From: Luteimicrobium album
GTDB taxonomy: Bacteria; Actinomycetota; Actinomycetes; Actinomycetales; Cellulomonadaceae
Reading direction: 5' to 3'
Length of the DNA stretch: 64,000 nt
NCBI RefSeq assembly: GCF_030161555.1
Contig: NZ_BSUK01000001.1
Span: 2,046,001-2,110,000 of the forward strand
Below the pieces are notes generated by a model that made no database searches, was not told the DNA's origin, and saw nothing but the letters and a program-made list of their open reading frames with translations. This document shows positions 1-64,000 of the stretch, piece by piece; within the stretch, counting starts at the first letter, position 1; every line of letters begins with the position of its first letter. Both the position numbers and the translations under genes were made by a program.

Positions 1-715
1 CGTCCTGACCATGCTGACCGACCTGCGGGACGTCGAGGAGGTCCTCGACGCCGAGGACGGGCTCCTCGAGGGCTGGCTGCGGAACGGCGTCGAGACGCCG
101 CTTCTCGTGATCATGGGAACGGTCTCGCCGCCCGGCGTCCAGAGTCTCGCCGAGCGCCTGGCCGCGTCGGCGGTCCGGGTCGTGGACGCACCCGTGAGCG
201 GCGGTGACGTGGGTGCTGTCGAGGCCACCCTGAGCATCATGGTCGGAGGAGAGCGCGCCGACGTCGACCAGGTCCGTCCGCTGTTCGAGCTGATGGGAAG
301 GGTCGTGCGGCATCTCGGCCCCGTCGGCAGCGGCCAGGTCGCGAAGGCGTGCAACCAGATCATCGTGGCGTCGACGGCGATGGTTCTGGCGGAGGCGTTC
401 TCGTTCGCCCGGACGGCCGGGGTCGAGCTGGATCCGCTCGTCGAGCTCCTGAAGGGCGGGTTGGCCGACTCTGAGATGCTCCGGCAGAAGGGCTGGCGCT
501 ATCTCGAGCGGGAGTACGGCGGCGGCGGCGCGCTGAGGAACCAGGTCAAGGATCTTCGCTTCGCTCTCGAGCTCGGTCGGCGTGAAGAGATCCCGCTGCC
601 GATGACGGCGGCCAGCGAGCAGTTCTTCACCGCGCTCGTCGCGATGGGCTACGGCGGCGAGGACCATACGGCGGCGCAACGCATCTACGAGATCACGAGC
701 GGGGCAGACGCGTGA
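1..715 (+). CDS. NAD(P)-dependent dehydrogenase, 3-hydroxyisobutyrate dehydrogenase family (5' partial)
   Basis: The frame is open from base 2, so the N-terminus, including the GxGxxG dinucleotide fold, lies outside the window. What remains is the second part of a beta-hydroxyacid dehydrogenase: the substrate-binding motif DAPVSGGDVGA (about residues 60-70 of the visible part), the catalytic-lysine region GSGQVAKACNQI, and the C-terminal KDLRFAL helix typical of the family. Such enzymes oxidise small hydroxy acids (3-hydroxyisobutyrate, tartronate semialdehyde, threonate or related sugar acids) in the cytoplasm. The stop overlaps the GTG of the GntR regulator by 4 bases, so the two are co-transcribed. 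The downstream isomerase and dehydrogenases suggest a sugar-acid substrate; this is inference. Confidence 0.85.
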   Translation, partial: VLTMLTDLRDVEEVLDAEDGLLEGWLRNGVETPLLVIMGTVSPPGVQSLAERLAASAVRVVDAPVSGGDVGAVEATLSIMVGGERADVDQVRPLFELMGRVVRHLGPVGSGQVAKACNQIIVASTAMVLAEAFSFARTAGVELDPLVELLKGGLADSEMLRQKGWRYLEREYGGGGALRNQVKDLRFALELGRREEIPLPMTAASEQFFTALVAMGYGGEDHTAAQRIYEITSGADA

Positions 716-1509
716 GCGACCGGAACGGCGCACGGCGAGACGAGGCGACCCCGAGGGCGGGTGGCGAGCAGTTCTCCCTCGCGGAGACCGGACGCATCAT
801 GCGACGGGGCCTCCACGGCCAGGTTCTCAACGTTCTGGGGCGGGAGATCGTCGACGGGGTCATCCCCGAGGGTGCGGTGCTGAACGCGGACGCCCTCCAG
901 GAGCGGTTCGAGGTCTCACGGTCCGTCATCCGGGAGACGCTCCGCACGCTCGAGACCATGGGCATGGTGAGCGCACGGCCGCAGCGCGGCACTCTCGTGG
1001 CCTCACGGTCGAACTGGGACCTCCTCAACCAGCAGGTCGTTCTCTGGCGCGGCCAGGGGCAGCACTACTGGGACCAGATGCGGGACATCCTGGAGCTGAG
1101 GGCCGGTGTCGAGGTGGTCGCCGCGGGCCTCGCGGCGCGCCGTCGCCTCCCCGAGCACGTGGAGGCGCTGCAGCAGGCGATCGACAGGATGGACGACGCG
1201 GCCGCCCGGCAGGACTCGGCGGCGTTCATCGAGGCGGACATCGCGTTGCACACGCTGCTGTTCCACGGCTCGGGGAACGCCGTGATAGCGCAGCTCGCCA
1301 ACGCGGTGGGCGCTGTGCTACGGACGAGGCTCCAGGATGCGAGCCATCTCTTCGGACATCGCACGGCGGGCTCGATCGCGAGCCACCGAGCGCTCGTCGA
1401 GGCGGTCGCGGCGGGGGACGAGGCGGCTGCCGTGAGCGGGGCCCGGCAGATCGTCGTCGACACCACCGACGAGCTGGAGCTCCGGCACTCCCACCCCATC
1501 CCCCTCTGA
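712..1509 (+). CDS. GntR-family transcriptional regulator, FadR/FCD subfamily
   Basis: The protein is 265 residues. An N-terminal winged helix-turn-helix spans about residues 30-95, with LQERFEVSRSVIRETLRTLE as the recognition region and RGTLVA as the wing. A C-terminal all-helical FCD domain follows (about 120-250; LELRAGVEVVAAGLAA, then conserved His/Asp positions typical of metal/ligand-binding FCD domains). The start is GTG at 712, inside the preceding stop (GTGA). FCD regulators usually repress neighbouring catabolic genes and release DNA on binding a sugar acid or carboxylate. A GTnnnAC half-site pair lies at 1566-1576 in front of the next gene and is a plausible operator. It probably controls the 1-5277 cluster. 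Confidence 0.9.
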   Translation: MSDRNGARRDEATPRAGGEQFSLAETGRIMRRGLHGQVLNVLGREIVDGVIPEGAVLNADALQERFEVSRSVIRETLRTLETMGMVSARPQRGTLVASRSNWDLLNQQVVLWRGQGQHYWDQMRDILELRAGVEVVAAGLAARRRLPEHVEALQQAIDRMDDAAARQDSAAFIEADIALHTLLFHGSGNAVIAQLANAVGAVLRTRLQDASHLFGHRTAGSIASHRALVEAVAAGDEAAAVSGARQIVVDTTDELELRHSHPIPL

Positions 1510-1516
1510 CGCGAGC

Positions 1517-1601
1517 GTCGTCGTGGTCTCCACGACGGAGCCTGCCGTGAGGCATTCCGATCAAAAAGTCATACAAGCACACTAGTAGGAGGCGCAGCAG
1601 C
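1517..1601 (+). promoter_or_regulatory. Intergenic control region with hairpin, FCD-type operator candidate and strong RBS
   Basis: The 92-base gap after the GntR gene holds a short perfect hairpin (CGTCGTGG/CCACGACG), an AT-rich stretch containing AAGTCATACAA at 1566-1576 that nearly fits the FCD-regulator consensus TNGTNNNACNA, and an AGGAGG ribosome-binding site at 1587-1592 before the ATG at 1602. The arrangement suggests a second, regulator-controlled promoter for the genes from 1602 onward. Confidence 0.5.
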
Positions 1602-2947
1602 ATGAACCTTCACGAGCTCCTGACGGAGCGCGAGCACGACGGCAACCCCGTCCGCGTCGGCCTCATCGGCGCGGGCCGGTTCGGCACGATGTACCTCGCA
1701 CAGGCCCACAACATCCCGGGGATCCACATCGTCGCGGTCGCCGACATCAACGTGGCACGTGCGGAGTCGGCGCTCGAGCTCGCGGAGTGGCCCGACGCCG
1801 ACCGCGTGGGCACCGTCGACGAGGCGCTCGCGGGACGCGGGCTCGCGATCGTCGACGACGCCTCCCTCCTCTTCCGCCCCGAGATCGACGTCGTCGTCGA
1901 GGCGACCGGGAACCCGGTGGTCGGAGCAGCCCACGCGGTCCGGGCGATCGAGACCGGTCAGCACGTGGTGATGGTCACGGTCGAGGCGGATCCCGTGGCG
2001 GGCCCCGCGCTGCACCGGCTCGCGAAGAGGCACGGCGTCGTCTACACGCTGGCGTACGGCGACCAGCCCGCAGCGATCTGGGAGCTCGTGGACTGGGCGC
2101 GCACCTCCGGCTTCGAGGTGGTCTGCGCGGGCAAGGGCGCGAAGTTCCTCCCTCACTACCACGAGATGAATCCCGACAACGTGTGGGAGAACTGGGAGTT
2201 CTCCTCGGAGCTCGTGGCTTCGGGGCAGCTCAACCCCCGCATGTACACGGCGTTCCGTGACGGCACGAAGGCCGCGATCGAGATGGCAGCAGTGGCGAAC
2301 GCCTCCCGCCTGCTGCCGTCGGACGACGGGTTGACGTTCACCCCGGGCACCCAGGCAGAGATCCCCAGCGTGTGCCGTCCCAAAGAGGCGGGGGTGTGCT
2401 CGCGCGTTCCGGCTCCGTGGAGGTCATGTCGAGCGTGACGCGCGACGGCGAGTGGATCGACCACCACACCCAGGAGGGCGTGTTCGTCGTCGTCAAGGCG
2501 GCCTCGCGGTACGTGGCGGACTGCCTCAAGGACTTCCCCGGGTGCTCCGACCCGACGGGCGAGTACGGAGCGCTCTACCGACCGCACCACTTCGTCGGCC
2601 TCGAGGTGAACGTGTCGGTCGCGCACGCGGCACTCCAGGGCGTCGCCACCGGCTCTCCCGTCGGGTTCTACGCGGATGTGGTCGCCACGGCGAAGCGGGA
2701 CCTACGCGCGGGCGAGACGCTCGACGGCGAAGGCGGCTACACGGTCTGGGGAAAGCTGATCACGGCCGCGACCTCCGTGGAGAGGAACGCGCTGCCGATC
2801 GCGCTGGCGCACGGGGTGACGCTCCTGCGTGACGTGGCACGCGGCGAGACTGTCCGCATGGATGACGTCGATCTCTCCGCGCCGGAGCTCGCGCAGATCC
2901 TGGACCTGCGTCGTGAGACCGTCGACCAGCTGGTGGCCGAGCGATGA
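1602..2947 (+). CDS. NAD(P)-dependent oxidoreductase with C-terminal SAF domain (frameshifted at 2390-2394)
   Basis: The N-terminal Rossmann fold begins VGLIGAGRFGTMY (about residues 22-34). A homoserine-dehydrogenase-like catalytic region follows, and the C-terminal part (PIALAHGVTLLRDVARGETV) is a SAF domain. The reading frame breaks at the GGGGG run 2390-2394. Adding one G joins the upstream part (stop 2438) to the downstream part, which runs to 2947, giving a protein of about 448 residues, the usual length for this group. The break is therefore probably a sequencing deletion. Members of this group are found in sugar and sugar-acid catabolic loci, but the exact substrate is not evident. 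The ABM-domain gene overlaps its stop by 4 bases. The ATG at 1602 is preceded by AGGAGG. Confidence 0.75.
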
Positions 2948-3255
2948 GCGCGGTCGTCCTCGTCGTCGAGTTCGTGCCGCGCGAAGGGCGCGCGCGCGAG
3001 CTCGAGGCCGCGCTCGTCGGCGCGGTGCCCGCCGTACACGCAGAGGACGGGTGCGTCCTGTATGCGCTGCACCGCGACGCCGCCGGGACGATGGTGCTGG
3101 TCGAGAAGTGGGAGTCGCGGGACGACCTCGAGAGGCACGCCGGGGGCCTGCGGTGAAGGCGCTCGACGACGCGGTCGAGGGGCTGACCGCCTATCCGCCG
3201 GTCGTGCGCGAGGTCGAGCCGGTCGCCGCGGGCCGGGCCTCCGCAGGGGGTTGTG
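2944..3255 (+). CDS. Antibiotic biosynthesis monooxygenase (ABM) domain protein (frameshifted)
   Basis: A small ferredoxin-like ABM-fold protein. The visible N-terminal 69 residues (SAVVLVVEFVPREGRARELE ... GTMVLVEKWESRDDLERHA) match the family. The frame then stops at 3156, but adding one G to the GGGGG run at 3142-3146 restores a typical C-terminus (GPAVKALDDAVEGL). A second G5 run at 3246-3250 would, with one more G, close the gene at the TGA at 3253-3255, just before the next start at 3260. ABM proteins act as cofactor-free oxygenases or small-molecule binding or isomerising proteins. In sugar loci they often accompany mutarotase-like functions. The specific role is unknown. Confidence 0.65.
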
Positions 3256-3259
3256 ACCG

Positions 3260-4207
3260 GTGCGGATCAGTGTCTTCCCGAAGGGCGACCTCGACGAGCT
3301 CGTCGCCGGCGAGCAGCCCGTGACCGGCTGGATCGCCCGTGCGGCGGATCTCCCGGTCGACGGCGTCGAGCTCTACTCGAGGTTCTTCCTCGACGGCCCG
3401 CCCGACCTTGCGTCCCGGGTCGGAGACGCTCTCGCCCACCACGGGCTCGAGCTGCCGATGCTGTGCGCATCACCGGACTTCGCGCACCCGGACCCGGAGA
3501 TCCGGGCGCGTGAACTCGACGACGAGATCGCCATGATCGAGCTCACGCGCGAGCTGGGCGGACCTGGTGCGTCCTGCCGGGTCCTGTCAGGGCAGCGTCA
3601 TCCCCACGTCGACCCGGAACAGGCCGAGGAGTGGGTCGTGGACGCGTTCCTCAAGCTGCTGCCGGTCGCGGTCGAGCTGGACGTGGTGCTGGGGTTCGAG
3701 AACCACTACAAGGACGGGTTCTGGACGTATCCGGAGTTCGCCCAGTCGAAGGAGCGCTACCGCAGGATCCTCGACCGGATCCCTCGCGGTGAACATTTCG
3801 GCGTCCAGTTTGACCCGTCCAACGCCCTCGTCGCGGGTGACGACCCCGTCGACTTCCTTCGGGAGGTGCTCGATCGTGTCGTGACCGTGCAGGCCTCCGA
3901 CCGCTACCTCGCCGAGGGGGCCTCCATGGCGGACCTCGCGGTCGCGGACGGCTCGCAGGGATACGCGGACGTCCTGCGCCATGGGGTGATCGGCCAGGGG
4001 CTGAACGACTACCCGGAGATCTTCGGGACCCTGGCTGCCGCGGGGTACGACGGGTGGGTCAGCATCGAGGACGGTGTGAACGGCTGGGACGACCTGCGAG
4101 CCTCGGTCGAGTTTCTCCGCGACGCGCGTCAGCGCTATTTCAACGGCTCGACCCGCGCGGGGCGCGACGTACCCGTCGTGCCCCCGATGAAAGGAGCCGA
4201 GCTGTGA
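3260..4207 (+). CDS. Sugar phosphate isomerase/epimerase (xylose isomerase-like TIM barrel)
   Basis: 315 residues from a GTG start (M-RISVFPKG). The sequence fits the AP-endonuclease-2/xylose-isomerase-like TIM barrel: VDGVELYSRFF near the first strands, the metal-ligand strand GFENHYKDGFW (about residues 147-157), FGVQFDPSNAL (about 185-195), and the C-terminal WVSIEDGVNGWDD. Such enzymes isomerise or epimerise keto-sugars or their acids using a divalent metal. It lies between the ABM gene and the zinc dehydrogenase, whose GTG start overlaps its stop by 4 bases, so it is part of the same catabolic operon. Exact substrate is not determined by sequence. Confidence 0.8.
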   Translation: MRISVFPKGDLDELVAGEQPVTGWIARAADLPVDGVELYSRFFLDGPPDLASRVGDALAHHGLELPMLCASPDFAHPDPEIRARELDDEIAMIELTRELGGPGASCRVLSGQRHPHVDPEQAEEWVVDAFLKLLPVAVELDVVLGFENHYKDGFWTYPEFAQSKERYRRILDRIPRGEHFGVQFDPSNALVAGDDPVDFLREVLDRVVTVQASDRYLAEGASMADLAVADGSQGYADVLRHGVIGQGLNDYPEIFGTLAAAGYDGWVSIEDGVNGWDDLRASVEFLRDARQRYFNGSTRAGRDVPVVPPMKGAEL

Positions 4208-5277
4208 GAGCCCTCGTGAAGTACGACCTCAGCGACGAGGGGATGGAGGTGCGAGATATCCCCGAGCCGAGCATGGGGGACGACGAGGTCCTGATCGAGA
4301 CGCGTGCGGTCGGCGTCTGCGGGTCCGACATCCATCTCTGGCGCAACTCGCACAGCTGGGACCTCGAGCTGCCGGTGGTGGTCGGGCACGAGATCGCCGG
4401 AGAGGTGATCGCCGTCGGGCCGGGCGCCCCGGGCGGGTGGCGGGTGGGGGACCGGGTGGTCTGTGAGACCGCAGCCAAGATCTGCGGTCGCTGCCGCTAC
4501 TGCCGGACAGGACAGTACAACCTGTGTCCGGACCGGCTCGGGTACGGCGCGAAGCACGACGGCTTCTTCACCGCGCGGGTCGCGGTCGAGCCGCGCGTCC
4601 TGCATCGGATCCCCGACGGCGTGAGCTACGAGCACGCCGCGCTCGCGGAACCGTTCGCGGTCGCCTACAACGCGCTGGTGGAGCGCGCGACGGTCGTCCC
4701 CGGGGACCTCGTCGTGATCCAGGGTGCCGGGCCGATCGGCGCGCTGAGCGTCCAGGTCGCTCGGCTCTGCGGGGCGGGACGGATCGTCGTGCTGTGCACG
4801 GATCGCGACGAGCCGCGGCTCCCGAGCGTGGTCCGGATGGGCGCGGACCAGGTCGTGAACGTCCAGAAGGAGGACGCTCGCGTGATCGTCGGCAGCCTCG
4901 GCGACGGCCTGGGCGCGGACGTCGTGGTCGACGCGACGGGGGTGAGCGCGGCGCTGGCGGACTCGTTGGACCTCGTCCGGGCGCTCGGCACCGTCGTCAA
5001 GATCGGCTGGGGGCCGCAGCCGTACGGGCGCAGCCTGGACCCGCTCGTCGCCAAGGCGGTGACGCTGCACGGCTCCTTCTCGCACACCTGGACGACGTGG
5101 GAGCGCGTTCTCGACGGGTTTGCCACGGGCCGCCTCGACGCCTCCGCCGCGCTCGGAGGGGTCTACCCGCTCGACGACTGGGCCCAGGCGTTCGAGGACA
5201 TGGAGAGCGGTCGCAACGTGAAGTCCGTCCTGACCTTCTCCGTTGCCCGGCCCGCGGAGGAAGGAGAGGGCGTGTGA
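4204..5277 (+). CDS. Zinc-dependent alcohol/sorbitol dehydrogenase (MDR superfamily)
   Basis: 357 residues starting at the GTG that overlaps the previous stop. A GroES-like domain carries the catalytic zinc ligands Cys39 (GVCGSDIH) and His62-Glu63 (GHEIAG). The structural zinc loop has cysteines 94, 97, 100 and 108 (CGRCRYC...C). A Rossmann domain follows with IQGAGPIGALSVQVA. This is the architecture of threonine/sorbitol/polyol dehydrogenases, which oxidise secondary alcohols with NAD(P). It is the last gene of the catabolic cluster and is followed by a strong convergent terminator hairpin. Substrate is inferred only in general terms as a polyol or sugar acid. Confidence 0.9.
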   Translation: MRALVKYDLSDEGMEVRDIPEPSMGDDEVLIETRAVGVCGSDIHLWRNSHSWDLELPVVVGHEIAGEVIAVGPGAPGGWRVGDRVVCETAAKICGRCRYCRTGQYNLCPDRLGYGAKHDGFFTARVAVEPRVLHRIPDGVSYEHAALAEPFAVAYNALVERATVVPGDLVVIQGAGPIGALSVQVARLCGAGRIVVLCTDRDEPRLPSVVRMGADQVVNVQKEDARVIVGSLGDGLGADVVVDATGVSAALADSLDLVRALGTVVKIGWGPQPYGRSLDPLVAKAVTLHGSFSHTWTTWERVLDGFATGRLDASAALGGVYPLDDWAQAFEDMESGRNVKSVLTFSVARPAEEGEGV

Positions 5278-5306
5278 CGGCGATCTGAGCGGTGGCTGTC
5301 GGCGAG

Positions 5307-5336
5307 CGCCCCGCCCCGTGGGCCCGGGGCGGGGCG
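5307..5336. terminator. Bidirectional GC-rich terminator hairpin
   Basis: A perfect 11-bp stem, CGCCCCGCCCC / GGGGCGGGGCG, with an 8-base loop lies between the converging ends of the zinc dehydrogenase (plus strand) and the MFS exporter (minus strand). No T tract is present, as is common in actinobacteria. Confidence 0.75.
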
Positions 5337-5341
5337 AGGCG

Positions 5342-6796
5342 CTACCCGACCTGCGCCGCACGGCTCCTCGCGGGCAGGATCGCCGCCGGGACGAGCCCGA
5401 CCAGCGTCAGGGCGATCGCCCACCAGAACGCGCCCTGGAAGGCCCGGGTGGCGCCGTCGTCGAGCAGGGACTGGAGGGCGACGGCGACGATCGCGGTCCC
5501 GAAGGACGCGCCCACCTGCTGGGTGATGCGCGTGTTCATGGTGGCGTGCGGGATGTCGGCGCGCGGCACGTCCTGGTACGCGACGGACATGGGCGGGATG
5601 ATCACCGCGCCGATCCCGATGCCGCGGACGAACAGCACGGCCCCGAGCCACCACGGGCTCGTGCCGGGCCCGGCGACGGCGAACGGGACGGTCGCGACGG
5701 CGGCGAGGAGGAAGCTCGCGGCGGTCACGGCCCGCGCCCCGAATCGTTCCACGAGCCCGCCGACGACGAACCGCGCGCCGAGCGCGCCGACCCCCTGCGG
5801 GATCAGGAGCAGCCCGGCCGCGAGCACGCTCTCTCCCCGGAGCTGCTGGTAGTAGAGCGGCAGCAGGAACATCGCGGCGTACATGGCGGCGCCGGCGGTG
5901 AACAGGACGGCGGACGCGCCGCCGAGGGACCGGAGGCGCAGGAGCCGGACGTCGACGACGGGCTGGTGCGAACCCGGCCGCAGCGTCCGGGCGACGAACG
6001 CGACGAGCAGCACGAGCCCCGCCCCGAGCGGCACGAGGACGCCGGGGTGCCACAGGCCGCCGTCCTCGGCGAGCTGGGAGAGGCCGAGCAGCACCCCGGT
6101 GAGCGCGGGCGCGAGGAGCGCGAGCCCGACGACGTCGAGCCGGGCGCGAGGGGCCGACGCGGATGGCCGGTCGTCGGGGAGGAACCGCCACGCGAGGACG
6201 AGCCCGACGGCGACCAGGGGGACGTTGACGAGGAACAGCCAGCGCCAGCTGAGCCAGTTGAGGATCAGGCCGCCGATCACGGGTCCGAGGATCGGCCCGA
6301 GGGCCAGGGGCATGCTGACGGCGGCCATGAGCCGCGTGCTCGCCTTCCCGTCGGCGGCGCGGACGGCGAGCGTCTGCATGAGCGGGAAGATCAGGCCGCC
6401 GCCGAACCCTTGGACGGCGCGGAACGCGATCAGGCTGGACTCGTCCCATGCGACCGCGCACAGCACGGAGCCGGCGACGAAGACGAGGAGCGCGGCCGTC
6501 CAGACCCGCTTGCCGCCCCACCGGGCCTCCGCCCACCCGGTCACGGGGATCGCGACGGCCATCGCGAGCAGGTAGGCGGTGGTGACCCACTGGATCGTCG
6601 TGGTCGCCGAGTCGAGGTCCACGGCGAGGGTGTGGATGGCGAGCGTGACCATCGTCGAGTCGAGGATCGCGGCGATGCCGCCGACGACGAGGGCGAGCAG
6701 GGCGTTGCGGACCGCCGGTGGGATCGCGGGGCTCGCGGCGGGCGCTCCGGGCGGCTCCGGGACCGTGGTGGTCGCCGTGGTGTCGGGGTGGGTCAT
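5342..6796 (-). CDS. MFS multidrug exporter, DHA2 (EmrB/QacA-like) family
   Basis: About 484 residues with regularly spaced hydrophobic segments consistent with 14 transmembrane helices. Key motifs: the first helix with LDSTMVTLAIHTL, QWVTTAYLLAMAV, the loop 2-3 motif GWAEARWGGKRVW, AVQGFGGGLIFPLMQTLAVRA, and PLALGPILGPVIGG (antiporter motif C). Proteins of this type export drugs or toxic metabolites by proton antiport. I chose the start at 6796 (MTHPDTT) rather than 6811 because AGGAGA lies about 7 bases in front of it. It is divergent from a TetR-family gene and shares an intergenic region that holds two TTAAGAG-containing boxes, so it is probably repressed by that TetR. Confidence 0.9.
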   Translation of the reverse strand: MTHPDTTATTTVPEPPGAPAASPAIPPAVRNALLALVVGGIAAILDSTMVTLAIHTLAVDLDSATTTIQWVTTAYLLAMAVAIPVTGWAEARWGGKRVWTAALLVFVAGSVLCAVAWDESSLIAFRAVQGFGGGLIFPLMQTLAVRAADGKASTRLMAAVSMPLALGPILGPVIGGLILNWLSWRWLFLVNVPLVAVGLVLAWRFLPDDRPSASAPRARLDVVGLALLAPALTGVLLGLSQLAEDGGLWHPGVLVPLGAGLVLLVAFVARTLRPGSHQPVVDVRLLRLRSLGGASAVLFTAGAAMYAAMFLLPLYYQQLRGESVLAAGLLLIPQGVGALGARFVVGGLVERFGARAVTAASFLLAAVATVPFAVAGPGTSPWWLGAVLFVRGIGIGAVIIPPMSVAYQDVPRADIPHATMNTRITQQVGASFGTAIVAVALQSLLDDGATRAFQGAFWWAIALTLVGLVPAAILPARSRAAQVG

Positions 6797-6806
6797 CGCC
6801 CGTCTC

Positions 6807-6837
6807 CTCATTAAGAGTTGGATTCGTCTCTTAAGAG
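6807..6837. promoter_or_regulatory. Paired TetR operator candidates
   Basis: CTCATTAAGAG at 6807-6817 and the perfect palindrome CTCTTAAGAG at 6828-6837 share the core TTAAGAG, with a 20-base repeat distance (about two helical turns). They lie directly upstream of the MFS start on one side and the TetR promoter on the other, as expected for autoregulated TetR-exporter pairs. Confidence 0.6.
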
Positions 6838-6848
6838 GCTAGGCGCGG

Positions 6849-6884
6849 TTGATAAGGAATGCAAGTCTCTCTAATGTGGAAGGG
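6849..6884 (+). promoter_or_regulatory. Promoter of the TetR gene, leaderless
   Basis: TTGATA at 6849-6854, 17-base spacer, TAATGT at 6872-6877. The predicted transcription start is about 7 bases downstream, on or next to the GTG start codon at 6884, so the mRNA is probably leaderless. This also supports GTG 6884 as the real start. Confidence 0.65.
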
Positions 6885-7518
6885 TGTCGTCCGCAGTCAC
6901 CGAATCCGTCCGACGCCGTCGCCGCGGCCCCGAGCTCGAGGCCGCGCTGCTCGACGCCGCCTGGGACGAGCTGTGCAGCGTCGGCTACGCGCGACTCACC
7001 ATGGAATCGGTAGCGGCTCGCGCCGAGACCGGGGTGGCGGTGCTCTATCGCCGGTGGGCCAACAAGGAGGAGCTCACCCTCGCGGCGCTCGAGCGTCGAC
7101 GCACCACGACCCGCACCGAGCTCCCTGACACCGGGAACCTGCGCGACGACCTCGTCGCGACCCTCCGGACCATGAGCGAGCGGAGCTCGGCCTTCTGGGG
7201 TGTCGTGACGGGAGCGGCGTTCTCCGGCCTGCTCGGCGAGAGCGGCCTCACCCCGGCGCAGGTCCGCGAACGCATCCTCGGCGAGGGAGCGCGCAGCCGC
7301 GTCGACGCGCTCTACCGGCGTGCCCAGGGGCGGGGGAGCTCGATCTCGAGCGGGTTCCGCCAGGCGTTCTGACACTGCCCTTCGACCTGGTCCGCCACGA
7401 CCTGCTGATGACGCTCAGGCCTCTCCCGGCGGCGCGTGTCCGGTCGATTGTCGACGAGATCTTCCTTCCCCTCGTCCGGGCGTACGGCGGCTCGGCGGGG
7501 ACGGCGCGCAGGCTCTGA
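6884..7518 (+). CDS. TetR-family transcriptional regulator (frameshifted at 7332-7336)
   Basis: N-terminal TetR DNA-binding domain: LDAAWDELCSVGYARLTMES, then AARAETGVAVLYRRWANKEEL as the HTH recognition helix and its flank (about residues 25-70). The C-terminal ligand-binding domain is typical of TetR_C subfamilies (LRDDLVATLRTMSERSSAFWG). The uncorrected frame ends at 7372. Adding one G to the G5 run at 7332-7336 continues the domain (VPPGVLTLPFDLVRHDLLMT...LPLVRAYGG) to the TGA at 7516-7518, giving about 211 residues, a normal TetR length. Divergent from the exporter at 5342-6796; probably its repressor. Confidence 0.8.
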
Positions 7519-7826
7519 GGAGGGTGTCGGACGCGGGTGGTGCGCGTCATGCGTAGCTCCTGGACTCGAAGCGCGGAGTCCGGCCGAGTGCGGCCGTCGG
7601 GCCGAGGGGGATCCCGTGCTCGGCGCGCGGGCGCACGACCGGCGGGCAGCCGTCCTCGCGTACGACTCGTTGCTCCGGGAAGTGTGCCCGCGCGAAGGGC
7701 GGGAGCGGATGGCGCGGCTGGAGCCGGTGAGGGTCTCGTCAGAGGAGACGGTGTGACGCCGTGTCACGGTGTGCGACCTGCCGTCCGACTCATTCGTCCA
7801 CTTGGTGGACGGTCCGGTCATCCTTC
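7519..7826. other. Gene-free region between the TetR gene and the first SAM riboswitch promoter
   Basis: About 300 bases with several overlapping open frames on both strands, none with a recognisable domain, a credible ribosome-binding site or codon use matching its neighbours. One plus-strand frame ends with a vaguely protein-like stretch (LAYDSLLREVCPREGRERM, ending near 7756) that could be a decayed gene remnant, but I cannot support a call. Confidence 0.4.
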
Positions 7827-7855
7827 TTGACCAAATCGATCAAGAAACCTACGGT
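7827..7855 (+). promoter_or_regulatory. Promoter of sulfur module 1
   Basis: TTGACC at 7827-7832, exactly 17 bases, TACGGT at 7850-7855. The predicted start of transcription is at about 7862, immediately before the first base of the riboswitch helix P1 (7863). The -35 box sits inside an inverted repeat CTTGA-N9-TCAAG (7826-7844), a possible additional regulator site. Confidence 0.7.
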
Positions 7856-7862
7856 CGTCCCA

Positions 7863-7968
7863 GGTCATGAGTTCCAGCCCTTCGGCCCCGGCCGGCTGGA
7901 CGGCAACCCCGCTCCGCGGCGGGGTGCCCCGGGTGATGACCCGGCCCGTTTCCGCGACGGGCAACCAG
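7863..7968 (+). promoter_or_regulatory. SAM-IV-type riboswitch (copy 1)
   Basis: The sequence follows the actinobacterial SAM-IV aptamer: P1 GGTCA (7863-7867) pairing with TGACC (7937-7941), the conserved GAGTTCCAGC, a GGCTGGACGGCAACC internal loop and GGGGTGCCCCGGGTGATGACC at the 3' side of the core. A 3' hairpin (GCCCG...CGGGC) then an AACC segment, as expected for the extra 3' helix of this class, follows. Downstream a second hairpin (GGCCCACGGGCC) abuts the AGGAGG of the leader ORF, which could form the expression platform. SAM binding is expected to shut off the downstream sulfur genes. The same element recurs at 20880. Confidence 0.85.
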
Positions 7969-7998
7969 CGCGAGGCCCACGGGCCAGGAGGAACACGA

Positions 7999-8109
7999 AT
8001 GACGACCCACGACCAGCCCGGCGAGCACCCGGTCCGGCGCTCATCCCGCTCTGCCGTGCCGCATAGCCGGCGCCGCGTCTGTCGTCCGGCACGTCCGACG
8101 ACGCGCTAG
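7999..8109 (+). CDS. Short leader ORF after SAM-IV riboswitch 1
   Basis: A 36-codon ORF with a strong ribosome-binding site (AGGAGG, 7 bases before ATG). It is Arg-rich, with one cysteine near the end (RRRVCRPARPTTR). It matches no protein family I recognise. Its position, immediately behind the riboswitch and about 120 bases before the first enzyme gene, and its RBS resemble the cysteine-rich leader peptides found before actinobacterial sulfur genes. An overlapping frame encodes ALIPLCRAA, closer to the usual LCRxA-type leader ending, and a single missing base could link ATG 7999 to it. Treat as a putative attenuator peptide. Confidence 0.5.
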   Translation: MTTHDQPGEHPVRRSSRSAVPHSRRRVCRPARPTTR

Positions 8110-8228
8110 GCGCCCCGCCGCCGCAGCCCGGGACCCGCCCCGGGACACCGCACCACTCCACCCCACTCCCGCGAAGGTGCCGGGTCGCTCGATCGCGCCC
8201 GGAACTCGCCGACCCCGGAGGACCCACC

Positions 8229-9378
8229 ATGTCCACGACCCGCACCCTTCACCTCGGCGTCGACCTCACCGACGGCGGTGCCCACGCCGGCGCCTGGCGT
8301 GCGCACGGACCCGTCGCCCCGCGCCCGTTCGACGCCGCCCGGCTCGCCGGCCTCGTCGCGACCGCCCAGAACGGGCTGCTCGACTTCGTGCTCTTCGATG
8401 ACGCCTTCACGCTGCGGCCTCAGCGCGGGGCCGCGCTGCAGGGCCGCCTCGACGCGGCGCTCGTGAGTGCGCGGCTCGCCCCGCGGTCCGCCGGGATCGG
8501 TCTCGTCGCGACCGTCGACACGACGCACACCGAGCCGTTCCACGTGTCGAAGGCGATCGCGACCATCGACCACGTCTCGGGGGGCGGGCGGCCTGGCAGC
8601 TCGGCTGGTCCACCGACGCGGCGTCCGCGGCGGCGTTCGGGCGCCGGCCCGCGCCCGACGAAGTCGAGGCGCTCGGGGAAGCCGAAGAGGCCGTCGAGGT
8701 CGTCGAGCGGCTCTGGGACTCCTGGGAGGACGACGCCGAGATCCGCGACGAGGCGACCCACCGGTTCGTCGACCGCGACAAGCTGCACTACGTCGACTTC
8801 GAGGGCGTGCACTTCGCCGTCAAGGGACCGTCCATCACCCCGCGCTCGCCGCAGGGCCGACCGCCCGTCGTCGTGCGCGCGGACTCGCCCTCAGCCTCGA
8901 CCTCGCGGGCCGCCGGGCCGACGTCGTGCGCGTGCAGGCGACGCAGCGCGACGACGCGCGGGCGATCCGCGACGAGGTCCGCGACATCGCCCGTGACGCG
9001 GGCCGCGACCCCGACGCCGTGCGCGTGCTCGTCGACCTCGTGACCGTCGTCGGGCAGGACCGGCGCAGCGCGCAGGAGCGCCTCGACCTCCTCGAGGAGC
9101 TCGGCGGCGAGAACGGCGGGCTGCCCGAAGGGGCGCTGACCCACGTCGGGACCGCGGTCGACCTCGCCGACCTCCTCGAGGACTGGTTCGATGCCGGCGC
9201 CGCGGACGGCTTCACGCTCCGGCCGGCGTCGCTCGACACGGACCTGCGGGCGATCGTCGGCGGCACGGTCCCGGTCCTCCAGGCCGACGGCGTCTTCCGG
9301 CAGACGTACCCGGGCACGACCCTGCGCGACACGCTCGGCCTGCCCCGGCCCGCGAGCCGCTACGCCGCCGCCCAGTGA
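8229..9378 (+). CDS. LLM-class flavin-dependent oxidoreductase, short type (two frameshifts)
   Basis: About 383 residues when two single-base deletions are corrected: one in the G6 run at 8579-8584 and one near the CCC at 8888-8890. The fold is the luciferase-like TIM barrel: LHLGVDLTDGG at the N-terminus, LDFVLFDDAFTL, SAGIGLVATVDTTHTEPFHV (strand 4 region), then the restored RAAWQLGWS, VERLWDSWEDDAE, FAVKGPSITPRSPQG, and the C-terminal DGFTLRPASLDTDL. These enzymes use FMNH2 supplied by a separate reductase and O2. It is the first enzyme gene behind SAM-IV riboswitch 1 and has a paralogue at 31601 that also precedes an NtaA-type LLM. The substrate is unknown; an organosulfur compound is inferred. 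Confidence 0.8.
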
Positions 9379-9415
9379 CCCCGCCCACGCCGCCGCGCCG
9401 ACCGGAGACCCGCTC

Positions 9416-10762
9416 ATGACCACGCAGCACCGCAAGCAGATCCACCTCGGCGTCCACTTCCCGGGCGTCAACAACACGACCGTCTGGACCGACCCGCGCT
9501 CGGGCAGCCAGATCGACTTCTCGTCGTTCGAGCACCTCGCACGCAAGGCCGAGGACGCGAAGCTCGACTTCTTCTTCCTCGCCGAGGGCCTGCGGCTGCG
9601 CGAGCACAAGGGCCGCATCCACGACCTCGACGTCGTCGGGCGCCCCGACACGCTTCCCGTCCTCGCCGCGCTCGCCGCCGTGACCGACCGCATCGGGCTC
9701 GCGGGCACCATCAACACGACGTTCAACGAGCCGTTCGAGCTCGCGCGCCAGTTCGCGACGCTCGACATCCTGTCCGAGGGCCGGGCGGCCTGGAACCTCG
9801 TGACCAGCTCCGACGCGTTCACGGGCGAGAACTTCCGGCGCGGCGGCTTCCTCGACCACGCGGACCGCTACCGCCGGGCCGCGGAGCTCGTCGAGGCCGC
9901 GCGGACGCTCTGGGACTCCTGGGACGAGGAGATCACCGCGGACGGCCGCACGATCCCTCGTGGCGCGCACCCGTTCGAGCACACCGGCCCCCAGTTCGAC
10001 GTGCGCGGCACGTTCACGACGCCGCGCAGCCCCCAGGGCCACCCGGTGCTGTTCCAGGCGGGCGACTCGAGCGACGGTCGCGAGTTCGCGGCGGCGACCG
10101 CCGACGTCATCTTCTCCTCGCACCCCGCGTTCAAGGACGGGCAGGCGTTCTACCGGGACGTCAAGGACCGGCTCGCCACGTACGGGCGAGACCGCGACGC
10201 CCTCAAGATCATCCCCGCGACCACCGTGACGATCGGCGACACCCCTGAGGAAGCCGCGGAGGCGGCACGTGAGATCCGCCTCGCCCAGGTCCCCGGGGTG
10301 ACGGCGATCGCGTTCCTCGAGCAGATCTGGGGCCGTGACCTCACCGCCTACGACCCCGAGGGGCCGCTGCCCGACGTCGAGCCCGACTACGACAACCAGG
10401 CCATCACACGCGGCCGGGTACGCCACGGGGACCCGCGCGAGGTCGCCCGACAGTGGCGCGAGCTCGCCGACGCGAACCGCTGGTCCATCCGCGAGCTCGT
10501 CCTGCAGCTCACGTCGCGTGGCGGGTTCGTCGGCACGCCCACGCACGTCGCCGACGAGATCGACCGGTTCGTCCAGGAGGACGCGAGCGACGGCTTCATC
10601 CTCGTGCCTCATCTGACGCCGCACGGGCTGGACGACGTGCTCGACCGCGTCGTGCCGCTTCTGCAGGAGCGCGGCTCGTTCCGAGCCGAGTACGCCGGCA
10701 CCACGCTGCGTGACCACCTCGGCCTCGTCCGGCCCGGCGTGCCCGCACGGGCCGTCGCCTGA
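9416..10762 (+). CDS. LLM-class FMN-dependent monooxygenase, NtaA/SnaA/DszA (SoxA) family
   Basis: 448 residues, intact. The N-terminus KQIHLGVHFPGVNNTTVW, the block LDFFFLAEGLRLREHKGRI, DRIGLAGTINTTFNEPFELA, EGRAAWNLVTSSDAFTGENF and YRRAAELVEAARTLWDSW are hallmarks of the nitrilotriacetate/dibenzothiophene-sulfone monooxygenase subfamily. The C-terminus DGFILVPHLTPHGLDD matches too. Members hydroxylate next to N or S and release the heteroatom, with FMNH2 from a partner reductase. It starts 37 bases after the preceding LLM gene and is followed 26 bases later by the DUF1684 gene, so it is in the SAM-IV-controlled operon. A role in C-S bond cleavage is inferred from regulation. Confidence 0.88.
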   Translation: MTTQHRKQIHLGVHFPGVNNTTVWTDPRSGSQIDFSSFEHLARKAEDAKLDFFFLAEGLRLREHKGRIHDLDVVGRPDTLPVLAALAAVTDRIGLAGTINTTFNEPFELARQFATLDILSEGRAAWNLVTSSDAFTGENFRRGGFLDHADRYRRAAELVEAARTLWDSWDEEITADGRTIPRGAHPFEHTGPQFDVRGTFTTPRSPQGHPVLFQAGDSSDGREFAAATADVIFSSHPAFKDGQAFYRDVKDRLATYGRDRDALKIIPATTVTIGDTPEEAAEAAREIRLAQVPGVTAIAFLEQIWGRDLTAYDPEGPLPDVEPDYDNQAITRGRVRHGDPREVARQWRELADANRWSIRELVLQLTSRGGFVGTPTHVADEIDRFVQEDASDGFILVPHLTPHGLDDVLDRVVPLLQERGSFRAEYAGTTLRDHLGLVRPGVPARAVA

Positions 10763-10788
10763 CCTCTCGACCCCGAACGGAGACCACG

Positions 10789-11759
10789 ATGAGCACCGAC
10801 ACCTTGAGCGGCGCCGAGGGCACGACGGGCGCCGTCGACCCTGCCGTCGAGCGCTGGCGGGCCTGGCGTGCGGAGCGCGCCGCCGGCCTCAAGGCTCCCC
10901 GCGGCGTCCTGTCCCTCACGTCGCACCACTGGCTCGGCCGCGAACCGGCGCCGGTCCCCGGCGTCCCGGGCCTGTGGTGGGCCGATGACGACGGCGCGCA
11001 CGTCCGCGTGGACGGTGACGCCCGGTCCGACGACGACACCCCCGCCGTCCTGCTCGACGCGGACACGCTCCGCCCGGTCGAGGACCCCGGACCGTCGTCG
11101 TCGCGGAGGCCGGCTCGGTCGTGCCGTTCCTGGTCGACGGCCCGGGTGGTGCGACTCCCGACGCGGCGGGAGCGGCTCTCGTCGGCGTGGAGCTGGCGCT
11201 GCGCACCGGCCGCTACCTCCTGCGCACGCGCGACCCGAAGGCGCCGGCGCTCGCGGCGTTCGTCGCGGCCGGCGAGGAGGCCGCCGTCCCGGCGTTCGCG
11301 TTCGACCCCGCCCAGGTGCGCGACCTCCCGGTCCGCTGGTACGCCGAGCCCCGCGCGGACGTCGTCGACGGCGCCAAGCCGGGCCTCGTGCACCACGTGG
11401 CGGTGGTCGGGGAGGTCGACCTGGACGGTACGACCCTCCGGCTCGTCGCCGGCCACCACGGTGGGGTCACGCTGTCGTTCACGGACCGTGCGCCCGGGAC
11501 CCCGGGGTGGCGGGCCGTGCACGTCCCGGCCGTCGACGTCGAGGCGTCGCGCGCGGCCGCGGCCTCGAGCGGTGGTCCGGACGTCGACGGCGGGCCCGAG
11601 CGCACGCTCCGAGTCGACCTCAACCGGGCAACCGCCTACCCGTCGCACTTCAACGACCACGGCACGTGCCCGCGACCCCTCGCGGGCAACGATCTCCCGT
11701 TCGCCGTCCAGGCCGGGGAGAAGGACCCCTCCGTGCGTCAGCCGGCTCCCCACGCATGA
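10789..11759 (+). CDS. DUF1684 domain protein (frameshifted near 11085-11090)
   Basis: Corrected length is about 323 residues. N-terminal part: RWRAWRAERAAGLKAPRGVL, then LTSHHWLGREPAPVPGVPGL. After one base is restored in the CCCCGG run at 11085-11090, the frame continues (TVVVAEAGSVVPFLVDG...) to the diagnostic DUF1684 C-terminus: RTLRVDLNRATAYP, then HGTCPRPLAGNDLPFAVQAGEKDP. The family has no established biochemical function as far as I know. Here it lies between LLM monooxygenases and an ABC transporter, and its TGA overlaps the permease ATG by 4 bases. This tightly links it to transport or processing of the same, probably sulfur-containing, substrate. Confidence 0.8.
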
Positions 11760-12823
11760 CGGGGGCGCAGGCGCGGTACGTCGTCGGACGGATCGCTCAG
11801 GCCCTCGTCATCGTGGTGCTCACCTACACGCTGGTCTTCGCGATCCTCTACCTGCTCCCGGGGGATCCCATCGCTTCGGCCGTCAACGACCCGCAGAACC
11901 CGCTCCCCCAGGACCAGGTGCACGTCGTCCTGGCCTACTACAACCTCGACCGCAGCGGGCTGGAGCAGTACCTGATCGCGGCAGGGCGCGCGCTGCACGG
12001 AGACTTCGGCTACTCGCTGACGACGGGGCAGCCGGTCGCGCGGATGTTCGGCCAGGCGCTCCCGCACACGGCGTCGATCGCGGCGCTGGCCTTCCTGGTC
12101 GCTGTCGTCGTCGCCTTCGGGATCTCCGTCCTGGCCACCCACGGCCCCACCCGAGGCGTGCGCGCGATCGCCCGCGCGGTGCCGTCCGTGACGCTGTCCG
12201 TACCCAGCTTCCTTCTCGCCCTGGTCGTCGTGCAGGTCTTCGCGTTCCGGCTCGGCTGGTTCTCACCGGTCAGGGACTCGGGCTTCAAGGCGGTTCTCTG
12301 GCCGGCGCTCGTGCTCGGGGTCGTGGTGGCGCCGCACGTCACCCAGGTGTTCGTGCAGGGCGTCGACAGGACCCAGCAGATGCCGTTCGTCCTCGTGCTG
12401 CGCGCGCAGGGGCGTTCGGGCTACGCGATCTTCCTCCGTGTGGTCAAGAACGCCGTCCTGCCGACGCTGACCCTGTTCTCGCTGACGGCCGGTGAGCTCC
12501 TCGCCGGTTCCGTGATCGTCGAGGTCATCTTCAACAAGAACGGGATCGGGCAGCTCACCCAGGACGCCGTCCGCGGCCAGGACACGCCGGTGATCCTGCT
12601 CGTGGTGCTGTTCGTGTCGACGGTCTTCGTCACCATCAACCTGCTCACCGACCTCGTGTACCCGTGGATCGACCCGCGCATCTCGCTGCGCCAGCGCACC
12701 CGTGACCGGCGCGGGAGCGGACGGGGTGGGCCGCAGCCTGCGTCCGGGGACGTGACGTCGTCCTCGGGCGAGCGGGAAGACGAGCGGAAGATGGCATCGG
12801 CAGGTGTCGACCATGGTGCTTGA
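11756..12823 (+). CDS. ABC transporter permease, dipeptide/nickel (DppB) type
   Basis: 355 residues. First helix IAQALVIVVLTYTLVFAILYLLPGDP, the periplasmic-loop signature GDFGYSLTTGQPV, several further transmembrane helices, and the EAA-like cytoplasmic loop (QMPFVLVLRAQGRSGYAIF) contacting the ATPase. The C-terminus has the typical ITINLLTDLVYPWIDPR-like ending, followed by a 45-residue hydrophilic tail of low complexity that is longer than usual. Forms the inner-membrane channel with the permease at 12804, powered by the ATPase at 13652 and fed by the lipoprotein at 15295. Starts inside the DUF1684 stop. Confidence 0.9.
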   Translation: MTGAQARYVVGRIAQALVIVVLTYTLVFAILYLLPGDPIASAVNDPQNPLPQDQVHVVLAYYNLDRSGLEQYLIAAGRALHGDFGYSLTTGQPVARMFGQALPHTASIAALAFLVAVVVAFGISVLATHGPTRGVRAIARAVPSVTLSVPSFLLALVVVQVFAFRLGWFSPVRDSGFKAVLWPALVLGVVVAPHVTQVFVQGVDRTQQMPFVLVLRAQGRSGYAIFLRVVKNAVLPTLTLFSLTAGELLAGSVIVEVIFNKNGIGQLTQDAVRGQDTPVILLVVLFVSTVFVTINLLTDLVYPWIDPRISLRQRTRDRRGSGRGGPQPASGDVTSSSGEREDERKMASAGVDHGA

Positions 12824-13655
12824 CGAGACCGCCGGAACCGTGCGCCGTACGCACCGGCTCAGGAACGCCGACCCGCTGCTCGTCCTGGCGGTCCTCGTGC
12901 TCGCCGTGATCGCGGTCTTCGTGGTCGCGCCCGGCGCCGTCAGCCCGCACGACCCGCTCAGCGCGGTGGGCCAGTCGCTCCAGCCGCCCTCGGGGCGGTT
13001 CCTCTTCGGCACGGACTATCTCGGTCGCGACATCTTCTCGCGTGTCGTCTACGGCACGCGGACGACACTGCTCGGCTCGCTCGTGGCGGTCACGTGCGGA
13101 CTCGTCGTCGGCAGCGTCCTCGGACTGGTCGCGGCCTACTTCGGCGGGGTCGTCGACGTGGTCGTCGGACGGCTCGTCGACGTGCTGCTGTCGATCCCCG
13201 GGCTGCTGCTGTCCATGGTGATCGTCGTGGCGCTCGGCTTCGGGACACTCAACGCTGCCGTCGCCGTCGGTGCGTCCTCGGTCGCGCTGTTCGCGCGGCT
13301 CATGCGTTCCGAGGTGCTCACCGTCCGTGAGCTCGGTTTCGTGGAGTCGTCCCGCCACATCGGGGCGAGCACCACCAGGATCCTGCTGCGCCACATCCTG
13401 CCCAACTCGTACTCGTCGGTGCTCTCGCTCGTCGTCCTCCAGTTCGGTGCTTCGATCCTCTGGATCTCCTCCCTGAGCTTCCTGGGGTACGGCGCGCCGC
13501 CGCCGCAGCCGGAGTGGGGCCTCCTGATCGCCGAGGGGCGCGACTACATCGTGTCGTCCCCGTGGCTGGTGGTACTCCCGGGTGCGGTGATCGTCGCGAT
13601 GGTCCTGTCGATCACGAAGGTGTCACGGACCGTGCGACGGAGGTACGAGTCATGA
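12804..13655 (+). CDS. ABC transporter permease, dipeptide/nickel (DppC) type
   Basis: 283 residues (GTG 12804; ATG 12813 is an equally possible start). Contains the DppC N-terminal segment and the marker FLFGTDYLGRDIFSRVVYGTR, multiple transmembrane segments, the EAA-loop VESSRHIGASTTRILLRHILPN, and the C-terminal [18 protein letters not shown] typical of DppC/OppC proteins. Overlaps the previous gene by 20 bases and the ATPase start by 4. Second channel half of the first SAM-IV-controlled importer. Confidence 0.9.
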   Translation: MSTMVLDETAGTVRRTHRLRNADPLLVLAVLVLAVIAVFVVAPGAVSPHDPLSAVGQSLQPPSGRFLFGTDYLGRDIFSRVVYGTRTTLLGSLVAVTCGLVVGSVLGLVAAYFGGVVDVVVGRLVDVLLSIPGLLLSMVIVVALGFGTLNAAVAVGASSVALFARLMRSEVLTVRELGFVESSRHIGASTTRILLRHILPNSYSSVLSLVVLQFGASILWISSLSFLGYGAPPPQPEWGLLIAEGRDYIVSSPWLVVLPGAVIVAMVLSITKVSRTVRRRYES

Positions 13656-15298
13656 GCGGCACCGCCCGCCCGCCCGCGATCGACGTGCGCGGGCTCTCCC
13701 TGAGCTATCGCGACCGACGGACCCACGAGCGCCGCCGCGTGCTCGACGGCGTCGACCTCACCCTCGAGGCCGGGACGACACACGCGCTGGTCGGGCAGTC
13801 GGGATCGGGCAAGAGCACGCTCGCGCTGGCCGTCACCGGTCTGCTTCCCGGCAACGCGGCGGTCGAGGCGGGGACGATCGCGCTCCAGGGGAAGGTCCCG
13901 TCGCGGCGCGAGCTCGTCGTGGCACGCCGGCACGTCCTCGGCTTCGTGCCGCAGGATCCGCTGAGCTCGCTGGACCCGCTGCAGCGGGTCGGTCGTCAGC
14001 TCGCCTCGCTGCTGCGGTCGCGCGACCGCAGCCTGTCGCGCGCTGCGGCGAAGCAGCGTGCCGTCGAACTGCTGGACCAGGTCGAGATCGAGCGGTCGGC
14101 CGAGAAATACGACAGCTACCCGCACCAGCTCTCGGGTGGGCAGCTGCAGCGGGTCCTCATCGCCATGGCGATCTCCGGGGACCCTGACGTCCTCATCGCC
14201 GACGAGCCGACCTCGGCGCTCGACGTCACGGTCCAGAAGGTCATCCTCGACCTCCTGCTCCGGCTGCGTTCGAGCCTCGGGCTCGCGATGCTCCTGATCA
14301 CGCACGACCTCGCGCTGGCGGGCGAGCGCAGCGACGCGATCACCGTGCTCGAGCACGGTGTCGTCCGCGACTCGGGCCCGACCACGGACGTCCTCGCAGC
14401 GCCCTCGGCCGCGTACACCCGAAGGCTGCTCGCGGACGTTCCCGCCCTCGCGCCGGACCGGTTCCGGGAGACGGGGGCTTCCTCGCCCGTCTGCGAACGG
14501 GCTGGGGACGACGACCCGATCCTGACCGTGCGCGGGCTGACGAAGAGCTATCACGACGCGGCCGGAGGCCCGAACCGGGTGCTGCGAGGGGTCGACCTCA
14601 CGGTCCGGCGAGGGAGCACGCACGCCATCGTCGGGGAGTCCGGATCCGGCAAGACGACGATCGCCCGCATCCTCGCGAGCCTCACTCCCTACGACACCGG
14701 CGAGGTCCGGTTCGACGGCGCGCCGGCGGCAGGCGGCGGAATCCCGATCGCAGGGCCCCGGCGGCTCCAGCTGATCTCCCAGAACCCGCTCGCCGTGCTC
14801 GACCCGAGGATGACGGTCCGGCAGCTCCTGGAGGAGCCACTCCTCATCCACACCGAGCTGACGAGACGCGAGCGTCGGGCCGAGGTCACGGCGCTGCTCG
14901 ACCGCCTCGACCTGCCGGCCGAACTGTCGGGACGGCGGCCCAAGGAGCTCTCCGGAGGGCAGCGCCAGCGTGTCGCCGTCGGCCGCGCGATCGTGCTCGC
15001 GCCCGAGGTCCTGGTCCTCGACGAGCCGACGTCTGCGCTCGACGTGAGCGTCCAGGCGAACATCGTCGAGCTTCTGATGGACCTCAAGGCCCGGCACGGG
15101 CTCACCTACGTCTTCATCTCGCACGACCTCGGGCTGGTACGCCAGGTCTCCGACACGGTCACGGTCCTGTCCCGAGGGCAGGTCGTCGAGTCGGGTCTCA
15201 CGCACGAGGTACTGGCCCGGCCCACCCATCACTACACCCGGACGCTGGTCGACTCGATCCCCGGGCTGCCCCACACGACGAGGAAGGTACTTCGATGA
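13652..15298 (+). CDS. Dual ABC transporter ATP-binding protein (DppD-DppF fusion)
   Basis: 548 residues holding two complete nucleotide-binding domains. Domain 1: Walker A GQSGSGKS (about 48-55), signature LSGGQLQRV, Walker [13 protein letters not shown], His-loop LLITHDLAL. Domain 2: Walker [10 protein letters not shown] (about 328-336), signature LSGGQRQRV, Walker [13 protein letters not shown], His-loop FISHDLGLV. Each domain ends in an oligopeptide-transporter C-terminal HHYTRTLVDSIPGLP-like motif. Energises import through the 11756/12804 permeases. Starts in the stop of the DppC gene and overlaps the binding-protein start by 4 bases. Confidence 0.92.
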   Translation: MSGTARPPAIDVRGLSLSYRDRRTHERRRVLDGVDLTLEAGTTHALVGQSGSGKSTLALAVTGLLPGNAAVEAGTIALQGKVPSRRELVVARRHVLGFVPQDPLSSLDPLQRVGRQLASLLRSRDRSLSRAAAKQRAVELLDQVEIERSAEKYDSYPHQLSGGQLQRVLIAMAISGDPDVLIADEPTSALDVTVQKVILDLLLRLRSSLGLAMLLITHDLALAGERSDAITVLEHGVVRDSGPTTDVLAAPSAAYTRRLLADVPALAPDRFRETGASSPVCERAGDDDPILTVRGLTKSYHDAAGGPNRVLRGVDLTVRRGSTHAIVGESGSGKTTIARILASLTPYDTGEVRFDGAPAAGGGIPIAGPRRLQLISQNPLAVLDPRMTVRQLLEEPLLIHTELTRRERRAEVTALLDRLDLPAELSGRRPKELSGGQRQRVAVGRAIVLAPEVLVLDEPTSALDVSVQANIVELLMDLKARHGLTYVFISHDLGLVRQVSDTVTVLSRGQVVESGLTHEVLARPTHHYTRTLVDSIPGLPHTTRKVLR

Positions 15299-16924
15299 GG
15301 AGAGCACGCAAGCGGTTCGGGTCTCTGGCAGCGGCGGGAGCGCTGCTGGCGCTGCTCGTCAGCGCGTGCAGCGGAGGGTCGTCGGGTGCTCCCGCCTCCG
15401 GGACGGGGAGCCCGTCCGCGGGGGAACCTCGTCTACCTCGAGGCGGAGAATTGGTGCACCTTCAGCCCGAACCTCATCGGCTGCTGGCAGAACAACTCCG
15501 TCGCCAACAACGCCCTCGACCGGCTCGTCTACGAGAACCCCGACACGCTCGAGTACGAGCCCTGGCTCGCCAAGAGCTTCTCCGTCTCGAAGGACGGGCT
15601 GACCTACACCTTCGAGCTGCGATCGGACGTGAAGTTCAGCGACGGGACCCCGCTCACCGCGGACGTCGTCAAGCAGAACCTGGTCTACCGTGACCAGGGC
15701 GACTCCGCGAAGGGCATCCCACGCAAGGCGGGCTGGCCCGAGGGCGCGACGTACACGGCCGACGACGCCACGAACACCGTGACCGTCAAGCTCAAGGAGC
15801 CGTACGCGCCGTTCCTCAGCCTCGTGGCCAACTTCGCCAGCGGCATCCTCGCCCCGAAGTTCTTCACGCTCACGGCCGACCAGCAGGCGGACCCGAGCAA
15901 CTGGATCGGCACCGGACCGTTCCACGTCACCCAGTACGTGGCCAACGAGAAGCTGGTGCTCACCCGGACCAAGGGCTACGCCTGGGCTCCTCGCTCGTCC
16001 TATGTCAAGAACCAGGGCGAGGCGTACCTCGACACCGTCACCGAGCTCTCCGTCCCGGAGGACGCCGTGCGGCTCGGCACTCTCGAGTCCGGTCAGGCCG
16101 ACGTCCTGCGCTACGTGCAGCCGAGCGAGGAGTCCCGGCTCGCGAGCAAGGGATACCAGGTCCTGGCCTTCCGCACCCCCAGCTTCTCGCCGTCCTGGTA
16201 CTTCCAGCTGACGGCCCCGTACGTCGACGACATCAGGGTCCGTCGGGCGATCCTGCACGCGATCGACCGGCAGAAGATCGTCGACCAGCTCTACTCGTCC
16301 AGCTGGAACGCGTCGACCGGGCTCTTCAACAAGGTCGCACGTGGGTACACCGACCAGTCGAAGCTCATCGCGTACGAGCCCGACACGTCCGACAAGCTGC
16401 TCGACGAGGCCGGCTGGACCTCGAGGAACGCCGACGGCTACCGCACGAAGGACGGCAAGGAGCTCACCATCTCCACGTACGTCGACGTCTACGACCACAC
16501 GGCCAAGGCCAAGTACCAGGCGGTCCAGCAGCAGCTCAAGCAGATCGGCGTCCACCTCGACGTCAAGCAGGTCGACTACTCGACCTACCCGACGGCGATC
16601 ACCGACCCGTCGGTCGGCCTGATCCGCGGCGGTGGCTCCAACAACGAGCCCGGGCTCGCGCTGGCCCAGAACGTCTGGGCGGACGTCTTCAAGCTCGACG
16701 GGTCCGACAAGAAGCTCGTCGAGCTGACGACGGCCGAGACCCAGGCGACGACGGACGCGGCACGCACGAAGGCGCTCGACGCGCTGCAGGACTACGTCGT
16801 CGAGCAGGCGTACTACGTGCCGATCCTGGAAGACACCCAGACGTTCGTCGCCCAGTCGTACGTGCACGGAGTGGTGAGCTCGCGCGCGCTGCCGTCGTTC
16901 GCCAGCGCCTGGCTGTCGAAATGA
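15295..16924 (+). CDS. ABC transporter substrate-binding lipoprotein, SBP family 5 (frameshifted at 15420-15424)
   Basis: The N-terminus is a lipoprotein signal with the lipobox VSAC (Cys25) followed by a Gly/Ser linker. The frame breaks in the G5 run at 15420-15424. The mature part (NLVYLEAENWCTFSPN... to 16924) is in the +1 frame relative to the signal, so either two bases are missing or one is extra. Restored length is about 543 residues. Family-5 markers: PWLAKSFSVSKDGLTYTFEL, VKFSDGTPLTADVVKQNL, WIGTGPFHVTQYV, VRRAILHAIDRQKIV, LLDEAGWTSRNADGYRTKDG. The ligand is not deducible; regulation suggests an organosulfur compound. Its stop overlaps an upstream ATG of the RraA gene. Confidence 0.85.
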
Positions 16925-16980
16925 CGGCGACCGCCCGCGCTCCGTACTCGCTCACCCGAGAACCGAAGGACGAATCCACC

Positions 16981-17589
16981 ATGAGCTCCACCGCCAGCAT
17001 CCCGTCCGACGACGTGCTCGCACGTCTGCGATCCGTCTCGCCCTCGACGCTCGGTCACCTGCGCGACCACGGCCTCATCGCCGGTCTGGACCCGCTGTTC
17101 AGGCCGATCCGCTTCGCGGGCGTCGCGCGGACCGTCGTCGGCGGCGAGTACGACTCCCCAGGCCTGAACCGGGTGATCGACGAGGGCGACGAGCGCACCG
17201 TGATCGTGATCAGTCGTCCGGCGGGGACCCGTCGCACGACGTACGGCGGCGTCGTCGGCACCCGGGCACGTGCCCGAGGGATCGCGGGCCTCGTCATCGA
17301 CGGGCCGGTCACCGACTCCGAGCAGCTCGTCGAGCTGGGCACGCCGATCTACCACCGTGGCGTGACTCCGCTCGTCGGACGCAGCACGGACGGCCTCGAG
17401 ATCGTCGACGTCCCGGTCGTCGTCGGCGGCGTGGTGGTGAACCCCGGCGACGTGCTGTTCGGCGACAACGACGGCGTCGCCGTGCTCTCGCCCTACGAGG
17501 TCGAGCCCGTGCTGGAGGTGCTGGAGGACATGGAGCGTCGCGAGGTCGGGCTCCGGGCGTCGCTCCTCGCGCAGGGGGCGGACCGATGA
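16981..17589 (+). CDS. RraA-family protein (HMG/oxaloacetate aldolase-like), Arg of the active-site motif replaced
   Basis: 202 residues from ATG 16981, preceded by GAAGGACG; an earlier in-frame ATG at 16921 overlaps the binding-protein stop and is an alternative. The RraA/HMG-aldolase swivelling fold is recognisable: TLGHLRDHGLIAGLDPLF, GGVVGTRARARGIAGLVIDG, TPIYHRGVTPLVG, VVVNPGDVLFGDNDGVAVL. Members are metal-dependent aldolases/oxaloacetate decarboxylases or the RNase E inhibitor. The usual active-site RD pair in DGxVRD reads DGPVTD here, so the catalytic Arg is lost and classical aldolase activity is doubtful. It lies between an ABC importer and an NtaA-type LLM, overlapping the latter by 4 bases, so it acts on the same pathway; a decarboxylase/aldolase step is inference. 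Confidence 0.82.
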   Translation: MSSTASIPSDDVLARLRSVSPSTLGHLRDHGLIAGLDPLFRPIRFAGVARTVVGGEYDSPGLNRVIDEGDERTVIVISRPAGTRRTTYGGVVGTRARARGIAGLVIDGPVTDSEQLVELGTPIYHRGVTPLVGRSTDGLEIVDVPVVVGGVVVNPGDVLFGDNDGVAVLSPYEVEPVLEVLEDMERREVGLRASLLAQGADR

Positions 17590-18896
17590 GCACCCCCGAG
17601 CGCCGGCTCCACCTCGTGCAGTTCATCGGCGGGGCCCAGGGGGTGTACGACTCCTGGGCCGACCCCACCGAGCGGACCCTCGCGTACTACCAGCGGGTCG
17701 CCCAGCACGCCGAGAAGGAGGGGCTCCTCTCGCTCTTCATCGCGGACAACTCGATGCTGCTCCGCGACGGTGACCTCAGCACGCTAGGCGCCCTGGAGCC
17801 GATCACGCTCTTCTCGGCGCTGGCCGCGGTGACCGAGCGGATCGGGCTCATCGCGACGGTCTCGACGACCTACTGGGAGCCGTACAACCTGGCACGGCTC
17901 GTCGCGACCCTCGACCAACTGAGCGACGGCCGAGCCGGCTGGAACGCCGTGACGTCGTTCCGTGGCGAGCAGAACTTCGGCTTCGGCGACATCCCCGACC
18001 CGGAGACGCGCTACGCGCGGGCGACGGAGTTCGTCGAGGTCGTGCTCAAGCTCTGGGACAGCTGGTCGCCTGCCGCGATCAAGACCGACACAGGGGGCGC
18101 ACGTGCCTACTCGGACGGCGCGCAGATCCGCGACATCGAGCACGTGGGACCTCACTTCTCGGTCCGTGGCGCACTCGACGTCCCCCGCTCCAAGCAGGGC
18201 CGGCCGCTGCTCGCCCAGGCCGGAGCCTCGGACCTCGGCCGCCGGCTCGGGGCGACGTACGCCGACCTGATCTACACGGCTGAACCCACCTGGGACAGCG
18301 CGTCCGAGTTCGTGCGGGGGCTGCGGTCCCACGCGGCCGCGGCGGGACGGCCCAACGGTCTGCCGGCCATCCTCACGGGTCTGAACTCCACCTTCGCGAG
18401 CACGACCGAGGAAGGCGAGCGGCTGAAGTGGCAGAAGGTCGAGGCCTACGGGGTGGAGCGTGCTGTCCAGACCCTCTCCCGGCACCTCGGGGACGCCGAC
18501 CTGACCGGGATCGACCTCGACGACGCCATCCCCGCAGAACGGCTTCCCGACGTGGCGTCCGTCCGGCGACGGCAAGGGCGCTTCGGCGTCCTGGCGCACC
18601 TCGCCACCGAGGAGCGGCGACCACTGCGGGAGATGCTCTTCGCAGGCGTGCACTGGGGCCACTGGACGGAGGTCGGAGATCCCGGGCAGATCGCCGACCG
18701 GGTGCAGGCCCGGTACGAGGCGCACCTGACGGACGCGATCACGGTCGGCACTCCGCAGGACGAGACGCAGCGCGACGTCCTGTGGCAGGAGTTCGTCCCC
18801 GAGCTCGTGCGGCGCGGGCTGTTCGAGCCGGGATACCGCGGGCGGACGCTCCGCGAGAACCTGTTCGGTGCGCGGACGGACGCGGAGGGCTCGTGA
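17586..18896 (+). CDS. LLM-class FMN-dependent monooxygenase, NtaA/DmoA family
   Basis: 436 residues, intact. Family blocks: RRLHLVQFIGGAQGVYDSW, LLSLFIADNSMLLRDGDLS, ERIGLIATVSTTYWEPYNLA, DGRAGWNAVTSFRGEQNFGF, YARATEFVEVVLKLWDSW, SVRGALDVPRSKQGRPLLAQ. The fold is the FMNH2-dependent TIM barrel of the nitrilotriacetate/dimethylsulfide monooxygenase subfamily, needing a separate flavin reductase. Starts in the RraA stop and ends in the GTG of a GNAT gene, so monooxygenase and acetyltransferase are translationally coupled. That pairing is also seen in Bacillus S-(2-succino)cysteine salvage operons. Confidence 0.88.
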   Translation: MSTPERRLHLVQFIGGAQGVYDSWADPTERTLAYYQRVAQHAEKEGLLSLFIADNSMLLRDGDLSTLGALEPITLFSALAAVTERIGLIATVSTTYWEPYNLARLVATLDQLSDGRAGWNAVTSFRGEQNFGFGDIPDPETRYARATEFVEVVLKLWDSWSPAAIKTDTGGARAYSDGAQIRDIEHVGPHFSVRGALDVPRSKQGRPLLAQAGASDLGRRLGATYADLIYTAEPTWDSASEFVRGLRSHAAAAGRPNGLPAILTGLNSTFASTTEEGERLKWQKVEAYGVERAVQTLSRHLGDADLTGIDLDDAIPAERLPDVASVRRRQGRFGVLAHLATEERRPLREMLFAGVHWGHWTEVGDPGQIADRVQARYEAHLTDAITVGTPQDETQRDVLWQEFVPELVRRGLFEPGYRGRTLRENLFGARTDAEGS

Positions 18897-19477
18897 CGTC
18901 GGCCACGGTCCGAGCCGGTGACGTGCGGCTGGTCACGGTCGATTGGGACGACCCCCGGGCGGTCGCGCTGCGGGCGGCGATGGACGCCGAGGTCGGACCG
19001 CGCTACGCGGACCGCCGGCGTCCGCGAGAGGCCGCGCGCTACGAGTCGGTGCCAGGCACGCAGGTCGACCCCGCGGAGCTCGTCGCAACGCTGCTGGCCC
19101 TCGATGCCGGCGGCGAGGCGGTCGGGCACGCGGCGCTGCGGCGGCTCGACGGCGAGCTCGAGGTCAAGCGGGTCTTCGTCGTGCCCTCGGCACGCGGTAC
19201 CGGGGTCGCCGTGCAGATCATGCTGGCCCTCGAGGACGTGGCCAGGCAGTGGGGCGCCGCGCGTGTCGTCCTGCAGACCGGCACCCGGCAGCCGGAGGCC
19301 GTCGGGCTCTACACCAAGCTCGGCTACAGGCCGATCCCGGTCTACCCGCCCTACACCGCGCTGCCCCCGTCTCTCTGCTTTGCGAAGTCGCTCTCGGGGG
19401 CGGCTTCGGAGGAATCCACGACCCACGGGTCTCCCCGGGCGGGAGACATCGAAGACCGACAGGAGAAGGTCTCATGA
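18893..19477 (+). CDS. GNAT-family N-acetyltransferase
   Basis: 194 residues from a GTG overlapping the LLM stop. The acetyl-CoA-binding motif A is VKRVFVVPSARGTGVAVQIM (the R/Q-x-x-G-x-G/A segment), followed by QWGAARVVLQTGTRQPEAVGLY and LGYRPIPVYPPY. The C-terminal 25 residues are hydrophilic and probably disordered. N-acetylation of a cysteine-derived substrate before oxidative cleavage would fit the coupled LLM gene; this is inferred from B. subtilis SnaA/YxeK logic, not from sequence. The next gene's ATG (19474) overlaps its stop. Confidence 0.8.
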   Translation: MTSATVRAGDVRLVTVDWDDPRAVALRAAMDAEVGPRYADRRRPREAARYESVPGTQVDPAELVATLLALDAGGEAVGHAALRRLDGELEVKRVFVVPSARGTGVAVQIMLALEDVARQWGAARVVLQTGTRQPEAVGLYTKLGYRPIPVYPPYTALPPSLCFAKSLSGAASEESTTHGSPRAGDIEDRQEKVS

Positions 19478-20691
19478 CCACGGTGAACGACGTCGTTGCG
19501 GACCCCGACGCCTTGTTGTCGGGCCGCGGCCGGCCCGGCCCGGCCGGGGTCGGGACCTTCGGACCACCCCCACGGGTCTGCCCGAGGGGGCCGTGCTGCT
19601 CACCGGGGGTCGCCCGCGCGTGAAGCGCTCCCCGTGAGCGAGCTGCGGAACGCCTTCGCGACGGTGCTGGCCGACCCCGAGGCAGGCCCGCTGGCTCTCG
19701 CGTACTCGGGCGGCCCAGGAGACCCGCGGTTGCGCGAGCTGATCGCGGCGCGCGAGGGTGTCGACCCCGCACGGGTCGTCATCACCAACGGTGGCTTGCA
19801 CGGCATCAGCCTGGTGCTGGAGTCGCTCGTCGACGAGGGCGACGTCGTCGCGGTCGAGAGCCCGACCTACCCGCTGACGCTGCGCGTTCTGGGGCGCTCG
19901 GCGCGCGGTTCCTGCCAGTGCGGGTGGACGAGGAGGGTCTGGACACGGACCATCTCGCGTCCCTGCTCGAGGAGGGTGCGAGGCCCAAGGTCGTCTACGT
20001 GATCCCCGACTTCCAGAACCCGACGGGTGCGACCCTGTCCGCGGCGCGACGGGCGCATCTCGCCGCGTTGTCGGAGCGCTATGGCTTCGTGGTGCTGGCC
20101 GACGACGCGTACCGCCCCCTGCGGTTCGAGGGGGAAGAACCCGGCGGCCTGCCGGGCGACGGCGGCAACCTCGTCAGGGTCTCGACGTTCGCCAAGACCC
20201 TCGGCCCGGGGCTGCGGCTCGGCTGGGCGGTGCTCCCGGAGTGGTTGGTGCCCGCGGTCGTGCGTATCCGCCAGAACCAGGACCAGCACTCCTCGCTCCT
20301 GACTCAGCGCGCCGTCGCGGAGCTCCTCGGCCGGCCCGGGGCCTACGACGGGATCCTCGACAGGGCACGAAGCATCTACCGAGCTCGGTCGACCGCGTTG
20401 CGCCGGGCGCTCGAGGGCCTGGCGCCCGACAGGATCCGGCTCGAGCCCGTGCGCGGCGGGATCTTCGCGTGGGCGCGGATCCTCGACGACGAGGTCGACG
20501 TCGTCCGGCTGCGTCGCGTCGCCAACGAGCTGGGCACGGACTTCTCGGTGGGGACGTACTTCGACCCGTCGGGGTCCGGTGCTTTCGCGGACCGTGTCCG
20601 GCTGGGCTTCAGCGGCCACGACGAGGCGCGGTTGCGCGACGCGGCGACGCGGCTCTCGCAGGCGCTGGGCGACCCTCGTTCGCGAGGCTGA
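19474..20691 (+). CDS. PLP-dependent aminotransferase, class I/II (three frameshifts)
   Basis: About 406 residues after adding one base at each of three points: GG 19561-19562, GGGGG 19605-19609 and GG 19900-19901. The pieces read continuously: LPEGAVLLTGG, SELRNAFATVLADPEAGPLA, GGPGDPRLRELIAAREGVDP, VVITNGGLHGISLVLESL, YVIPDFQNPTGATLSAARRA (the family Asn/Pro-Gly region), LADDAYRPLRFEGEEP (Asp for the pyridine nitrogen), and STFAKTLGPGLRLGW with the PLP lysine. The C-terminal half is closest to the 2-aminoadipate/MocR-type aminotransferases. It ends module 1 and is the likely entry or exit transamination step for an amino-acid substrate. Followed by about 150 bases before the next promoter. 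Confidence 0.8.
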
Positions 20692-20842
20692 CCGACCGGC
20701 GCGGCGACGAGGGACCTCGCGTCCCGGACACCGACGAGGGCTCACCGCAGGCGCGGTGGGCCCTCGTCGACGTCCGGGGAAAGTCTGCGACGCGTCGCCG
20801 GAGGACCCAATCGTCCACCAGGTGAGCAATGCCAGGGGACCG

Positions 20843-20871
20843 TTGACGCGGCACCCTCGCCCGCCTAGCGT
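20843..20871 (+). promoter_or_regulatory. Promoter of sulfur module 2
   Basis: TTGACG at 20843-20848, 17-base spacer, TAGCGT at 20866-20871. The expected start of transcription is about 20878, two bases before riboswitch 2. Same geometry as the module 1 promoter. Confidence 0.7.
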
Positions 20872-20879
20872 CCCGGCCA

Positions 20880-20985
20880 GGTCAAGAGTTCCAGCCCTGC
20901 GGCCCCGGCCGGCTGGACGGCAACCCCGTGCGCTTCGGGGTGCCCCGGGTGATGACCCGGCTCCCGTCGTCCGCGGGAGCAACCT
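20880..20985 (+). promoter_or_regulatory. SAM-IV-type riboswitch (copy 2)
   Basis: Same conserved blocks as copy 1: GGTCA at 20880-20884, GAGTTCCAGCC, GGCTGGACGGCAACCCC, a variable stem, and GGGGTGCCCCGGGTGATGACC. A 3' hairpin GCTCCCG...CGGGAGC and AACC follow. The variable stem loops differ from copy 1 while paired positions are kept, which supports a functional RNA rather than a recent duplication. A GGGCCC/GGGCC hairpin again lies next to the leader ORF ribosome-binding site. It should repress module 2 when SAM is abundant. Confidence 0.85.
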
Positions 20986-21021
20986 GCGCGGGCCCCTGCG
21001 GGCCAGAAGGAGACACGAACG

Positions 21022-21105
21022 ATGCGTCGCCGCACCGCCGCCATGACCCCGGTCCGTGTCGTCCTCGTGTGTTGTCGCGCGTCAGGGTGTCGCTCCCACG
21101 CCTGA
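21022..21105 (+). CDS. Cysteine-containing leader peptide after SAM-IV riboswitch 2
   Basis: A 27-residue ORF: an Arg-rich start (MRRRT) and a C-terminal half with three cysteines (VLVCCRASGCRSHA). AGAAGGAG lies upstream. This resembles the short Arg/Cys leader peptides that precede sulfur-assimilation genes in actinobacteria and act in cysteine-responsive attenuation. It sits at the same place relative to the riboswitch as the ORF at 7999. The 200 bases between it and the next gene are C-rich and contain several weak hairpins; I could not single out one attenuator structure. Confidence 0.6.
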   Translation: MRRRTAAMTPVRVVLVCCRASGCRSHA

Positions 21106-21304
21106 GCCTGCTCGCTCGCTCCTCGCTGCGGGCGGCCCTTTGCGCCCGACCTTTCCCCCAAAGCCCGGCCCTCGTGCGCCTCCGTGCACCCGCGGCCATC
21201 CCACAGGAGAGCCTTATGCCTCGTTCGTCCTCGTGCTGGACGCGCTCGTGCGTGAGCCGAACCGAAGTCACGGTCCGTCGAGATCACGGTGGGGCGTCCC
21301 TACG

Positions 21305-21919
21305 ATGACCGCACTCGCCTCCGGGCTCGAGGCCCGCAGCGTCCGTCTCGACGACCCGCTCGCGAGCACCCTGCTCGACGAGCTGTTCGTGGAGTACCGC
21401 GACCGGTACGCCGACCTGCTCGGTGTCGAGGGACTCGACGCCGAGCAGCTCGCCCGCTACGTCGCCGAGTTCCGCACCGAGGGGCTCGAGGACTTCCTCC
21501 CGCCGGGTGGCGACCTCGTCCTCCTCCTGGCAGGCGGCGCGCCCGTCGCCGGGGGTGCGTTCCGGCGGCGCACCGAGCCCGAGCTGGGGGAGCCCGCGCG
21601 TCGGGCACCGGGCCCGGGGACGGGCGAGCCCACCCACGACGACGACGGCACACCCCTCGTCGCGACCGCCGAGCTCAAGCGGATCTGGACCCACTCGGCG
21701 CACCGGCGCCGGGGCCTGGCCCGCCAGGTCCTCGCGGAGCTCGAGCGCCGCGCCGCCGAGCGCGGTTACGTCCGCGTCTACCTGACCACCGGGCCGCGGC
21801 AGCCCGAGGCCGTCGGCCTCTACGTCGCGTCCGGCTACACCCCGCTGTTCGACCCCGTCGCGGTCTCCCACGAGGCCCCCGACGTCCTGTCACCCAGACC
21901 GTTCGACAAGTGGCTCTGA
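21305..21919 (+). CDS. GNAT-family N-acetyltransferase
   Basis: 204 residues from ATG 21305. Motif A: AELKRIWTHSAHRRRGLARQ, then VLAELERRAAERGYVRVYLT, TGPRQPEAVGLYVASGY. The N-terminal half has the acidic helices common in GNATs that bind small amino substrates, with a charged insert (EPTHDDDG) before motif A. First enzyme gene behind riboswitch 2. It carries the same RQPEAVGLY motif as the GNAT at 18893, so the two may handle related substrates. Acetylation of a sulfur amino-acid derivative is inferred from context. Confidence 0.8.
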   Translation: MTALASGLEARSVRLDDPLASTLLDELFVEYRDRYADLLGVEGLDAEQLARYVAEFRTEGLEDFLPPGGDLVLLLAGGAPVAGGAFRRRTEPELGEPARRAPGPGTGEPTHDDDGTPLVATAELKRIWTHSAHRRRGLARQVLAELERRAAERGYVRVYLTTGPRQPEAVGLYVASGYTPLFDPVAVSHEAPDVLSPRPFDKWL

Positions 21920-21960
21920 GCCAACCCGACCCACGAGCCCCCTCACCATCAGGAGCACCG

Positions 21961-23643
21961 ATGTCCGCCACCTCCGCGAGATCGCACGGCCCCCTGCGCC
22001 GTCGTCCGGCCGCGCTCGCCGCGACCGCCCTGTCCGTCTCCGCCGCGCTGGTGCTGGCCGCCTGCTCCGGCGGCGCCGACGCCGGCACGAAGGCCTCCGA
22101 CTCGGCCACGCCGCAGGCCGGCGGCACCCTGACCTGGGGCGTCGAGACCGAGCCCGTCACCCTCAACCCACAGCTCAACGGGCAGGACAAGACCAAGCTG
22201 CTGCTGCGCAACGCGTACGAGCAGCTCCTGGCCCGCCAGGACGACGGCACGTACGTGCCGTGGCTCGCGAGCGCCTACAAGGTCTCCGACGACGAGCTGA
22301 CCTACACCTTCACCCTGCGTGACGACGTGACGTTCTGGGACGGGGAGAAGCTCGACGCGGCCGCCGTCGTCACGAACCTGAAGCAGCAGCTCAACCCGAA
22401 GTACAACCCCTACGGGGCGGCGGGCCCGCTGTCGCACCTGAAGTCCGCGACCGCCACGGACGACCGCACGGTCACCCTCGTGCTCAAGGAGAAGTACGCG
22501 CCGTTCCTCGACTACGTCGGGAGCCTGCCGCTGATCTCGCCGAAGTCCTACGCCAAGGCCGACGTCCAGGCCGGCGGACCCGACATCGCGGGCACGGGGC
22601 CGTTCGTCCTGACCAAGTACGTCAAGGGCCAGGAGCTCGACTTCACGAAGAACAAGGACTACGCCTGGGCGCCCGCGACCGCGAAGCACCAGGGCGCCGC
22701 GTACCTCGACGCGCTCACCTACCGGTTCCTGCCCGAGTCGTCGGTCCGTCTCGGGGCCCTGCAGTCGGGCCAGGTCGACGTGATCGAGGGCGTGCCGGGG
22801 ACGCAGGCCGCGCAGTTCCAGAAGAACGGCGCGTTCACCTACCAGACCGCGCTCAACACGGGCACGCCGTACTCGCTGTACTTCAACACGCTGTCCGGCC
22901 CGACGTCGGACGTGAAGGTCCGCGAGGCGTTCCGGGACGCCGTCGACCTCGACGCCGTCCTGAAGTCGGTCTACGCGGGGCAGCGCACCCGGGCGTGGAG
23001 CGCCGTCTCGCCCGAGGACCCGAGCTTCTACGACAAGAGCCTCGAGGGCACGTACGGCAACGACAAGGACGCCGCGAACAAGCTCCTCGACGAGGCCGGC
23101 TGGACGGGCCGCGACTCCGACGGCTACCGCACCAAGGACGGCAAGCGCCTCACGATCACCGACTACCAGTCGCAGCCGTACGTCCGCGACCAGCGCGACA
23201 CGCTCCTGCAGGCCATCCAGGCGCAGGTCAAGCAGAACGCTGGCATCGACTTCGACGTCCAGGTCGTCGACTCGGGCGTGTCGGACGAGCACCGGGCCAA
23301 GAACGACTACGGCACGTACGACAACTCGAACACCAACCCCGACGGCGTCGACATCGAGTACCACTGGTTGCCGGCGGACAAGGGCGGGTTCATCAACCTG
23401 TCCAACGTGACCGACCCACAGCTCACCACCTGGCTCACCGCGGCCCAGCAGACGACCGACACCGCGAAGCGGGCCGAGCAGTACGACGCGCTCCAGCAGT
23501 ACGTCATCAAGGAGAAGGCCTACAGCTTCCCGCTGTACGAGCCGGAGGACCAGATCGCGGCGTCGTCGAAGGTCCACGGCACCGGCTTCCGGACGTACTA
23601 CCAGCTCCCCGAGGGCGCCTACGACGTCTGGCTGAGCAAGTGA
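21961..23643 (+). CDS. ABC transporter substrate-binding lipoprotein, SBP family 5
   Basis: 560 residues, intact. Lipoprotein signal with lipobox LAAC (Cys35) and a Ser/Gly/Asp linker. Family-5 blocks: GGTLTWGVETEPVTLNPQ, YVPWLASAYKVSDDELTY, DDVTFWDGEKLDAAAVV, DIAGTGPFVLTKYVKGQ, VREAFRDAVDLDAVLKSV, LLDEAGWTGRDSDGYRTKDG. Captures the substrate outside the membrane for the 23640/24667/25569 importer. Its TGA overlaps the GTG of the permease. Only about half of its residues would be expected to match the module 1 binding protein, so a different ligand is likely. Confidence 0.9.
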   Translation: MSATSARSHGPLRRRPAALAATALSVSAALVLAACSGGADAGTKASDSATPQAGGTLTWGVETEPVTLNPQLNGQDKTKLLLRNAYEQLLARQDDGTYVPWLASAYKVSDDELTYTFTLRDDVTFWDGEKLDAAAVVTNLKQQLNPKYNPYGAAGPLSHLKSATATDDRTVTLVLKEKYAPFLDYVGSLPLISPKSYAKADVQAGGPDIAGTGPFVLTKYVKGQELDFTKNKDYAWAPATAKHQGAAYLDALTYRFLPESSVRLGALQSGQVDVIEGVPGTQAAQFQKNGAFTYQTALNTGTPYSLYFNTLSGPTSDVKVREAFRDAVDLDAVLKSVYAGQRTRAWSAVSPEDPSFYDKSLEGTYGNDKDAANKLLDEAGWTGRDSDGYRTKDGKRLTITDYQSQPYVRDQRDTLLQAIQAQVKQNAGIDFDVQVVDSGVSDEHRAKNDYGTYDNSNTNPDGVDIEYHWLPADKGGFINLSNVTDPQLTTWLTAAQQTTDTAKRAEQYDALQQYVIKEKAYSFPLYEPEDQIAASSKVHGTGFRTYYQLPEGAYDVWLSK

Positions 23644-24670
23644 CCAGCGCGACGCTCACGACGGCGCCGGCGGGCGACGCCGCGGCCGCCGCCCGGGAGG
23701 CCGCCCCGACGGTCCCCGGCGCGCGCGGTCGGGCGTGGGCCCCGACGCTCGCGGCGGTGGGCCGCCGGCTCGTCGGCGCGGTCGTGGTGCTGTGGGCCAG
23801 CGTGACCGTCGCGTTCGTCGCGCTGCAGCTCGCGCCCGGGTCGTCGATCGACGCGCTCGTCCCGCCCACGCAGCGCACCCCCGAGGCCGTCGCCGCGGTC
23901 ACGGCCGAGTGGGGCCTCGACCGGCCCGTCGTCCAGCAGTACGTGGACTACCTCGTCCGCCTGCTCCACGGCGACCTCGGGACCTCGTACCAGCTCCACC
24001 GGCCCGTGACCGACGTGATCGTCTCGGAGCTCGGACCCACGCTCCAGCTCGCGGCCGCCGGCCTCGCGGTCGCGCTCGTCCTCGCGGTGCTGCTCGCGGT
24101 GAGCACCGCGGGCCGGCCCTGGGCGAGCCGCATCGCGAACGGAATCGAGCTCACGATCGTGTCTGTGCCCGAGTTCTGGCTCGGCATCGTCCTGCTCTTC
24201 GTCTTCAGCTTCTCGCTCGGCTGGTTCCCCGTGGCCGGGGCGAACGGGATCGCGTCGCTCGTCCTGCCGGCGACAGCGCTCGGGCTCGGGCTCGTCGGGC
24301 TCGTCTCCCAGGTTCTCCGGGAGGGCGTCGAGCGCTCGCTCGAGCAGCCGTACGCGCTGAGCGTCCGGGCGCGCGGCGTCTCCGAGACCGCGCTGCGGGT
24401 GCGGCACAGTCTGCGGCACGCGTCGCTGCCCGTCGTGACGCTCCTCGGGTGGCTCGTCGGCGGGCTGCTCGGCGGCGTGATCATCGTCGAGCAGGTGTTC
24501 GGGCGGCCCGGGATCGGCGTCGTCGCGCTCCAGGCGGCACAAGGGCGCGACCTGCCCGTCGTGCTCGGCGTCGCGCTGCTCAGCGCGCTCGTCTACGTCG
24601 TCGTCAACACCGTGGTCGACCTCCTCGCGCTCGTCATCGACCCGCGCCTGCGGACGGGGGCCGGGCATGA
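23640..24670 (+). CDS. ABC transporter permease, DppB type (stop displaced by a frameshift at 24656-24660)
   Basis: Six-helix DppB-like permease: LVGAVVVLWASVTVAFVALQ, LHGDLGTSYQLHRPVTDVIV, FWLGIVLLFVFSFSLGWFPV, the EAA loop QPYALSVRARGVSETALRVR, and VVNTVVDLLALVIDPRLR at the end. As read, the frame continues to 24863 through sequence that encodes the next permease in another frame. Adding one G to the G5 run at 24656-24660 puts a TGA over the ATG at 24667, the 4-base overlap seen elsewhere in this operon. I therefore end the gene there. The N-terminal 35 residues are Ala-rich and hydrophilic. Confidence 0.85.
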
Positions 24671-25572
24671 CCGCCGCGCTCGCGACCACGGCCGCGCCGC
24701 CGTCGTCGGGCACGGACGGCCGCCCGGGCGCGGGCCGGCGGCTGGGGCTCGGAGTCCGCCTCCGGACGCTGCCCTGGGGCGTGCTGCTCGCGTCCGCGGT
24801 GCTCGTGCTGCTCCTGCTGGTCGTCGCGTTCCCCGGGCTGTTCGCCTCGCGCGGGCCGCTTGACGCGGACCCCCTGCGCGTGTTCCTCGCGCCCGGGCAC
24901 GGCGGTCTCCTCGGGACGGACCAGCTCGGCCGCGACGTGTGGTCCCGCGTCGTCTACGGCGCGCGCTACTCGGTCCTCATCGCGGTGTCCGCGACCGCGC
25001 TCGGCGTGCTCGCGGGCGTCCTGCTCGGGCTCGTCGCCGGGCTCGGCGGGCGCATCACCGACGAGGTCACGGCCCGCGGGCTCGACGTCGTCGCCGCGTT
25101 CCCCGCGATCCTCCTGGCGATCGTGCTCGTCACGATCGTCGGACCGGGCATCCCGACCGTGATCGTGGCGCTCGCGATCGCGTCGGTGCCGCGCTACGCG
25201 CGCATCGTCCGGGCCGAGACGCACGTCGTGCGGCGCTCGGCCTACGTCGAGCAGTCCGTCACGTTCGGGCTGCGGCGCACGACCCTCGTCGCCCGGCACG
25301 TGCTGCCGCACGCCGTCGTGTCCGTACCGATCCTCGCGACCATCGGGCTCGGCACGAGCATCCTCGCCGCGTCGTCGCTGAGCTTCATCGGGCTCGGCCC
25401 CAAGCCGCCGTCGCCCGAGTGGGGCGCGATGCTCGCCGACGGCCGCAACTACCTGCAGAACGCCTGGTGGATCTCCGTCTTCCCCGGCGTCGCGATCGTC
25501 CTCGTCGTCGTGTCGGTGTCCGTCGTCGGGCGCTGGCTGCAGCGACGCTTCGAGCACCGGGAGCACGCATGA
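24667..25572 (+). CDS. ABC transporter permease, DppC type
   Basis: 301 residues. Contains [20 protein letters not shown], the EAA loop VEQSVTFGLRRTTLVARHVL and SSLSFIGLGPKPPSPEWGAM, the standard DppC landmarks, with about six transmembrane helices. Partner of the 23640 permease. ATG overlaps the upstream corrected stop, and its own TGA overlaps the ATPase ATG. Confidence 0.9.
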   Translation: MTAALATTAAPPSSGTDGRPGAGRRLGLGVRLRTLPWGVLLASAVLVLLLLVVAFPGLFASRGPLDADPLRVFLAPGHGGLLGTDQLGRDVWSRVVYGARYSVLIAVSATALGVLAGVLLGLVAGLGGRITDEVTARGLDVVAAFPAILLAIVLVTIVGPGIPTVIVALAIASVPRYARIVRAETHVVRRSAYVEQSVTFGLRRTTLVARHVLPHAVVSVPILATIGLGTSILAASSLSFIGLGPKPPSPEWGAMLADGRNYLQNAWWISVFPGVAIVLVVVSVSVVGRWLQRRFEHREHA

Positions 25573-27188
25573 GTGTGGCCACCGTGCGCGGTCTGCGCAT
25601 CACGTTCCCCGGCCCCGACGGCCCCGTCACGGCCGTGCAGGGGCTCGACCTCGACGTCGAGCGCGGGACCTGCGTGGCGATCGTCGGGGAGTCGGGCTCG
25701 GGCAAGACCGTGACCGCGCGGGCGCTCGCGGGCCTCCTGCCGCGCACGGCGACCTGGTCCGCCGACACGTTCGAGCTCGCGGGCCGCGACGTACGCGGCG
25801 CGGACGAGCGCGCCTGGCGTCGCCTGCGCGGCCGGACCATCGGGTTCGTCCTCCAGGACGCGCTCGTCTCGCTTGACCCGCTGCGCACGCTCGGCGCGGA
25901 GGTCGGCGAGACCCTCCGGACCCACCGCCTCGCCCGCGGACGACGCGCGGTCGCGGACCGGGTGCACGCGCTCCTCGGGTCGGTGGGCGTCCCCGAGCCG
26001 GAGGTCCGGGCGCGCCAGTACCCGCACCAGCTCTCGGGCGGCCTGCGCCAGCGCGGGCTCATCGCGTCGGGGCTCGCGGGCGACCCGGACCTGCTCGTCG
26101 CCGACGAGCCCACCACAGCCCTCGACGTCACCGTGCAGGCGCAGATCCTCGACCTGCTCGCGCTCGAGAAGCAGCGCGGCGCGACGATCCTGCTGATCAG
26201 CCACGACCTGGCGGTCGTGTCCCGGATCGCGGACCGCGTGCTCGTGATGCGCGCGGGGGAGGTCGTCGAGCAGGGCGCGACCGACGACGTCCTGCGCCGG
26301 CCGCAGCACGAGTACACCCGCGAGCTGCTGCGGGCGGTGCCGTCGGCGTCGTCGAAGGGCCTGCGGCTCGTCGACCGGACCCCGCTCGTCCGGCCCGAGC
26401 CGGACCGGGCCGACGTGGTGCTGGCCGCCGAGCACCTGCGCAAGACCTACCGGGTGCACGGCCGGGGAGGGGCGAGCGAGCTCGTCGCCGCGGACGACGT
26501 GAGCCTCGAGATCGCGCGCGGCGAGACCCTCGGGATCGTCGGCGAGTCAGGCTCCGGCAAGACGACCGTCGCCCGGATCGTCCTCGGGCTCGTCGAGCCC
26601 GACGCGGGGACGGTGACGCCCGGCGGCGAGCCGTGGACGGGCGTGCCCGAGGCGCGGCGCCGGCACCTGCGCCGCGACGTCCAGCTCATCGCGCAGGACC
26701 CGCTCGGCTCGTTCGACCCGCGCTACACGGTCGGGCGGATCGTCGCCGAGAGCCTCGACGCCGTCGGCGTCCGGGGCGAGGAGCGACGTCGCCGGGTCGC
26801 CGAGGTCCTCGACCAGGTCCGCCTGGGCGCGTCGTTCGCGGACCGGCACCCGCGCACCCTGTCGGGCGGGCAGCGCCAGCGCGTCTCGATCGCCCGGGCG
26901 CTCGCCCCGCACCCGCGGTTGCTGGTCGCCGACGAGCCCGTCTCCGCGCTCGACGTGTCCGTGCAGGCCGGGATCCTCGACCTGCTCGGCGAGCTCCAGG
27001 CCGAGACCGGCACGTCGGTCCTCTTCATCTCCCACGACCTGGGCGTCGTCCACCACGTCGCCGACCGCGTGCTCGTCATGACGGGCGGGCGCGTCGTCGA
27101 GCAGGGCGACGTCGACGACGTGTTCCACCGCCCGCAGCACGAGTACACCCAGGCGCTCCTCGCGGCCCTGCCCGCACTGGCCGCCTGA
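25569..27188 (+). CDS. Dual ABC transporter ATP-binding protein (DppD-DppF fusion)
   Basis: 539 residues with two nucleotide-binding domains. Domain 1: Walker [10 protein letters not shown] (about 40), signature LSGGLRQRG, Walker B LLVADEPTTALD. Domain 2: Walker [10 protein letters not shown] (about 327), signature LSGGQRQRV, Walker [13 protein letters not shown]. Both end with the HEYTxxLL motif of peptide-type importers. Position 1 of the first signature region has RQRG instead of RQRV, a mild deviation. It powers the module 2 importer and is the last transporter gene before a 21-base gap and the monooxygenase genes. Confidence 0.92.
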   Translation: MSVATVRGLRITFPGPDGPVTAVQGLDLDVERGTCVAIVGESGSGKTVTARALAGLLPRTATWSADTFELAGRDVRGADERAWRRLRGRTIGFVLQDALVSLDPLRTLGAEVGETLRTHRLARGRRAVADRVHALLGSVGVPEPEVRARQYPHQLSGGLRQRGLIASGLAGDPDLLVADEPTTALDVTVQAQILDLLALEKQRGATILLISHDLAVVSRIADRVLVMRAGEVVEQGATDDVLRRPQHEYTRELLRAVPSASSKGLRLVDRTPLVRPEPDRADVVLAAEHLRKTYRVHGRGGASELVAADDVSLEIARGETLGIVGESGSGKTTVARIVLGLVEPDAGTVTPGGEPWTGVPEARRRHLRRDVQLIAQDPLGSFDPRYTVGRIVAESLDAVGVRGEERRRRVAEVLDQVRLGASFADRHPRTLSGGQRQRVSIARALAPHPRLLVADEPVSALDVSVQAGILDLLGELQAETGTSVLFISHDLGVVHHVADRVLVMTGGRVVEQGDVDDVFHRPQHEYTQALLAALPALAA

Positions 27189-27209
27189 AACCCCGAGAAA
27201 GGACACCCC

Positions 27210-28321
27210 ATGGCCGCGATCCACGGTCTCGACCTCATCGACGCCCCCGCCGGAGCGACCCCCGAGCAGGTCACCGCGCGCCTGCAGGAGGTCGTGCGCA
27301 ACGCCGTGCTCTTCGAGGAGCTCGGGTTCGACGGGTTCGCCGTCGGCGAGCGCCACCACACCCCGTTCGTGTCGAGCGCGCCCCCGGTCGTGCTGTCGCA
27401 CATCGCCGCGAGGACGTCGCGCATCCGCCTGTTCACGGGCGTGACGCTGCTGTCGGTGCTCGACCCGGTCCGGGTCGCCGAGGACTACGCGACCCTCGAC
27501 CACCTGAGCGGCGGCCGCCTCGAGATCATCGTCGGGAAGGGCAACGGGCCCGAGCAGGCCGAGCTGTTCGGCATCGGGCGGACCGAGGCCTGGGACACGC
27601 TCGAGGCCAACTACCGGCTGCTGCGGCAGCTCTGGTCGGGCGAGCCCGTGACCTGGGACCCGCCCGAGGGCCTCCCGACGATCCGCCGGACCCGCTGCGC
27701 GACGCGCAGGTCTTCCCGCCGCCCCTGCAGCGCCGCATCCGTGTGTGGCACGGCTCGGCGACCGCCGAGCGCAGCGTCGAGCTGGCCGCCGAGTACGGCG
27801 ACCCGATCTTCTCGGCCAACGGGTTCAACCCGCTCGAGTACTACGCGCGGCTCGTCCGGCACTACCGCGAGTCGTGGGCCGCGCGCGGGCGCGACCCGCA
27901 GGACGCGCTCGTCGGCGCGGGGCACGGCTACGTGTACGTGGCCGAACGCTCGCAGGACGCCGTGGAGGCGTTCCGGCCCGTCTACGAGGTGCAGGCCGCG
28001 CGGCTGCGGGCCGCCAACACCAACCTCCCCGGGACGGTGACCTTCTGGGAGTCCTACGAGGACTTCCTCGAGCGCGGGTCCTGGCTCATCGGCAGCCCGC
28101 AGCAGGTGCTCGACAAGGTGGCGCGCTACCACGAGGCCTTCGGGCACCAGGTCATCAACGTCGCCGGCAACAAGGGCGGGCTCGGGCAGCAGGAGTGGGA
28201 GGACTCGCTCCGCCTCTTCGTGTCCGACGTCGTACCCGAGCTGCGCCGCACCATCCCCGACCCGCCCACGCCCGAGCAGAGCGCCGACGTCACCGAGCGC
28301 GCGACCGCCACCGCCGCCTGA
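27210..28321 (+). CDS. LLM-class FMN-dependent monooxygenase, CE1758-like (frameshifted at 27674-27676)
   Basis: About 371 residues after restoring one C in the CCC at 27674-27676. Pieces: ELGFDGFAVGERHHTPFVSS, RIRLFTGVTLLSVLDPVRVA, LSGGRLEIIVGKGNGPEQAE, then RIRVWHGSATAERSVELAAE, EYGDPIFSANGFNPLEYYA and HQVINVAGNKGGLGQQEWED. This matches a luciferase-like subfamily distinct from NtaA, with the HH motif in the ERHH segment. It uses reduced FMN from a separate reductase. It follows the ATPase gene within module 2. Substrate unknown; sulfur-compound oxidation is inferred from riboswitch control. Confidence 0.82.
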
Positions 28322-28346
28322 CCGCCCACCGCAGAAGGAGACCCCC

Positions 28347-29591
28347 GTGTCCCAGCCCACGAACGTCCCCCTGTCCGTCCTCGAGCTCGCGCCCGTGAGC
28401 GTCGGGCAGCCCGGAGCCGAGGCGGTCCGTGCCGCGCTCGACGTCGCCCGCGCCGCCGCCGACGCCGGGTACCGCCGGATCTGGTTCGCCCAGCACCACC
28501 TGTCGCCGGGCGTGGCGTCGGCGCAGCCCGCCGTGCTGGCGGCGCTCGCCGCCGAGCGGACGACCCGCATCCGCGTGGGGTCGGGCGCCGTCCTGCTGGG
28601 CGGCACGACCCCGCTGGTCGGTGCCGAGCAGTTCGGCACGATCGCCGCCGCGCACCCGGGCCGCGTCGACCTGGGCGTCGGCCGCGCGCACGTCATCCCT
28701 CCCGCCGACGGCGCCGCGAGCGCCGAGCGTGAGCCCGGCGGCTCCGCGTCGGACGCCGAGGCGGCCGCCCCGGGCACCGCCGTCGTCGAGAAGACGGTCG
28801 AGTCCCGGGTCGTCGACGGCCTCGTCGTCCCGCCGCCCGTGCGGTTCGACCTGTCCAACCCCGCCCTCAAGCGCCGCCTCCTCGCGCACCGCGAGATCGT
28901 GGGCTCGCGCGAGGCCGGCGCGTTCCGCGCCGAGCTCGAGCAGGTCCTCGCGCTGCGCGCGGGCACGTTCGCGTTCGACGGGCTCGCGTTCACCAGCCCG
29001 CCCGTCGAGGGCGCCGACTTCGACCTGTGGGTGCTCGCGTCCAGCGGCGGGGAGAGCGCGCGCGTCGCGGGCGAGCTCGGCCTGCCGCTCGCGGCGAACT
29101 ACCACGTCGCCCCGGGGAACGTCCTCGAGACGGTCGCGGCGTACCGCGCGGCGTTCCGGCCCGGCGTGCTCGCCGAGCCGTACGTCGTCGTGTCGGCGGA
29201 CGTCCTCGTCGCGGAGACGGGCGCCCGTGCCCGCGAGCTGGGCGCGCCGTTCGCCGACTGGGTCCGTTCCATCCGCACGGGGGTCGACGGCGCGATCGCG
29301 TTCCCCGAGCCCGGCACGACGCAGCCGTTCGAGGAGTGGTCCGACGAGGACCGCGCGCTCGTCGCCGACCGGGTCGAGTCGCGGTTCGTGGGCTCGCCCG
29401 ACGAGGTCGTGGCGGGGCTCGAGTCGCTCGTCCGGGCGACGGGCGCCGACGAGCTGCTCGTGACGACCGAGGCGTTCGACCCGGCCGACCGGGTGCGGTC
29501 GTTCGAGCTGCTCGCGGCCGCGTGGGCCGAGCGCGCACCCGTCCAGCCTGCGCGCGAGGCGGGGAGCGGGTGTCCGACGGCGCGGTCCTGA
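28347..29591 (+). CDS. LLM-class oxidoreductase, MsnO8-like
   Basis: 414 residues from a GTG preceded by AGAAGGAG. N-terminal PLSVLELAPVSVGQPGAEAV, GYRRIWFAQHHLSPGVASAQ, RIRVGSGAVLLGGTTPLVGA and HPGRVDLGVGRAHVIPPADG define the MsnO8-type luciferase-like group, which lacks the long NtaA insert. A charged low-complexity insert (about residues 120-150) is unusual. It overlaps the start of the rhodanese gene by 22 bases, larger than other overlaps here, so its real C-terminus may be altered by a local base error. FMN-dependent; substrate not determined. Confidence 0.8.
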   Translation: MSQPTNVPLSVLELAPVSVGQPGAEAVRAALDVARAAADAGYRRIWFAQHHLSPGVASAQPAVLAALAAERTTRIRVGSGAVLLGGTTPLVGAEQFGTIAAAHPGRVDLGVGRAHVIPPADGAASAEREPGGSASDAEAAAPGTAVVEKTVESRVVDGLVVPPPVRFDLSNPALKRRLLAHREIVGSREAGAFRAELEQVLALRAGTFAFDGLAFTSPPVEGADFDLWVLASSGGESARVAGELGLPLAANYHVAPGNVLETVAAYRAAFRPGVLAEPYVVVSADVLVAETGARARELGAPFADWVRSIRTGVDGAIAFPEPGTTQPFEEWSDEDRALVADRVESRFVGSPDEVVAGLESLVRATGADELLVTTEAFDPADRVRSFELLAAAWAERAPVQPAREAGSGCPTARS

Positions 29592-29911
29592 TCGACGTGC
29601 GCAGCGCGGGCGGCCGCGCCGCGACCGGCGCGATCCCGGGCGCCCGGATCACCGACCGCAACCGCCTCGAGACCCTGTTCGACGACGCCGGCACGCCGCT
29701 CGTGGCCCTCGACACCCCGATCGTCGTGGTCTGCGGGTCGGTCAACGGCTCGGGACCGGTGGCGCGCGAGCTGCGCCGTCGGGGGTTCACCGACGTCACG
29801 CACGTCGACGGCGGCTTCCCGGCCTGGAAGGACGCCGGCCTGCCCACCGCGGACGCGACGCCCGAGCCCGCCGACGAGGCGCGCGACCTCGCGCCGGCGG
29901 CGCGCGCATGA
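29570..29911 (+). CDS. Rhodanese-like domain protein (single domain)
   Basis: 113 residues from GTG 29570. One rhodanese domain: VLIDVRSAGGRAATGAIPGA at the N-terminus, the active-site loop VVVCGSVNGSGPVAREL with Cys55, and FTDVTHVDGGFPAWKDAGLP near the end. The Cys loop (CGSVNGSG) is a plausible persulfide-forming loop. Rhodaneses carry sulfane sulfur from cysteine or thiosulfate. Finding one between monooxygenases in a SAM-regulated operon supports a sulfur-handling role. The start is set by the overlap and by similarity of the first strand. Confidence 0.82.
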   Translation: MSDGAVLIDVRSAGGRAATGAIPGARITDRNRLETLFDDAGTPLVALDTPIVVVCGSVNGSGPVARELRRRGFTDVTHVDGGFPAWKDAGLPTADATPEPADEARDLAPAARA

Positions 29912-30465
29912 GCGAGGTCCTCGAGGCGGCGCCGCGCCCGACCGCGGCGGCCGTCGTCGTGCGGCTCGCGGAGCCCGCCCAGCACGAGGCCGTCGGCGAC
30001 CTGCTCGAGCGTGCGTACACCGCGGACTACGCGATCGGCGACGAGTACCGGGCGTCGCTGCACGCGGTCGCCGAGCGGGCCGCGGAGCACCAGGTCTGGG
30101 TCGCGGCGCGGGGCGAGCAGCTCCTGGGGAGCGTCGCCACCCCGCGCCCGGGCCGGACGATCTCGCCGCTCGCCCGGCCCGGCGAGCTCGACTTCCGGCT
30201 CCTCGGTGTCGACCCCTCCGCGCGCGGCCAGGGGATCGGCCGGCTGCTCACCCGGCACGTGATCGACCTGGCCCGCGAGCGCGGTCTCGTGCGCGTCGTC
30301 ATGAACTCCGGGCCGCGCATGCTGCCCGCCCACCGGCTCTACGCGTCCCTCGGGTTCGTACGCCTGCACGAGCGCGAGACCCACGTCGTCGAGGGCGGGA
30401 CGCTGCTCGCGTTCGGCCTCGACGTCACTCCCGACCACCCCACCGACGACCGAACGGAGTCCTGA
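29908..30465 (+). CDS. GNAT-family N-acetyltransferase
   Basis: 185 residues, ATG inside the rhodanese stop. Motif A: LLGVDPSARGQGIGRLLTRH; then RERGLVRVVMNSGPRMLPAH and YASLGFVRLHERETHV. An N-terminal LLERAYTADYAIGDEYRASL segment matches a subgroup in which substrates are small amines. Followed 2 bases later by an SsuD-like gene. Third GNAT of the sulfur locus; target unknown. Confidence 0.82.
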   Translation: MSEVLEAAPRPTAAAVVVRLAEPAQHEAVGDLLERAYTADYAIGDEYRASLHAVAERAAEHQVWVAARGEQLLGSVATPRPGRTISPLARPGELDFRLLGVDPSARGQGIGRLLTRHVIDLARERGLVRVVMNSGPRMLPAHRLYASLGFVRLHERETHVVEGGTLLAFGLDVTPDHPTDDRTES

Positions 30466-30467
30466 CC

Positions 30468-31604
30468 ATGCCCGTCGAGTTCCTCGGCATCGCGACCACG
30501 AGCGACGCCTCCGAGACCACCGCCCCCACCACGAAGCCCGTGGACCTGCGCTACCTCGAGCGCATCGTCCGCGCCCACGAGGACAACGGGTGGACGCGCG
30601 TCCTGTTCGCCTACGGGTCGAGCGGCCTCGAGCCGTCGGCGCTCGCGGGCTGGATCGCGGCGAACACGGAGTCGATCGAGCTCCTGCTCGCGCACCGGCC
30701 GAACGTCTCCTACCCGACCTTCGCGGCCAAGACGTTCGCGACCCTCGACCAGGTCTCCGAGGGCCGCCTGTCCGTGCACTTCATCACGGGCGGCAACGAC
30801 CACGAGCAGGCGCGCGAGGGCGACCGGCTCACCAAGGACGAGCGGTACGCCCGGACCCACGAGTACATCCGGATCGTCAAGCAGGCGTGGACGAGCGCCG
30901 AGCCGTTCGACCACCACGGCGAGTTCTACGACTTCGACGACTTCGTCCTCGACGCGAAGCCCTACGAGGGCCGGGTCCCGACGATCTCGTTCGGCGGCTC
31001 GTCGGACGCCGCCTACAAGGTCGGCGCCGCCGAGGCCGACATCTACGCCGTCTGGGGCGAGCCCCTGGACCGGACCGCGGAGCAGATCGCCCGCATCCAC
31101 GACGAGGCGCGCGCCGCCGGACGCACGACCCTCCCGCGCATCCACGCCGCGTTCCGGCCGATCATCGCCCCGACCGAGGAGCTCGCCTGGGAGAAGGCCC
31201 ACGCGATCCTCGGGCGGATCGAGGACCGCAAGGCCGGCGCGGGCGACCAGCTGCGCCGCTACCGTCCGGGCGCCCCCGAGAACGCGGGCTCCCAGCGGCT
31301 GCTCGAGATCGCCGAGCAGGGCGAGCGCTTCGACACCGCGCTGTGGACCGCGACCGCGAAGGCGACCGGTGGCGCGGGGAACTCGAACGCGCTCGTCGGG
31401 ACGCCCGAGACGGTCGCGCAGGCGCTCCTCGCGTACTACGACCTGGGCGTGAGCGTGATCTCCGCACGCGGCTACGACCTGCTCGACGACGCGATCGACT
31501 TCGGCCGCTACGTCATCCCGATCGTCCGCGAGGAGGTCGCGAAGCGCGACGCCGCGCGCGCGGCGGACACCAGGGCGGTCGGGGCGGCGGAGACGGCGGC
31601 ATGA
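30468..31604 (+). CDS. LLM-class monooxygenase, alkanesulfonate monooxygenase (SsuD)-like
   Basis: 378 residues, intact. Blocks resembling SsuD: KPVDLRYLERIVRAHEDNGW, LLAHRPNVSYPTFAAKTFAT, LDQVSEGRLSVHFITGGNDH, GDRLTKDERYARTHEYIRIV, TISFGGSSDAAYKVGAAEAD and IYAVWGEPLDRTAEQI. SsuD desulfonates C1-C14 alkanesulfonates to aldehyde and sulfite with FMNH2 from SsuE. No ssuABC-type taurine/sulfonate transporter is adjacent; import would be through the dipeptide-type systems. An SsuE-like reductase is encoded on the opposite strand at 44981-45581. Substrate specificity is inferred, not proven. Confidence 0.85.
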   Translation: MPVEFLGIATTSDASETTAPTTKPVDLRYLERIVRAHEDNGWTRVLFAYGSSGLEPSALAGWIAANTESIELLLAHRPNVSYPTFAAKTFATLDQVSEGRLSVHFITGGNDHEQAREGDRLTKDERYARTHEYIRIVKQAWTSAEPFDHHGEFYDFDDFVLDAKPYEGRVPTISFGGSSDAAYKVGAAEADIYAVWGEPLDRTAEQIARIHDEARAAGRTTLPRIHAAFRPIIAPTEELAWEKAHAILGRIEDRKAGAGDQLRRYRPGAPENAGSQRLLEIAEQGERFDTALWTATAKATGGAGNSNALVGTPETVAQALLAYYDLGVSVISARGYDLLDDAIDFGRYVIPIVREEVAKRDAARAADTRAVGAAETAA

Positions 31605-32686
31605 CGTCTCGGCCGGCGCTGCCCGTCGGCGTCGAGCTCGACGGGGCCGGTGCGCACCCCGCCGCGTGGCGGCTCACCGGCCACGCGCTCGACCCGCGAC
31701 GACTGGCCGACGCCGCCCGTGCCGCCGAGGAGGCCGGGTTCGGCTTCGTCTGGCTCGCGGCGGCCCGGCCGTGGGAGGCGACCGGAGGTGTCTCGGCCCG
31801 GCTCGAGCCGGTCGAGGCCGCGGCGTTCCTCGCCGCCGTCACGACGCGGGTCGGGCTCGTCGCCGAGACGACGCTCGAGGGCGCCGAGCCGTTCCACCTC
31901 GCGAACCGGCTGGCGAGCCTCGACTGGGCGGCACAGGGCCGGGCGGGCTGGGCGCCCGTCTGGTCGGCGGACCGGTCCGTGCCCGACGGCGCCCTCGGGT
32001 CGAGCGAGCACACGGAGCACGAGGAGGTCGTCGACGCCGTCCGCGCGCTCTGGGACACCTGGGAGGACGGGGTCTTCCTGGCCGACGAGGCGAGCGGCCG
32101 CTTCCTCGACCTCGACCGCTGGCACTACGCGGACTTCCGGGGCGAGCACGTCGCGGTCAAGGGTCCGGCGATCACGCCGCGCCCGCCGCAGGGCCACCTG
32201 CCGGTGCTGGGCCACGGCCCCGGCGTCGACGTCGTGCGCGTGGGCGGCGCCGACCCGGCCGACGCTGCCGCCCGGGCGGACGCCGCACGCGCCGCGGGCG
32301 CCCGCGTCCTGCTGGACGTCGAGGTGCTGCTCGACGCCGACCGGCCCGCGGCCGCACGCCTCGCCGAGCTCGACGCCCGCGCGACGTGGGCGCCGACCGG
32401 GCAGCTCCGGCTCGTCGGCGCGCCCGCCGCGGTCGCGGAGACGCTGGCCGGCCTGGCCGCGCACGTCGACGCGATCCGCCTCGACCCGGCCGTCCTCGCG
32501 GTCGACGCGCCCGTCCTCGCCACGCAGGTGCTGCCCGCGCTGGCCTCTGCCGGGACGCGGGCGCCGTCGTCGGGCGCGGTACTCGCGCTCCGCACCGCGC
32601 TCGCCCTGCCGCCCGCGGGCAACCGGTTCGCCGGCCGGCGAGCGTCCGACGACCGACCCACGACCGCAGGAGGCCGAGCCGCATGA
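31601..32686 (+). CDS. LLM-class flavin-dependent oxidoreductase, short type (paralogue of 8229)
   Basis: 361 residues, ATG in the stop of the SsuD-like gene. Same architecture as the gene at 8229: LPVGVELDGAGAHPAAWRLT, TTRVGLVAETTLEGAEPFHL, AAQGRAGWAPVWSADRSV, VRALWDTWEDGVF and VAVKGPAITPRPPQGHLPVL. The second half is Ala-rich and more diverged (LAGLAAHVDAIRLDPAVLAV). It may be the non-catalytic or variant partner of the following NtaA-type gene, with which it forms a repeated gene pair. FMN-binding fold; substrate unknown. Confidence 0.78.
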   Translation: MTSRPALPVGVELDGAGAHPAAWRLTGHALDPRRLADAARAAEEAGFGFVWLAAARPWEATGGVSARLEPVEAAAFLAAVTTRVGLVAETTLEGAEPFHLANRLASLDWAAQGRAGWAPVWSADRSVPDGALGSSEHTEHEEVVDAVRALWDTWEDGVFLADEASGRFLDLDRWHYADFRGEHVAVKGPAITPRPPQGHLPVLGHGPGVDVVRVGGADPADAAARADAARAAGARVLLDVEVLLDADRPAAARLAELDARATWAPTGQLRLVGAPAAVAETLAGLAAHVDAIRLDPAVLAVDAPVLATQVLPALASAGTRAPSSGAVLALRTALALPPAGNRFAGRRASDDRPTTAGGRAA

Positions 32687-34063
32687 CCGCCGATCCGCGC
32701 CGATCCCACGACTACCCGCGCCCCGACGCCCGGATCCACCTCAACCTGTTCCAGCCGTTCGGCCCGGTCTACGAGTGGTCGAGGACCCCGCGGCCGCAGG
32801 ACTACTACGAGTTCGAGAGGTATGCGGAGCTCGTGGCGACGGCCGAGCGCGGCCTGTTCAGCGCCGTCTTCCTGGGGAGAGCCTGCGGCTGCGCGAGCAC
32901 CTGGGCGCGCTCAACGACATCGCGGTCACGGGCCGCCCGGACGCGCTCACGCTGTTCGCGTACCTCGCGGCGCGGACCACGCACATCGGGTTCGTCGCGA
33001 CCCTCAACACGACCTACTCGGAGCCCGCCGAGCTCGCGCGACGGCTCGCGACCGTCGACCTGCTCACCGGTGGCCGGGCGGGCTGGAACGTCGTGACGAC
33101 GCACAACGCGTGGACGGGCGAGAACTTCCGCCGCGGCGGGTACCTCGCCGCTGCGGACCGCTACCGCCGGGCCGAGGAGTACGTCGCCGTCGTCCAGGAG
33201 CTGTGGGACGCCTTCGGGGCCGACGGCGTCCCGCGCCCGGTCTCACGCCACGGCGCCTTCGTGGACGTCGACGCCGTCCCCTCGGTGCCGCCCAGCCCGC
33301 AGGGCCAGACGGTCTACTTCCAGGCGGGCGACTCCGAAGAGGGCGCGACTTCGCGGCCCGCCGCGCGGAGGGCGTCTTCACGCACCACATCGAGCACGAC
33401 GACGCGGTGGCGTTCACCGCGGACCTGCGCCGTCGGGCGCGCGCGTACGGGCGTCCGGGCGACGACCTCAAGGTGTTCCCGGGCGCGGCCGTCGTCGTGG
33501 CCCAGACCGACGCCGAGGCACGCGACAAGGCACGGCACTTCCGGGACGTGTTCCTCACGGACCGTCGCATCCGCCAGGTCGTCGAGTCGGTGTGGGGCCG
33601 GGACCTGTCCGACGAGCTCGACATCGACGGCGCGCTGCCGGCCGCGGGGCCGTCGGTCGCGGAGCAGACGCTCACGCACGGCGTCGTCAACAGCGCCGAC
33701 GACCCGCGCCGCAAGGCCGCCGAGTGGCGCGCCCTCGCCGAGCAGCGCGGGTTCACGGTCCGTGGGCTCGTGGAGCACCTGTCGAGCACGCGCGAGTTCG
33801 TGGGCACGCCGGCGGCGGTCGCGGACGAGCTCGCGTACCTCGTGCGGTCCGACGCGTTCGACGGGCTGAACGTGACGCCGCAGGCGTTCCCCGACGGTCT
33901 CGACGACGTCGTGGACCTCCTGGTGCCCGCGCTGCAGGAGCGGGGCGTGTACCCCGAGGCGTACGCGGGGACGACGCTGCGCGAGAACCTCGGCCTCCCC
34001 GAGTCCGTGGGGCACCGCGTCCCCGAGCTGGCCCTCCTCGCGGACGCCCGGGCGGCGTCGTGA
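32683..34063 (+). CDS. LLM-class FMN-dependent monooxygenase, NtaA/SnaA/DszA family (two frameshifts)
   Basis: About 460 residues after adding one G at each of 32874-32877 and 33341-33343. Joined pieces: ARIHLNLFQPFGPVYEW, SAVFLGESLRLREHLGALND (restored), HIGFVATLNTTYSEPAELAR, GGRAGWNVVTTHNAWTGENF, YRRAEEYVAVVQELWDAF, GQTVYFQAGDSEEGRDFAAR (restored), and the C-terminus DGLNVTPQAFPDGLDDVVDL. Strong match to the NtaA-like subfamily and to the gene at 9416. Overlaps both neighbours by 4 bases (ATGA, GTGA). Needs a flavin reductase. Confidence 0.82.
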
Positions 34064-35108
34064 GCGCGCTGTTCGACCCGCTCACGCTCCGCGGGACGTC
34101 CTTCGCGAACCGGCTGTGGGTCTCGCCCATGTGCCAGTACTCCGCGCAGGACGGCCTCCCGGGCTGCTGGCACACGGTCCACCTGGGCGGCCTCGCGCGC
34201 GGCGGGTTCGGGCTGGTCCTCGTGGAGGCCACGGCCGTCTCCCCGGAGGGGCGGATCACCCGCGGCGACGCCGGCCTGTGGAACGAGTGGCAGCGTGGCG
34301 CGTGGGCGCGGATCGTCGACACCGCCCACGGGCTCGGGGCGAAGATCGGGATCCAGCTCTCGCACGCGGGGCGCAAGGCCTCGATCCCCGTGCCGTGGAG
34401 CGAGGGCCCCGAGGCGCGGCCGTGGACCCCGCTCGCGGCCTCGGCGCTCGCGCACCCGGGCTTCCCGGGACCGCGCGCGGCCACGGCCGGCGAGCTGGCC
34501 GACGTCGTCGCCGCGTTCGCGCACAGCGCGCGGCTCGCGGTCCAGGCCGGGTTCGACGCGGTCGAGCTCCAGGTGGCCCACGGCTTCCTGCTGCACGGGT
34601 TCCTCTCGCCCCTCGCCAACGAGCGCGACGACGGCTACGGCGGCTCGGACGAGGCGCGCCTGCGCCTCGCGCTCGAGGTCGTCGCGGCGGTGCGCGCCGA
34701 GCTGGGCGACGTGCCGCTCCTGGCCCGGGTGTCGTCGTCGGACTGGCTCGACGGCGGCCTCACCGTGCCCGACGTCGCGCGCGTCGCCAAGCGGCTCGTC
34801 GCGGCCGGCGTGGACCTCGTCGACGTGTCGACGGCCGGTCTCCTCCCGGCGGACGTCCCCGTCCGGCCCGGGTACCTGGTGCCGGACGCCGCGACGATCC
34901 GGGGGAGGTCGGGGCGCCGGTGGGCGTCGTCGGGCTCGTCACGGAGGCGGCGCAGGCGGAGGCCGTGGTCGCGGACGACCGGGCCGACGTCGTGCTTGTC
35001 GGGCGGGCCGCGCTGCGCGACCCGCAGCTCGCGCGACGGTGGGCGCACGAGCTCGGCGACGAGCGCGTCGTCGCGTGGCCCCCGCAGATCTCGCGCGGGG
35101 CCTGGTGA
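34060..35108 (+). CDS. Old yellow enzyme family NADH:flavin oxidoreductase, YqjM-like (frameshifted at 34901-34905)
   Basis: About 349 residues after adding one G to the G5 run at 34901-34905. FMN-binding TIM barrel: LFDPLTLRGTSFANRLWVSP with PMCQYS, HTVHLGGLARGGFGLVLVEA, IGIQLSHAGRKASIPVPW (HAGRK), GFDAVELQVAHGFLLHGFLS, ANERDDGYGGS, and, in the restored frame, DVVLVGRAALRDPQLARRW. Such enzymes reduce activated C=C bonds with NAD(P)H. In this locus it may reduce an unsaturated product or a flavin-linked intermediate. GTG start overlaps the LLM stop. Confidence 0.85.
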
Positions 35109-36610
35109 GTGCTCCCACGCGCCCCGTGGGTCGCGGCGGGAACGACCGTGGGGCGACGCTCGCCCTCGTCTGCTGCCTCGGCGCGGGCTTCGCGACGCTC
35201 CTCGACCAGTCGGTCGTCACGTTCGCCGTCCCGAGCCTGGCCGCCGACCTCGGCGCGGACCCCGCGCAGCTTCAGTGGCTGCTCGCGTCGTACTCGCTCG
35301 CGTTCGGCCTCGGGCTCGTGCCCGGTGGACGCCTCGGGGATGCCTACGGCCGTCGCGGGCTCCTCGTGCTCGGGCTCGCCCTGTTCCTCGCGGGGGCCGT
35401 GGCGGGCGCGTCCGCGAGCGGCGTGTGGTGGGTCGTCGCGGGGCGCGTCGTGCAGGGGCTCGGCGCCGGGCTGATCAGCGCCCAGGTGCTCGGGATCGTC
35501 CAGGACCGGTTCCACGACCCGGCCCGCGTCCTGGCGCTCGCGGCGTACACGGTCGCGGGGGCGGCCGCGGCGCTCGTCGGGCCGGTGACGGCGGGGATCG
35601 TGGTCGCGACCCTGCCGCCCGGTGCCGCGTGGCGGGTCGTGCTGCTGCTCGGCGCGCCGTTCGTCGCCGCCACGCTCGCCCTCGCCTGGCGGCACGTGCC
35701 TCGAGGCGTCGGTGCCGTGGGCGGGCGGCGGGCGGACCTCGACGTCGTCGGGGTGGTCGTGCTCGGGGCGGTCGCGGTGCTCGTGACCCTCCCGGTGGTG
35801 GGTACCGGCGCGGGCGCGGCCCGCACGACGGCGGTCCTGGGCGCGGTCGTCGTGCTCGCCGTCGGGCTCGTCGCGTGGGAGCGCCGCTACGCCCGCCGCG
35901 GGAAGGTCCCCCTGTTCGCGCCGACGCTCGTCCGGCAGCCCGGCTTCGTCGCGGGCAACGTCGTCGCGCTGGCGTGGTTCGGGGCGAGCGTCGCGCACGG
36001 CACCGTGCTCACCCTCTACCTCGTGCAGGGGTACGGGCTGCCGGCGCTCGGCGCGGCGGCGCTCGTCCTGCCGTCGGCCGTGGGGCGCATGGGTGCGTCG
36101 GCCGTCGCGTCGCGGGTCGTCGGGCGGCTCGGGAGCCGGACCGTCCCGCTCGGGCTGGGCGTCCAGGCGCTGGGGCTGGTCGTGGTCGCGGTCGTCGCGG
36201 TGGTGGTGCCCCGAGGGGCCGGGTTCCTCGTGGCCGTCGCCCTGGTCGAGGCGCTGCTCGGGGTCGCTGGCGGGATCGTCGAGCCGCCGCTGCGCGCCGT
36301 GACCCTGGACTTCGCCCCGCCCGGCTTCCACGGGGTCGCGGCGTCGTTCCTCCAGCTCACGCAGCGCCTGTCGGCCACGTTCTGCGTGGCCCTCGCCACC
36401 GGGCTCCTGCTGCGCGACGGCGTCCCGTCCCGGTCCTCGTTCGCGGCGGCCGTGCTGGCCTGCACCGCGCTCTCGGTGGCGGCCCTCGTCGTCGCGTCGC
36501 TGCCCGCGCTGCACCGCGCCCGCAGCGTCGAGCCCGCCGTCGCCGAACCCGCCGTCGCCGAACCCGCGGTCGCCGAACCGACCGAGCCCGCCGTGGGGGC
36601 GGCCCGCTGA
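35105..36610 (+). CDS. MFS transporter, DHA2-like, with C-terminal EPAVA repeats
   Basis: 501 residues with about 14 hydrophobic segments. Motifs: LLDQSVVTFAVPSLAADLGA, QWLLASYSLAFGLGLVPGGR, LGDAYGRRGLLVLGLALFLA (loop 2-3 motif), GRVVQGLGAGLISAQVLGIV. It is probably an exporter rather than an importer, judging by family. The C-terminus is a short tandem repeat (EPAVA, about four copies, 15-base units). The GTG overlaps the OYE stop, so it ends module 2 and may export a toxic oxidation product such as a sulfite, aldehyde or thiol; this is inference. Confidence 0.85.
   Translation: MSAPTRPVGRGGNDRGATLALVCCLGAGFATLLDQSVVTFAVPSLAADLGADPAQLQWLLASYSLAFGLGLVPGGRLGDAYGRRGLLVLGLALFLAGAVAGASASGVWWVVAGRVVQGLGAGLISAQVLGIVQDRFHDPARVLALAAYTVAGAAAALVGPVTAGIVVATLPPGAAWRVVLLLGAPFVAATLALAWRHVPRGVGAVGGRRADLDVVGVVVLGAVAVLVTLPVVGTGAGAARTTAVLGAVVVLAVGLVAWERRYARRGKVPLFAPTLVRQPGFVAGNVVALAWFGASVAHGTVLTLYLVQGYGLPALGAAALVLPSAVGRMGASAVASRVVGRLGSRTVPLGLGVQALGLVVVAVVAVVVPRGAGFLVAVALVEALLGVAGGIVEPPLRAVTLDFAPPGFHGVAASFLQLTQRLSATFCVALATGLLLRDGVPSRSSFAAAVLACTALSVAALVVASLPALHRARSVEPAVAEPAVAEPAVAEPTEPAVGAAR
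36530..36594 (+). repeat. 15-base tandem repeat encoding EPAVA in the MFS C-terminus
   Basis: Three near-perfect 15-base units (gaRcccgcSgtcgcc) followed by a degenerate copy. They lie in frame at the C-terminal tail, so copy-number change would lengthen or shorten the tail by five residues without shifting the frame. Confidence 0.75.
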
Positions 36611-36681
36611 CTCGGAGCCCACCCAGGGCTAGGCGTAGGGGCCGAACACGCGGTTGCCGCCGTGCACCTCGTGCCGACCAT

Positions 36682-36707
36682 GGTCTTGTGCCCCGGGGCA
36701 CAAGACC
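36682..36707. promoter_or_regulatory. 26-base perfect palindrome (terminator or operator)
   Basis: GGTCTTGTGCCCC followed by its exact reverse complement. It lies 72 bases after the MFS stop and 58 bases before the TetR start. It could be the intrinsic terminator of module 2 (13-bp stem, no T tract) or a high-affinity operator. A function of either kind is inferred. Confidence 0.6.
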
Positions 36708-36729
36708 TTCCAGCGGTGGTCCAACGTTC

Positions 36730-36764
36730 TGGACAGTAGTGTCCAAAAACCGTAGCGTGGACGC
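36730..36764 (+). promoter_or_regulatory. Leaderless TetR promoter with overlapping operator
   Basis: TGGACA at 36730-36735, 17-base spacer, TAGCGT at 36753-36758; 6 bases then ATG at 36765, so the transcript is probably leaderless. The inverted repeat TGGACA-gtag-TGTCCA (36730-36745) covers the -35 box and is a good candidate for autorepression by the TetR protein. Confidence 0.65.
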
Positions 36765-37430
36765 ATGCCCAGGAGACGAGAGTTCGACGAGGACGCCGTC
36801 GTGGACGCCGCCATCGCGGAGTTCACCGAGCACGGCTACACCGGGACCGACGCCGTCGGGCTGTGCGAGCGCGCCGGGATCGCCCGGTCCAGCTTCTACA
36901 GCACGTTCAGCAGCAAGGACGCCCTGTTCGAGCGGGCCCTCGCTCGCTACACCGGACGCGGCGTCGACGAGCGCGAGGCGCTCCTCGCCAGCCCCGACCC
37001 CGCCCCCGTCGTCCTGCGCCGCCGTTTCACCGACACCCTCGGCGACCAGTGCGCGCGCGAGGACCGCGCCGGCTGCCTCTCCGTCAACACGGCCGTCGAG
37101 CTCGGCCGCAGCATGGACGGCGTCACCGCCCTGCTCGACGCCGACCGGGGCGCCTGGATCGACGCCTACGCGAGGATCCTGGCGCGCGGGCGCGAGGAGG
37201 GTCACGTCCGGCCCGACGTCGACCCCGAGACGTTCGGGCCGCTCGTCCACACGACGCTCGCCGGGCTGCGGGTCGCGGCGCGCGTGGCCACGCCGCAGGA
37301 GGTGCGCGCCCAGCTCGACGCGTTCCTCGACGCGCTCAGCACCGACGCCGGCCGCACGGCCCTCGCCGACGCCCCGGCGTGCGGCTCGCCCGAGCCCGCG
37401 GCCACCCCGGCGGCGGAGGCCCACGCGTGA
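36765..37430 (+). CDS. TetR-family transcriptional regulator
   Basis: 221 residues. N-terminal HTH: FDEDAVVDAAIAEFTEHGYT, then LCERAGIARSSFYSTFSSKD as the recognition helix and its flank (about residues 10-60). The C-terminal part contains a Cys-rich turn (DQCAREDRAGCLSVNTAVEL) and VTALLDADRGAWIDAYARIL, typical of TetR_C proteins that sense small electrophiles or drugs. Overlaps the start of an MFS gene by 4 bases, so regulator and transporter are one operon. Leaderless promoter and palindromic operator are upstream. Confidence 0.88.
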   Translation: MPRRREFDEDAVVDAAIAEFTEHGYTGTDAVGLCERAGIARSSFYSTFSSKDALFERALARYTGRGVDEREALLASPDPAPVVLRRRFTDTLGDQCAREDRAGCLSVNTAVELGRSMDGVTALLDADRGAWIDAYARILARGREEGHVRPDVDPETFGPLVHTTLAGLRVAARVATPQEVRAQLDAFLDALSTDAGRTALADAPACGSPEPAATPAAEAHA

Positions 37431-38700
37431 GCGCCCCGGCCCTGACCGCCGCGCCGCGCCGCGCCCGTGTGCCGGGTGTCGTCCTCCTCCTCGCGGCCGT
37501 GACGTTCTGCCTCGGGACCAGCGAGTTCATGATCGCCGGGCTGCTCGAGCAGATCGCCGACGACCTCCACGTCAGCATCCCGCAGGCCGGTCTGCTCATC
37601 ACGGCGTTCGCCGTCGGGATGGTCGTCGGGGCCCCGGCGATGGCGGTCCTCACGCTGCGCCTGCCGACCCGGTCGACGCTCGTCCTCATGACCGTCGTGT
37701 TCGCCGCTGCGCACGTGCTCGGCGCCCTCGCCCCCGGCTACGGCGTGCTCCTCGTCTCGCGCGTCGTCGCGGCCGTCGCGTGCGGCGGGTACTGGGCGGT
37801 CGCGGCCGTGCACGCGCACCGGGCCAGCCCGCCCGAGGTCGTCGGGCGGTCGCTCGCCGCGCTCGTCGGCGGCCTGACGATCGCCAACCTCGTCGGGGTG
37901 CCCGGCGGCGCCTGGCTGGGCGAGCGCTACGGCTGGCGGACCGCGTTCTGGGTGATCGCCGTCGTGACGGTGCTCGCGGCCGTGCTCGTCGCGGCAACGG
38001 TGCGCGCGCCGCGTGCGGCGGACGCCGCCCCCAGCGCACCCGCGACCTCCTGGCGCAGGAGCTCCGCGTGTTCCGGACGGGCCGCATCTGGCTCGCGCTC
38101 GCGACGACGGCGCTCTTCCAGGCGTCCGTGTTCGCCGCGTTCTCGTACTTCTCGCCGCTGCTCACGCGGGTCGCGGGCCTCGACCCCGACGCCGTGCCGC
38201 TCGCCCTCGTCGGGTTCGGGGTCGGGGCGTTCGTCGGGGTGACGGTCGGCGGGCGGATCGCGGACCGCAACCTCTTCGGCAACCTCCTGGGCTCGCTCGC
38301 GGCGACCGCAGCCAGCCTGCTGCTCCTCGCGGCGGTCGCGTCCGTGCCGTGGGCGGCCGTGGGTGCGGTGCTGCTCGTCGGGATGTCGGCGTTCTCCATC
38401 GCGGGAGCGCTCAACGCACGCGTCTTCCAGATCGCCGCCGACGCCCCGACGCTCGCCGCCAGCATGAACACCGCGGCGTTCAACGTCGGGAACGCCGTCG
38501 GGCCCGCGCTCGGCGGCGCCGTGATCGCGCTGGGTCTCGGCTACCGGGCGCCGCTGTTCGTCGGCGTCGCGCTGGTGCTCGGCGCGGTCGCGACGGCGCT
38601 CGTCGCGATGCGGCGCGAGGGGATCCGGGTGCGCCGCGCCGCGCCGTCGGCGGGGCCCGTCGTCACGGTCCCGGCCGAGGCCTGCTGCGCCGCTGACTGA
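37427..38700 (+). CDS. MFS transporter, DHA1 (AraJ/Cmx-like) family (frameshifted at 38028-38032)
   Basis: About 424 residues after adding one C to the C5 run at 38028-38032. Twelve hydrophobic segments in two halves: AVTFCLGTSEFMIAGLLEQI, HVSIPQAGLLITAFAVGMVV, then, after the restored linker, ALATTALFQASVFAAFSYFS, FSPLLTRVAGLDPDAVPLAL, VGFGVGAFVGVTVGGRIADR, ASMNTAAFNVGNAVGPALGG. This is the sugar-efflux/chloramphenicol-resistance DHA1 pattern. The GTG overlaps the TetR stop; expression is probably repressed by that regulator. It ends before a terminator at 38719. Confidence 0.85.
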
Positions 38701-38718
38701 GGGACCCACGGCACGACG

Positions 38719-38751
38719 ACGGGGCCCGGCCACCCCAAGGCCGGACCCCGT
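38719..38751. terminator. Terminator hairpin after the DHA1 MFS gene
   Basis: ACGGGGCCCGGCC, a 7-base loop, then GGCCGGACCCCGT: 13 bp with one mismatch. Lies 19 bases past the MFS stop in a convergent intergenic region. Confidence 0.75.
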
Positions 38752-38811
38752 CCGCGGTTCCCCCGTGGGAACCGGTGGCTCCACGGTGGGAGCCGGCCCC
38801 CGAGGGGCGGT

Positions 38812-38849
38812 GCGTCGTCGGGCGGCTACCCCGCCCCTCCCGACGACGC
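38812..38849 (-). terminator. Terminator hairpin for the minus-strand ABC operon
   Basis: GCGTCGTCGGG pairs perfectly with CCCGACGACGC across a 16-base loop, 16 bases beyond the binding-protein stop on the minus strand. Two shorter hairpins (GGTTCCC/GGGAACC and GGCTCC/GGGAGCC) precede it between 38755 and 38795. Confidence 0.7.
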
Positions 38850-38865
38850 CGTCATGGTCAGGCCG

Positions 38866-40518
38866 TCACTTCGCCTTCCACGCGTCGACCAGCAGGTCGA
38901 GGCGGGAGTCGGCGCCGAGGGTGACCCCGTGGACGTCCTTCTGCGTGCCGATGATCGAGGTCAGCTCGTGCACCGGGACCTCGTGGTGCTGCGTGACGAG
39001 CCGCTCCTGGATCTGCGCGAGGAGCTCGTTGCGCTTGGTCTCGTCGCCCGTCGCGAGCTGCTCCTGGAGGAGCTTCTCGAGGGTCGGGTCGTCGATCCGG
39101 TAGTAGTTCGTGGCCGCCGTCGAGAACGACGTGCGCAGAACGTCGCCGTCGGCGCGGGACGAGTTGCCCCACGCCGCGTCGTAGTCGCCCTTCTGGAGCT
39201 TCGCCAGGAACTCGGGGACCGCGCCCGTCTCGAGCTTCGCCGTGATGCCCACGGCCTTGAGCTGCTGCTGGATGAGCTCGAGGGCCGTCTGGTTGGGGGC
39301 GAAGTTCGAGATCCACTCGATCGTGAACGTGAGCTGCTTGCCGTCCTTGGTGCGGATGCCGTCGGCGCCCGCCTTCCAGCCGTCGGCGTCGAGCACCTGC
39401 TTGGCCTGGTCGGCGTCGGTCACGATGTCCTTGCTGACGTCCGTGTAGCCGGGGGTGGTGACGCCGAGCGGGCTCGTCGCGACGGCGAACTTGTCGTTGA
39501 GCGCGGTGTCCCGGACCTCCTTCGGGTCGACCGCGAGCGACACCGCCTTGCGCAGCTCCGGGTCGGAGCCGAACGGGCTGCCCTCGTTGAACGTCAGGCC
39601 GAAGACGAGCCCCGGGTTCGCCCGGTACACGAGCGGGAGGCCGGCGCCCTCGAGCTGGCTCACGTCGTTGGGCTGCACGCCGCCGACGACGTCCGACTGA
39701 CCCGAGGTCAGCGTCCCCGTGCGCACGCCCGCCTCGGGGACGACCTTGAAGGTCACCGAGTCGAGGTGCGCGCCCGTCGTGTTGTCGAAGACGGCGGGTG
39801 CCCACGTGTACCCGGCACGCTTCTTCAGGACCGTCTCGACGTTCTTCGTGTAGTGGTCGAGCGTGTACGGGCCGGAGCCGACGATCTTCGAGCCGTCCGC
39901 GCGGTCGTCGTACGGGGTCTTGAGCGTCGACTCCGCGAGGATGCCGAGGCCCACGGCCGTCGTGGCCTGCGGGAACGCCGCGTTCGGCTGCTTGAAGTCG
40001 ACCTCCACGGTGTCGCCCTTCGCCACGATCTTGTCGAGGCCCACGAACGACGTGACCGCGTTGAGCGCCTTGGCGCCGTTCTTCACGATGTCGTCGAACG
40101 TGTCCTTGACGGACTGCGCGGTCAGCGGGGTGCCGTCGGAGAACGTCACGCCGTCGCGGATCGTGAAGGTGAACTTCTTCGCGTCGTCGCTGGCCGTCCA
40201 CTTGGACGCGAGCCACGGCTCGAGCGAGCCGTCCTTCGGGTCCTGGTAGAGCAGCGAGTCGACGAGCTGACGAGTCACGTACAGGGTGTCGTTGCCCGAC
40301 CCCGTGCCCGACGGGTTGAGCGAGATCGGGTCGTTCTGGATGGCGAAGCTGAGCGCCCCGCCGTCGACGGGCGCGCCGCCGTCGGACGCGGTGGTGCCCG
40401 CGCCGGAGGAGCCACCGCTGCAGGCGGCGAGGGCGAGCGTGAGTGCCGTGGCCGTCGCGAGGAGCGCGGCGGGTCGCCGCAGGCTGCGGGGCGACGGTCG
40501 CGTGTGTCGGTGGTTCAT
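38866..40518 (-). CDS. ABC transporter substrate-binding lipoprotein, SBP family 5
   Basis: 550 residues, intact. Lipoprotein signal with lipobox LAAC (Cys33) and Ser/Gly linker. Family-5 blocks: LSFAIQNDPISLNPSGTGSG, SLEPWLASKWTASDDAKKFT, DGVTFSDGTPLTAQSVKDTF, IVGSGPYTLDHYTKNVETVL, LRKAVSLAVDPKEVRDTALN. Last gene of the minus-strand operon, 29 bases behind the ATPase gene, with AGAAGAGAG as RBS. Placing the binding protein last, after its ATPases, is the reverse of the plus-strand modules. Ligand probably an organosulfur compound, since the operon starts with flavin reductases. Confidence 0.9.
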   Translation of the reverse strand: MNHRHTRPSPRSLRRPAALLATATALTLALAACSGGSSGAGTTASDGGAPVDGGALSFAIQNDPISLNPSGTGSGNDTLYVTRQLVDSLLYQDPKDGSLEPWLASKWTASDDAKKFTFTIRDGVTFSDGTPLTAQSVKDTFDDIVKNGAKALNAVTSFVGLDKIVAKGDTVEVDFKQPNAAFPQATTAVGLGILAESTLKTPYDDRADGSKIVGSGPYTLDHYTKNVETVLKKRAGYTWAPAVFDNTTGAHLDSVTFKVVPEAGVRTGTLTSGQSDVVGGVQPNDVSQLEGAGLPLVYRANPGLVFGLTFNEGSPFGSDPELRKAVSLAVDPKEVRDTALNDKFAVATSPLGVTTPGYTDVSKDIVTDADQAKQVLDADGWKAGADGIRTKDGKQLTFTIEWISNFAPNQTALELIQQQLKAVGITAKLETGAVPEFLAKLQKGDYDAAWGNSSRADGDVLRTSFSTAATNYYRIDDPTLEKLLQEQLATGDETKRNELLAQIQERLVTQHHEVPVHELTSIIGTQKDVHGVTLGADSRLDLLVDAWKAK

Positions 40519-40547
40519 CGTTCTCTCTTCTCAGGGTGCTGAAAGGC

Positions 40548-41403
40548 TCAGGCGGGGACGCCGGCCTCGACGTGGGTGCCCGGGATCGCCCCGAGCAGCT
40601 CGCGGGTGTAGGGGTGCTCGGGGTCGGCGAGCACACGGTCGGTGGGGCCCTCCTCGACGACCTGGCCCTGCTGCATCACGACGACGTCGTGAGCGATCTG
40701 CCGGACGACGGCCAGGTCGTGCGAGATGAACAGGTACGACACGCCCAGCTCCGCCTGGAGCCGGGCGAGCAGCTCGAGCACCTGGGCCTGCACGCGGACG
40801 TCGAGCGCGGACACCGGCTCGTCGAGCACCACGAGCTCCGGCTCGAGCGCGAGCGCCCGCGCGATCGCGACGCGCTGCCGCTGCCCGCCCGACAGCTCCG
40901 CCGGCCGCCGGCCCAACGTGCTCGTCGGCAGGGCGACGTGGTCGATCAGCTCCCCGGCACGCGCCCGCCGGGACGCGCGGTCCCCGACGCCGAACGCCCG
41001 CAGCGGCTGCGTGACGATCCGCTCGACCGACAGCCGCGGGTCGAGCGACGCGTACGGGTTCTGGTGCACGAGCTGCACCCGACGGCGCAGCGCCCGCAGG
41101 TGCGCGCCGCTCGCGTTCGTCACGTCCTCGCCGTCGAGCAGGACGGACCCGCTCGTGGGGTCCGCGAGCCGCACCGCGACGCGGACCGTCGTGGTCTTGC
41201 CGGACCCCGACTCGCCCACGATCCCGAGCGTCTTCCCGCGCTCGAGCGCGAAGCTCACGCCGTCGACCGCGCGGACCACCCCGCCGCCCGCGGCGCGGGG
41301 CGGGGAACTCCTTGAGGAGGTCGCGGACCTCGAGGACCGGGGTGGTCGGGTTGGCGTCCTCGGTCGGGTTCGCGGGGCGGGGGAGACGCGCGCGGTCGTC
41401 CAT
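40548..41403 (-). CDS. ABC transporter ATP-binding protein, DppF type (frameshifted near 41285-41300)
   Basis: Start at 41403 ([10 protein letters not shown]) gives the first strand [13 protein letters not shown]. One base is missing between about 41285 and 41300 (GC-rich cgcggcgcgg region), after which the frame continues [20 protein letters not shown] with Walker [10 protein letters not shown], signature LSGGQRQRV, Walker [13 protein letters not shown] and His-loop FISHDLAVV, ending in [15 protein letters not shown]. About 285 residues in all. Works with the DppD-type ATPase at 42373 and the two permeases. A 28-bp inverted repeat flanks its start codon. Confidence 0.75.
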
Positions 41404-42373
41404 CCGGCCGCTCGTTCCTCGCGGCCTCCCGCCAGACCCTCCACGACCGCGCGCGTCTCCCCCGCCCCGCTTCGCGTCCGTCTCGCCCGGGTGCAGCCTC
41501 CGCCACATGCCCGTTCGGGTTCAGCGCGGCTGCACCGTGCTTCACCAGCGCACCGGGCTCGCCCGCGGCCCCCACGAGGCTCCTGCTCGTGTTGAGGCTC
41601 GGGGCCGCTTCGATCAGCGACTTCGTGTACGGGTCCTTCGGGGCGTGCAGGATCTGGGCGGGGGTGCCCACCTCGACGATGCGGCCCTGGGACATGACGG
41701 CGATCCGGTCGGCGCGGTCCGCGGCGACGCCGAGGTCGTGGGTGACGAGGAGGACGCCCGTGCCCGCGGACGCGGTGAGGGTGTCGAGGTGGTCGAGGAT
41801 CTGGCGCTGGACGGTGACGTCGAGCGCGGACGTGGGCTCGTCGGCGATGAGGAGCGCGGGGCGGGCGACGAGCGCGATCGCGATGAGGACGCGCTGACGC
41901 ATGCCGCCGGACAGCTCGTGCGGGTAGAGGTGCGCGACGCCGTCGGGCAGGCCGGCCTGGGCGAGGGCCTCGTCGGCTCGCGTGGCGGCGGACTTCCGGT
42001 CGGCGAGGCCGTGGATCCGCAGGACCTCGGCGACCTGCCTGCCGACGGTCGTGACGGGGTTGAGCGAGACGGTCGGGTCCTGGGGGACGAGCCCGATCCC
42101 GTACCCGCGAACGGCGCGGAGCCGGCGGGCGGGCGCGGTCGCGAGGTCGGTGCCGTCGAAGCGGACGTGCCCGGACGTGATCCGCGCGGAGGGCGCGAGG
42201 AGCCGGACGACGGCGTGCGCGGTCGTGGACTTGCCGGACCCGGACTCGCCGACGAGCGCGACGGTCTCGCCGCTCGCGACCTCGAGGCTGACGCCACGGA
42301 CGGCGTGCACGTCGCCGCGCGGCCCGGAGTAGGTGACGTGGAGGTCGTCCACCCTCAGGAGCGGGCTGGTCAT
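41255..42373 (-). CDS. ABC transporter ATP-binding protein, DppD type (C-terminus uncertain)
   Basis: ATG at 42373 in the stop of the DppC gene. Walker [10 protein letters not shown] (about 38), [20 protein letters not shown], signature LSGGMRQRV, Walker [13 protein letters not shown], His-loop [10 protein letters not shown], and the C-terminal [20 protein letters not shown]. The domain is complete by about residue 280. As read, the frame runs on to 41255 through the start of the next ATPase gene. The true end is probably near 41400-41470, obscured by a base error in the GC-rich inverted repeat there. Confidence 0.8.
41372..41470. repeat. 28-bp perfect inverted repeat flanking the DppF start
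   Basis: Arms at 41372-41399 and 41443-41470, exact reverse complements (left arm begins gcggggcgggggagacgcgc), separated by 43 bases that contain the DppF start codon region and its GAGGAA ribosome-binding site. The RNA could form a very stable hairpin presenting or hiding the RBS. It could also be an assembly artefact. Confidence 0.75.
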
Positions 42374-43335
42374 GACGGGTTCCCTTCGGTGTCGAGGGCG
42401 CGGGCGAGCCGGTTGCCGGCGAGCACGGTGAGGGCGATGACGATCCCGGGGAGGGTGGTGAGCCACCACTGCCCGGCGAGGTAGTCGCGGCCGCCGGCGA
42501 CGAGCGAGCCCCACTCGGGCTGGGGCGGCTGCGCGCCGTAGCCGAGGAAGCTCAGGGACGACACGGCGAGGATCGCGGTGCCGAGCTCGAGCGCGGCGAG
42601 CACGAGCACGGGCCCGACGGAGTTCGGCAGGACGTGCACGAGCAGGACCCGCCACCACCGGGACCCGCCGGCGCGGGCGGCCTCGACGTAGGCCGACGTC
42701 CGGACCCGGAGCACCTCGGAGCGCAGGATCCGGGAGACGGACGCGACGCTCGTCGTGCCGACGGCGATCGCGACGTTCACGGTGCCGAACCCGAGCGCGG
42801 TCACGACGGCCAGCGAGAGCAGGAGCCCGGGGATGGCGAGGAGGACGTCGGCGAACCGCATGAGGACGGCGTCGACGGCGCCGCCGACGAACCCGGCGAG
42901 CAGCCCGAGGACCGACCCGACGACGAGCCCGATCGCGATCGCGAGGAGCGCCGCGTGGAGAGTGGTCCCGGTGCCGTGCACGACGCGCGTGTACAGGTCG
43001 CGGCCGAGCTGGTCGGTGCCGAACCAGTGCTGGCCGGACGGCCCGGTGAGCTTGTCGGCGGGGACGCCCGCGAGCGGGTCCCCGGACGCCAGTACGGACG
43101 GCGCGACGGCGGCCACCAGGACCGCGACGAGCCAGACGACCGCGACGACGAGCCCGGGGCGCCGCACGAGGTGGCGCAGGGTGTAGCGCAGCCGGGCGCC
43201 GCGCGGGGCGACGTCGACGGCGGCGCGGACTGCGTCGTCGGGCGGGGTCACGACGAGGTCGACGAGCTCCGTGGCCCGGTCGTCCGTCGCGGGCCGGGCG
43301 CTGCCGGGGGCGAGGGCGGTGGTGAGGTCGGTCAT
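42370..43335 (-). CDS. ABC transporter permease, DppC type
   Basis: 321 residues from ATG 43335. The hydrophilic N-terminal 45 residues are followed by a first helix, then [20 protein letters not shown], the EAA loop [20 protein letters not shown] and [20 protein letters not shown]. Six transmembrane helices. Its TGA overlaps the DppD ATG by 4 bases. Second channel subunit of the third importer. Confidence 0.9.
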
Positions 43336-43361
43336 GGGTGGCTCCCTGGGGTGCGCCGGGC

Positions 43362-44357
43362 TCAGGCGGCCGCGACGGCGTCGGGGACGGGGGTGCCGGG
43401 GCCGGCCGGTGCGCTCGGCGCCTTGCGCCGCCGCTGCTCGAGCCGCGGGTCGAGGAGGGGGTAGACGAGGTCGACGAGGAGGTTCGCGAGGACGAACACG
43501 AGCGCCCCCACGAGCACCACGCCCTGGACGACGGGGATGTCCTGGGCCTGCACGGACGTGGCGGTGAGCCGCCCGAGGCCGGGCCGCGAGAACACGGTCT
43601 CGGTCACGACGGTCCCGCCGAGCAGCCCGCCGACGAGGAGCCCGGTCGCGGTGAGGGCGGGCAGCGCCGCGTTGCGGAGCGCGTGCCGCAGGTGGACGCG
43701 GACGGGCGAGGCGCCCTTCGCCCGGGCGGTCGCGACGTAGGGCTCGCGGAGGGTCACGACGAGGCTCTTCGACAGGAGCTGCGCGATCACGGCCCCGGTG
43801 GGCAGGGCGAGGGTCACGGCCGGCAGGACGATCGACGCGAAGCCCTGGTCCCCGATCGCCGGGAACACCGGCAGCCGGAACGAGAACCACTGCAGGAGCA
43901 TGAGTCCGAACCAGAATCCCGGGATCGCGACGCCGAGCGGCGGCAGGCTCAGCAGCAGCGCCTGCAGGGACCGCCACCGGACGAGCGTCGCGACGACCGC
44001 GAGCCCGCCCCCGAGGACGACGGCGAGCACGAGGCCCGCGAGCGCGATCTGGATGGTCGGGCCGAGGGCGTCGCCGATGAGCGAGCTCACGGGCTCCCGG
44101 GTGCTCACGGATCGCCCGAGGTCGCCGTGCAGCACGTTCCCGAGCTGGTGGACGTACTGCACGACGAGCGGCCGGTCGTAGCCGTACTCGTGCCGGACGG
44201 CGGCGAGCTGCTCGGGCGTGACGTCGCTCGAGTCCGTCCCGAGGAGCAGCGACACCGGGTCGCTGGGGAGCGCCCAGAGGACGAAGAAGGACACGGTGTA
44301 GGCGGCCCAGAGCACGCCGACGGCCTGCGCGAGGCGTCCTGCGACGTAGCGGAGCAA
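43362..44357 (-). CDS. ABC transporter permease, DppB type (TTG start)
   Basis: 331 residues from TTG at 44357, chosen because GGAGG sits 8 bases upstream and LLRYVAGRLAQAVGVLWAAY is the usual first helix. Continues with LHGDLGRSVSTREPVSSLIG, ATARAKGASPVRVHLRHALR (EAA loop) and LVFVLANLLVDLVYPLLDPR. 26 bases upstream of the DppC start. Channel subunit of the minus-strand importer. Confidence 0.88.
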   Translation of the reverse strand: MLRYVAGRLAQAVGVLWAAYTVSFFVLWALPSDPVSLLLGTDSSDVTPEQLAAVRHEYGYDRPLVVQYVHQLGNVLHGDLGRSVSTREPVSSLIGDALGPTIQIALAGLVLAVVLGGGLAVVATLVRWRSLQALLLSLPPLGVAIPGFWFGLMLLQWFSFRLPVFPAIGDQGFASIVLPAVTLALPTGAVIAQLLSKSLVVTLREPYVATARAKGASPVRVHLRHALRNAALPALTATGLLVGGLLGGTVVTETVFSRPGLGRLTATSVQAQDIPVVQGVVLVGALVFVLANLLVDLVYPLLDPRLEQRRRKAPSAPAGPGTPVPDAVAAA

Positions 44358-44388
44358 GGGGGTACCTCCGTTCGGGCGGGGTGGGGGC

Positions 44389-44984
44389 TCAGAGGGCGGA
44401 GTGGTCGCCGATCCGGTGGTAGGTGCGGTCGTGGTAGACGAGCGGGCCAGGGCTCGCGGTGTCCTCGGCGGCGCCGTCGACGCGCACCCCGTGCTCGAGC
44501 GCCCGCAGCGACACGAGGTAGCTCGACCCAACGGGGTGCGCTGGACGACGCGCGCCCGGACCCAGGTGAGGGCGTCGTCGATGACTGGCTCGCCCGTCGG
44601 CAGGGCGGACCACCCACCGGGGGCGAAGCGGTCGATGCCGCTGGTCGCGAACCGCGCCGAGACGTCGTCCTGGTCGTCGGCGAGGAAACTCACGGCGACG
44701 GTCCGGGCGCGCGCGAGCGCAGGCCACGACGACGACGTCGACGCGATCGAGAACGCGAGCAGCGGCGGCTCCGCGGACACCGAGATGACGGACGTCGCGG
44801 TGAAGCCGACGTGGCGCGGCTCGCCGGACTCGGGGTCCTCGTCGCGGAGCGTCACGACGGCGACGCCCGCGGGGTGGCGGCGGAACACGACCTTGTAGGC
44901 GTCGACGCTCAGGTGGGGCTCGTCCTGCTCGGCGAGCAGGGCGTCGAGGCGGACGAGGTCCGCGGACAGGGGTTCGGCGCTCAT
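44389..44984 (-). CDS. Flavin reductase, DIM6/NtaB family (frameshifted at 44533-44536)
   Basis: About 198 residues after restoring one base in the G4 run (plus-strand 44533-44536). FMN-binding split-barrel: LSVDAYKVVFRRHPAGVAVV, GFTATSVISVSAEPPLLAFS, ARARTVAVSFLADDQDDVSA, RFATSGIDRFAP, then the restored VGSSYLVSLRALEHGVRVDG and YHDRTYHRIGDHSA. Such proteins reduce FMN with NAD(P)H for NtaA/SnaA-type monooxygenases, which is exactly the LLM class on the other strand. ATG overlaps the stop of the FMN reductase upstream (ATGA). Confidence 0.82.
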
Positions 44985-45581
44985 CGGGTGGCCTCCGTTC
45001 GGACGGTGGTGCGCAGGGCGGGTGCGGCGTCGGCGAGCCAGCGCTCGAGGACGGAGTCGAGGTCGGCGAGCTCGCCCTCGGTGACGGTCAGGGCGCGGGT
45101 CGGGACGACGGCACCGAGCTCGACGAGCAGCGGTCGGAGGTGGACCTCGCCGGCGAGCGCGTGGGCGGGGTTCCCGGACACGACCAGGGGGACGGCGACG
45201 ACGTCGCGCAGGTCGCCCGCGCGGTACAGGTCGAGGAACGCCTTGAGCAGGCCCGTGTACGACGCCTTGTAGACGGGGGTGGCGACGACGACGACGTCGG
45301 CCCGTGCGAGGTCCGCGCGGACGGCGTCGGCCCGGGGTGCTCGGGTGCGAGCACCTCGCCGGCGAGGTCGGCCAGCTCGACGAGCTCGATCTCGGGCTCG
45401 ACCGCGCGCACGTCGGCCAGCACCCCGGCGATCGCGGCCGCGGCGGCCCTGCCGGTCGCGGCGGTGCGAGACCCGGCACGGGGGTTCCCGGAGAGGACGA
45501 CGATGCGGAGCGCGGGTGGCGTCGCGGCGTCGCCGGCGGTGGTCGGGGAGAGGCGGTGGTCGCCTCGGTCGTGAAGGTCAT
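44981..45581 (-). CDS. NADPH-dependent FMN reductase, SsuE-like (two frameshifts)
   Basis: About 200 residues after restoring one base at each of two GC runs (plus-strand 45545-45548 and 45331-45337). The joined sequence reads RIVVLSGNPRAGSRTAATGR, DVRAVEPEIELVELADLAGE, VVVVATPVYKASYTGLLKAF, LDLYRAGDLRDVVAVPLVVS and GNPAHALAGEVHLRPLLVEL, the flavodoxin-fold pattern of SsuE/MsuE reductases. It supplies FMNH2 to sulfonate monooxygenases. First gene of the minus-strand operon, divergent from cutC. Confidence 0.8.
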
Positions 45582-45693
45582 GGCATCTTGTAGGCCCGAC
45601 GGCGCCCCGAGGTCACGCGTCGGCGGGAAGTTCCCGACGGTTGGGCGAACGTTGCGCCACGTGACACGGTCGGCGGGACGCTAGCCTCGTGCC
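45582..45693. promoter_or_regulatory. Divergent promoter region between FMN reductase and cutC
   Basis: For cutC: TAGCCT at 45682-45687, 6 bases, then GTG 45694, so a leaderless transcript is likely. For the minus-strand operon: TACAAG next to the ATG, with TGACCT 17 bases upstream, a weak leaderless candidate. An AACGTT-centred imperfect palindrome lies at about 45643-45658. No SAM riboswitch is present in this region on either strand. Confidence 0.5.
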
Positions 45694-46514
45694 GTGACCG
45701 ACGACGCCTCGCGCCCCCGCGACCCCCGCAGCCCCCGCGACTACGGCCAGCACTCCGGCGGCCGTCGGGTGGCCCTCGAGATCGCCGTGCAGGACGTCGC
45801 GGGCGTGCGCACCGCGCGTGCCGGCGGCGCGCAGCGGGTCGAGCTGTGCGTGGCGCTCGGCGCCACGGGCGGCCTGACCCCGAGCGTGGGGCTCGTCGAC
45901 GTGGCGCTCGCGGTCGCGGAGGACTTCACGGACCACGAGCCGGTCGAGGTCCACCCCTGATCCGGCCCCGCGCGGGCGGGTTCGTCTACGACCGGACCGA
46001 GCTCGACGTCATGGTCGCCGACGTGCGGGCGGTCGTGGACGCGGGGGCCCACGGCGTCGTCGTCGGAGCGCTCACCGCGGACGGCCGGGTCGACGTCGAG
46101 GCGGTCCGCGCGCTCGTCGCGGCCGCCGAGGGCCGCGAGGTCACGTTCCACCGCGCGCTCGACGCCGTCCCGGACGTGCTGCGGGCGCTCGACACGCTCG
46201 CGGCGCTAGGGGTGGCGCGGGTGCTCACGTCGGGCGGCGAGGCTCGCAGCGTCGACGGGCTCGACCAGCTCCGTCGCTGCGCGCGGCACGTGCACGACGA
46301 GGCGCTCCCGGTGCAGGTCCAGGCGGGTGGCGGAGTGCGGGTCGCTGACATCGCCGCCCTCGTCGACGCCGGTGTCGACGCCGTCCACCTGTCCGCGAAG
46401 ACGGTCGTGCGGGACGCCGCCGGACCGGGTGGGGCGAGCGAGTACGAGGTCACCGACGCGGCGCTCGTGGTCGCGGCGCGCGACGCGCTCGACGCGGCAC
46501 TGATCGCGGACTGA
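45694..46514 (+). CDS. cutC: CutC-family protein (frameshifted at 45954-45957)
   Basis: About 273 residues after adding one C to the C4 run at 45954-45957. TIM-barrel CutC pattern: VALEIAVQDVAGVRTARAGG, AQRVELCVALGATGGLTPSV, (restored) VEVHPLIRPRAGGFVYDRTE, GAHGVVVGALTADGRVDVEA, REVTFHRALDAVPDVLRALD, RVLTSGGEARSVDGLDQL, VQAGGGVRVADIAALVD. CutC was linked to copper homeostasis in E. coli, but that role is disputed and the enzyme activity is unresolved. Leaderless GTG start. The N-terminal 25 residues are charged and extra. Confidence 0.85.
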
Positions 46515-46562
46515 GGACGCGCCCGGGGGCCGCGCGTGCCGGCGCGTTGCCGCCCTGTATCA

Positions 46563-46617
46563 GTTAGGTAACTTTCCTGATCTATCCGGTCCGACACAGC
46601 GGACCCTTTGTTAGTGT
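46563..46617 (+). promoter_or_regulatory. Candidate promoter/operators before the fourth ABC operon
   Basis: The AT-richest intergenic stretch of this area. GTTAGGTAAC (46563-46572) is a near-perfect palindrome, GGTCCG-N6-CGGACC (46588-46605) is a perfect inverted repeat, and TAGTGT at 46612-46617 is a plausible -10 box; no good -35 hexamer is visible. Suggests regulated expression of the 46691 operon by an unlinked repressor. Confidence 0.45.
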
Positions 46618-46690
46618 CCCTGCACACCTCACGGTCGAGGCGCGGGCGCAGGGGCGCACGGGCGTCGCCGTCCACCAGAAAGGACCAACG

Positions 46691-48418
46691 ATGATCCGAA
46701 GCACGAGGCGCAGGAGCGTCGTCGCCGCGGTCGCGCTGGCGTCGGGCGTCAGCCTGCTGCTCGCGGGGTGCGGCGGTGGCAGCAAGGCCACCGACGTGAC
46801 TACCTCCAAGGCGGCCAGCACCGACAAGCCCACGGGCGTGGCGAACTCGACGCGCGTGCTCAACGTGTGGGCCGGCTCGATGACGCCGATCGTGGCGAAC
46901 TTCAACCCGTTCTCCCCGAACGTCCTGCACGCCGCGATGGGTCCGATCTACGAGCCCCTCTTCGCGTTCAACAAGGCCGGCTCGGGCGACCCGACCCCGC
47001 TGCTCGGCGAGTCGTACGAGTTCAGCGCGGACGGCAAGCAGCTCACCGTGAAGGTGAAGTCGGGCGTCACGTGGAGCGACGGCACGCCGTTCACGGCCAA
47101 GGACGTCGCCTACACGTACACGTACGCGTTCTCGAAGCCGTCCTACATCGTCTCGGCCGAGGCGACGGACGACACGACGGTCGTCGTGAAGTTCGACAGC
47201 CCGCAGTTCACCAACGAGTTCTCGCTGCTGGGCACGACGTTCATCATCCCGGAGCACATCTGGAAGGACGTCAAGGACCCCGCCAAGTTCACGAACGACG
47301 ACCCGATCGGCACCGGGCCGTACATCCTGAAGAAGGGCTCCGTGTCCTCGCAGGCGTACACCGTGGTCGCGAACCCCCAGTACCGCGACGCCGCCCAGGG
47401 CAAGCCCGCGGTCAAGACCGTGCGCTACGTCGGCCTCGACGGCAACCAGAACGCCGAGGACCTCGTCAAGCAGGGCAAGATCGACTGGACCGGCATGTTC
47501 GTGCCCGACGTCGACGCCGTCACCTCGCTCGGCATCGGGTACATCAACACGCCGCAGGACCCGACGACCATCTACACCTGCTCGAACGCCGACGAGGGCT
47601 GCACGGGCGCGCAGACCGACAAGGCCGTCCGTCAGGCCCTGAACGTCGCGATCGACCGCAAGCAGATCAACGACAAGGCGTTCAAGGGCCTCGGCGGCAC
47701 CATCTCGCCGACGTTCGCGCTCCTCGGCCGCGACGACAAGTGGATCACCGACGACGCCTGGAAGGAGTCGCCGCAGTCGGCGGACGCCGCGGCCGCCGCG
47801 AAGATCCTCGAGGCCGCCGGCTACACCAAGGGCTCGGACGGCTTCTACGCCAAGGACGGCAAGACCGTCTCCATGACGCTCAAGTCGCCGAGCGGCTGGA
47901 CGGACTACAACCAGGCCGCCGAGCTCGTCGCGTCCGAGGCCAAGGCCGCGGGCATCAAGATCACCGCGAGCACCATCTCCGAGCAGGAGTACTTCGACGC
48001 CCGCGGGTCCGGCAAGTACGAGCTCCTCATGGGCGGCGTCGTCGGCACGTCCGTCGCCGACCCGTTCCAGATCTACAAGGACTGGTTCGCCGGCTTCTCG
48101 ACCACCAAGGTCGGCACCCCGCTCAAGGCGAGCACCTGGAACTTCTCGCGCTACTCCAACCCCGACGTCGACGCGGCCGTCAAGGCCGCCGCGTCCACCA
48201 ACGACGAGGCGAAGCGCAAGGAGCAGTACGCGATCGTCCAGAAGAACATCGTCGACGACCTGCCGTACATCCCGGTGATCATCAACGCCACGCAGACCTT
48301 CTTCAACCAGAAGGACTTCTCCGGATGGCCCACCGATGACGACCTCTACCAGTTCCCGCCGTCGTGGGGCTCGGTCTCCTCGGGCGTGATCCTCGCCAAC
48401 CTCGTCCCTCTCAGCTGA
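46691..48418 (+). CDS. ABC transporter substrate-binding lipoprotein, SBP family 5 (oligosaccharide or peptide)
   Basis: 575 residues, intact; RBS GAAAGGA. Lipobox LAGC (Cys27). Blocks: VWAGSMTPIVANFNPFSPNV, HAAMGPIYEPLFAFNKAGSG, SGVTWSDGTPFTAKDVAYTY, DDPIGTGPYILKKGSVSSQA, AVRQALNVAIDRKQINDKAF, GYTKGSDGFYAKDGKTVSMT. The NPFSPNV/GPIYEPLF segment is typical of family-5 proteins that, in plant-biomass degraders, bind cello- or other beta-oligosaccharides rather than peptides. That ligand is inferred by resemblance only. It starts a four-gene importer operon. Confidence 0.85.
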   Translation: MIRSTRRRSVVAAVALASGVSLLLAGCGGGSKATDVTTSKAASTDKPTGVANSTRVLNVWAGSMTPIVANFNPFSPNVLHAAMGPIYEPLFAFNKAGSGDPTPLLGESYEFSADGKQLTVKVKSGVTWSDGTPFTAKDVAYTYTYAFSKPSYIVSAEATDDTTVVVKFDSPQFTNEFSLLGTTFIIPEHIWKDVKDPAKFTNDDPIGTGPYILKKGSVSSQAYTVVANPQYRDAAQGKPAVKTVRYVGLDGNQNAEDLVKQGKIDWTGMFVPDVDAVTSLGIGYINTPQDPTTIYTCSNADEGCTGAQTDKAVRQALNVAIDRKQINDKAFKGLGGTISPTFALLGRDDKWITDDAWKESPQSADAAAAAKILEAAGYTKGSDGFYAKDGKTVSMTLKSPSGWTDYNQAAELVASEAKAAGIKITASTISEQEYFDARGSGKYELLMGGVVGTSVADPFQIYKDWFAGFSTTKVGTPLKASTWNFSRYSNPDVDAAVKAAASTNDEAKRKEQYAIVQKNIVDDLPYIPVIINATQTFFNQKDFSGWPTDDDLYQFPPSWGSVSSGVILANLVPLS

Positions 48419-48471
48419 CCTGAGCAGGACCTACCGAGGATGAGCTCGACGACGACGGGAAGAGCCGAACC

Positions 48472-49460
48472 ATGAAGTACTACGGGCGGCGGGTGGCGTT
48501 CTACGCGGTCACCCTCTGGGCCGCTGTCTCCCTGAACTTCTTCATCCCGCGGATGCTGCCCGGCGACCCCGCGCAGATCCTCCTGGGGAAGCTCGCCCGC
48601 AACGGCGACGTGACCCCGGCGGTGCAGAAGAACGTCGAGCTCATCCTCGGCGGCTCCCACGAGCCCCTGTGGAACCAGTACTGGGCGTACCTGGACAACA
48701 TCGTGCACGGGAACCTCGGCATCTCGGTGTCGAAGTACCCGGAGCCGGTGTGGGACCTCATCAAGGACGCCCTGCCCTGGACCCTGTGCCTCGTCGGGTC
48801 CGCGACCATCATCGCGTTCGCGATCGGCATCGTCGGCGGCGCGTGGATCGGCTGGAAGCGCGGCAGCGCGTGGGACCACGTGATCCCCTTCACGGCGTTC
48901 CTGCAGTCGGTGCCGTACTTCTGGCTCGCGATCCTGCTGGTCTACTTCCTCGGCATGAAGGCCGGCCTCGCGCCCATCTCGTGGGGGTGGGACGTGCAGA
49001 CGTACGACCACCCCGAGTGGACCTGGGCGTCGATGGTCGACGTGTTCCAGCACGCGGTCCTGCCGGCGCTGACGATCATCCTGAGCGCGGTCGGCGGCTG
49101 GCTCGTCGGGATGCGCAACATGATGGTCTCCACCCTCGCGGAGGACTACATCGTGACGGCGGAGGCCAAGGGCCTCCGCCCCCGCCGGGTGCTGTGGGTC
49201 TACGCGGTCCGCAACGCGGCCCTGCCGTCCTTCGCCGGCTTCGCCGTGGCGCTCGCGTTCGTCGTGTCCGGCTCCCTGGTGATGGAGCAGGTGTTCAGCT
49301 ACCCCGGCATCGGCAAGCTCTTGATCACGGCCGTCAGCAACGCGGACTACGCGCTCATGCAGGGGTGTTCCTGCTCACGACGGTCGCCGTGCTCGTCGTG
49401 AACTTCCTCATGGATCTCATCTACGGCTTCATCGACCCGAGGACGCGTCACCATGGCTGA
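48472..49460 (+). CDS. ABC transporter permease, DppB type (frameshifted at 49362-49365)
   Basis: About 329 residues after adding one G to the G4 run at 49362-49365. MKYYGRRVAFYAVTLWAAVS, LNFFIPRMLPGDPAQILLGK, LDNIVHGNLGISVSKYPEPV, TLAEDYIVTAEAKGLRPRRV (EAA loop), and, restored, VFLLTTVAVLVVNFLMDLIY followed by GFIDPRTR. The unusually long first periplasmic loop (about residues 40-80) is typical of this sugar-type DppB branch. Overlaps the next permease by 8 bases. Confidence 0.85.
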
Positions 49461-50556
49461 GCACGAGACCACGGGCGAGGACGTCCGCGAAGCGCACATG
49501 GTCACGGGCGCGGCCGACACGGTCGCCGCCGCGGGCGTCGTCGTCGACGGTCTTCCACCGGACCTCCCCGAGGCCGTCGGCGACGGCTCGCTCGCCGCGG
49601 CCGTGACGGGGGAGCCGGCCGCGGCCACGCAGTCCCGTTCCCGACGACGCGACCTCATGCCGTCCTGGTCGCCCAAGCTGGTCGTCGGGCTGGTCATCAC
49701 GGGCCTGATCGTGCTGTTCGCGATCATCGTGCCGTTCTTCACGCTCGACCCCAACAGCACCGACTACGACGGCCTCCTGAAGCCCGGCGAGCAGGGCCAC
49801 CTGCTCGGCACGAGCGCGATCGGCAACGACATCTGGGCGCAGCTCGCGCACGGCGCGCGCGGCTCGCTGCTCATCGGCGTCACCGTCGGCGTGATCGCCC
49901 TGATCTTCTCGGTGATCTTCGGCATCTTCGCCGGCTACCTGGGCGGCTGGGCGGACGAGACGCTGTCGCTCATCACGAACATCATGCTCGTCATCCCGGC
50001 GCTGCCGCTGACGATCGTGCTCGCGGCGTACTCGTCGAGCCGCTCCATGTGGCTGGTCGCGGGAGTCCTCGGCCTGACCGCGTGGACGGGGTCGGCGATC
50101 GTGCTGCGGACGCAGGCGAGATCGCTGCGCGTGCGCGACTACGTGCTGGCGGCCCGGGTCGCAGGCGAGAGGTCGCGGCGCATCATCGCCGTCGAGATCC
50201 TCCCGAACCTGCTGCCTCTCGTGGCGGCGCAGTTCCTCTTCGGGGTCATCTTCGCGATCCTCGGCGAGGCGGGCCTGTCGTACCTCGGCCTCGGCCCGAC
50301 CGACGCGGTCACCTGGGGCACGATGCTCTACCAGGCGCAGAACGGCTCGGCGCTGACGCTCGGGGCGTGGTGGTGGTTCGTCCCGCCGGGCCTCCTCATC
50401 GCGCTCCTGGGCTGCGGGCTCTCGCTCGTCAACTTCGCCATCGACGAGATCATCAACCCGAAGCTGCGCAACGTGCCGAAGGCCACCCGACGGGTCCGGA
50501 AGGCCCGGAAGGTCGAGTCGCGCGCCGCAGCGACGACCGAGGAGGCCGGCGCATGA
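49453..50556 (+). CDS. ABC transporter permease, DppC type
   Basis: 367 residues, ATG 49453. The first 60 residues are hydrophilic, rich in Ala/Asp/Val, and longer than in the other DppC proteins of the window. Then LVVGLVITGLIVLFAIIVPF, HLLGTSAIGNDIWAQLAHGA, the EAA loop VRDYVLAARVAGERSRRIIA, and LGEAGLSYLGLGPTDAVTWG. C-terminal tail is Lys/Arg-rich. Channel partner of the 48472 permease. Confidence 0.88.
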   Translation: MAEHETTGEDVREAHMVTGAADTVAAAGVVVDGLPPDLPEAVGDGSLAAAVTGEPAAATQSRSRRRDLMPSWSPKLVVGLVITGLIVLFAIIVPFFTLDPNSTDYDGLLKPGEQGHLLGTSAIGNDIWAQLAHGARGSLLIGVTVGVIALIFSVIFGIFAGYLGGWADETLSLITNIMLVIPALPLTIVLAAYSSSRSMWLVAGVLGLTAWTGSAIVLRTQARSLRVRDYVLAARVAGERSRRIIAVEILPNLLPLVAAQFLFGVIFAILGEAGLSYLGLGPTDAVTWGTMLYQAQNGSALTLGAWWWFVPPGLLIALLGCGLSLVNFAIDEIINPKLRNVPKATRRVRKARKVESRAAATTEEAGA

Positions 50557-52334
50557 GCGCGACCGCGACCCGGCCGGCCGGACCCCTGAGCCTGCCGTCC
50601 CACGACGCCTACCTGGAGGGACTGACCCCGGTGCTCACCGCGACGGACGTGTCGATCGACTACCTCGTCGACCCGCCCGTCCACGCGGTGAAGAACGTCT
50701 CCCTCACCCTGCACCGCGGCGAGATCCTCGGCCTGGCCGGGGAGTCTGGATGCGGCAAGTCGACGCTCGCCTACGGACTGAACCGGCTGCTCAAGCCCCC
50801 GGCCGACCTCGCGAGCGGCGCCGTGACGTTCCACGACGAGTCCGGGACCGACATCGACGTCCTCGGCCTGTCGGGCGAGCGTCTGCGGGTGTTCCGCTGG
50901 GACAAGATCTCCATGGTCTTCCAGGGAGCGATGAACTCGCTCAACCCCGTCATCAGCGTCAAGCGGCAGCTCTTCGACGTCTTCAGGACCCACCGCCCCG
51001 ACATGCCGAGGAAGCAGATGCTCGCCGAGGCGCAGGAGCTGCTGCGGATGGTGGGCGTCGACCCGAACCGGCTCGACAGCTTCGCCCACGAGCTCTCGGG
51101 CGGCATGCGGCAGCGCGTCATGATCGCCATGGCGCTCGCCCTGCGCCCGCAGGTGATGATCATGGACGAGCCGACGACGGCGCTCGACGTCGTGGTCCAG
51201 CGCGGCATCCTGCGCGAGATCATGCGGCTGCGCGAGCAGTTCGGGTTCGCGGTCGTCTTCATCACGCACGACCTGCCGCTGCTGCTCGAGATCTCCGACC
51301 GCATCGCGGTCATGCTCCAGGGCGAGATCGTCGAGCTCAACACCGCTGCGGACCTCTACGAGCGTCCGCAGCACGAGTACACGCGGCGCCTGCTGGCGTC
51401 GTTCCCGAGCCTCACCGGAGACCGGGGTTCGTTCATCCGCACGGGCGAGACCGGAGGGTGGCCTGACATGACCGACACCGATCAGAGGGCACGCCGCACG
51501 GGCTCGCTCGAGGTCAAGGACCTCGTCAAGGACTTCCGGGTCCGGTCCGGGATGCGGAGCTCGAAGTTCCGCGCCGTCGACCACGTGTCGTTCACGCTCG
51601 AGCCCGGGAAGACCGTGGCGCTCGTCGGGGAGTCCGGCTCGGGCAAGTCGACGGTCGCGCGCATGATCGCGAAGCTCGAGAAGCCCACGTCGGGCGAGAT
51701 CCTGCTCGACGGCGAGCCGAGCGCCAGCCGGGGCGTCGCCCTCATGCGCTATCGGAACGACGTCCAGATGGTCTTCCAGGACCCGTTCGCGTCCCTCAAC
51801 CCGTTCCACACGGTGGGGCACCACCTCGAGCGGCCGATCAAGATCCACCACCGCGCGTCGGGCCGGGAGGGCGTCGAGGCCGAGATCGAGCGGCTCCTCG
51901 AGAAGGTCAACCTCAACCCGCCGCGCGAGATGGCGGACCGCCGCCCGCACGAGCTCTCCGGAGGTCAGCGCCAGCGGGTCGCGAGCGCGCGCGCCCTGGC
52001 GCCGGGGGCGCGGTTCCTCATCGCCGACGAGCCCGTGTCCATGCTCGACGTGTCGATCCGGCTCGGGATGCTCAACATGTTCGCGCGCCTCCAGCGCGAG
52101 GAGAACCTCGGGGTCCTCTACATCACGCACGACCTCGCGACCGCGCGGCACTTCTCCGACGAGATCCTCGTCATGTACCGCGGGCAGGTCGTCGAGCGGG
52201 GACCGTCGGACCGGGTCATCCTCGACCCGCAGCACGAGTACACGAAGACGCTGCTGGCCGCGGCGCCCAACCCGGAGAACCACGGCAGGCTGCGCGAGGA
52301 GGTGCGGGCCGAGCTCGCGCGCGAGAACGCCTGA
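50553..52334 (+). CDS. Dual ABC transporter ATP-binding protein (fusion, or two genes joined by a base error)
   Basis: 593 residues as read. Domain 1 (about 25-290): Walker A GESGCGKST, signature LSGGMRQRV, Walker B VMIMDEPTTALD. Domain 2 (about 310-593): Walker [10 protein letters not shown], signature LSGGQRQRV, Walker B FLIADEPVSMLD. Position 4 of the last motif is Met instead of Ala. An internal ATG at 51469 is preceded by GGAGGG. One extra G in GGG 51456-51458 would create a TGA just before that ATG, giving two separate genes. Both readings are compatible with an importer ATPase pair. Confidence 0.88.
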   Translation: MSATATRPAGPLSLPSHDAYLEGLTPVLTATDVSIDYLVDPPVHAVKNVSLTLHRGEILGLAGESGCGKSTLAYGLNRLLKPPADLASGAVTFHDESGTDIDVLGLSGERLRVFRWDKISMVFQGAMNSLNPVISVKRQLFDVFRTHRPDMPRKQMLAEAQELLRMVGVDPNRLDSFAHELSGGMRQRVMIAMALALRPQVMIMDEPTTALDVVVQRGILREIMRLREQFGFAVVFITHDLPLLLEISDRIAVMLQGEIVELNTAADLYERPQHEYTRRLLASFPSLTGDRGSFIRTGETGGWPDMTDTDQRARRTGSLEVKDLVKDFRVRSGMRSSKFRAVDHVSFTLEPGKTVALVGESGSGKSTVARMIAKLEKPTSGEILLDGEPSASRGVALMRYRNDVQMVFQDPFASLNPFHTVGHHLERPIKIHHRASGREGVEAEIERLLEKVNLNPPREMADRRPHELSGGQRQRVASARALAPGARFLIADEPVSMLDVSIRLGMLNMFARLQREENLGVLYITHDLATARHFSDEILVMYRGQVVERGPSDRVILDPQHEYTKTLLAAAPNPENHGRLREEVRAELARENA

Positions 52335-52342
52335 CGCCACGC

Positions 52343-53743
52343 TCAGCCGGCCTCCCGAGCCCGGCGCGCGGCGACCAGGAGCAGGACGAGGGCGACGGCG
52401 CACAGACCGGCGAGCGCGACGAGCCCCGTCGCGGGCGCGTCGACCACGAAGGCGCCCGCGAGGGCGACACCGATGCTCGCACCGAGCTGGCGGACGGCGC
52501 TGAAGAGGCCGCTCGCCCGCCCGGCCGTGCCGGGCGGTGCGACGCCGATCACGAGCGCGACGAGCGAGGGCAGCGCGAACGACGTCCCGAACCCGAGCGC
52601 CGCGAGCGCCACGAGCAGGACGGCGAACCCGCGCGCCCGGTCCAGGGCGTCGCCGTGCACCGCGCCCGCGAGGGCGAGCCCGCCGGTCGCGAGCAGCGCG
52701 AGGCCGAGGAACAGCGGCGGCCACGGACCGTGCCTGGCGACGAGCCGGCCTGTGAGGAGCGGGTTGACGGCGAACGGGACGGTCATCGGCAGGAAGGCGA
52801 GGCCCGTCTGGAGCGGCGAGAGCGCCGCCTGCCGGGCGAGCACCAAGGGGACGACGAAGAGGACGCCGGCGAGCGTCGCGTTCACGGCGGCACCGGTCAC
52901 GAGGGCCGGTCCGAGCCCGGGCCCGCGCACGAGGAGCGGGACGCTCGAGCGCCCGTCGACCACGACGAGCACGCCGGTGGCGACGACGGCGCCCGCGAGC
53001 GAGACGGCGCCGTGGACGACGTCGCCGGCGCCGAGGGCGATGACCGCGTCGGTGCCGAGGGCCAGCGCCGCGACGGCCGCGAGCTGCACCACCGAGCCGG
53101 CCGGACGACGTCCCGTCGACGCCGACGCCGGCGCCAGCGTCGGCACCGGGGCGTTCGCCCGGACGAGCAGGCACGTGAGGGCCGCGAGCGGGACGTTCAC
53201 GAGGAACACGGCGCGCCAGCCGCCGACGGCGACGAGCACGCCGCCGAGCACGGGCCCCGCGGCGACGGCGGCTCCGCTCACGGCGGCCCACACGGACACG
53301 GCACGGGCGCGCCGTCGAGGGTCGGGGTAGAGGCCGGCGATCATCGCCATGGACGCCGGCACGCACGCCGCCGCGGCGACCCCGAGGGCGGCCCGGAGGG
53401 CGACGAGCGTGGCCAGGTTCGGCGCCGCGGCGCACGCGAGCGATCCCAGCCCGAACGTCACGACGCCGACCGTGAACACGCGGCGGGCGCCGTACCGGTC
53501 GGCCGCGGCACCGGCCGAGAGCAGCGCGGCCGCGAACGTCACGGTGTAGGCCGTGACGGTCCACTGGAGGCCTGCGGTGGACGGGTGGAACGACCGGGCG
53601 AGGTCCGGTTCCGCGACGGCAAGGACGGTCATGTCGAGCAGGACCATGAAGTAGCCGAGCGCGATGCCGAGCAGCCGGACGGCGGTCCGGCGGGGCAGGG
53701 GTGGGGATTCGGGCGGGACAGGGGCGGCGGCGTCGACGAGCAA
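52343..53743 (-). CDS. MFS drug exporter, DHA2-like (TTG start)
   Basis: About 466 residues from TTG 53743, chosen because TGGAG lies 8 bases upstream and because the frame upstream encodes no transmembrane or conserved sequence. Hydrophobic segments: LLGIALGYFMVLLDMTVLAV, LQWTVTAYTVTFAAALLSAG, ADRYGARRVFTVGVVTFGLG (loop 2-3), GLYPDPRRRARAVSVWAAVS, AAVAAGPVLGGVLVAVGGWR (motif C). About 14 helices. Divergent from a LysR-type regulator, probably its activator or repressor. Substrate unknown. Confidence 0.82.
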   Translation of the reverse strand: MLVDAAAPVPPESPPLPRRTAVRLLGIALGYFMVLLDMTVLAVAEPDLARSFHPSTAGLQWTVTAYTVTFAAALLSAGAAADRYGARRVFTVGVVTFGLGSLACAAAPNLATLVALRAALGVAAAACVPASMAMIAGLYPDPRRRARAVSVWAAVSGAAVAAGPVLGGVLVAVGGWRAVFLVNVPLAALTCLLVRANAPVPTLAPASASTGRRPAGSVVQLAAVAALALGTDAVIALGAGDVVHGAVSLAGAVVATGVLVVVDGRSSVPLLVRGPGLGPALVTGAAVNATLAGVLFVVPLVLARQAALSPLQTGLAFLPMTVPFAVNPLLTGRLVARHGPWPPLFLGLALLATGGLALAGAVHGDALDRARGFAVLLVALAALGFGTSFALPSLVALVIGVAPPGTAGRASGLFSAVRQLGASIGVALAGAFVVDAPATGLVALAGLCAVALVLLLVAARRAREAG

Positions 53744-53816
53744 GGAGTGGCTCCAGGTGGGTTCGAGCGTGCGGACGAGCCCCAGGCTCGACGCGGGCGT
53801 GGGGTCGCTCCACCGG

Positions 53817-53850
53817 CTCCGCCGAACGCGTCGTTCGGTTCCGCCGAACG
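53817..53850. promoter_or_regulatory. LysR-type operator candidate in the MFS/LysR divergent region
   Basis: CCGAACG-cgt-CGTTCGG (53822-53838) is a perfect inverted repeat, and its left arm (TCCGCCGAACG) is repeated at 53840-53850, 22 bases away. This two-turn arrangement of a dyad and an extra half-site is typical of LysR-regulated divergent promoters. The region 53744-53954 contains no other gene. Confidence 0.6.
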
Positions 53851-53954
53851 GCAGCGGGCTCGAGGGGGACGGCGGCGCGCCGGGTGCGCCGTCGGGCGCA
53901 CGGGACCGATACTGCGTCGGCAGGGTCGGTGGGTCGAGCTGGGGGTGTGCGCGG

Positions 53955-54845
53955 GTGGAGATGCGGCAGCTGCGGACGTTCGAGGCGGTCCTGCGGCACG
54001 GCACGGTGACGGACGCCGCGGTCGCGCTGGGGCTCGCGCCGTCGTCGGTGTCGGAGCAGGTGCGCTCGCTCGAGCGCTCGCTCGGCGTGGACCTCTTCGT
54101 CCGCCGGCCGGGCGGCATGCGGCCGACCGCGGCCGGGGAGCGCCTGCGGGGCTGGGCGCGTCGGCTCCTGGCCGACGCCGAGGCCGCGCGCCGCGACGTC
54201 GCCGCGGTCCCGGAGACGGTCCGGCTGGGGGCGCTCGAGACGATCGCCGCGACCTACGTGCCGCGGGTCGCCGCGCGTCTCGCGGCGGAGCGGCCCGGCC
54301 TGGACGTGGCGCTCACGTCGTCGGTCTCGCGCGCCGCCCTGCTCGACGGCGTCCTCGACGGGTCGCTCGACGCCGCCCTCGTCCTCGACTCCGGAGGTCC
54401 GCTGGGCGAGCTCGGGTACCCGGTCCCGTCGGGGGCGCTCGAGCACGTCGACGTCGAGCCCGTCCCGCTCGCGCTCGTCGCGGCGCCCGGTCACCGGCTC
54501 GCGGCGGCGGCTGGTCTCGAGCCGGTCGACCTGCGCGGTGAGCGGCTCCTCGTGAACGTCCCCGGGTGCTCGTTCCGGTACGCGGGCGAGCGCCTGCTCG
54601 GCGAGGTCGTCGAACGGGTCGAGGCGGGTGGGGTGCCGGTGCTGCGGTCCTGGGCGGCGCAGGGGCTCGGCCTCGCGCTGCTGCCCGAGTTCGCCGTGTC
54701 CGACGACATCGCCGCGGGCACGCTGGCCCGGCTCGACCTCGACGTCCCCGCGCTCGCGCTCCGGCTCGTCTTCCGGGCCGGCTCCGACGCCGACGACGAC
54801 CTGCGCGCGCTGCTCTACGCGGTGGTCGCGCCCGACACCCTCTAG
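53955..54845 (+). CDS. LysR-family transcriptional regulator
   Basis: 296 residues from GTG 53955 (ATG 53961 is two codons inside). N-terminal HTH: MRQLRTFEAVLRHGTVTDAA, VALGLAPSSVSEQVRSLERS, LGVDLFVRRPGGMRPTAAGE. C-terminal periplasmic-binding-like effector domain from about residue 90: VRLGALETIAATYVPRVAAR, VPLALVAAPGHRLAAAAGLE, GLGLALLPEFAVSDDIAAGT. It lies divergent from the MFS gene at 52343-53743 with an operator-like dyad between them. Effector unknown. Confidence 0.9.
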   Translation: MEMRQLRTFEAVLRHGTVTDAAVALGLAPSSVSEQVRSLERSLGVDLFVRRPGGMRPTAAGERLRGWARRLLADAEAARRDVAAVPETVRLGALETIAATYVPRVAARLAAERPGLDVALTSSVSRAALLDGVLDGSLDAALVLDSGGPLGELGYPVPSGALEHVDVEPVPLALVAAPGHRLAAAAGLEPVDLRGERLLVNVPGCSFRYAGERLLGEVVERVEAGGVPVLRSWAAQGLGLALLPEFAVSDDIAAGTLARLDLDVPALALRLVFRAGSDADDDLRALLYAVVAPDTL

Positions 54846-54854
54846 CCTCGGGGT

Positions 54855-56578
54855 GTGCCTGCCCAGTACCTGAGGATCGCCGGCGCGGACGCCGCGACGT
54901 CGCGTGCCGTGCGCCGCTCGCTCGCCGCCCTGCGCCGCCAGATGGAGATCCCGGACGACTTCACGCCCGAGGTCCTCGCCGACGCCGAGCGCGCGGCCTC
55001 CCGCGGTCCGACCCTCGCGACACCCGGACCCGGGCGCGAGGACCTGCGCTCCGTGCCCTTCCTCACCATCGACCCGCCGGGCTCGATGGACCTCGACCAG
55101 GCGATGGCCCTCGAGCGCGTCAGCGGGTCCGGGAGCGCCGGGCCCGACGGCGCAGGCTCGGGTTTCGTCGTGCACTACGCCATCGCCGACGTCGCCGCGT
55201 TCGTCGAGCCCGGTGGCCCCGTCGACACCGAGTCGCACGCGCGCGGCACGACGCTCTACGGCCCGGACGGGCGCACGCCGCTCCACCCCGCGACGCTCTC
55301 GGAGGGCGCGGCGAGCCTCCTGCCCGACGCCGACCGTCCGGCCGTCGTCTGGCGGATCGTCCTCGACGGGCGTGGGGAGATCGTCGAGGAGACCGCCGAC
55401 GCACCGGGTGTCACCGTGCGCCGCGGTGTCGTGCGGTCCGTCGCCCGCCTGAACTACGAGGAGGCGCAGGCCGCGCTCGACGGGCGAGCGCCGTCGTCGG
55501 GCAGCCAGGACGAAGGGGAACCCGACGATGCGCGGTGGCCGGACAGCGTCGGGGAGACGCTCGCCCTGCTGAAGGAGATCGGGTCGTTGCGGCAGGAGCG
55601 CGAGCGCGAACGCGGCGGCGTGTCGCTCGACGTGCCCGAACAGGTCGCCGTCACCCACGACGACGGCACCACCACCCTCGAGCTGCGCTCCACCCTGCCC
55701 GTCGAGGGGTGGAACGCCCAGATCTCCCTGCTCACCGGGATCGCGGCGGCGCGGCTCATGCGCGCCGGCGGGGTCGGGATCCTGCGCACGCTCCCGCCCG
55801 CGGACCCGCGGGACGTCGCCCGGCTCCGCCGCACCGCGCGAGCGCTCGGCATCCCGTGGCCCGCGGAGCAGTCCTACGGGGAGCTGCTGCGCACCCTCGA
55901 CTCCGCCCAGCCCCACCACGCCGCGTTCCTCACCGAGGCGACGACGCTGTTCCGCGGTGCGTCGTACCTGGCGTTCGGCGGCACGGACCTGCCGGCGGCG
56001 TCCGAGCTGCCCGAGCTGCCCACCGTGTCCGACGACCCGGGCGACGGCGTCGTCACGCGGCACGCCGCGATCGCCGCCGAGTACGCGCACGTCACCGCGC
56101 CGCTGCGGCGGCTCGTCGACCGGTACGGCACCGAGGCATGCCTTGCGGCGTGCTCGGGCGATCCCGTGCCCGGTTGGGTGCTCGACGGGCTCGGCGCGTT
56201 GCCCAAGATCATGGCCCGCACGGGGCAGAAGGCCGGGTCGTTCGAGCGGGCGTGCCTCGACACCGTCGAGGCCGCCCTCGTCGCGGACCGGGTGGGGGAC
56301 GTGTTCGACGGCGTCGTCGTCGACGTCGACGACAAGCCCGCGAAGCCGAAGGACGCGGCGGACCCCGCCCGCGCCGCGGGGAGCGGGGACAGGTGGTGGT
56401 CGCGAAGCCCGCCCTCCGCGCGTCGGTCACGGGGGCCGCGCTGCCGCTCGGCGAGCCCGTCCGGGTGCGGCTCACCGAGGCGTCCGTCGAGGAACGTCGC
56501 ATCGCGTTCGTCCTCGCCGAGGGTGACGTCCCGTCCGCCGACGGTGACGTCGGCGCCGCCGGCGAGCGTGGCGTATGA
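54855..56578 (+). CDS. RNB-domain ribonuclease (RNase II/R-like) (frameshifted at 56385-56388)
   Basis: About 574 residues after adding one G to GGGG 56385-56388. Catalytic block [15 protein letters not shown]: three of the four Asp of the RNase II site are present, the fourth is Gln. [20 protein letters not shown], the RNB core [20 protein letters not shown] and the C-terminal [20 protein letters not shown] with DRYG follow. No cold-shock domains or S1 domain are visible, so this is the short RNB form found in actinobacteria. A 3'-5' exoribonuclease role is inferred. Leaderless GTG (TAGCCT at 54843-54848). Confidence 0.82.
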
Positions 56579-56964
56579 CGCCGCGTCGCCGCACCGCGCC
56601 CGACGCCGGACGCGCGGCCATCGCCGGATGGCGCGCGGCGCTCGCCGCCGGGTCCGGGCCGGTGCGCGCCGACGTCGCCACCGCGGTCCGTTTCACGCTC
56701 GAGGAGCTCGCCGACGTCGCCCCCGGTCACGCCGTCGAGGTCCGCGTTCCGCCGTGGGGTGCGGTGCAGGCGATCGAGGGTCCGCGACACACGCGGGGGA
56801 CGCCGCCGAACGTCGTGGAGACCGACCCGGAGACGTGGTTCGGGCTCGTGACCGGGACACTCGGGTGGGACGACGCCGTCGCCGACGGGCGCGTGCGGGC
56901 CTCGGGTGAGCGCGCGGCCGAGGTCGCCCGGTGGTTGCCGCTGCAGGCGGCGCGCCCGCGCTAG
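56575..56964 (+). CDS. Sterol carrier (SCP2-like) family protein, small actinobacterial type
   Basis: 129 residues, ATG in the stop of the ribonuclease gene. The sequence [20 protein letters not shown], followed by [20 protein letters not shown] and a [17 protein letters not shown] end, is the signature of a small actinobacterial SCP2-related family often encoded close to purine biosynthesis genes. No enzymatic role is established. Co-transcription with the ribonuclease is suggested by the 4-base overlap. Confidence 0.78.
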
Positions 56965-57003
56965 GTGTACCGGGCGCAGACGCACGCCGCCGAGCCCACG
57001 ACG

Positions 57004-57468
57004 TCAGGCTGTTTCCAACGGGCGTGACCATGCGACCTCGCGGTCGAGCTGGCCGGTCTGCTGGAACAGGCGCATCTGATGGGTGTGAGCGAGCGCCTGA
57101 GCGAGCTCGTCACGATCGGCTTGCGCGAAACCGAGACTCTGCCAGAACGGCCCGGAACGGCGGCTGAAGAGCCAGGCCGTCGTCGCTCCCTCTTCCGCGG
57201 CCCGTTCCAGGGCGAATCGGGCAAGGGCACTGCCTCGCCCGCGGGATCGTTCCGCAGAGCTCACGGCGACGCTCCGGATCAGGGCGTGACGGCCATCGGC
57301 GCTCATCTCGTAGCCGGTGCTCCCGACAACCGCACCCTGTTCGTCGCGTCCGAGCCACAACCGAACGTTCTCGGCATCCAGGCCGCTGAGGGTCAGGTCG
57401 ACCTGACCCAGGAAGGCCGTCAACGCTCCGACGTCCGCGGCCTTGCACTGCTCGAGATCCACGCGCAC
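57004..57468 (-). CDS. GNAT-family acetyltransferase, ArsN2-like
   Basis: 154 residues. Motif A: GRHALIRSVAVSSAERSRGR, GSALARFALERAAEEGATTA, WLFSRRSGPFWQSLGFAQAD. The pattern (RSVAV...R-G-R-G, LFSRRSGPFWQSLGF) matches the short GNATs annotated as ArsN2 near arsenic genes, but no arsenic genes are nearby, so the function is only family level. It ends 39 bases from the sterol-carrier gene (convergent) and lies downstream of the HNH endonuclease gene. Codon use is less GC-biased than neighbours in places. Confidence 0.75.
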   Translation of the reverse strand: MRVDLEQCKAADVGALTAFLGQVDLTLSGLDAENVRLWLGRDEQGAVVGSTGYEMSADGRHALIRSVAVSSAERSRGRGSALARFALERAAEEGATTAWLFSRRSGPFWQSLGFAQADRDELAQALAHTHQMRLFQQTGQLDREVAWSRPLETA

Positions 57469-57548
57469 CAGTCAACCATCCGCACCTCGCGGACCGAGCT
57501 CGTCAGATCGGGTCGCTGCGCGAGCGGAGCCCGGAGCGGTGGCCCTGC

Positions 57549-57584
57549 GTCAGAACGGGGGTGGGCGTCAGAACGGGGGTGGGT
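57549..57584 (-). repeat. 18-base tandem duplication covering the stop codon of the HNH gene
   Basis: Two perfect-length copies of an 18-base unit (CGTCAGAACGGGGGTGGG type; last base variable). On the minus strand the first copy encodes DPPPF-stop and the second repeats the same bases beyond the stop, so it does not alter the protein. Confidence 0.7.
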
Positions 57585-59267
57585 CGTCGTCGGCGACCGC
57601 GTCGGTGATCTCGTCCGGGGCGGGGAAGGCGAGTGCGGGTCGGGTGGTGTGTTCTTGTCCGGTGGGCGAGGTCCAGGCCAGGGTGCCGTCGGTGCCGGTG
57701 TGGCGCGCGTCCCAACGGGTGGCGTGCTTGAGACGGTGGTGTGTGCGGCACAGGTGGGCGAGGTTCGTGGCGTCGGTGGTCCCGCCGGTGACGTAGGGCA
57801 CGGTGTGGTCGGTGTCGCAGCGCCTCGCGGCCCGCGAGCAGCCGGGGAACCGGCAGGTGGCATCGCGCAGGCGCAGGTAGGCGCGTAGGTCCGCCGGGAC
57901 GGTGTAGGTGCCGCGTCCCAGCGCGAGGACGGCCCCGGTGTGGGGGTGGGTGAGCAGGCGCCGGAACGAGGGTGCCCGGGCCGCGAGGAGGGTCGCGGTG
58001 TGGTCGTCGATCGGCCCGTACCCGTCCAGGTGCGCGACCTGCGGGCACGCCGCCTCAACGACCCGCGACGGTGCCGGTGGTGGCGGCGGTGACGATGACG
58101 CCGGTAGCGGGCCGGCCGAACGTGGTGGGGTCGTGCGATCGTCCAGGCCGGTGCCCTGCGGTGGTTCGCCTTGGGTGGTCAGGGTGCGAAGCAGGGTGAG
58201 GACGGGGACGGTGACCGTGACGTGGGGCACGATGCTGCGCGCGATCCGGGCCATCGCCTCCCGGGTCGCGGCCACGCGCCGGGCAGAGTCGTCGGGCTCG
58301 AACGTGGCGTGTTGCAGCCGGTCCCACAGCTCCCGCACCCCGGCCGGGCCCCCTCCTCGGGCCGCTCGGTGCCTGAACCGTCCGGGCCGCCGGGACGATG
58401 GCTCGGGTCAGTGTCCAGGCCGGTGTCGGCGACTGGCACCTGGAGGCTGAGGGCGGCCAGGTCGAGGGTGCCGTCGTCGAGCAGCAGCGCGGACAGCACG
58501 TCCGCGCGCAGCTGGTCGACGGTCCGCGGCTCATCCGGGCCACCCAGCACGGCCACGGCCCGATCGATCCGGTCCTCGACCGCGCACGCCGTGGCCGCGG
58601 GCAGGTACGCGGTGAGGAACGCCATCCCGTCCCGGGCCGGTTCGACCCGCACCCACCGGCGGGCCGCGGCCCGCTCGTGGCGGACGTTGACCGGTTCGGC
58701 GAGCCGACGCTCCCGGCACCGGGCGACGTGGCGCCCGAACGCACCCGGCGGCATCGACCCCGCGACCGGCAACGCCGCGGTCTCGACCTCGGCCCGGTCG
58801 GAGGGGTCGAGGTCGCCGGTGTGCTCCACCACAGCTTGGGCGTGGCGGTAGGACACCCGACCCGCCCGCATCCCCGCGACCGTCGCAGGCAGGGCACCCA
58901 CCAGGACCTGCGCCTCGTCCAGCAACCGCGACGCGGTGCGTTCGTGCACCGTGAGAGCCGTCGCGACCTCGGCGACCAGGGCACGCTAAGCCAGCGTGGC
59001 GTCCTCGGACCCGGACCACGCATCCGGAGCCAGGTCCGGGGCCAGCAACGACCCCGGGTCGGACTCGACCAGCCGCCGCGCGACCTCCAACAGCTCGGTC
59101 CGCCACCCGGTCGCGGTCCGGATCATCGACTCGACCTGACCGATCGCCCGCACGACCCCCGCCACCGTGGCCTCGTCCTCCCCCAGACTCAACGACGGCA
59201 CCCCGCCCTCCGGGCCGGAATGGGAGGGCACAGCGAGATCAGAACCCGCGCCCGCCGTCGTCGTCAT
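57568..59267 (-). pseudogene. HNH endonuclease with DUF222 domain, interrupted by an amber codon and a frameshift
   Basis: Three collinear parts of one DUF222/HNH gene of about 566 residues, start ATG 59267 (MTTTAGAGSD). Part 1 runs to an in-frame TAG at 58986-58988 (SEDATLA-stop); the same frame then continues RALVAEVATALTVHERTASR. Part 2 carries DUF222 core sequence (AGRVSYRHAQAVVEHTGDLD, GMAFLTAYLPAATACAVEDR). A one-base loss in CCCC 58338-58341 shifts to part 3, which contains the HNH motif CDTDHTVPYVTGGTTDATNL plus AHLCRTHHRLKH. These genes are multicopy and often decayed in actinobacteria. The amber codon cannot be a homopolymer error, so this is scored as a probable pseudogene. Confidence 0.75.
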
Positions 59268-59399
59268 GCCCCCAGTCAACACCGACCCACCGACACCCAC
59301 TCGAACAGGCGTTCGAAACCACCGGGTTCGGCTCGCCGAACCCGGTTGCTCGTCGATATCCGCTCGTCCTCAGGCGGCCATCGGACGACGATCGGGTGC

Positions 59400-59810
59400 A
59401 TGGCATCGGAGATCGAGCGCATCAACCCCGCCGGCCTGCACGGAACCCCGGGCTACCACCATGTGACCGTCGTGCCCGCCGGTCGGACCGCGTACCTCGC
59501 CGGCCAGTGCCCGCTCGACGGTGCGGGGAACCTCGTGTCGGACGATCTCGACGCGCAGATCGACCAGGTCGCGGCGAACGTCCTCGCGGCCCTGGCCGTC
59601 GTCGGCACTGGGCCCGAGGACGTCGTCCGCACGGTGATCTACGTCGTCACCGCTGACCGCGGCGTTCTCGGACGCGTGTGGGACAGGTTGACCACCTCGG
59701 CGGTCGGGCCCGCGTTCACCACCGCGAGCACGTTGCTGGGGGTCGCGCAGCTCGGGTTTCCGGGTCAGCTGGTCGAGGTCGACGTCACGGCGGCCCTGCC
59801 GGCCTCGTAG
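59400..59810 (+). CDS. RidA-like (YjgF/UK114) family protein lacking the catalytic Arg
   Basis: 136 residues. Family pattern: INPAGLHGTPGYHHVTVVPA, GRTAYLAGQCPLDGAGNLV, DLDAQIDQVAANVLAALAVV, DVVRTVIYVVTAD, LGFPGQLVEVDVTAALP. RidA proper deaminates 2-aminoacrylate using a conserved Arg near PARSTVGV. Here that position reads AFTTASTLLGV with no Arg, as in Rid subfamilies of unknown function. It stands alone between the HNH pseudogene and a convergent unknown gene. Confidence 0.82.
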   Translation: MASEIERINPAGLHGTPGYHHVTVVPAGRTAYLAGQCPLDGAGNLVSDDLDAQIDQVAANVLAALAVVGTGPEDVVRTVIYVVTADRGVLGRVWDRLTTSAVGPAFTTASTLLGVAQLGFPGQLVEVDVTAALPAS

Positions 59811-59864
59811 TCGGCGCGGCTCGCACTCCCCGTGGCTCTGCCCGACGAGAGCGTTGGCCGGCCC

Positions 59865-60266
59865 TCAACCGCGGTCGCCGTCGAGCGGAACCGCCACGAC
59901 CTGGACCTCGTCCGCGTACACGACGCGCCCGGGGCTGCTGGTGCGTCGTTCGACCCACGCGACCCCGTACCGGTCGAGCAGGACGAGGTACTCGCGTGCC
60001 TTGTCGACGAGCTCGACCGCCGACGCCCTGAACCAGGCCTTCGCCCCGGGGTTCACCGCTCGGTCGTAGACCAGCGGGTCGACCGCGGACGGGTCCCGGT
60101 AGGCCTCGGTGCACCAGGCGTTGCTGCGACGCCACCACGCATGGTCCTCCGCGGTGAGGACGCCCGCCCGCGCGAGCCCGTTCGCCAGCCCGAACACTCC
60201 CGGATGGTGCCCGCGCGCGTTCGGTTCGGCGCTCTCGAACCGCACGAGCTCCGCATCCCGACCCAT
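59865..60266 (-). CDS. Conserved protein of unknown function
   Basis: 133 residues. I recognise the overall pattern (ARGHHPGVFGLANGLARAGV, AEDHAWWRRSNAWCTEAYRD, YDRAVNPGAKAWFRASAVEL, LDRYGVAWVERRTSSPGRVV) as a small actinobacterial family with no assigned function. It is soluble and Trp-rich. A TAGCGT -10 box on the minus strand (plus 60275-60280) ends 8 bases before the ATG, so the transcript is likely leaderless. Convergent with the RidA-like gene. Confidence 0.65.
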   Translation of the reverse strand: MGRDAELVRFESAEPNARGHHPGVFGLANGLARAGVLTAEDHAWWRRSNAWCTEAYRDPSAVDPLVYDRAVNPGAKAWFRASAVELVDKAREYLVLLDRYGVAWVERRTSSPGRVVYADEVQVVAVPLDGDRG

Positions 60267-60509
60267 GGCGGTGGACGCTAGCCGCGACCACCCGCTCCTG
60301 CGGTGGTGGCGCGCCGTCCGCGTGCGGAACCGGCCGCCGTCGGGCAGCGTGTGGCGCGGGGTGACGCCCCGTTCACAGGCCGTTCATCACGGCGACACGG
60401 GCGTGCCCTGGGATGACGACGACGTCCGGTGCCACGACGACCGCACGTCGCCGTGCGGTTCGGGCGCCGCCCGAGCTCGCGAGACAGCTCGACACACCGA
60501 GGAGTCAAC

Positions 60510-63361
60510 GTGGACGGTCAGCACAGCTGGAGGAGGGTCGCGGCGCTCGGCGCGACGGCGGCCCTCGTGGTCACGGGCGGGGGAGCGGCCGCGTGGGCCG
60601 CCACGGGCGGAGGTGACGGCCCGACGGCGCAGGCCGACGCCGCCTCGCACGTCGTGATCTCGGAGGCGTACCTGTCGGGTGGCAGCGCCAACGCCCCCTA
60701 CACGACGAAGTTCGTGGAGCTCTACAACCCGACGGGCTCGGCGGTCGACGTCGACGGCTGGTCGGTGCAGTACCGCCCGGCGACGGGGACGGGCGCGTCG
60801 ACCTCCACGGTCGCCCTCACCGGGTCCATCGCTGCCGGCGGGCACTACTTGGTCGCGGGAGGCTCGAACGGCGCGACGGGCGAGGCCCTCCCGACCCCGG
60901 ACGCGTCGGGCGTGGCGCTCAACCCGTCGGGCTCGACGGGCACGCTCGTCCTCGCGTCGACGGCCGACAAGCTCACCCTCCCCACAGGCTCGGTGACGGG
61001 CAGCGCTGCGACCGCCGCGCACGTCGTCGACCTCGTCGGGTACGGGACCTCGAACACGTACGAGGGCCACCCGGTCACGGGGCTCCCCGGGAACACGACG
61101 CCGAGCTCGCTGCAGCGCGCGGGCGACGGCGCGACCGACACCGACGACAACGCCGCCGACCTCACCGTCGGCTCGACGGTCACCCCGCAGAACACGGGCG
61201 ACGACACGACCCCGACCGACCCGGGCACCCCGGACCCCGGCACGGACGCGACGATCGCCGAGGTGCAGGGCACCACCGACACCAGCCCGTACGTCGGCAA
61301 GACGGTCACGACTCGCGGCGTCGTGACGGCGGCGTACCCGACGGGCGGCTACAACGGCCTCTACATCCAGACGCCGGGCACGGGCGGCGACGTCGATCTC
61401 GCGACGCACCACGCGTCCGACGGCCTCTTCGTCTACTCGAGCGCGGCCGCCGCAGCACTGAAGCCCGGCCAGTACGTCGAGGTCACGGGCACCGTCTCGG
61501 AGTACTCGGGCCTGACCGAGCTGTCCGCCACCACGTGGACCGTCCTCGACGATGCCGTCCCCGCGGTCAAGCCCGCGACGGTCGCCTTCCCGAGCACCGA
61601 CGCGCAGCGCGAGAGCCTCGAGGGCATGCTGGTCGCGCCCACGGGCCACTACGTCGTCGCCGACAACTACGACACGAACTACTACGGGTCGTTCCTGCTC
61701 GCTGCGGGCGACAAGCCGTTCGTGCAGCCGACGCAGGTCGGCCGCCCGGGAGCGCCGAGGCGCAGGCCGCGGTCACCGACCGGGCCGCGCGCGGCGTCGT
61801 GCTCGACGACGGTGCGACGACCAACTTCTCGACGGCCGCCAACACGAGCAAGCCGCTCCCGTACCTCACGGGCGGCAAGCCGGCGCGCGTCGGAGCCCAG
61901 GTCACCTTCACGACCCCGGTGATCCTCGACTACCGGTACGACGCGTGGGCCTTCGAGCCGCTCGCCCAGCTCACGCCCGACGTCGCGGACGCCGTCCAGC
62001 CCGTCACGTTCGAGAACACCCGCACGGACGCCCCGAAGGTCGCGGGCACCCTGCACGTGTCGAGCTTCAACGTCCTCAACTACTTCACGACGACGGGCGA
62101 CCAGCTCTCCGGCTGCCAGCCGTACACCGACCGCGACGGCAACCCGATCACCGTGAAGACGGGCTGCAACGCCCGCGGCGCGTGGGACGCGGCCAACCTG
62201 GACCGCCAGCAGACCAAGATCGTGAACGCGATCAACGGCCTCGGCGCGGACGTCGTCTCGCTCGAGGAGATCGAGAACTCGCTCACCACCGACGGCGAGA
62301 ACCGCGACGCCTCGCTCGCGAAGCTCACGGACGCGCTCAACGCGGCCGCGGGCGCCGGGACGTGGAAGTTCGTGCCGTCCCCGGCGAACCTCCCGGCCGA
62401 CGAGGACGTCATCCGCGTCGCATTCATCTACAAGCCGGCCGTCGTGCAGCCCGTCGGCGACTCGAAGCTGCTCGTGGGCTCGGCGGCCTTCGACGGGATC
62501 GCCCGCCAGCCGCTCGCCCAGACCTGGCGCCCGGTCGGTGGCACCCAGGCCGACGACGTCGTCGTGGTCTCGAACCACTTCAAGTCCAAGGGCACCTTCG
62601 ACGGCGACAACCCCGGCCCGGGCGACACCGACACGGGCGACGGGCAGGGCGCGTACAACGCGACGCGCGTCAAGGAGGCGAACGCCGCCCTCGACTTCGC
62701 GACGGCGTTCGCGAAGGACGCGGGGACCGACAAGATCCTGCTGGTCGGCGACTTCAACGCCTACGGCCAGGAGGACCCGGTCAAGGTCATCACCGACGCC
62801 GGGTACACCGACCTGGGTGCCACGACGGGCAAGCAGACGTACCTGTTCGACGGGTACGTGGGGTCGATCGACCACGCGTTCGCGTCGGCGTCGCTCGCGA
62901 AGGTCGCCAAGGCCGACATCTGGAACATCAACTCGGTCGAGCCGATCGCGGGCGAGTACAGCCGGTACAACTACAACGTGACGAACCTCTACGACACGAC
63001 GCCGTTCCGGTCCTCCGACCACGACCCGATCCTCGTGGGCCTCGACCTGCCGCTGAAGGCGCCGGTCGACGTGCGGCTCAAGGCGCTCACGGCCGTGCCG
63101 TTCTGCTCGGCCGGGAAGGTGTACCTGTCGACGTCGGTCGTGGCGGGCGAGCCCAAGCACGCGCTCGACATCCGCCTCACCACGACCTACGGCGACCAGA
63201 AGTTCACCAAGGTCGCGCCGCTGACGTCGGTGTCGCAGGTCTTCGCGACGGGCAAGGCCTCGATCCCGGCGGGCACCCTCACGGTCGCCGGCTACTACTG
63301 GGACGGCGCCGGCCACTACCAGGTCGACACCAAGGCGTACAAGGCGAAGGACTGCAGCTGA
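60510..63361 (+). CDS. Secreted ExeM/NucH-type endonuclease with lamin-tail domain (frameshifted at 61748-61750)
   Basis: About 950 residues after adding one G to GGG 61748-61750; GTG 60510 with GAGGAG RBS. Signal-anchor helix VAALGATAALVVTGGGAAAW at the N-terminus, then a lamin-tail domain (SHVVISEAYLSGGSANAPYT, FVELYNPTGSAVDVDGWSV), a Thr/Asp-Pro linker, an OB-fold region (VGKTVTTRGVVTAAYPTGG), and the endonuclease/exonuclease/phosphatase domain: SSFNVLNYFTT, VSLEEIEN, VVVSNHFKSKG, LLVGDFNAYGQEDP, SIDHAFAS and SSDHDPILVGL (metal and catalytic residues). C-terminal Cys pair near the end. Extracellular DNA degradation, for phosphate or biofilm, is the likely role. Confidence 0.85.
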
Positions 63362-63419
63362 CCGGCTCTGACCAGGGCAGGTCCTGAGGTCCCAGGTGGG
63401 GCCGGTAGGGTCGGGCGAC

Positions 63420-63853
63420 GTGAGCACCACGCCCGACCCTGCCGGCCCCGCCGCGCGTCCGGAAGACGCCCGCACCCCCGACGACGAGACGACCTCGGGC
63501 ACGTCGGCAGAGCCCGTCGCCGAGCCGGAGGACGAGGCCGAGCCCGTCGAGGTCGAGCTGCCCTCGGACGCGCGGGTCGAGGCGACCGACGTCGACGTCA
63601 CCGCCGCCGTCGAGGGGCGGACGCGCCGCGCCCCCGGTACCAGAACTTCCTCAAGGCGGGGGCGCTGCTGGGCGCGGTCCTCGGTCTCGTGGTCGGTGGC
63701 CTCATGCTCTCGCGCTGGGGCGGGAACTCGATCGACAAGCCGGGCGTCCTCTTCTCGCTGGTCGTCCTCGCCGGGGTCTGCCTCGGCATGGCCGTCGCGG
63801 GCCTGCTCGCGGTCTACTCCGACCGCCGCAGCCTCGACCGCCACCGCGGCTGA
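63420..63853 (+). CDS. Small membrane protein of unknown function with acidic N-terminal tail (frameshifted at 63631-63635)
   Basis: About 144 residues after adding one C to C5 63631-63635. The first 75 residues are acidic and disordered (AEPVAEPEDEAEPVEVELPS). Two transmembrane helices follow in the restored frame: NFLKAGALLGAVLGLVVGGL and PGVLFSLVVLAGVCLGMAVA, then a basic tail YSDRRSLDRHRG. Small proteins of this layout are common near purine genes in actinobacteria; function unknown. TAGGGT at 63406-63411 is a possible leaderless -10 box for GTG 63420. Confidence 0.65.
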
Positions 63854-63917
63854 GCGACGTCCCCGCAGGAGGGTCGTCCTCGGGGCGACACGCCGACGTC
63901 TTCCGCACGTCACAGTC

Positions 63918-63946
63918 TTGACACAGCCCCGACATACGGGTCAGGT
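63918..63946 (+). promoter_or_regulatory. Candidate promoter reading out of the window
   Basis: A perfect TTGACA at 63918-63923, 17 bases, then TCAGGT at 63941-63946, a reasonable actinobacterial -10 box. The gene it serves lies beyond base 64000; nothing else is seen in 63854-64000. Confidence 0.5.
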
Positions 63947-64000
63947 GAGATCGCAACGCCACCTGTGCCGCTGACGTCGTGACCCTGCGTCCCGCTGCCC

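Follow-up and report, generated by a model that had tools for sequence, protein, structure and literature searches.

SAM-IV riboswitches and Cys leader peptides are both familiar elements before actinobacterial sulfur genes. The leader peptides (PMC1262725; NF042934, NF042933, NF042936) are encoded by short ORFs with Cys codons near the stop, and those of mycobacteria are leaderless according to Canestrari et al. 2020, as cited in PMC13236596. The cysteine genes of M. smegmatis have been described as under translation attenuation (PMC13236596), and Rho was already proposed for mycobacterial cys leaders by Seliverstov et al. (PMC1262725). Riboswitches that directly control a small upstream ORF are known from M. 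tuberculosis, in the arrangements B12 riboswitch-uPPE2-ppe2 (PMC11260477) and Mbox-uORF2-pe20 (PMC12810186), where the signal is relayed by Rho-dependent termination or re-initiation. The closest precedent for two inputs is the Salmonella mgtA leader with mgtL (PMC6460261), which combines ion sensing and an amino-acid-codon leader peptide in one transcript.

The locus described here has something in common with each of these systems. It resembles other SAM-IV leaders (RF00634) in the sequence and structure of the aptamer, its sulfur-gene context, its actinobacterial host and a start codon about 30-45 nt behind the aptamer. Unlike in the usual case, this first start codon belongs to a leader ORF with Cys codons and not to the enzyme gene. 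It shares with the actinobacterial Cys leader peptides a short ORF, Cys codons near the stop, a sulfur operon and the lack of an obvious intrinsic terminator, but in contrast to the leaderless mycobacterial ORFs this one is led by a Shine-Dalgarno sequence (SD) and lies behind a SAM riboswitch. As in the M. tuberculosis cases, a riboswitch would directly control a small upstream ORF; for those, amino-acid sensing has not been reported and a second metabolite input has not been claimed (PMC11260477; PMC12810186). Whereas mgtL is a Pro-sensing ORF embedded in a Mg2+-sensing leader, the modular SAM aptamer of our locus is placed in series with a Cys ORF, and each of the two also occurs without the other elsewhere. 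SAM-IV, Cys leader peptides and riboswitch-controlled upstream ORFs are each known, and what appears to be new is the stacking of SAM-IV and a Cys leader ORF in series. The original prediction knew of no description of such stacking, and we found no SAM-IV or other SAM riboswitch coupled serially to a leader ORF with Cys codons in the searchable openly licensed papers, a set that did not include the key mycobacterial study of Cys leaders, Canestrari et al. 2020.

The window is a 64,000-nucleotide stretch of the Luteimicrobium album genome (contig NZ_BSUK01000001.1, positions 2,046,001 to 2,110,000). An Rfam scan found two SAM-IV riboswitches in it, both far over the gathering score of 38. The second of these and the leader ORF behind it comprise the following features.

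20880..20990, + strand: SAM-IV riboswitch aptamer 2 (Rfam match 20880-20982, plus a candidate second pseudoknot)
20991..21004, + strand: small G+C hairpin in the gap between aptamer and ribosome-binding site (fold)
21005..21012, + strand: SD of the leader ORF, AGAAGGAG, nine nt 5' of the ATG (sequence)
21022..21105, + strand: leader ORF (uORF) MRRRTAAMTPVRVVLVCCRASGCRSHA, 27 codons, ATG start (sequence; conserved arrangement)
21070..21075, + strand: tandem rare Cys codons TGT TGT of the leader ORF, 21070-21072 and 21073-21075 (codon listing)
21088-21090, + strand: third Cys codon of the leader ORF, TGT (codon listing)

The original prediction described a SAM riboswitch followed by a 27-codon ORF with its own ribosome-binding site and three Cys codons, and both elements are as it had them. 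The SD-led ORF behind riboswitch 1, the C-rich spacer and a second short ORF, all described below, had escaped it. Riboswitch 2 matches the Rfam covariance model of SAM-IV (RF00634) with 70.6 bits (E 1.7e-10, against the gathering score of 38). The alignment leaves the final model positions 108-116 unaligned, and a candidate second pseudoknot may join the P3 loop to the 3' tail through U20929-C20933 (UGCGC) and G20986-G20990 (GCGCG). SAM binding and repression by this riboswitch are putative, as inferred from its family membership. The leader ORF starts 40 nt 3' of the Rfam match, and hairpins similar to the one in the gap between aptamer and ribosome-binding site lie at the same place in many relatives. 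All three of its Cys codons are TGT, against 60 TGC to 8 TGT in the neighbouring genes of the window.

Taken singly, the window ORF is weak evidence and only suggestive. Of its dinucleotide shuffles, 2.9% have at least three Cys, including one or more in the last five codons, together with a CC pair; the share drops to 0.5% if three TGT are also required. Its peptide matches nothing in Pfam or NCBIfam, including NF042934, NF042933 and NF042936, although several stacked relatives match NCBIfam leader models. The evidential weight therefore rests on the relatives.

For this comparison, 62 named loci were chosen solely by the first enzyme of the operon, a luciferase-like monooxygenase, and the leader was not a criterion; SAM-IV loci were gathered separately from 99 relatives. 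Among the 60 monooxygenase loci scanned with Rfam, 40 carry a SAM-IV less than 600 nt upstream on the same strand. Behind the aptamer of 39 of these 40, an SD-led ORF starts at a distance of 13-57 nt, most commonly 30 nt. The sole exception (L226) has its enzyme start about 80 nt behind the aptamer. Cys occurs in every one of the 39 ORFs, at least twice in 35, and within the last five codons in 37. We reduced them to 22 representatives less than 75% alike and compared these with 2000 shuffles. A Cys in the last five codons is found in 20 of the 22 representatives (shuffled mean 3.0) and a CC pair in 12 (1.1 shuffled), and the Cys fraction is 0.089 (0.029 shuffled). No shuffle matched the values of the representatives for any of the three features. 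Chance ORFs are thereby ruled out for the class, the window ORF singly standing at p ~0.03 to 0.005.

The uORF starts at a median of 31 nt behind the aptamer, compared to 36 nt for 116 genes that start directly behind SAM-IV. It thus occupies the spot where SAM-IV normally offers the start codon of the main gene. Judging from these genomes, the stacking of SAM-IV and Cys ORF is widespread and no curiosity of one genome. The expectation that the ORF and its Cys codons would be conserved in relatives holds in part: the arrangement recurs in the 39 of 40 SAM-IV monooxygenase leaders, with the same spacing and the same rare Cys codon, whereas the exact ORF is unique to this genome, a search via its GNAT gene in relatives having found no ortholog. 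The wider proposal of control by both SAM and cysteine gains good support from this comparative genomics, with sensing itself predicted from family membership and codons.

TGT is rare in the genomes concerned, with 22 of 427 Cys codons (5%) in 243 neighbouring genes (22 TGT to 405 TGC). The representative leader ORFs have 50 TGT to 14 TGC (50/64, 78%; Fisher p 5e-38 versus the neighbouring genes), and their last six codons have 32 TGT to 2 TGC. Among the other two-fold NNY codons of the same ORFs (Asp, Asn, His, Phe, Tyr), 0 of 46 end in T, and the GC3 of non-Cys codons is 0.92. Rare codons at sensing residues are expected of an amino-acid attenuator tuned to charged tRNA. The peptides are otherwise highly unlike in sequence and range from 17 to 50 codons, and indels between the ORFs of close relatives are whole codons, a pattern that speaks for sensing by the ribosome rather than for a functional peptide. 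Within groups of close relatives, the non-synonymous to synonymous ratio lies close to one (0.8 and 1.4 for the two largest groups), and the conservation of Cys columns exceeds that of the others only modestly (79 versus 74%, 84 versus 72%).

Alternatively, the Cys codons could arise incidentally from a conserved RNA motif (UGUUGUCGC) with a pairing partner elsewhere in the leader or with a factor that binds it. Consistent with this, UGUCG hardly varies at the last Cys across the monooxygenase set. Yet the motif is always in frame with the ATG across ORFs of such different length with whole-codon indels, Cys runs at other loci are encoded by different words (MCMCM, CCC, TGC), and the downstream leader holds no complement to UGUUGUCGC beyond that found in shuffles. 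We consider an RNA motif very unlikely to account for the codons.

Folds of the leaders revealed no conserved pairing of the uORF SD or of the Cys codons, and no consistent partner that could serve as a single anti-SD for the uORF; the SAM-controlled switch and any anti-attenuator structure are accordingly hypothetical. Folds of the free leader, which are blind to pseudoknots, often pair the uORF SD with the aptamer, contrary to simple expectation. No stable or SD-masking structure emerged between uORF and gene in the folds, the fold z of the spacer averaging -0.8 with no common pairing. Every representative has a spacer rich in C and poor in G behind the uORF: its C minus G is 0.21, compared with 0.02 immediately before the aptamer and 0.09 within the enzyme coding sequence. 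The window has such a spacer too, followed by the second operon.

21106..21200, + strand: spacer rich in C (0.49) and poor in G (0.26), a candidate region for Rho loading (base composition)
21216..21308, + strand: second short ORF MPRSSSCWTRSCVSRTEVTVRRDHGGASLR, with its SD AGGAG at 21205-21209 and its stop overlapping the GNAT start as ATGA
21305..21919, + strand: GNAT-family N-acetyltransferase, first enzyme of operon 2 (family search)
21973..23643, + strand: ABC transporter substrate-binding protein, SBP_bac_5 (family search)

Permeases, an ATPase, luciferase-like monooxygenases and a rhodanese are encoded 3' of the SBP_bac_5 gene. With a peptide-type ABC transporter, several luciferase-like monooxygenases, a rhodanese and GNAT acetyltransferases, the operons have a probable role in organosulfur uptake and breakdown, supplying cysteine and SAM. 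Since they probably feed both pools, both inputs would be metabolically sensible.

We put at roughly 0.75 the probability that the uORF truly serves as a Cys-sensing leader under SAM-IV control. SAM-IV is thought to repress the initiation of its genes upon SAM binding. When SAM is plentiful, the aptamer would fold and, if it behaves as its family does, block initiation of uORF translation. When SAM is low, the uORF would be translated, and the rare UGU Cys codons near its stop would gauge charged Cys-tRNA. With ample cysteine the ribosome would finish the uORF, and with scarce cysteine it would stall near the stop, as the codon signature suggests. Without a parked ribosome, the C-rich spacer would be exposed and the operon off. 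Rho would load on the exposed spacer, and a ribosome stalled by the stop codon would prevent loading, as at E. coli tnaC. Rho appears to be the most likely option for the final step, at about even odds; another is masking of the next, downstream ribosome-binding site. In either case, the operon for organosulfur uptake and breakdown would be expressed only if SAM and cysteine were both short.

A simpler relay has to be weighed against this, in which the uORF merely passes the on/off state of the riboswitch to the operon, whether by excluding Rho or through re-initiation, and the Cys codons sense nothing. The uORF does stand in the place of the first gene, and the B12 riboswitch and ppe2 of M. 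tuberculosis set a precedent (PMC11260477). Where the second short ORF overlaps GNAT as ATGA, translational coupling, and with it a re-initiation relay, may occur in the window; re-initiation via this ORF may be likened to the B12-riboswitch uORF of ppe2 (PMC11260477). Having its own SD between uORF and GNAT, the second short ORF could also uncouple the one from the other. Counter to the relay, which would have no use for Cys codons, a Cys close to the stop and a TGT bias confined to Cys recur in otherwise unrelated peptides. In addition, Cys ORFs precede the same enzyme at seven loci that lack SAM-IV even at permissive thresholds (L190, L195, L207, L208, L215, L217, L218). SAM-IV and Cys ORF are thus separable modules joined in series, and we regard a pure relay as unlikely.

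If a Cys-sensing uORF under SAM-IV control is indeed at work, a riboswitch whose regulated ORF itself senses an amino acid would constitute a natural in-series two-input gate, and many SAM-IV riboswitches would have a second layer of control. It would give a possible reason why some SAM-IV aptamers stand hundreds of bases from their gene. The confinement of rare TGT to sensing codons would, moreover, provide a codon signature for finding other leader ORFs.

The first riboswitch of the window bears on the origin of this leader.

7863..7973, + strand: SAM-IV riboswitch 1, with the architecture of riboswitch 2 (Rfam, 79.2 bits, gathering 38)
7999..8109, + strand: leader ORF behind riboswitch 1, MTTHDQPGEHPVRRSSRSAVPHSRRRVCRPARPTTR, 36 codons, SD AGGAGG (sequence)

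This leader ORF has a single Cys codon, again TGT, which is conserved in Luteimicrobium xylanilyticum (strain HY-24, G002), one of two congeners in the genomes searched, the other being L. subarcticum (G001). Leader 2 closely copies leader 1 from the aptamer through the SD. The ORF bodies have diverged past recognition, with TGT Cys codons in both. Leader 2 thus seems to be a diverged copy of leader 1. The GNAT gene of relatives lies inside the first operon, directly behind another gene and without a leader of its own, from which it follows that leader 2 was probably duplicated into place at a split of this operon. Alternatively, leader 2 may have decayed after duplication into a SAM-IV copy followed by an ORF of chance origin, with its two-way regulation lost. 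The close copying over aptamer and SD, the leaderless GNAT of relatives and a single-locus shuffle p of just ~0.03 to 0.005 would all suit decay. However, the leader has its SD, its three TGT codons and a Cys no more than five codons from the stop, and it fits the conserved class; we hold decay to be very unlikely, the least probable of the alternatives.

Other features of this region and genome may be noted. A segment of about 9 kb (window ~11700-20880; permeases, ABC ATPases, SBP, monooxygenase, aminotransferase) parts the leader-1 genes from GNAT, unlike in relatives, where GNAT comes right after the preceding gene. The monooxygenase ORF behind leader 1 (window 8229 onward) has 255 codons versus 383 in L. 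xylanilyticum, which may reflect frame errors in the assembly (genome completeness is listed as 82%). The third SAM-IV of the genome (G000:C1:2007115) lies directly 5' of a Cys-desulfurase-like gene, with no short ORF between. A search elsewhere in the same genome for stand-alone leaders (NF042934; CCR-stop pattern) gave none that was convincing.

Across all fetched SAM-IV loci, an automatic tally finds the Cys ORF in some gene contexts and not in others. Of 78 Cys desulfurase genes, 67 begin immediately after SAM-IV, and the other 11 all lack a Cys ORF. Among monooxygenase leaders of recognised type with a gap, the same tally finds a Cys ORF in 14 of 14. A similar Cys ORF separates SAM-IV from a cysD operon (L108, ...RRHVDLQRVSSATCCC), from a cystine-transporter-like gene (L075) and from ABC-transporter genes (L282, L283, L303, L312). 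The curated cut-off of NF042934 ('putative leader peptide') is exceeded by seven ORFs (L108, L110, L280, L288, L302, L303, L315), and several of those found class-wide also match the Cys-rich leader families NF042933/NF042936, below cut-off. These ORFs span many families, one example outside the family of the window being Geodermatophilus ruber (L212). We consider it likely that this is a class-wide, modular two-input leader of actinobacteria, in which SAM-IV would directly target a Cys (in places Cys plus Met) ORF tuned by rare codons, so that organosulfur, sulfate, cystine and methionine genes would be gated by low SAM together with low cysteine.

Behind some SAM-IV, the leader ORFs mix Met and Cys (MCMCMSTCADRCCQR, MCCCPMPA, MCCARMCCAMM; L036, L078, L164, L168, L175, L179), which suggests joint sensing of Met and Cys. 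Tiny Cys or Cys/Met ORFs lie between SAM-IV and metY-like genes at seven loci (L006, L010, L147, L244, L249, L252, L299), reading MTCRMPF, VTCRMRR, VIERMCR, MCIRRMCCR, MRCCCQ, MRCCPLTRSH and MCCCRSQFAFR. In six genomes of the class (L258, L262, L264, L268, L269, L271), one and the same six-codon ORF with an SD, VSKRMR, follows SAM-IV at 40-58 nt and precedes a Cys-desulfurase-like gene by about 100-170 nt; it has no Cys and one Met codon. At L237 and L239 (1181-1625), divergent genes are served by two back-to-back SAM-IV elements, which lie on opposite strands some 230 nt apart.
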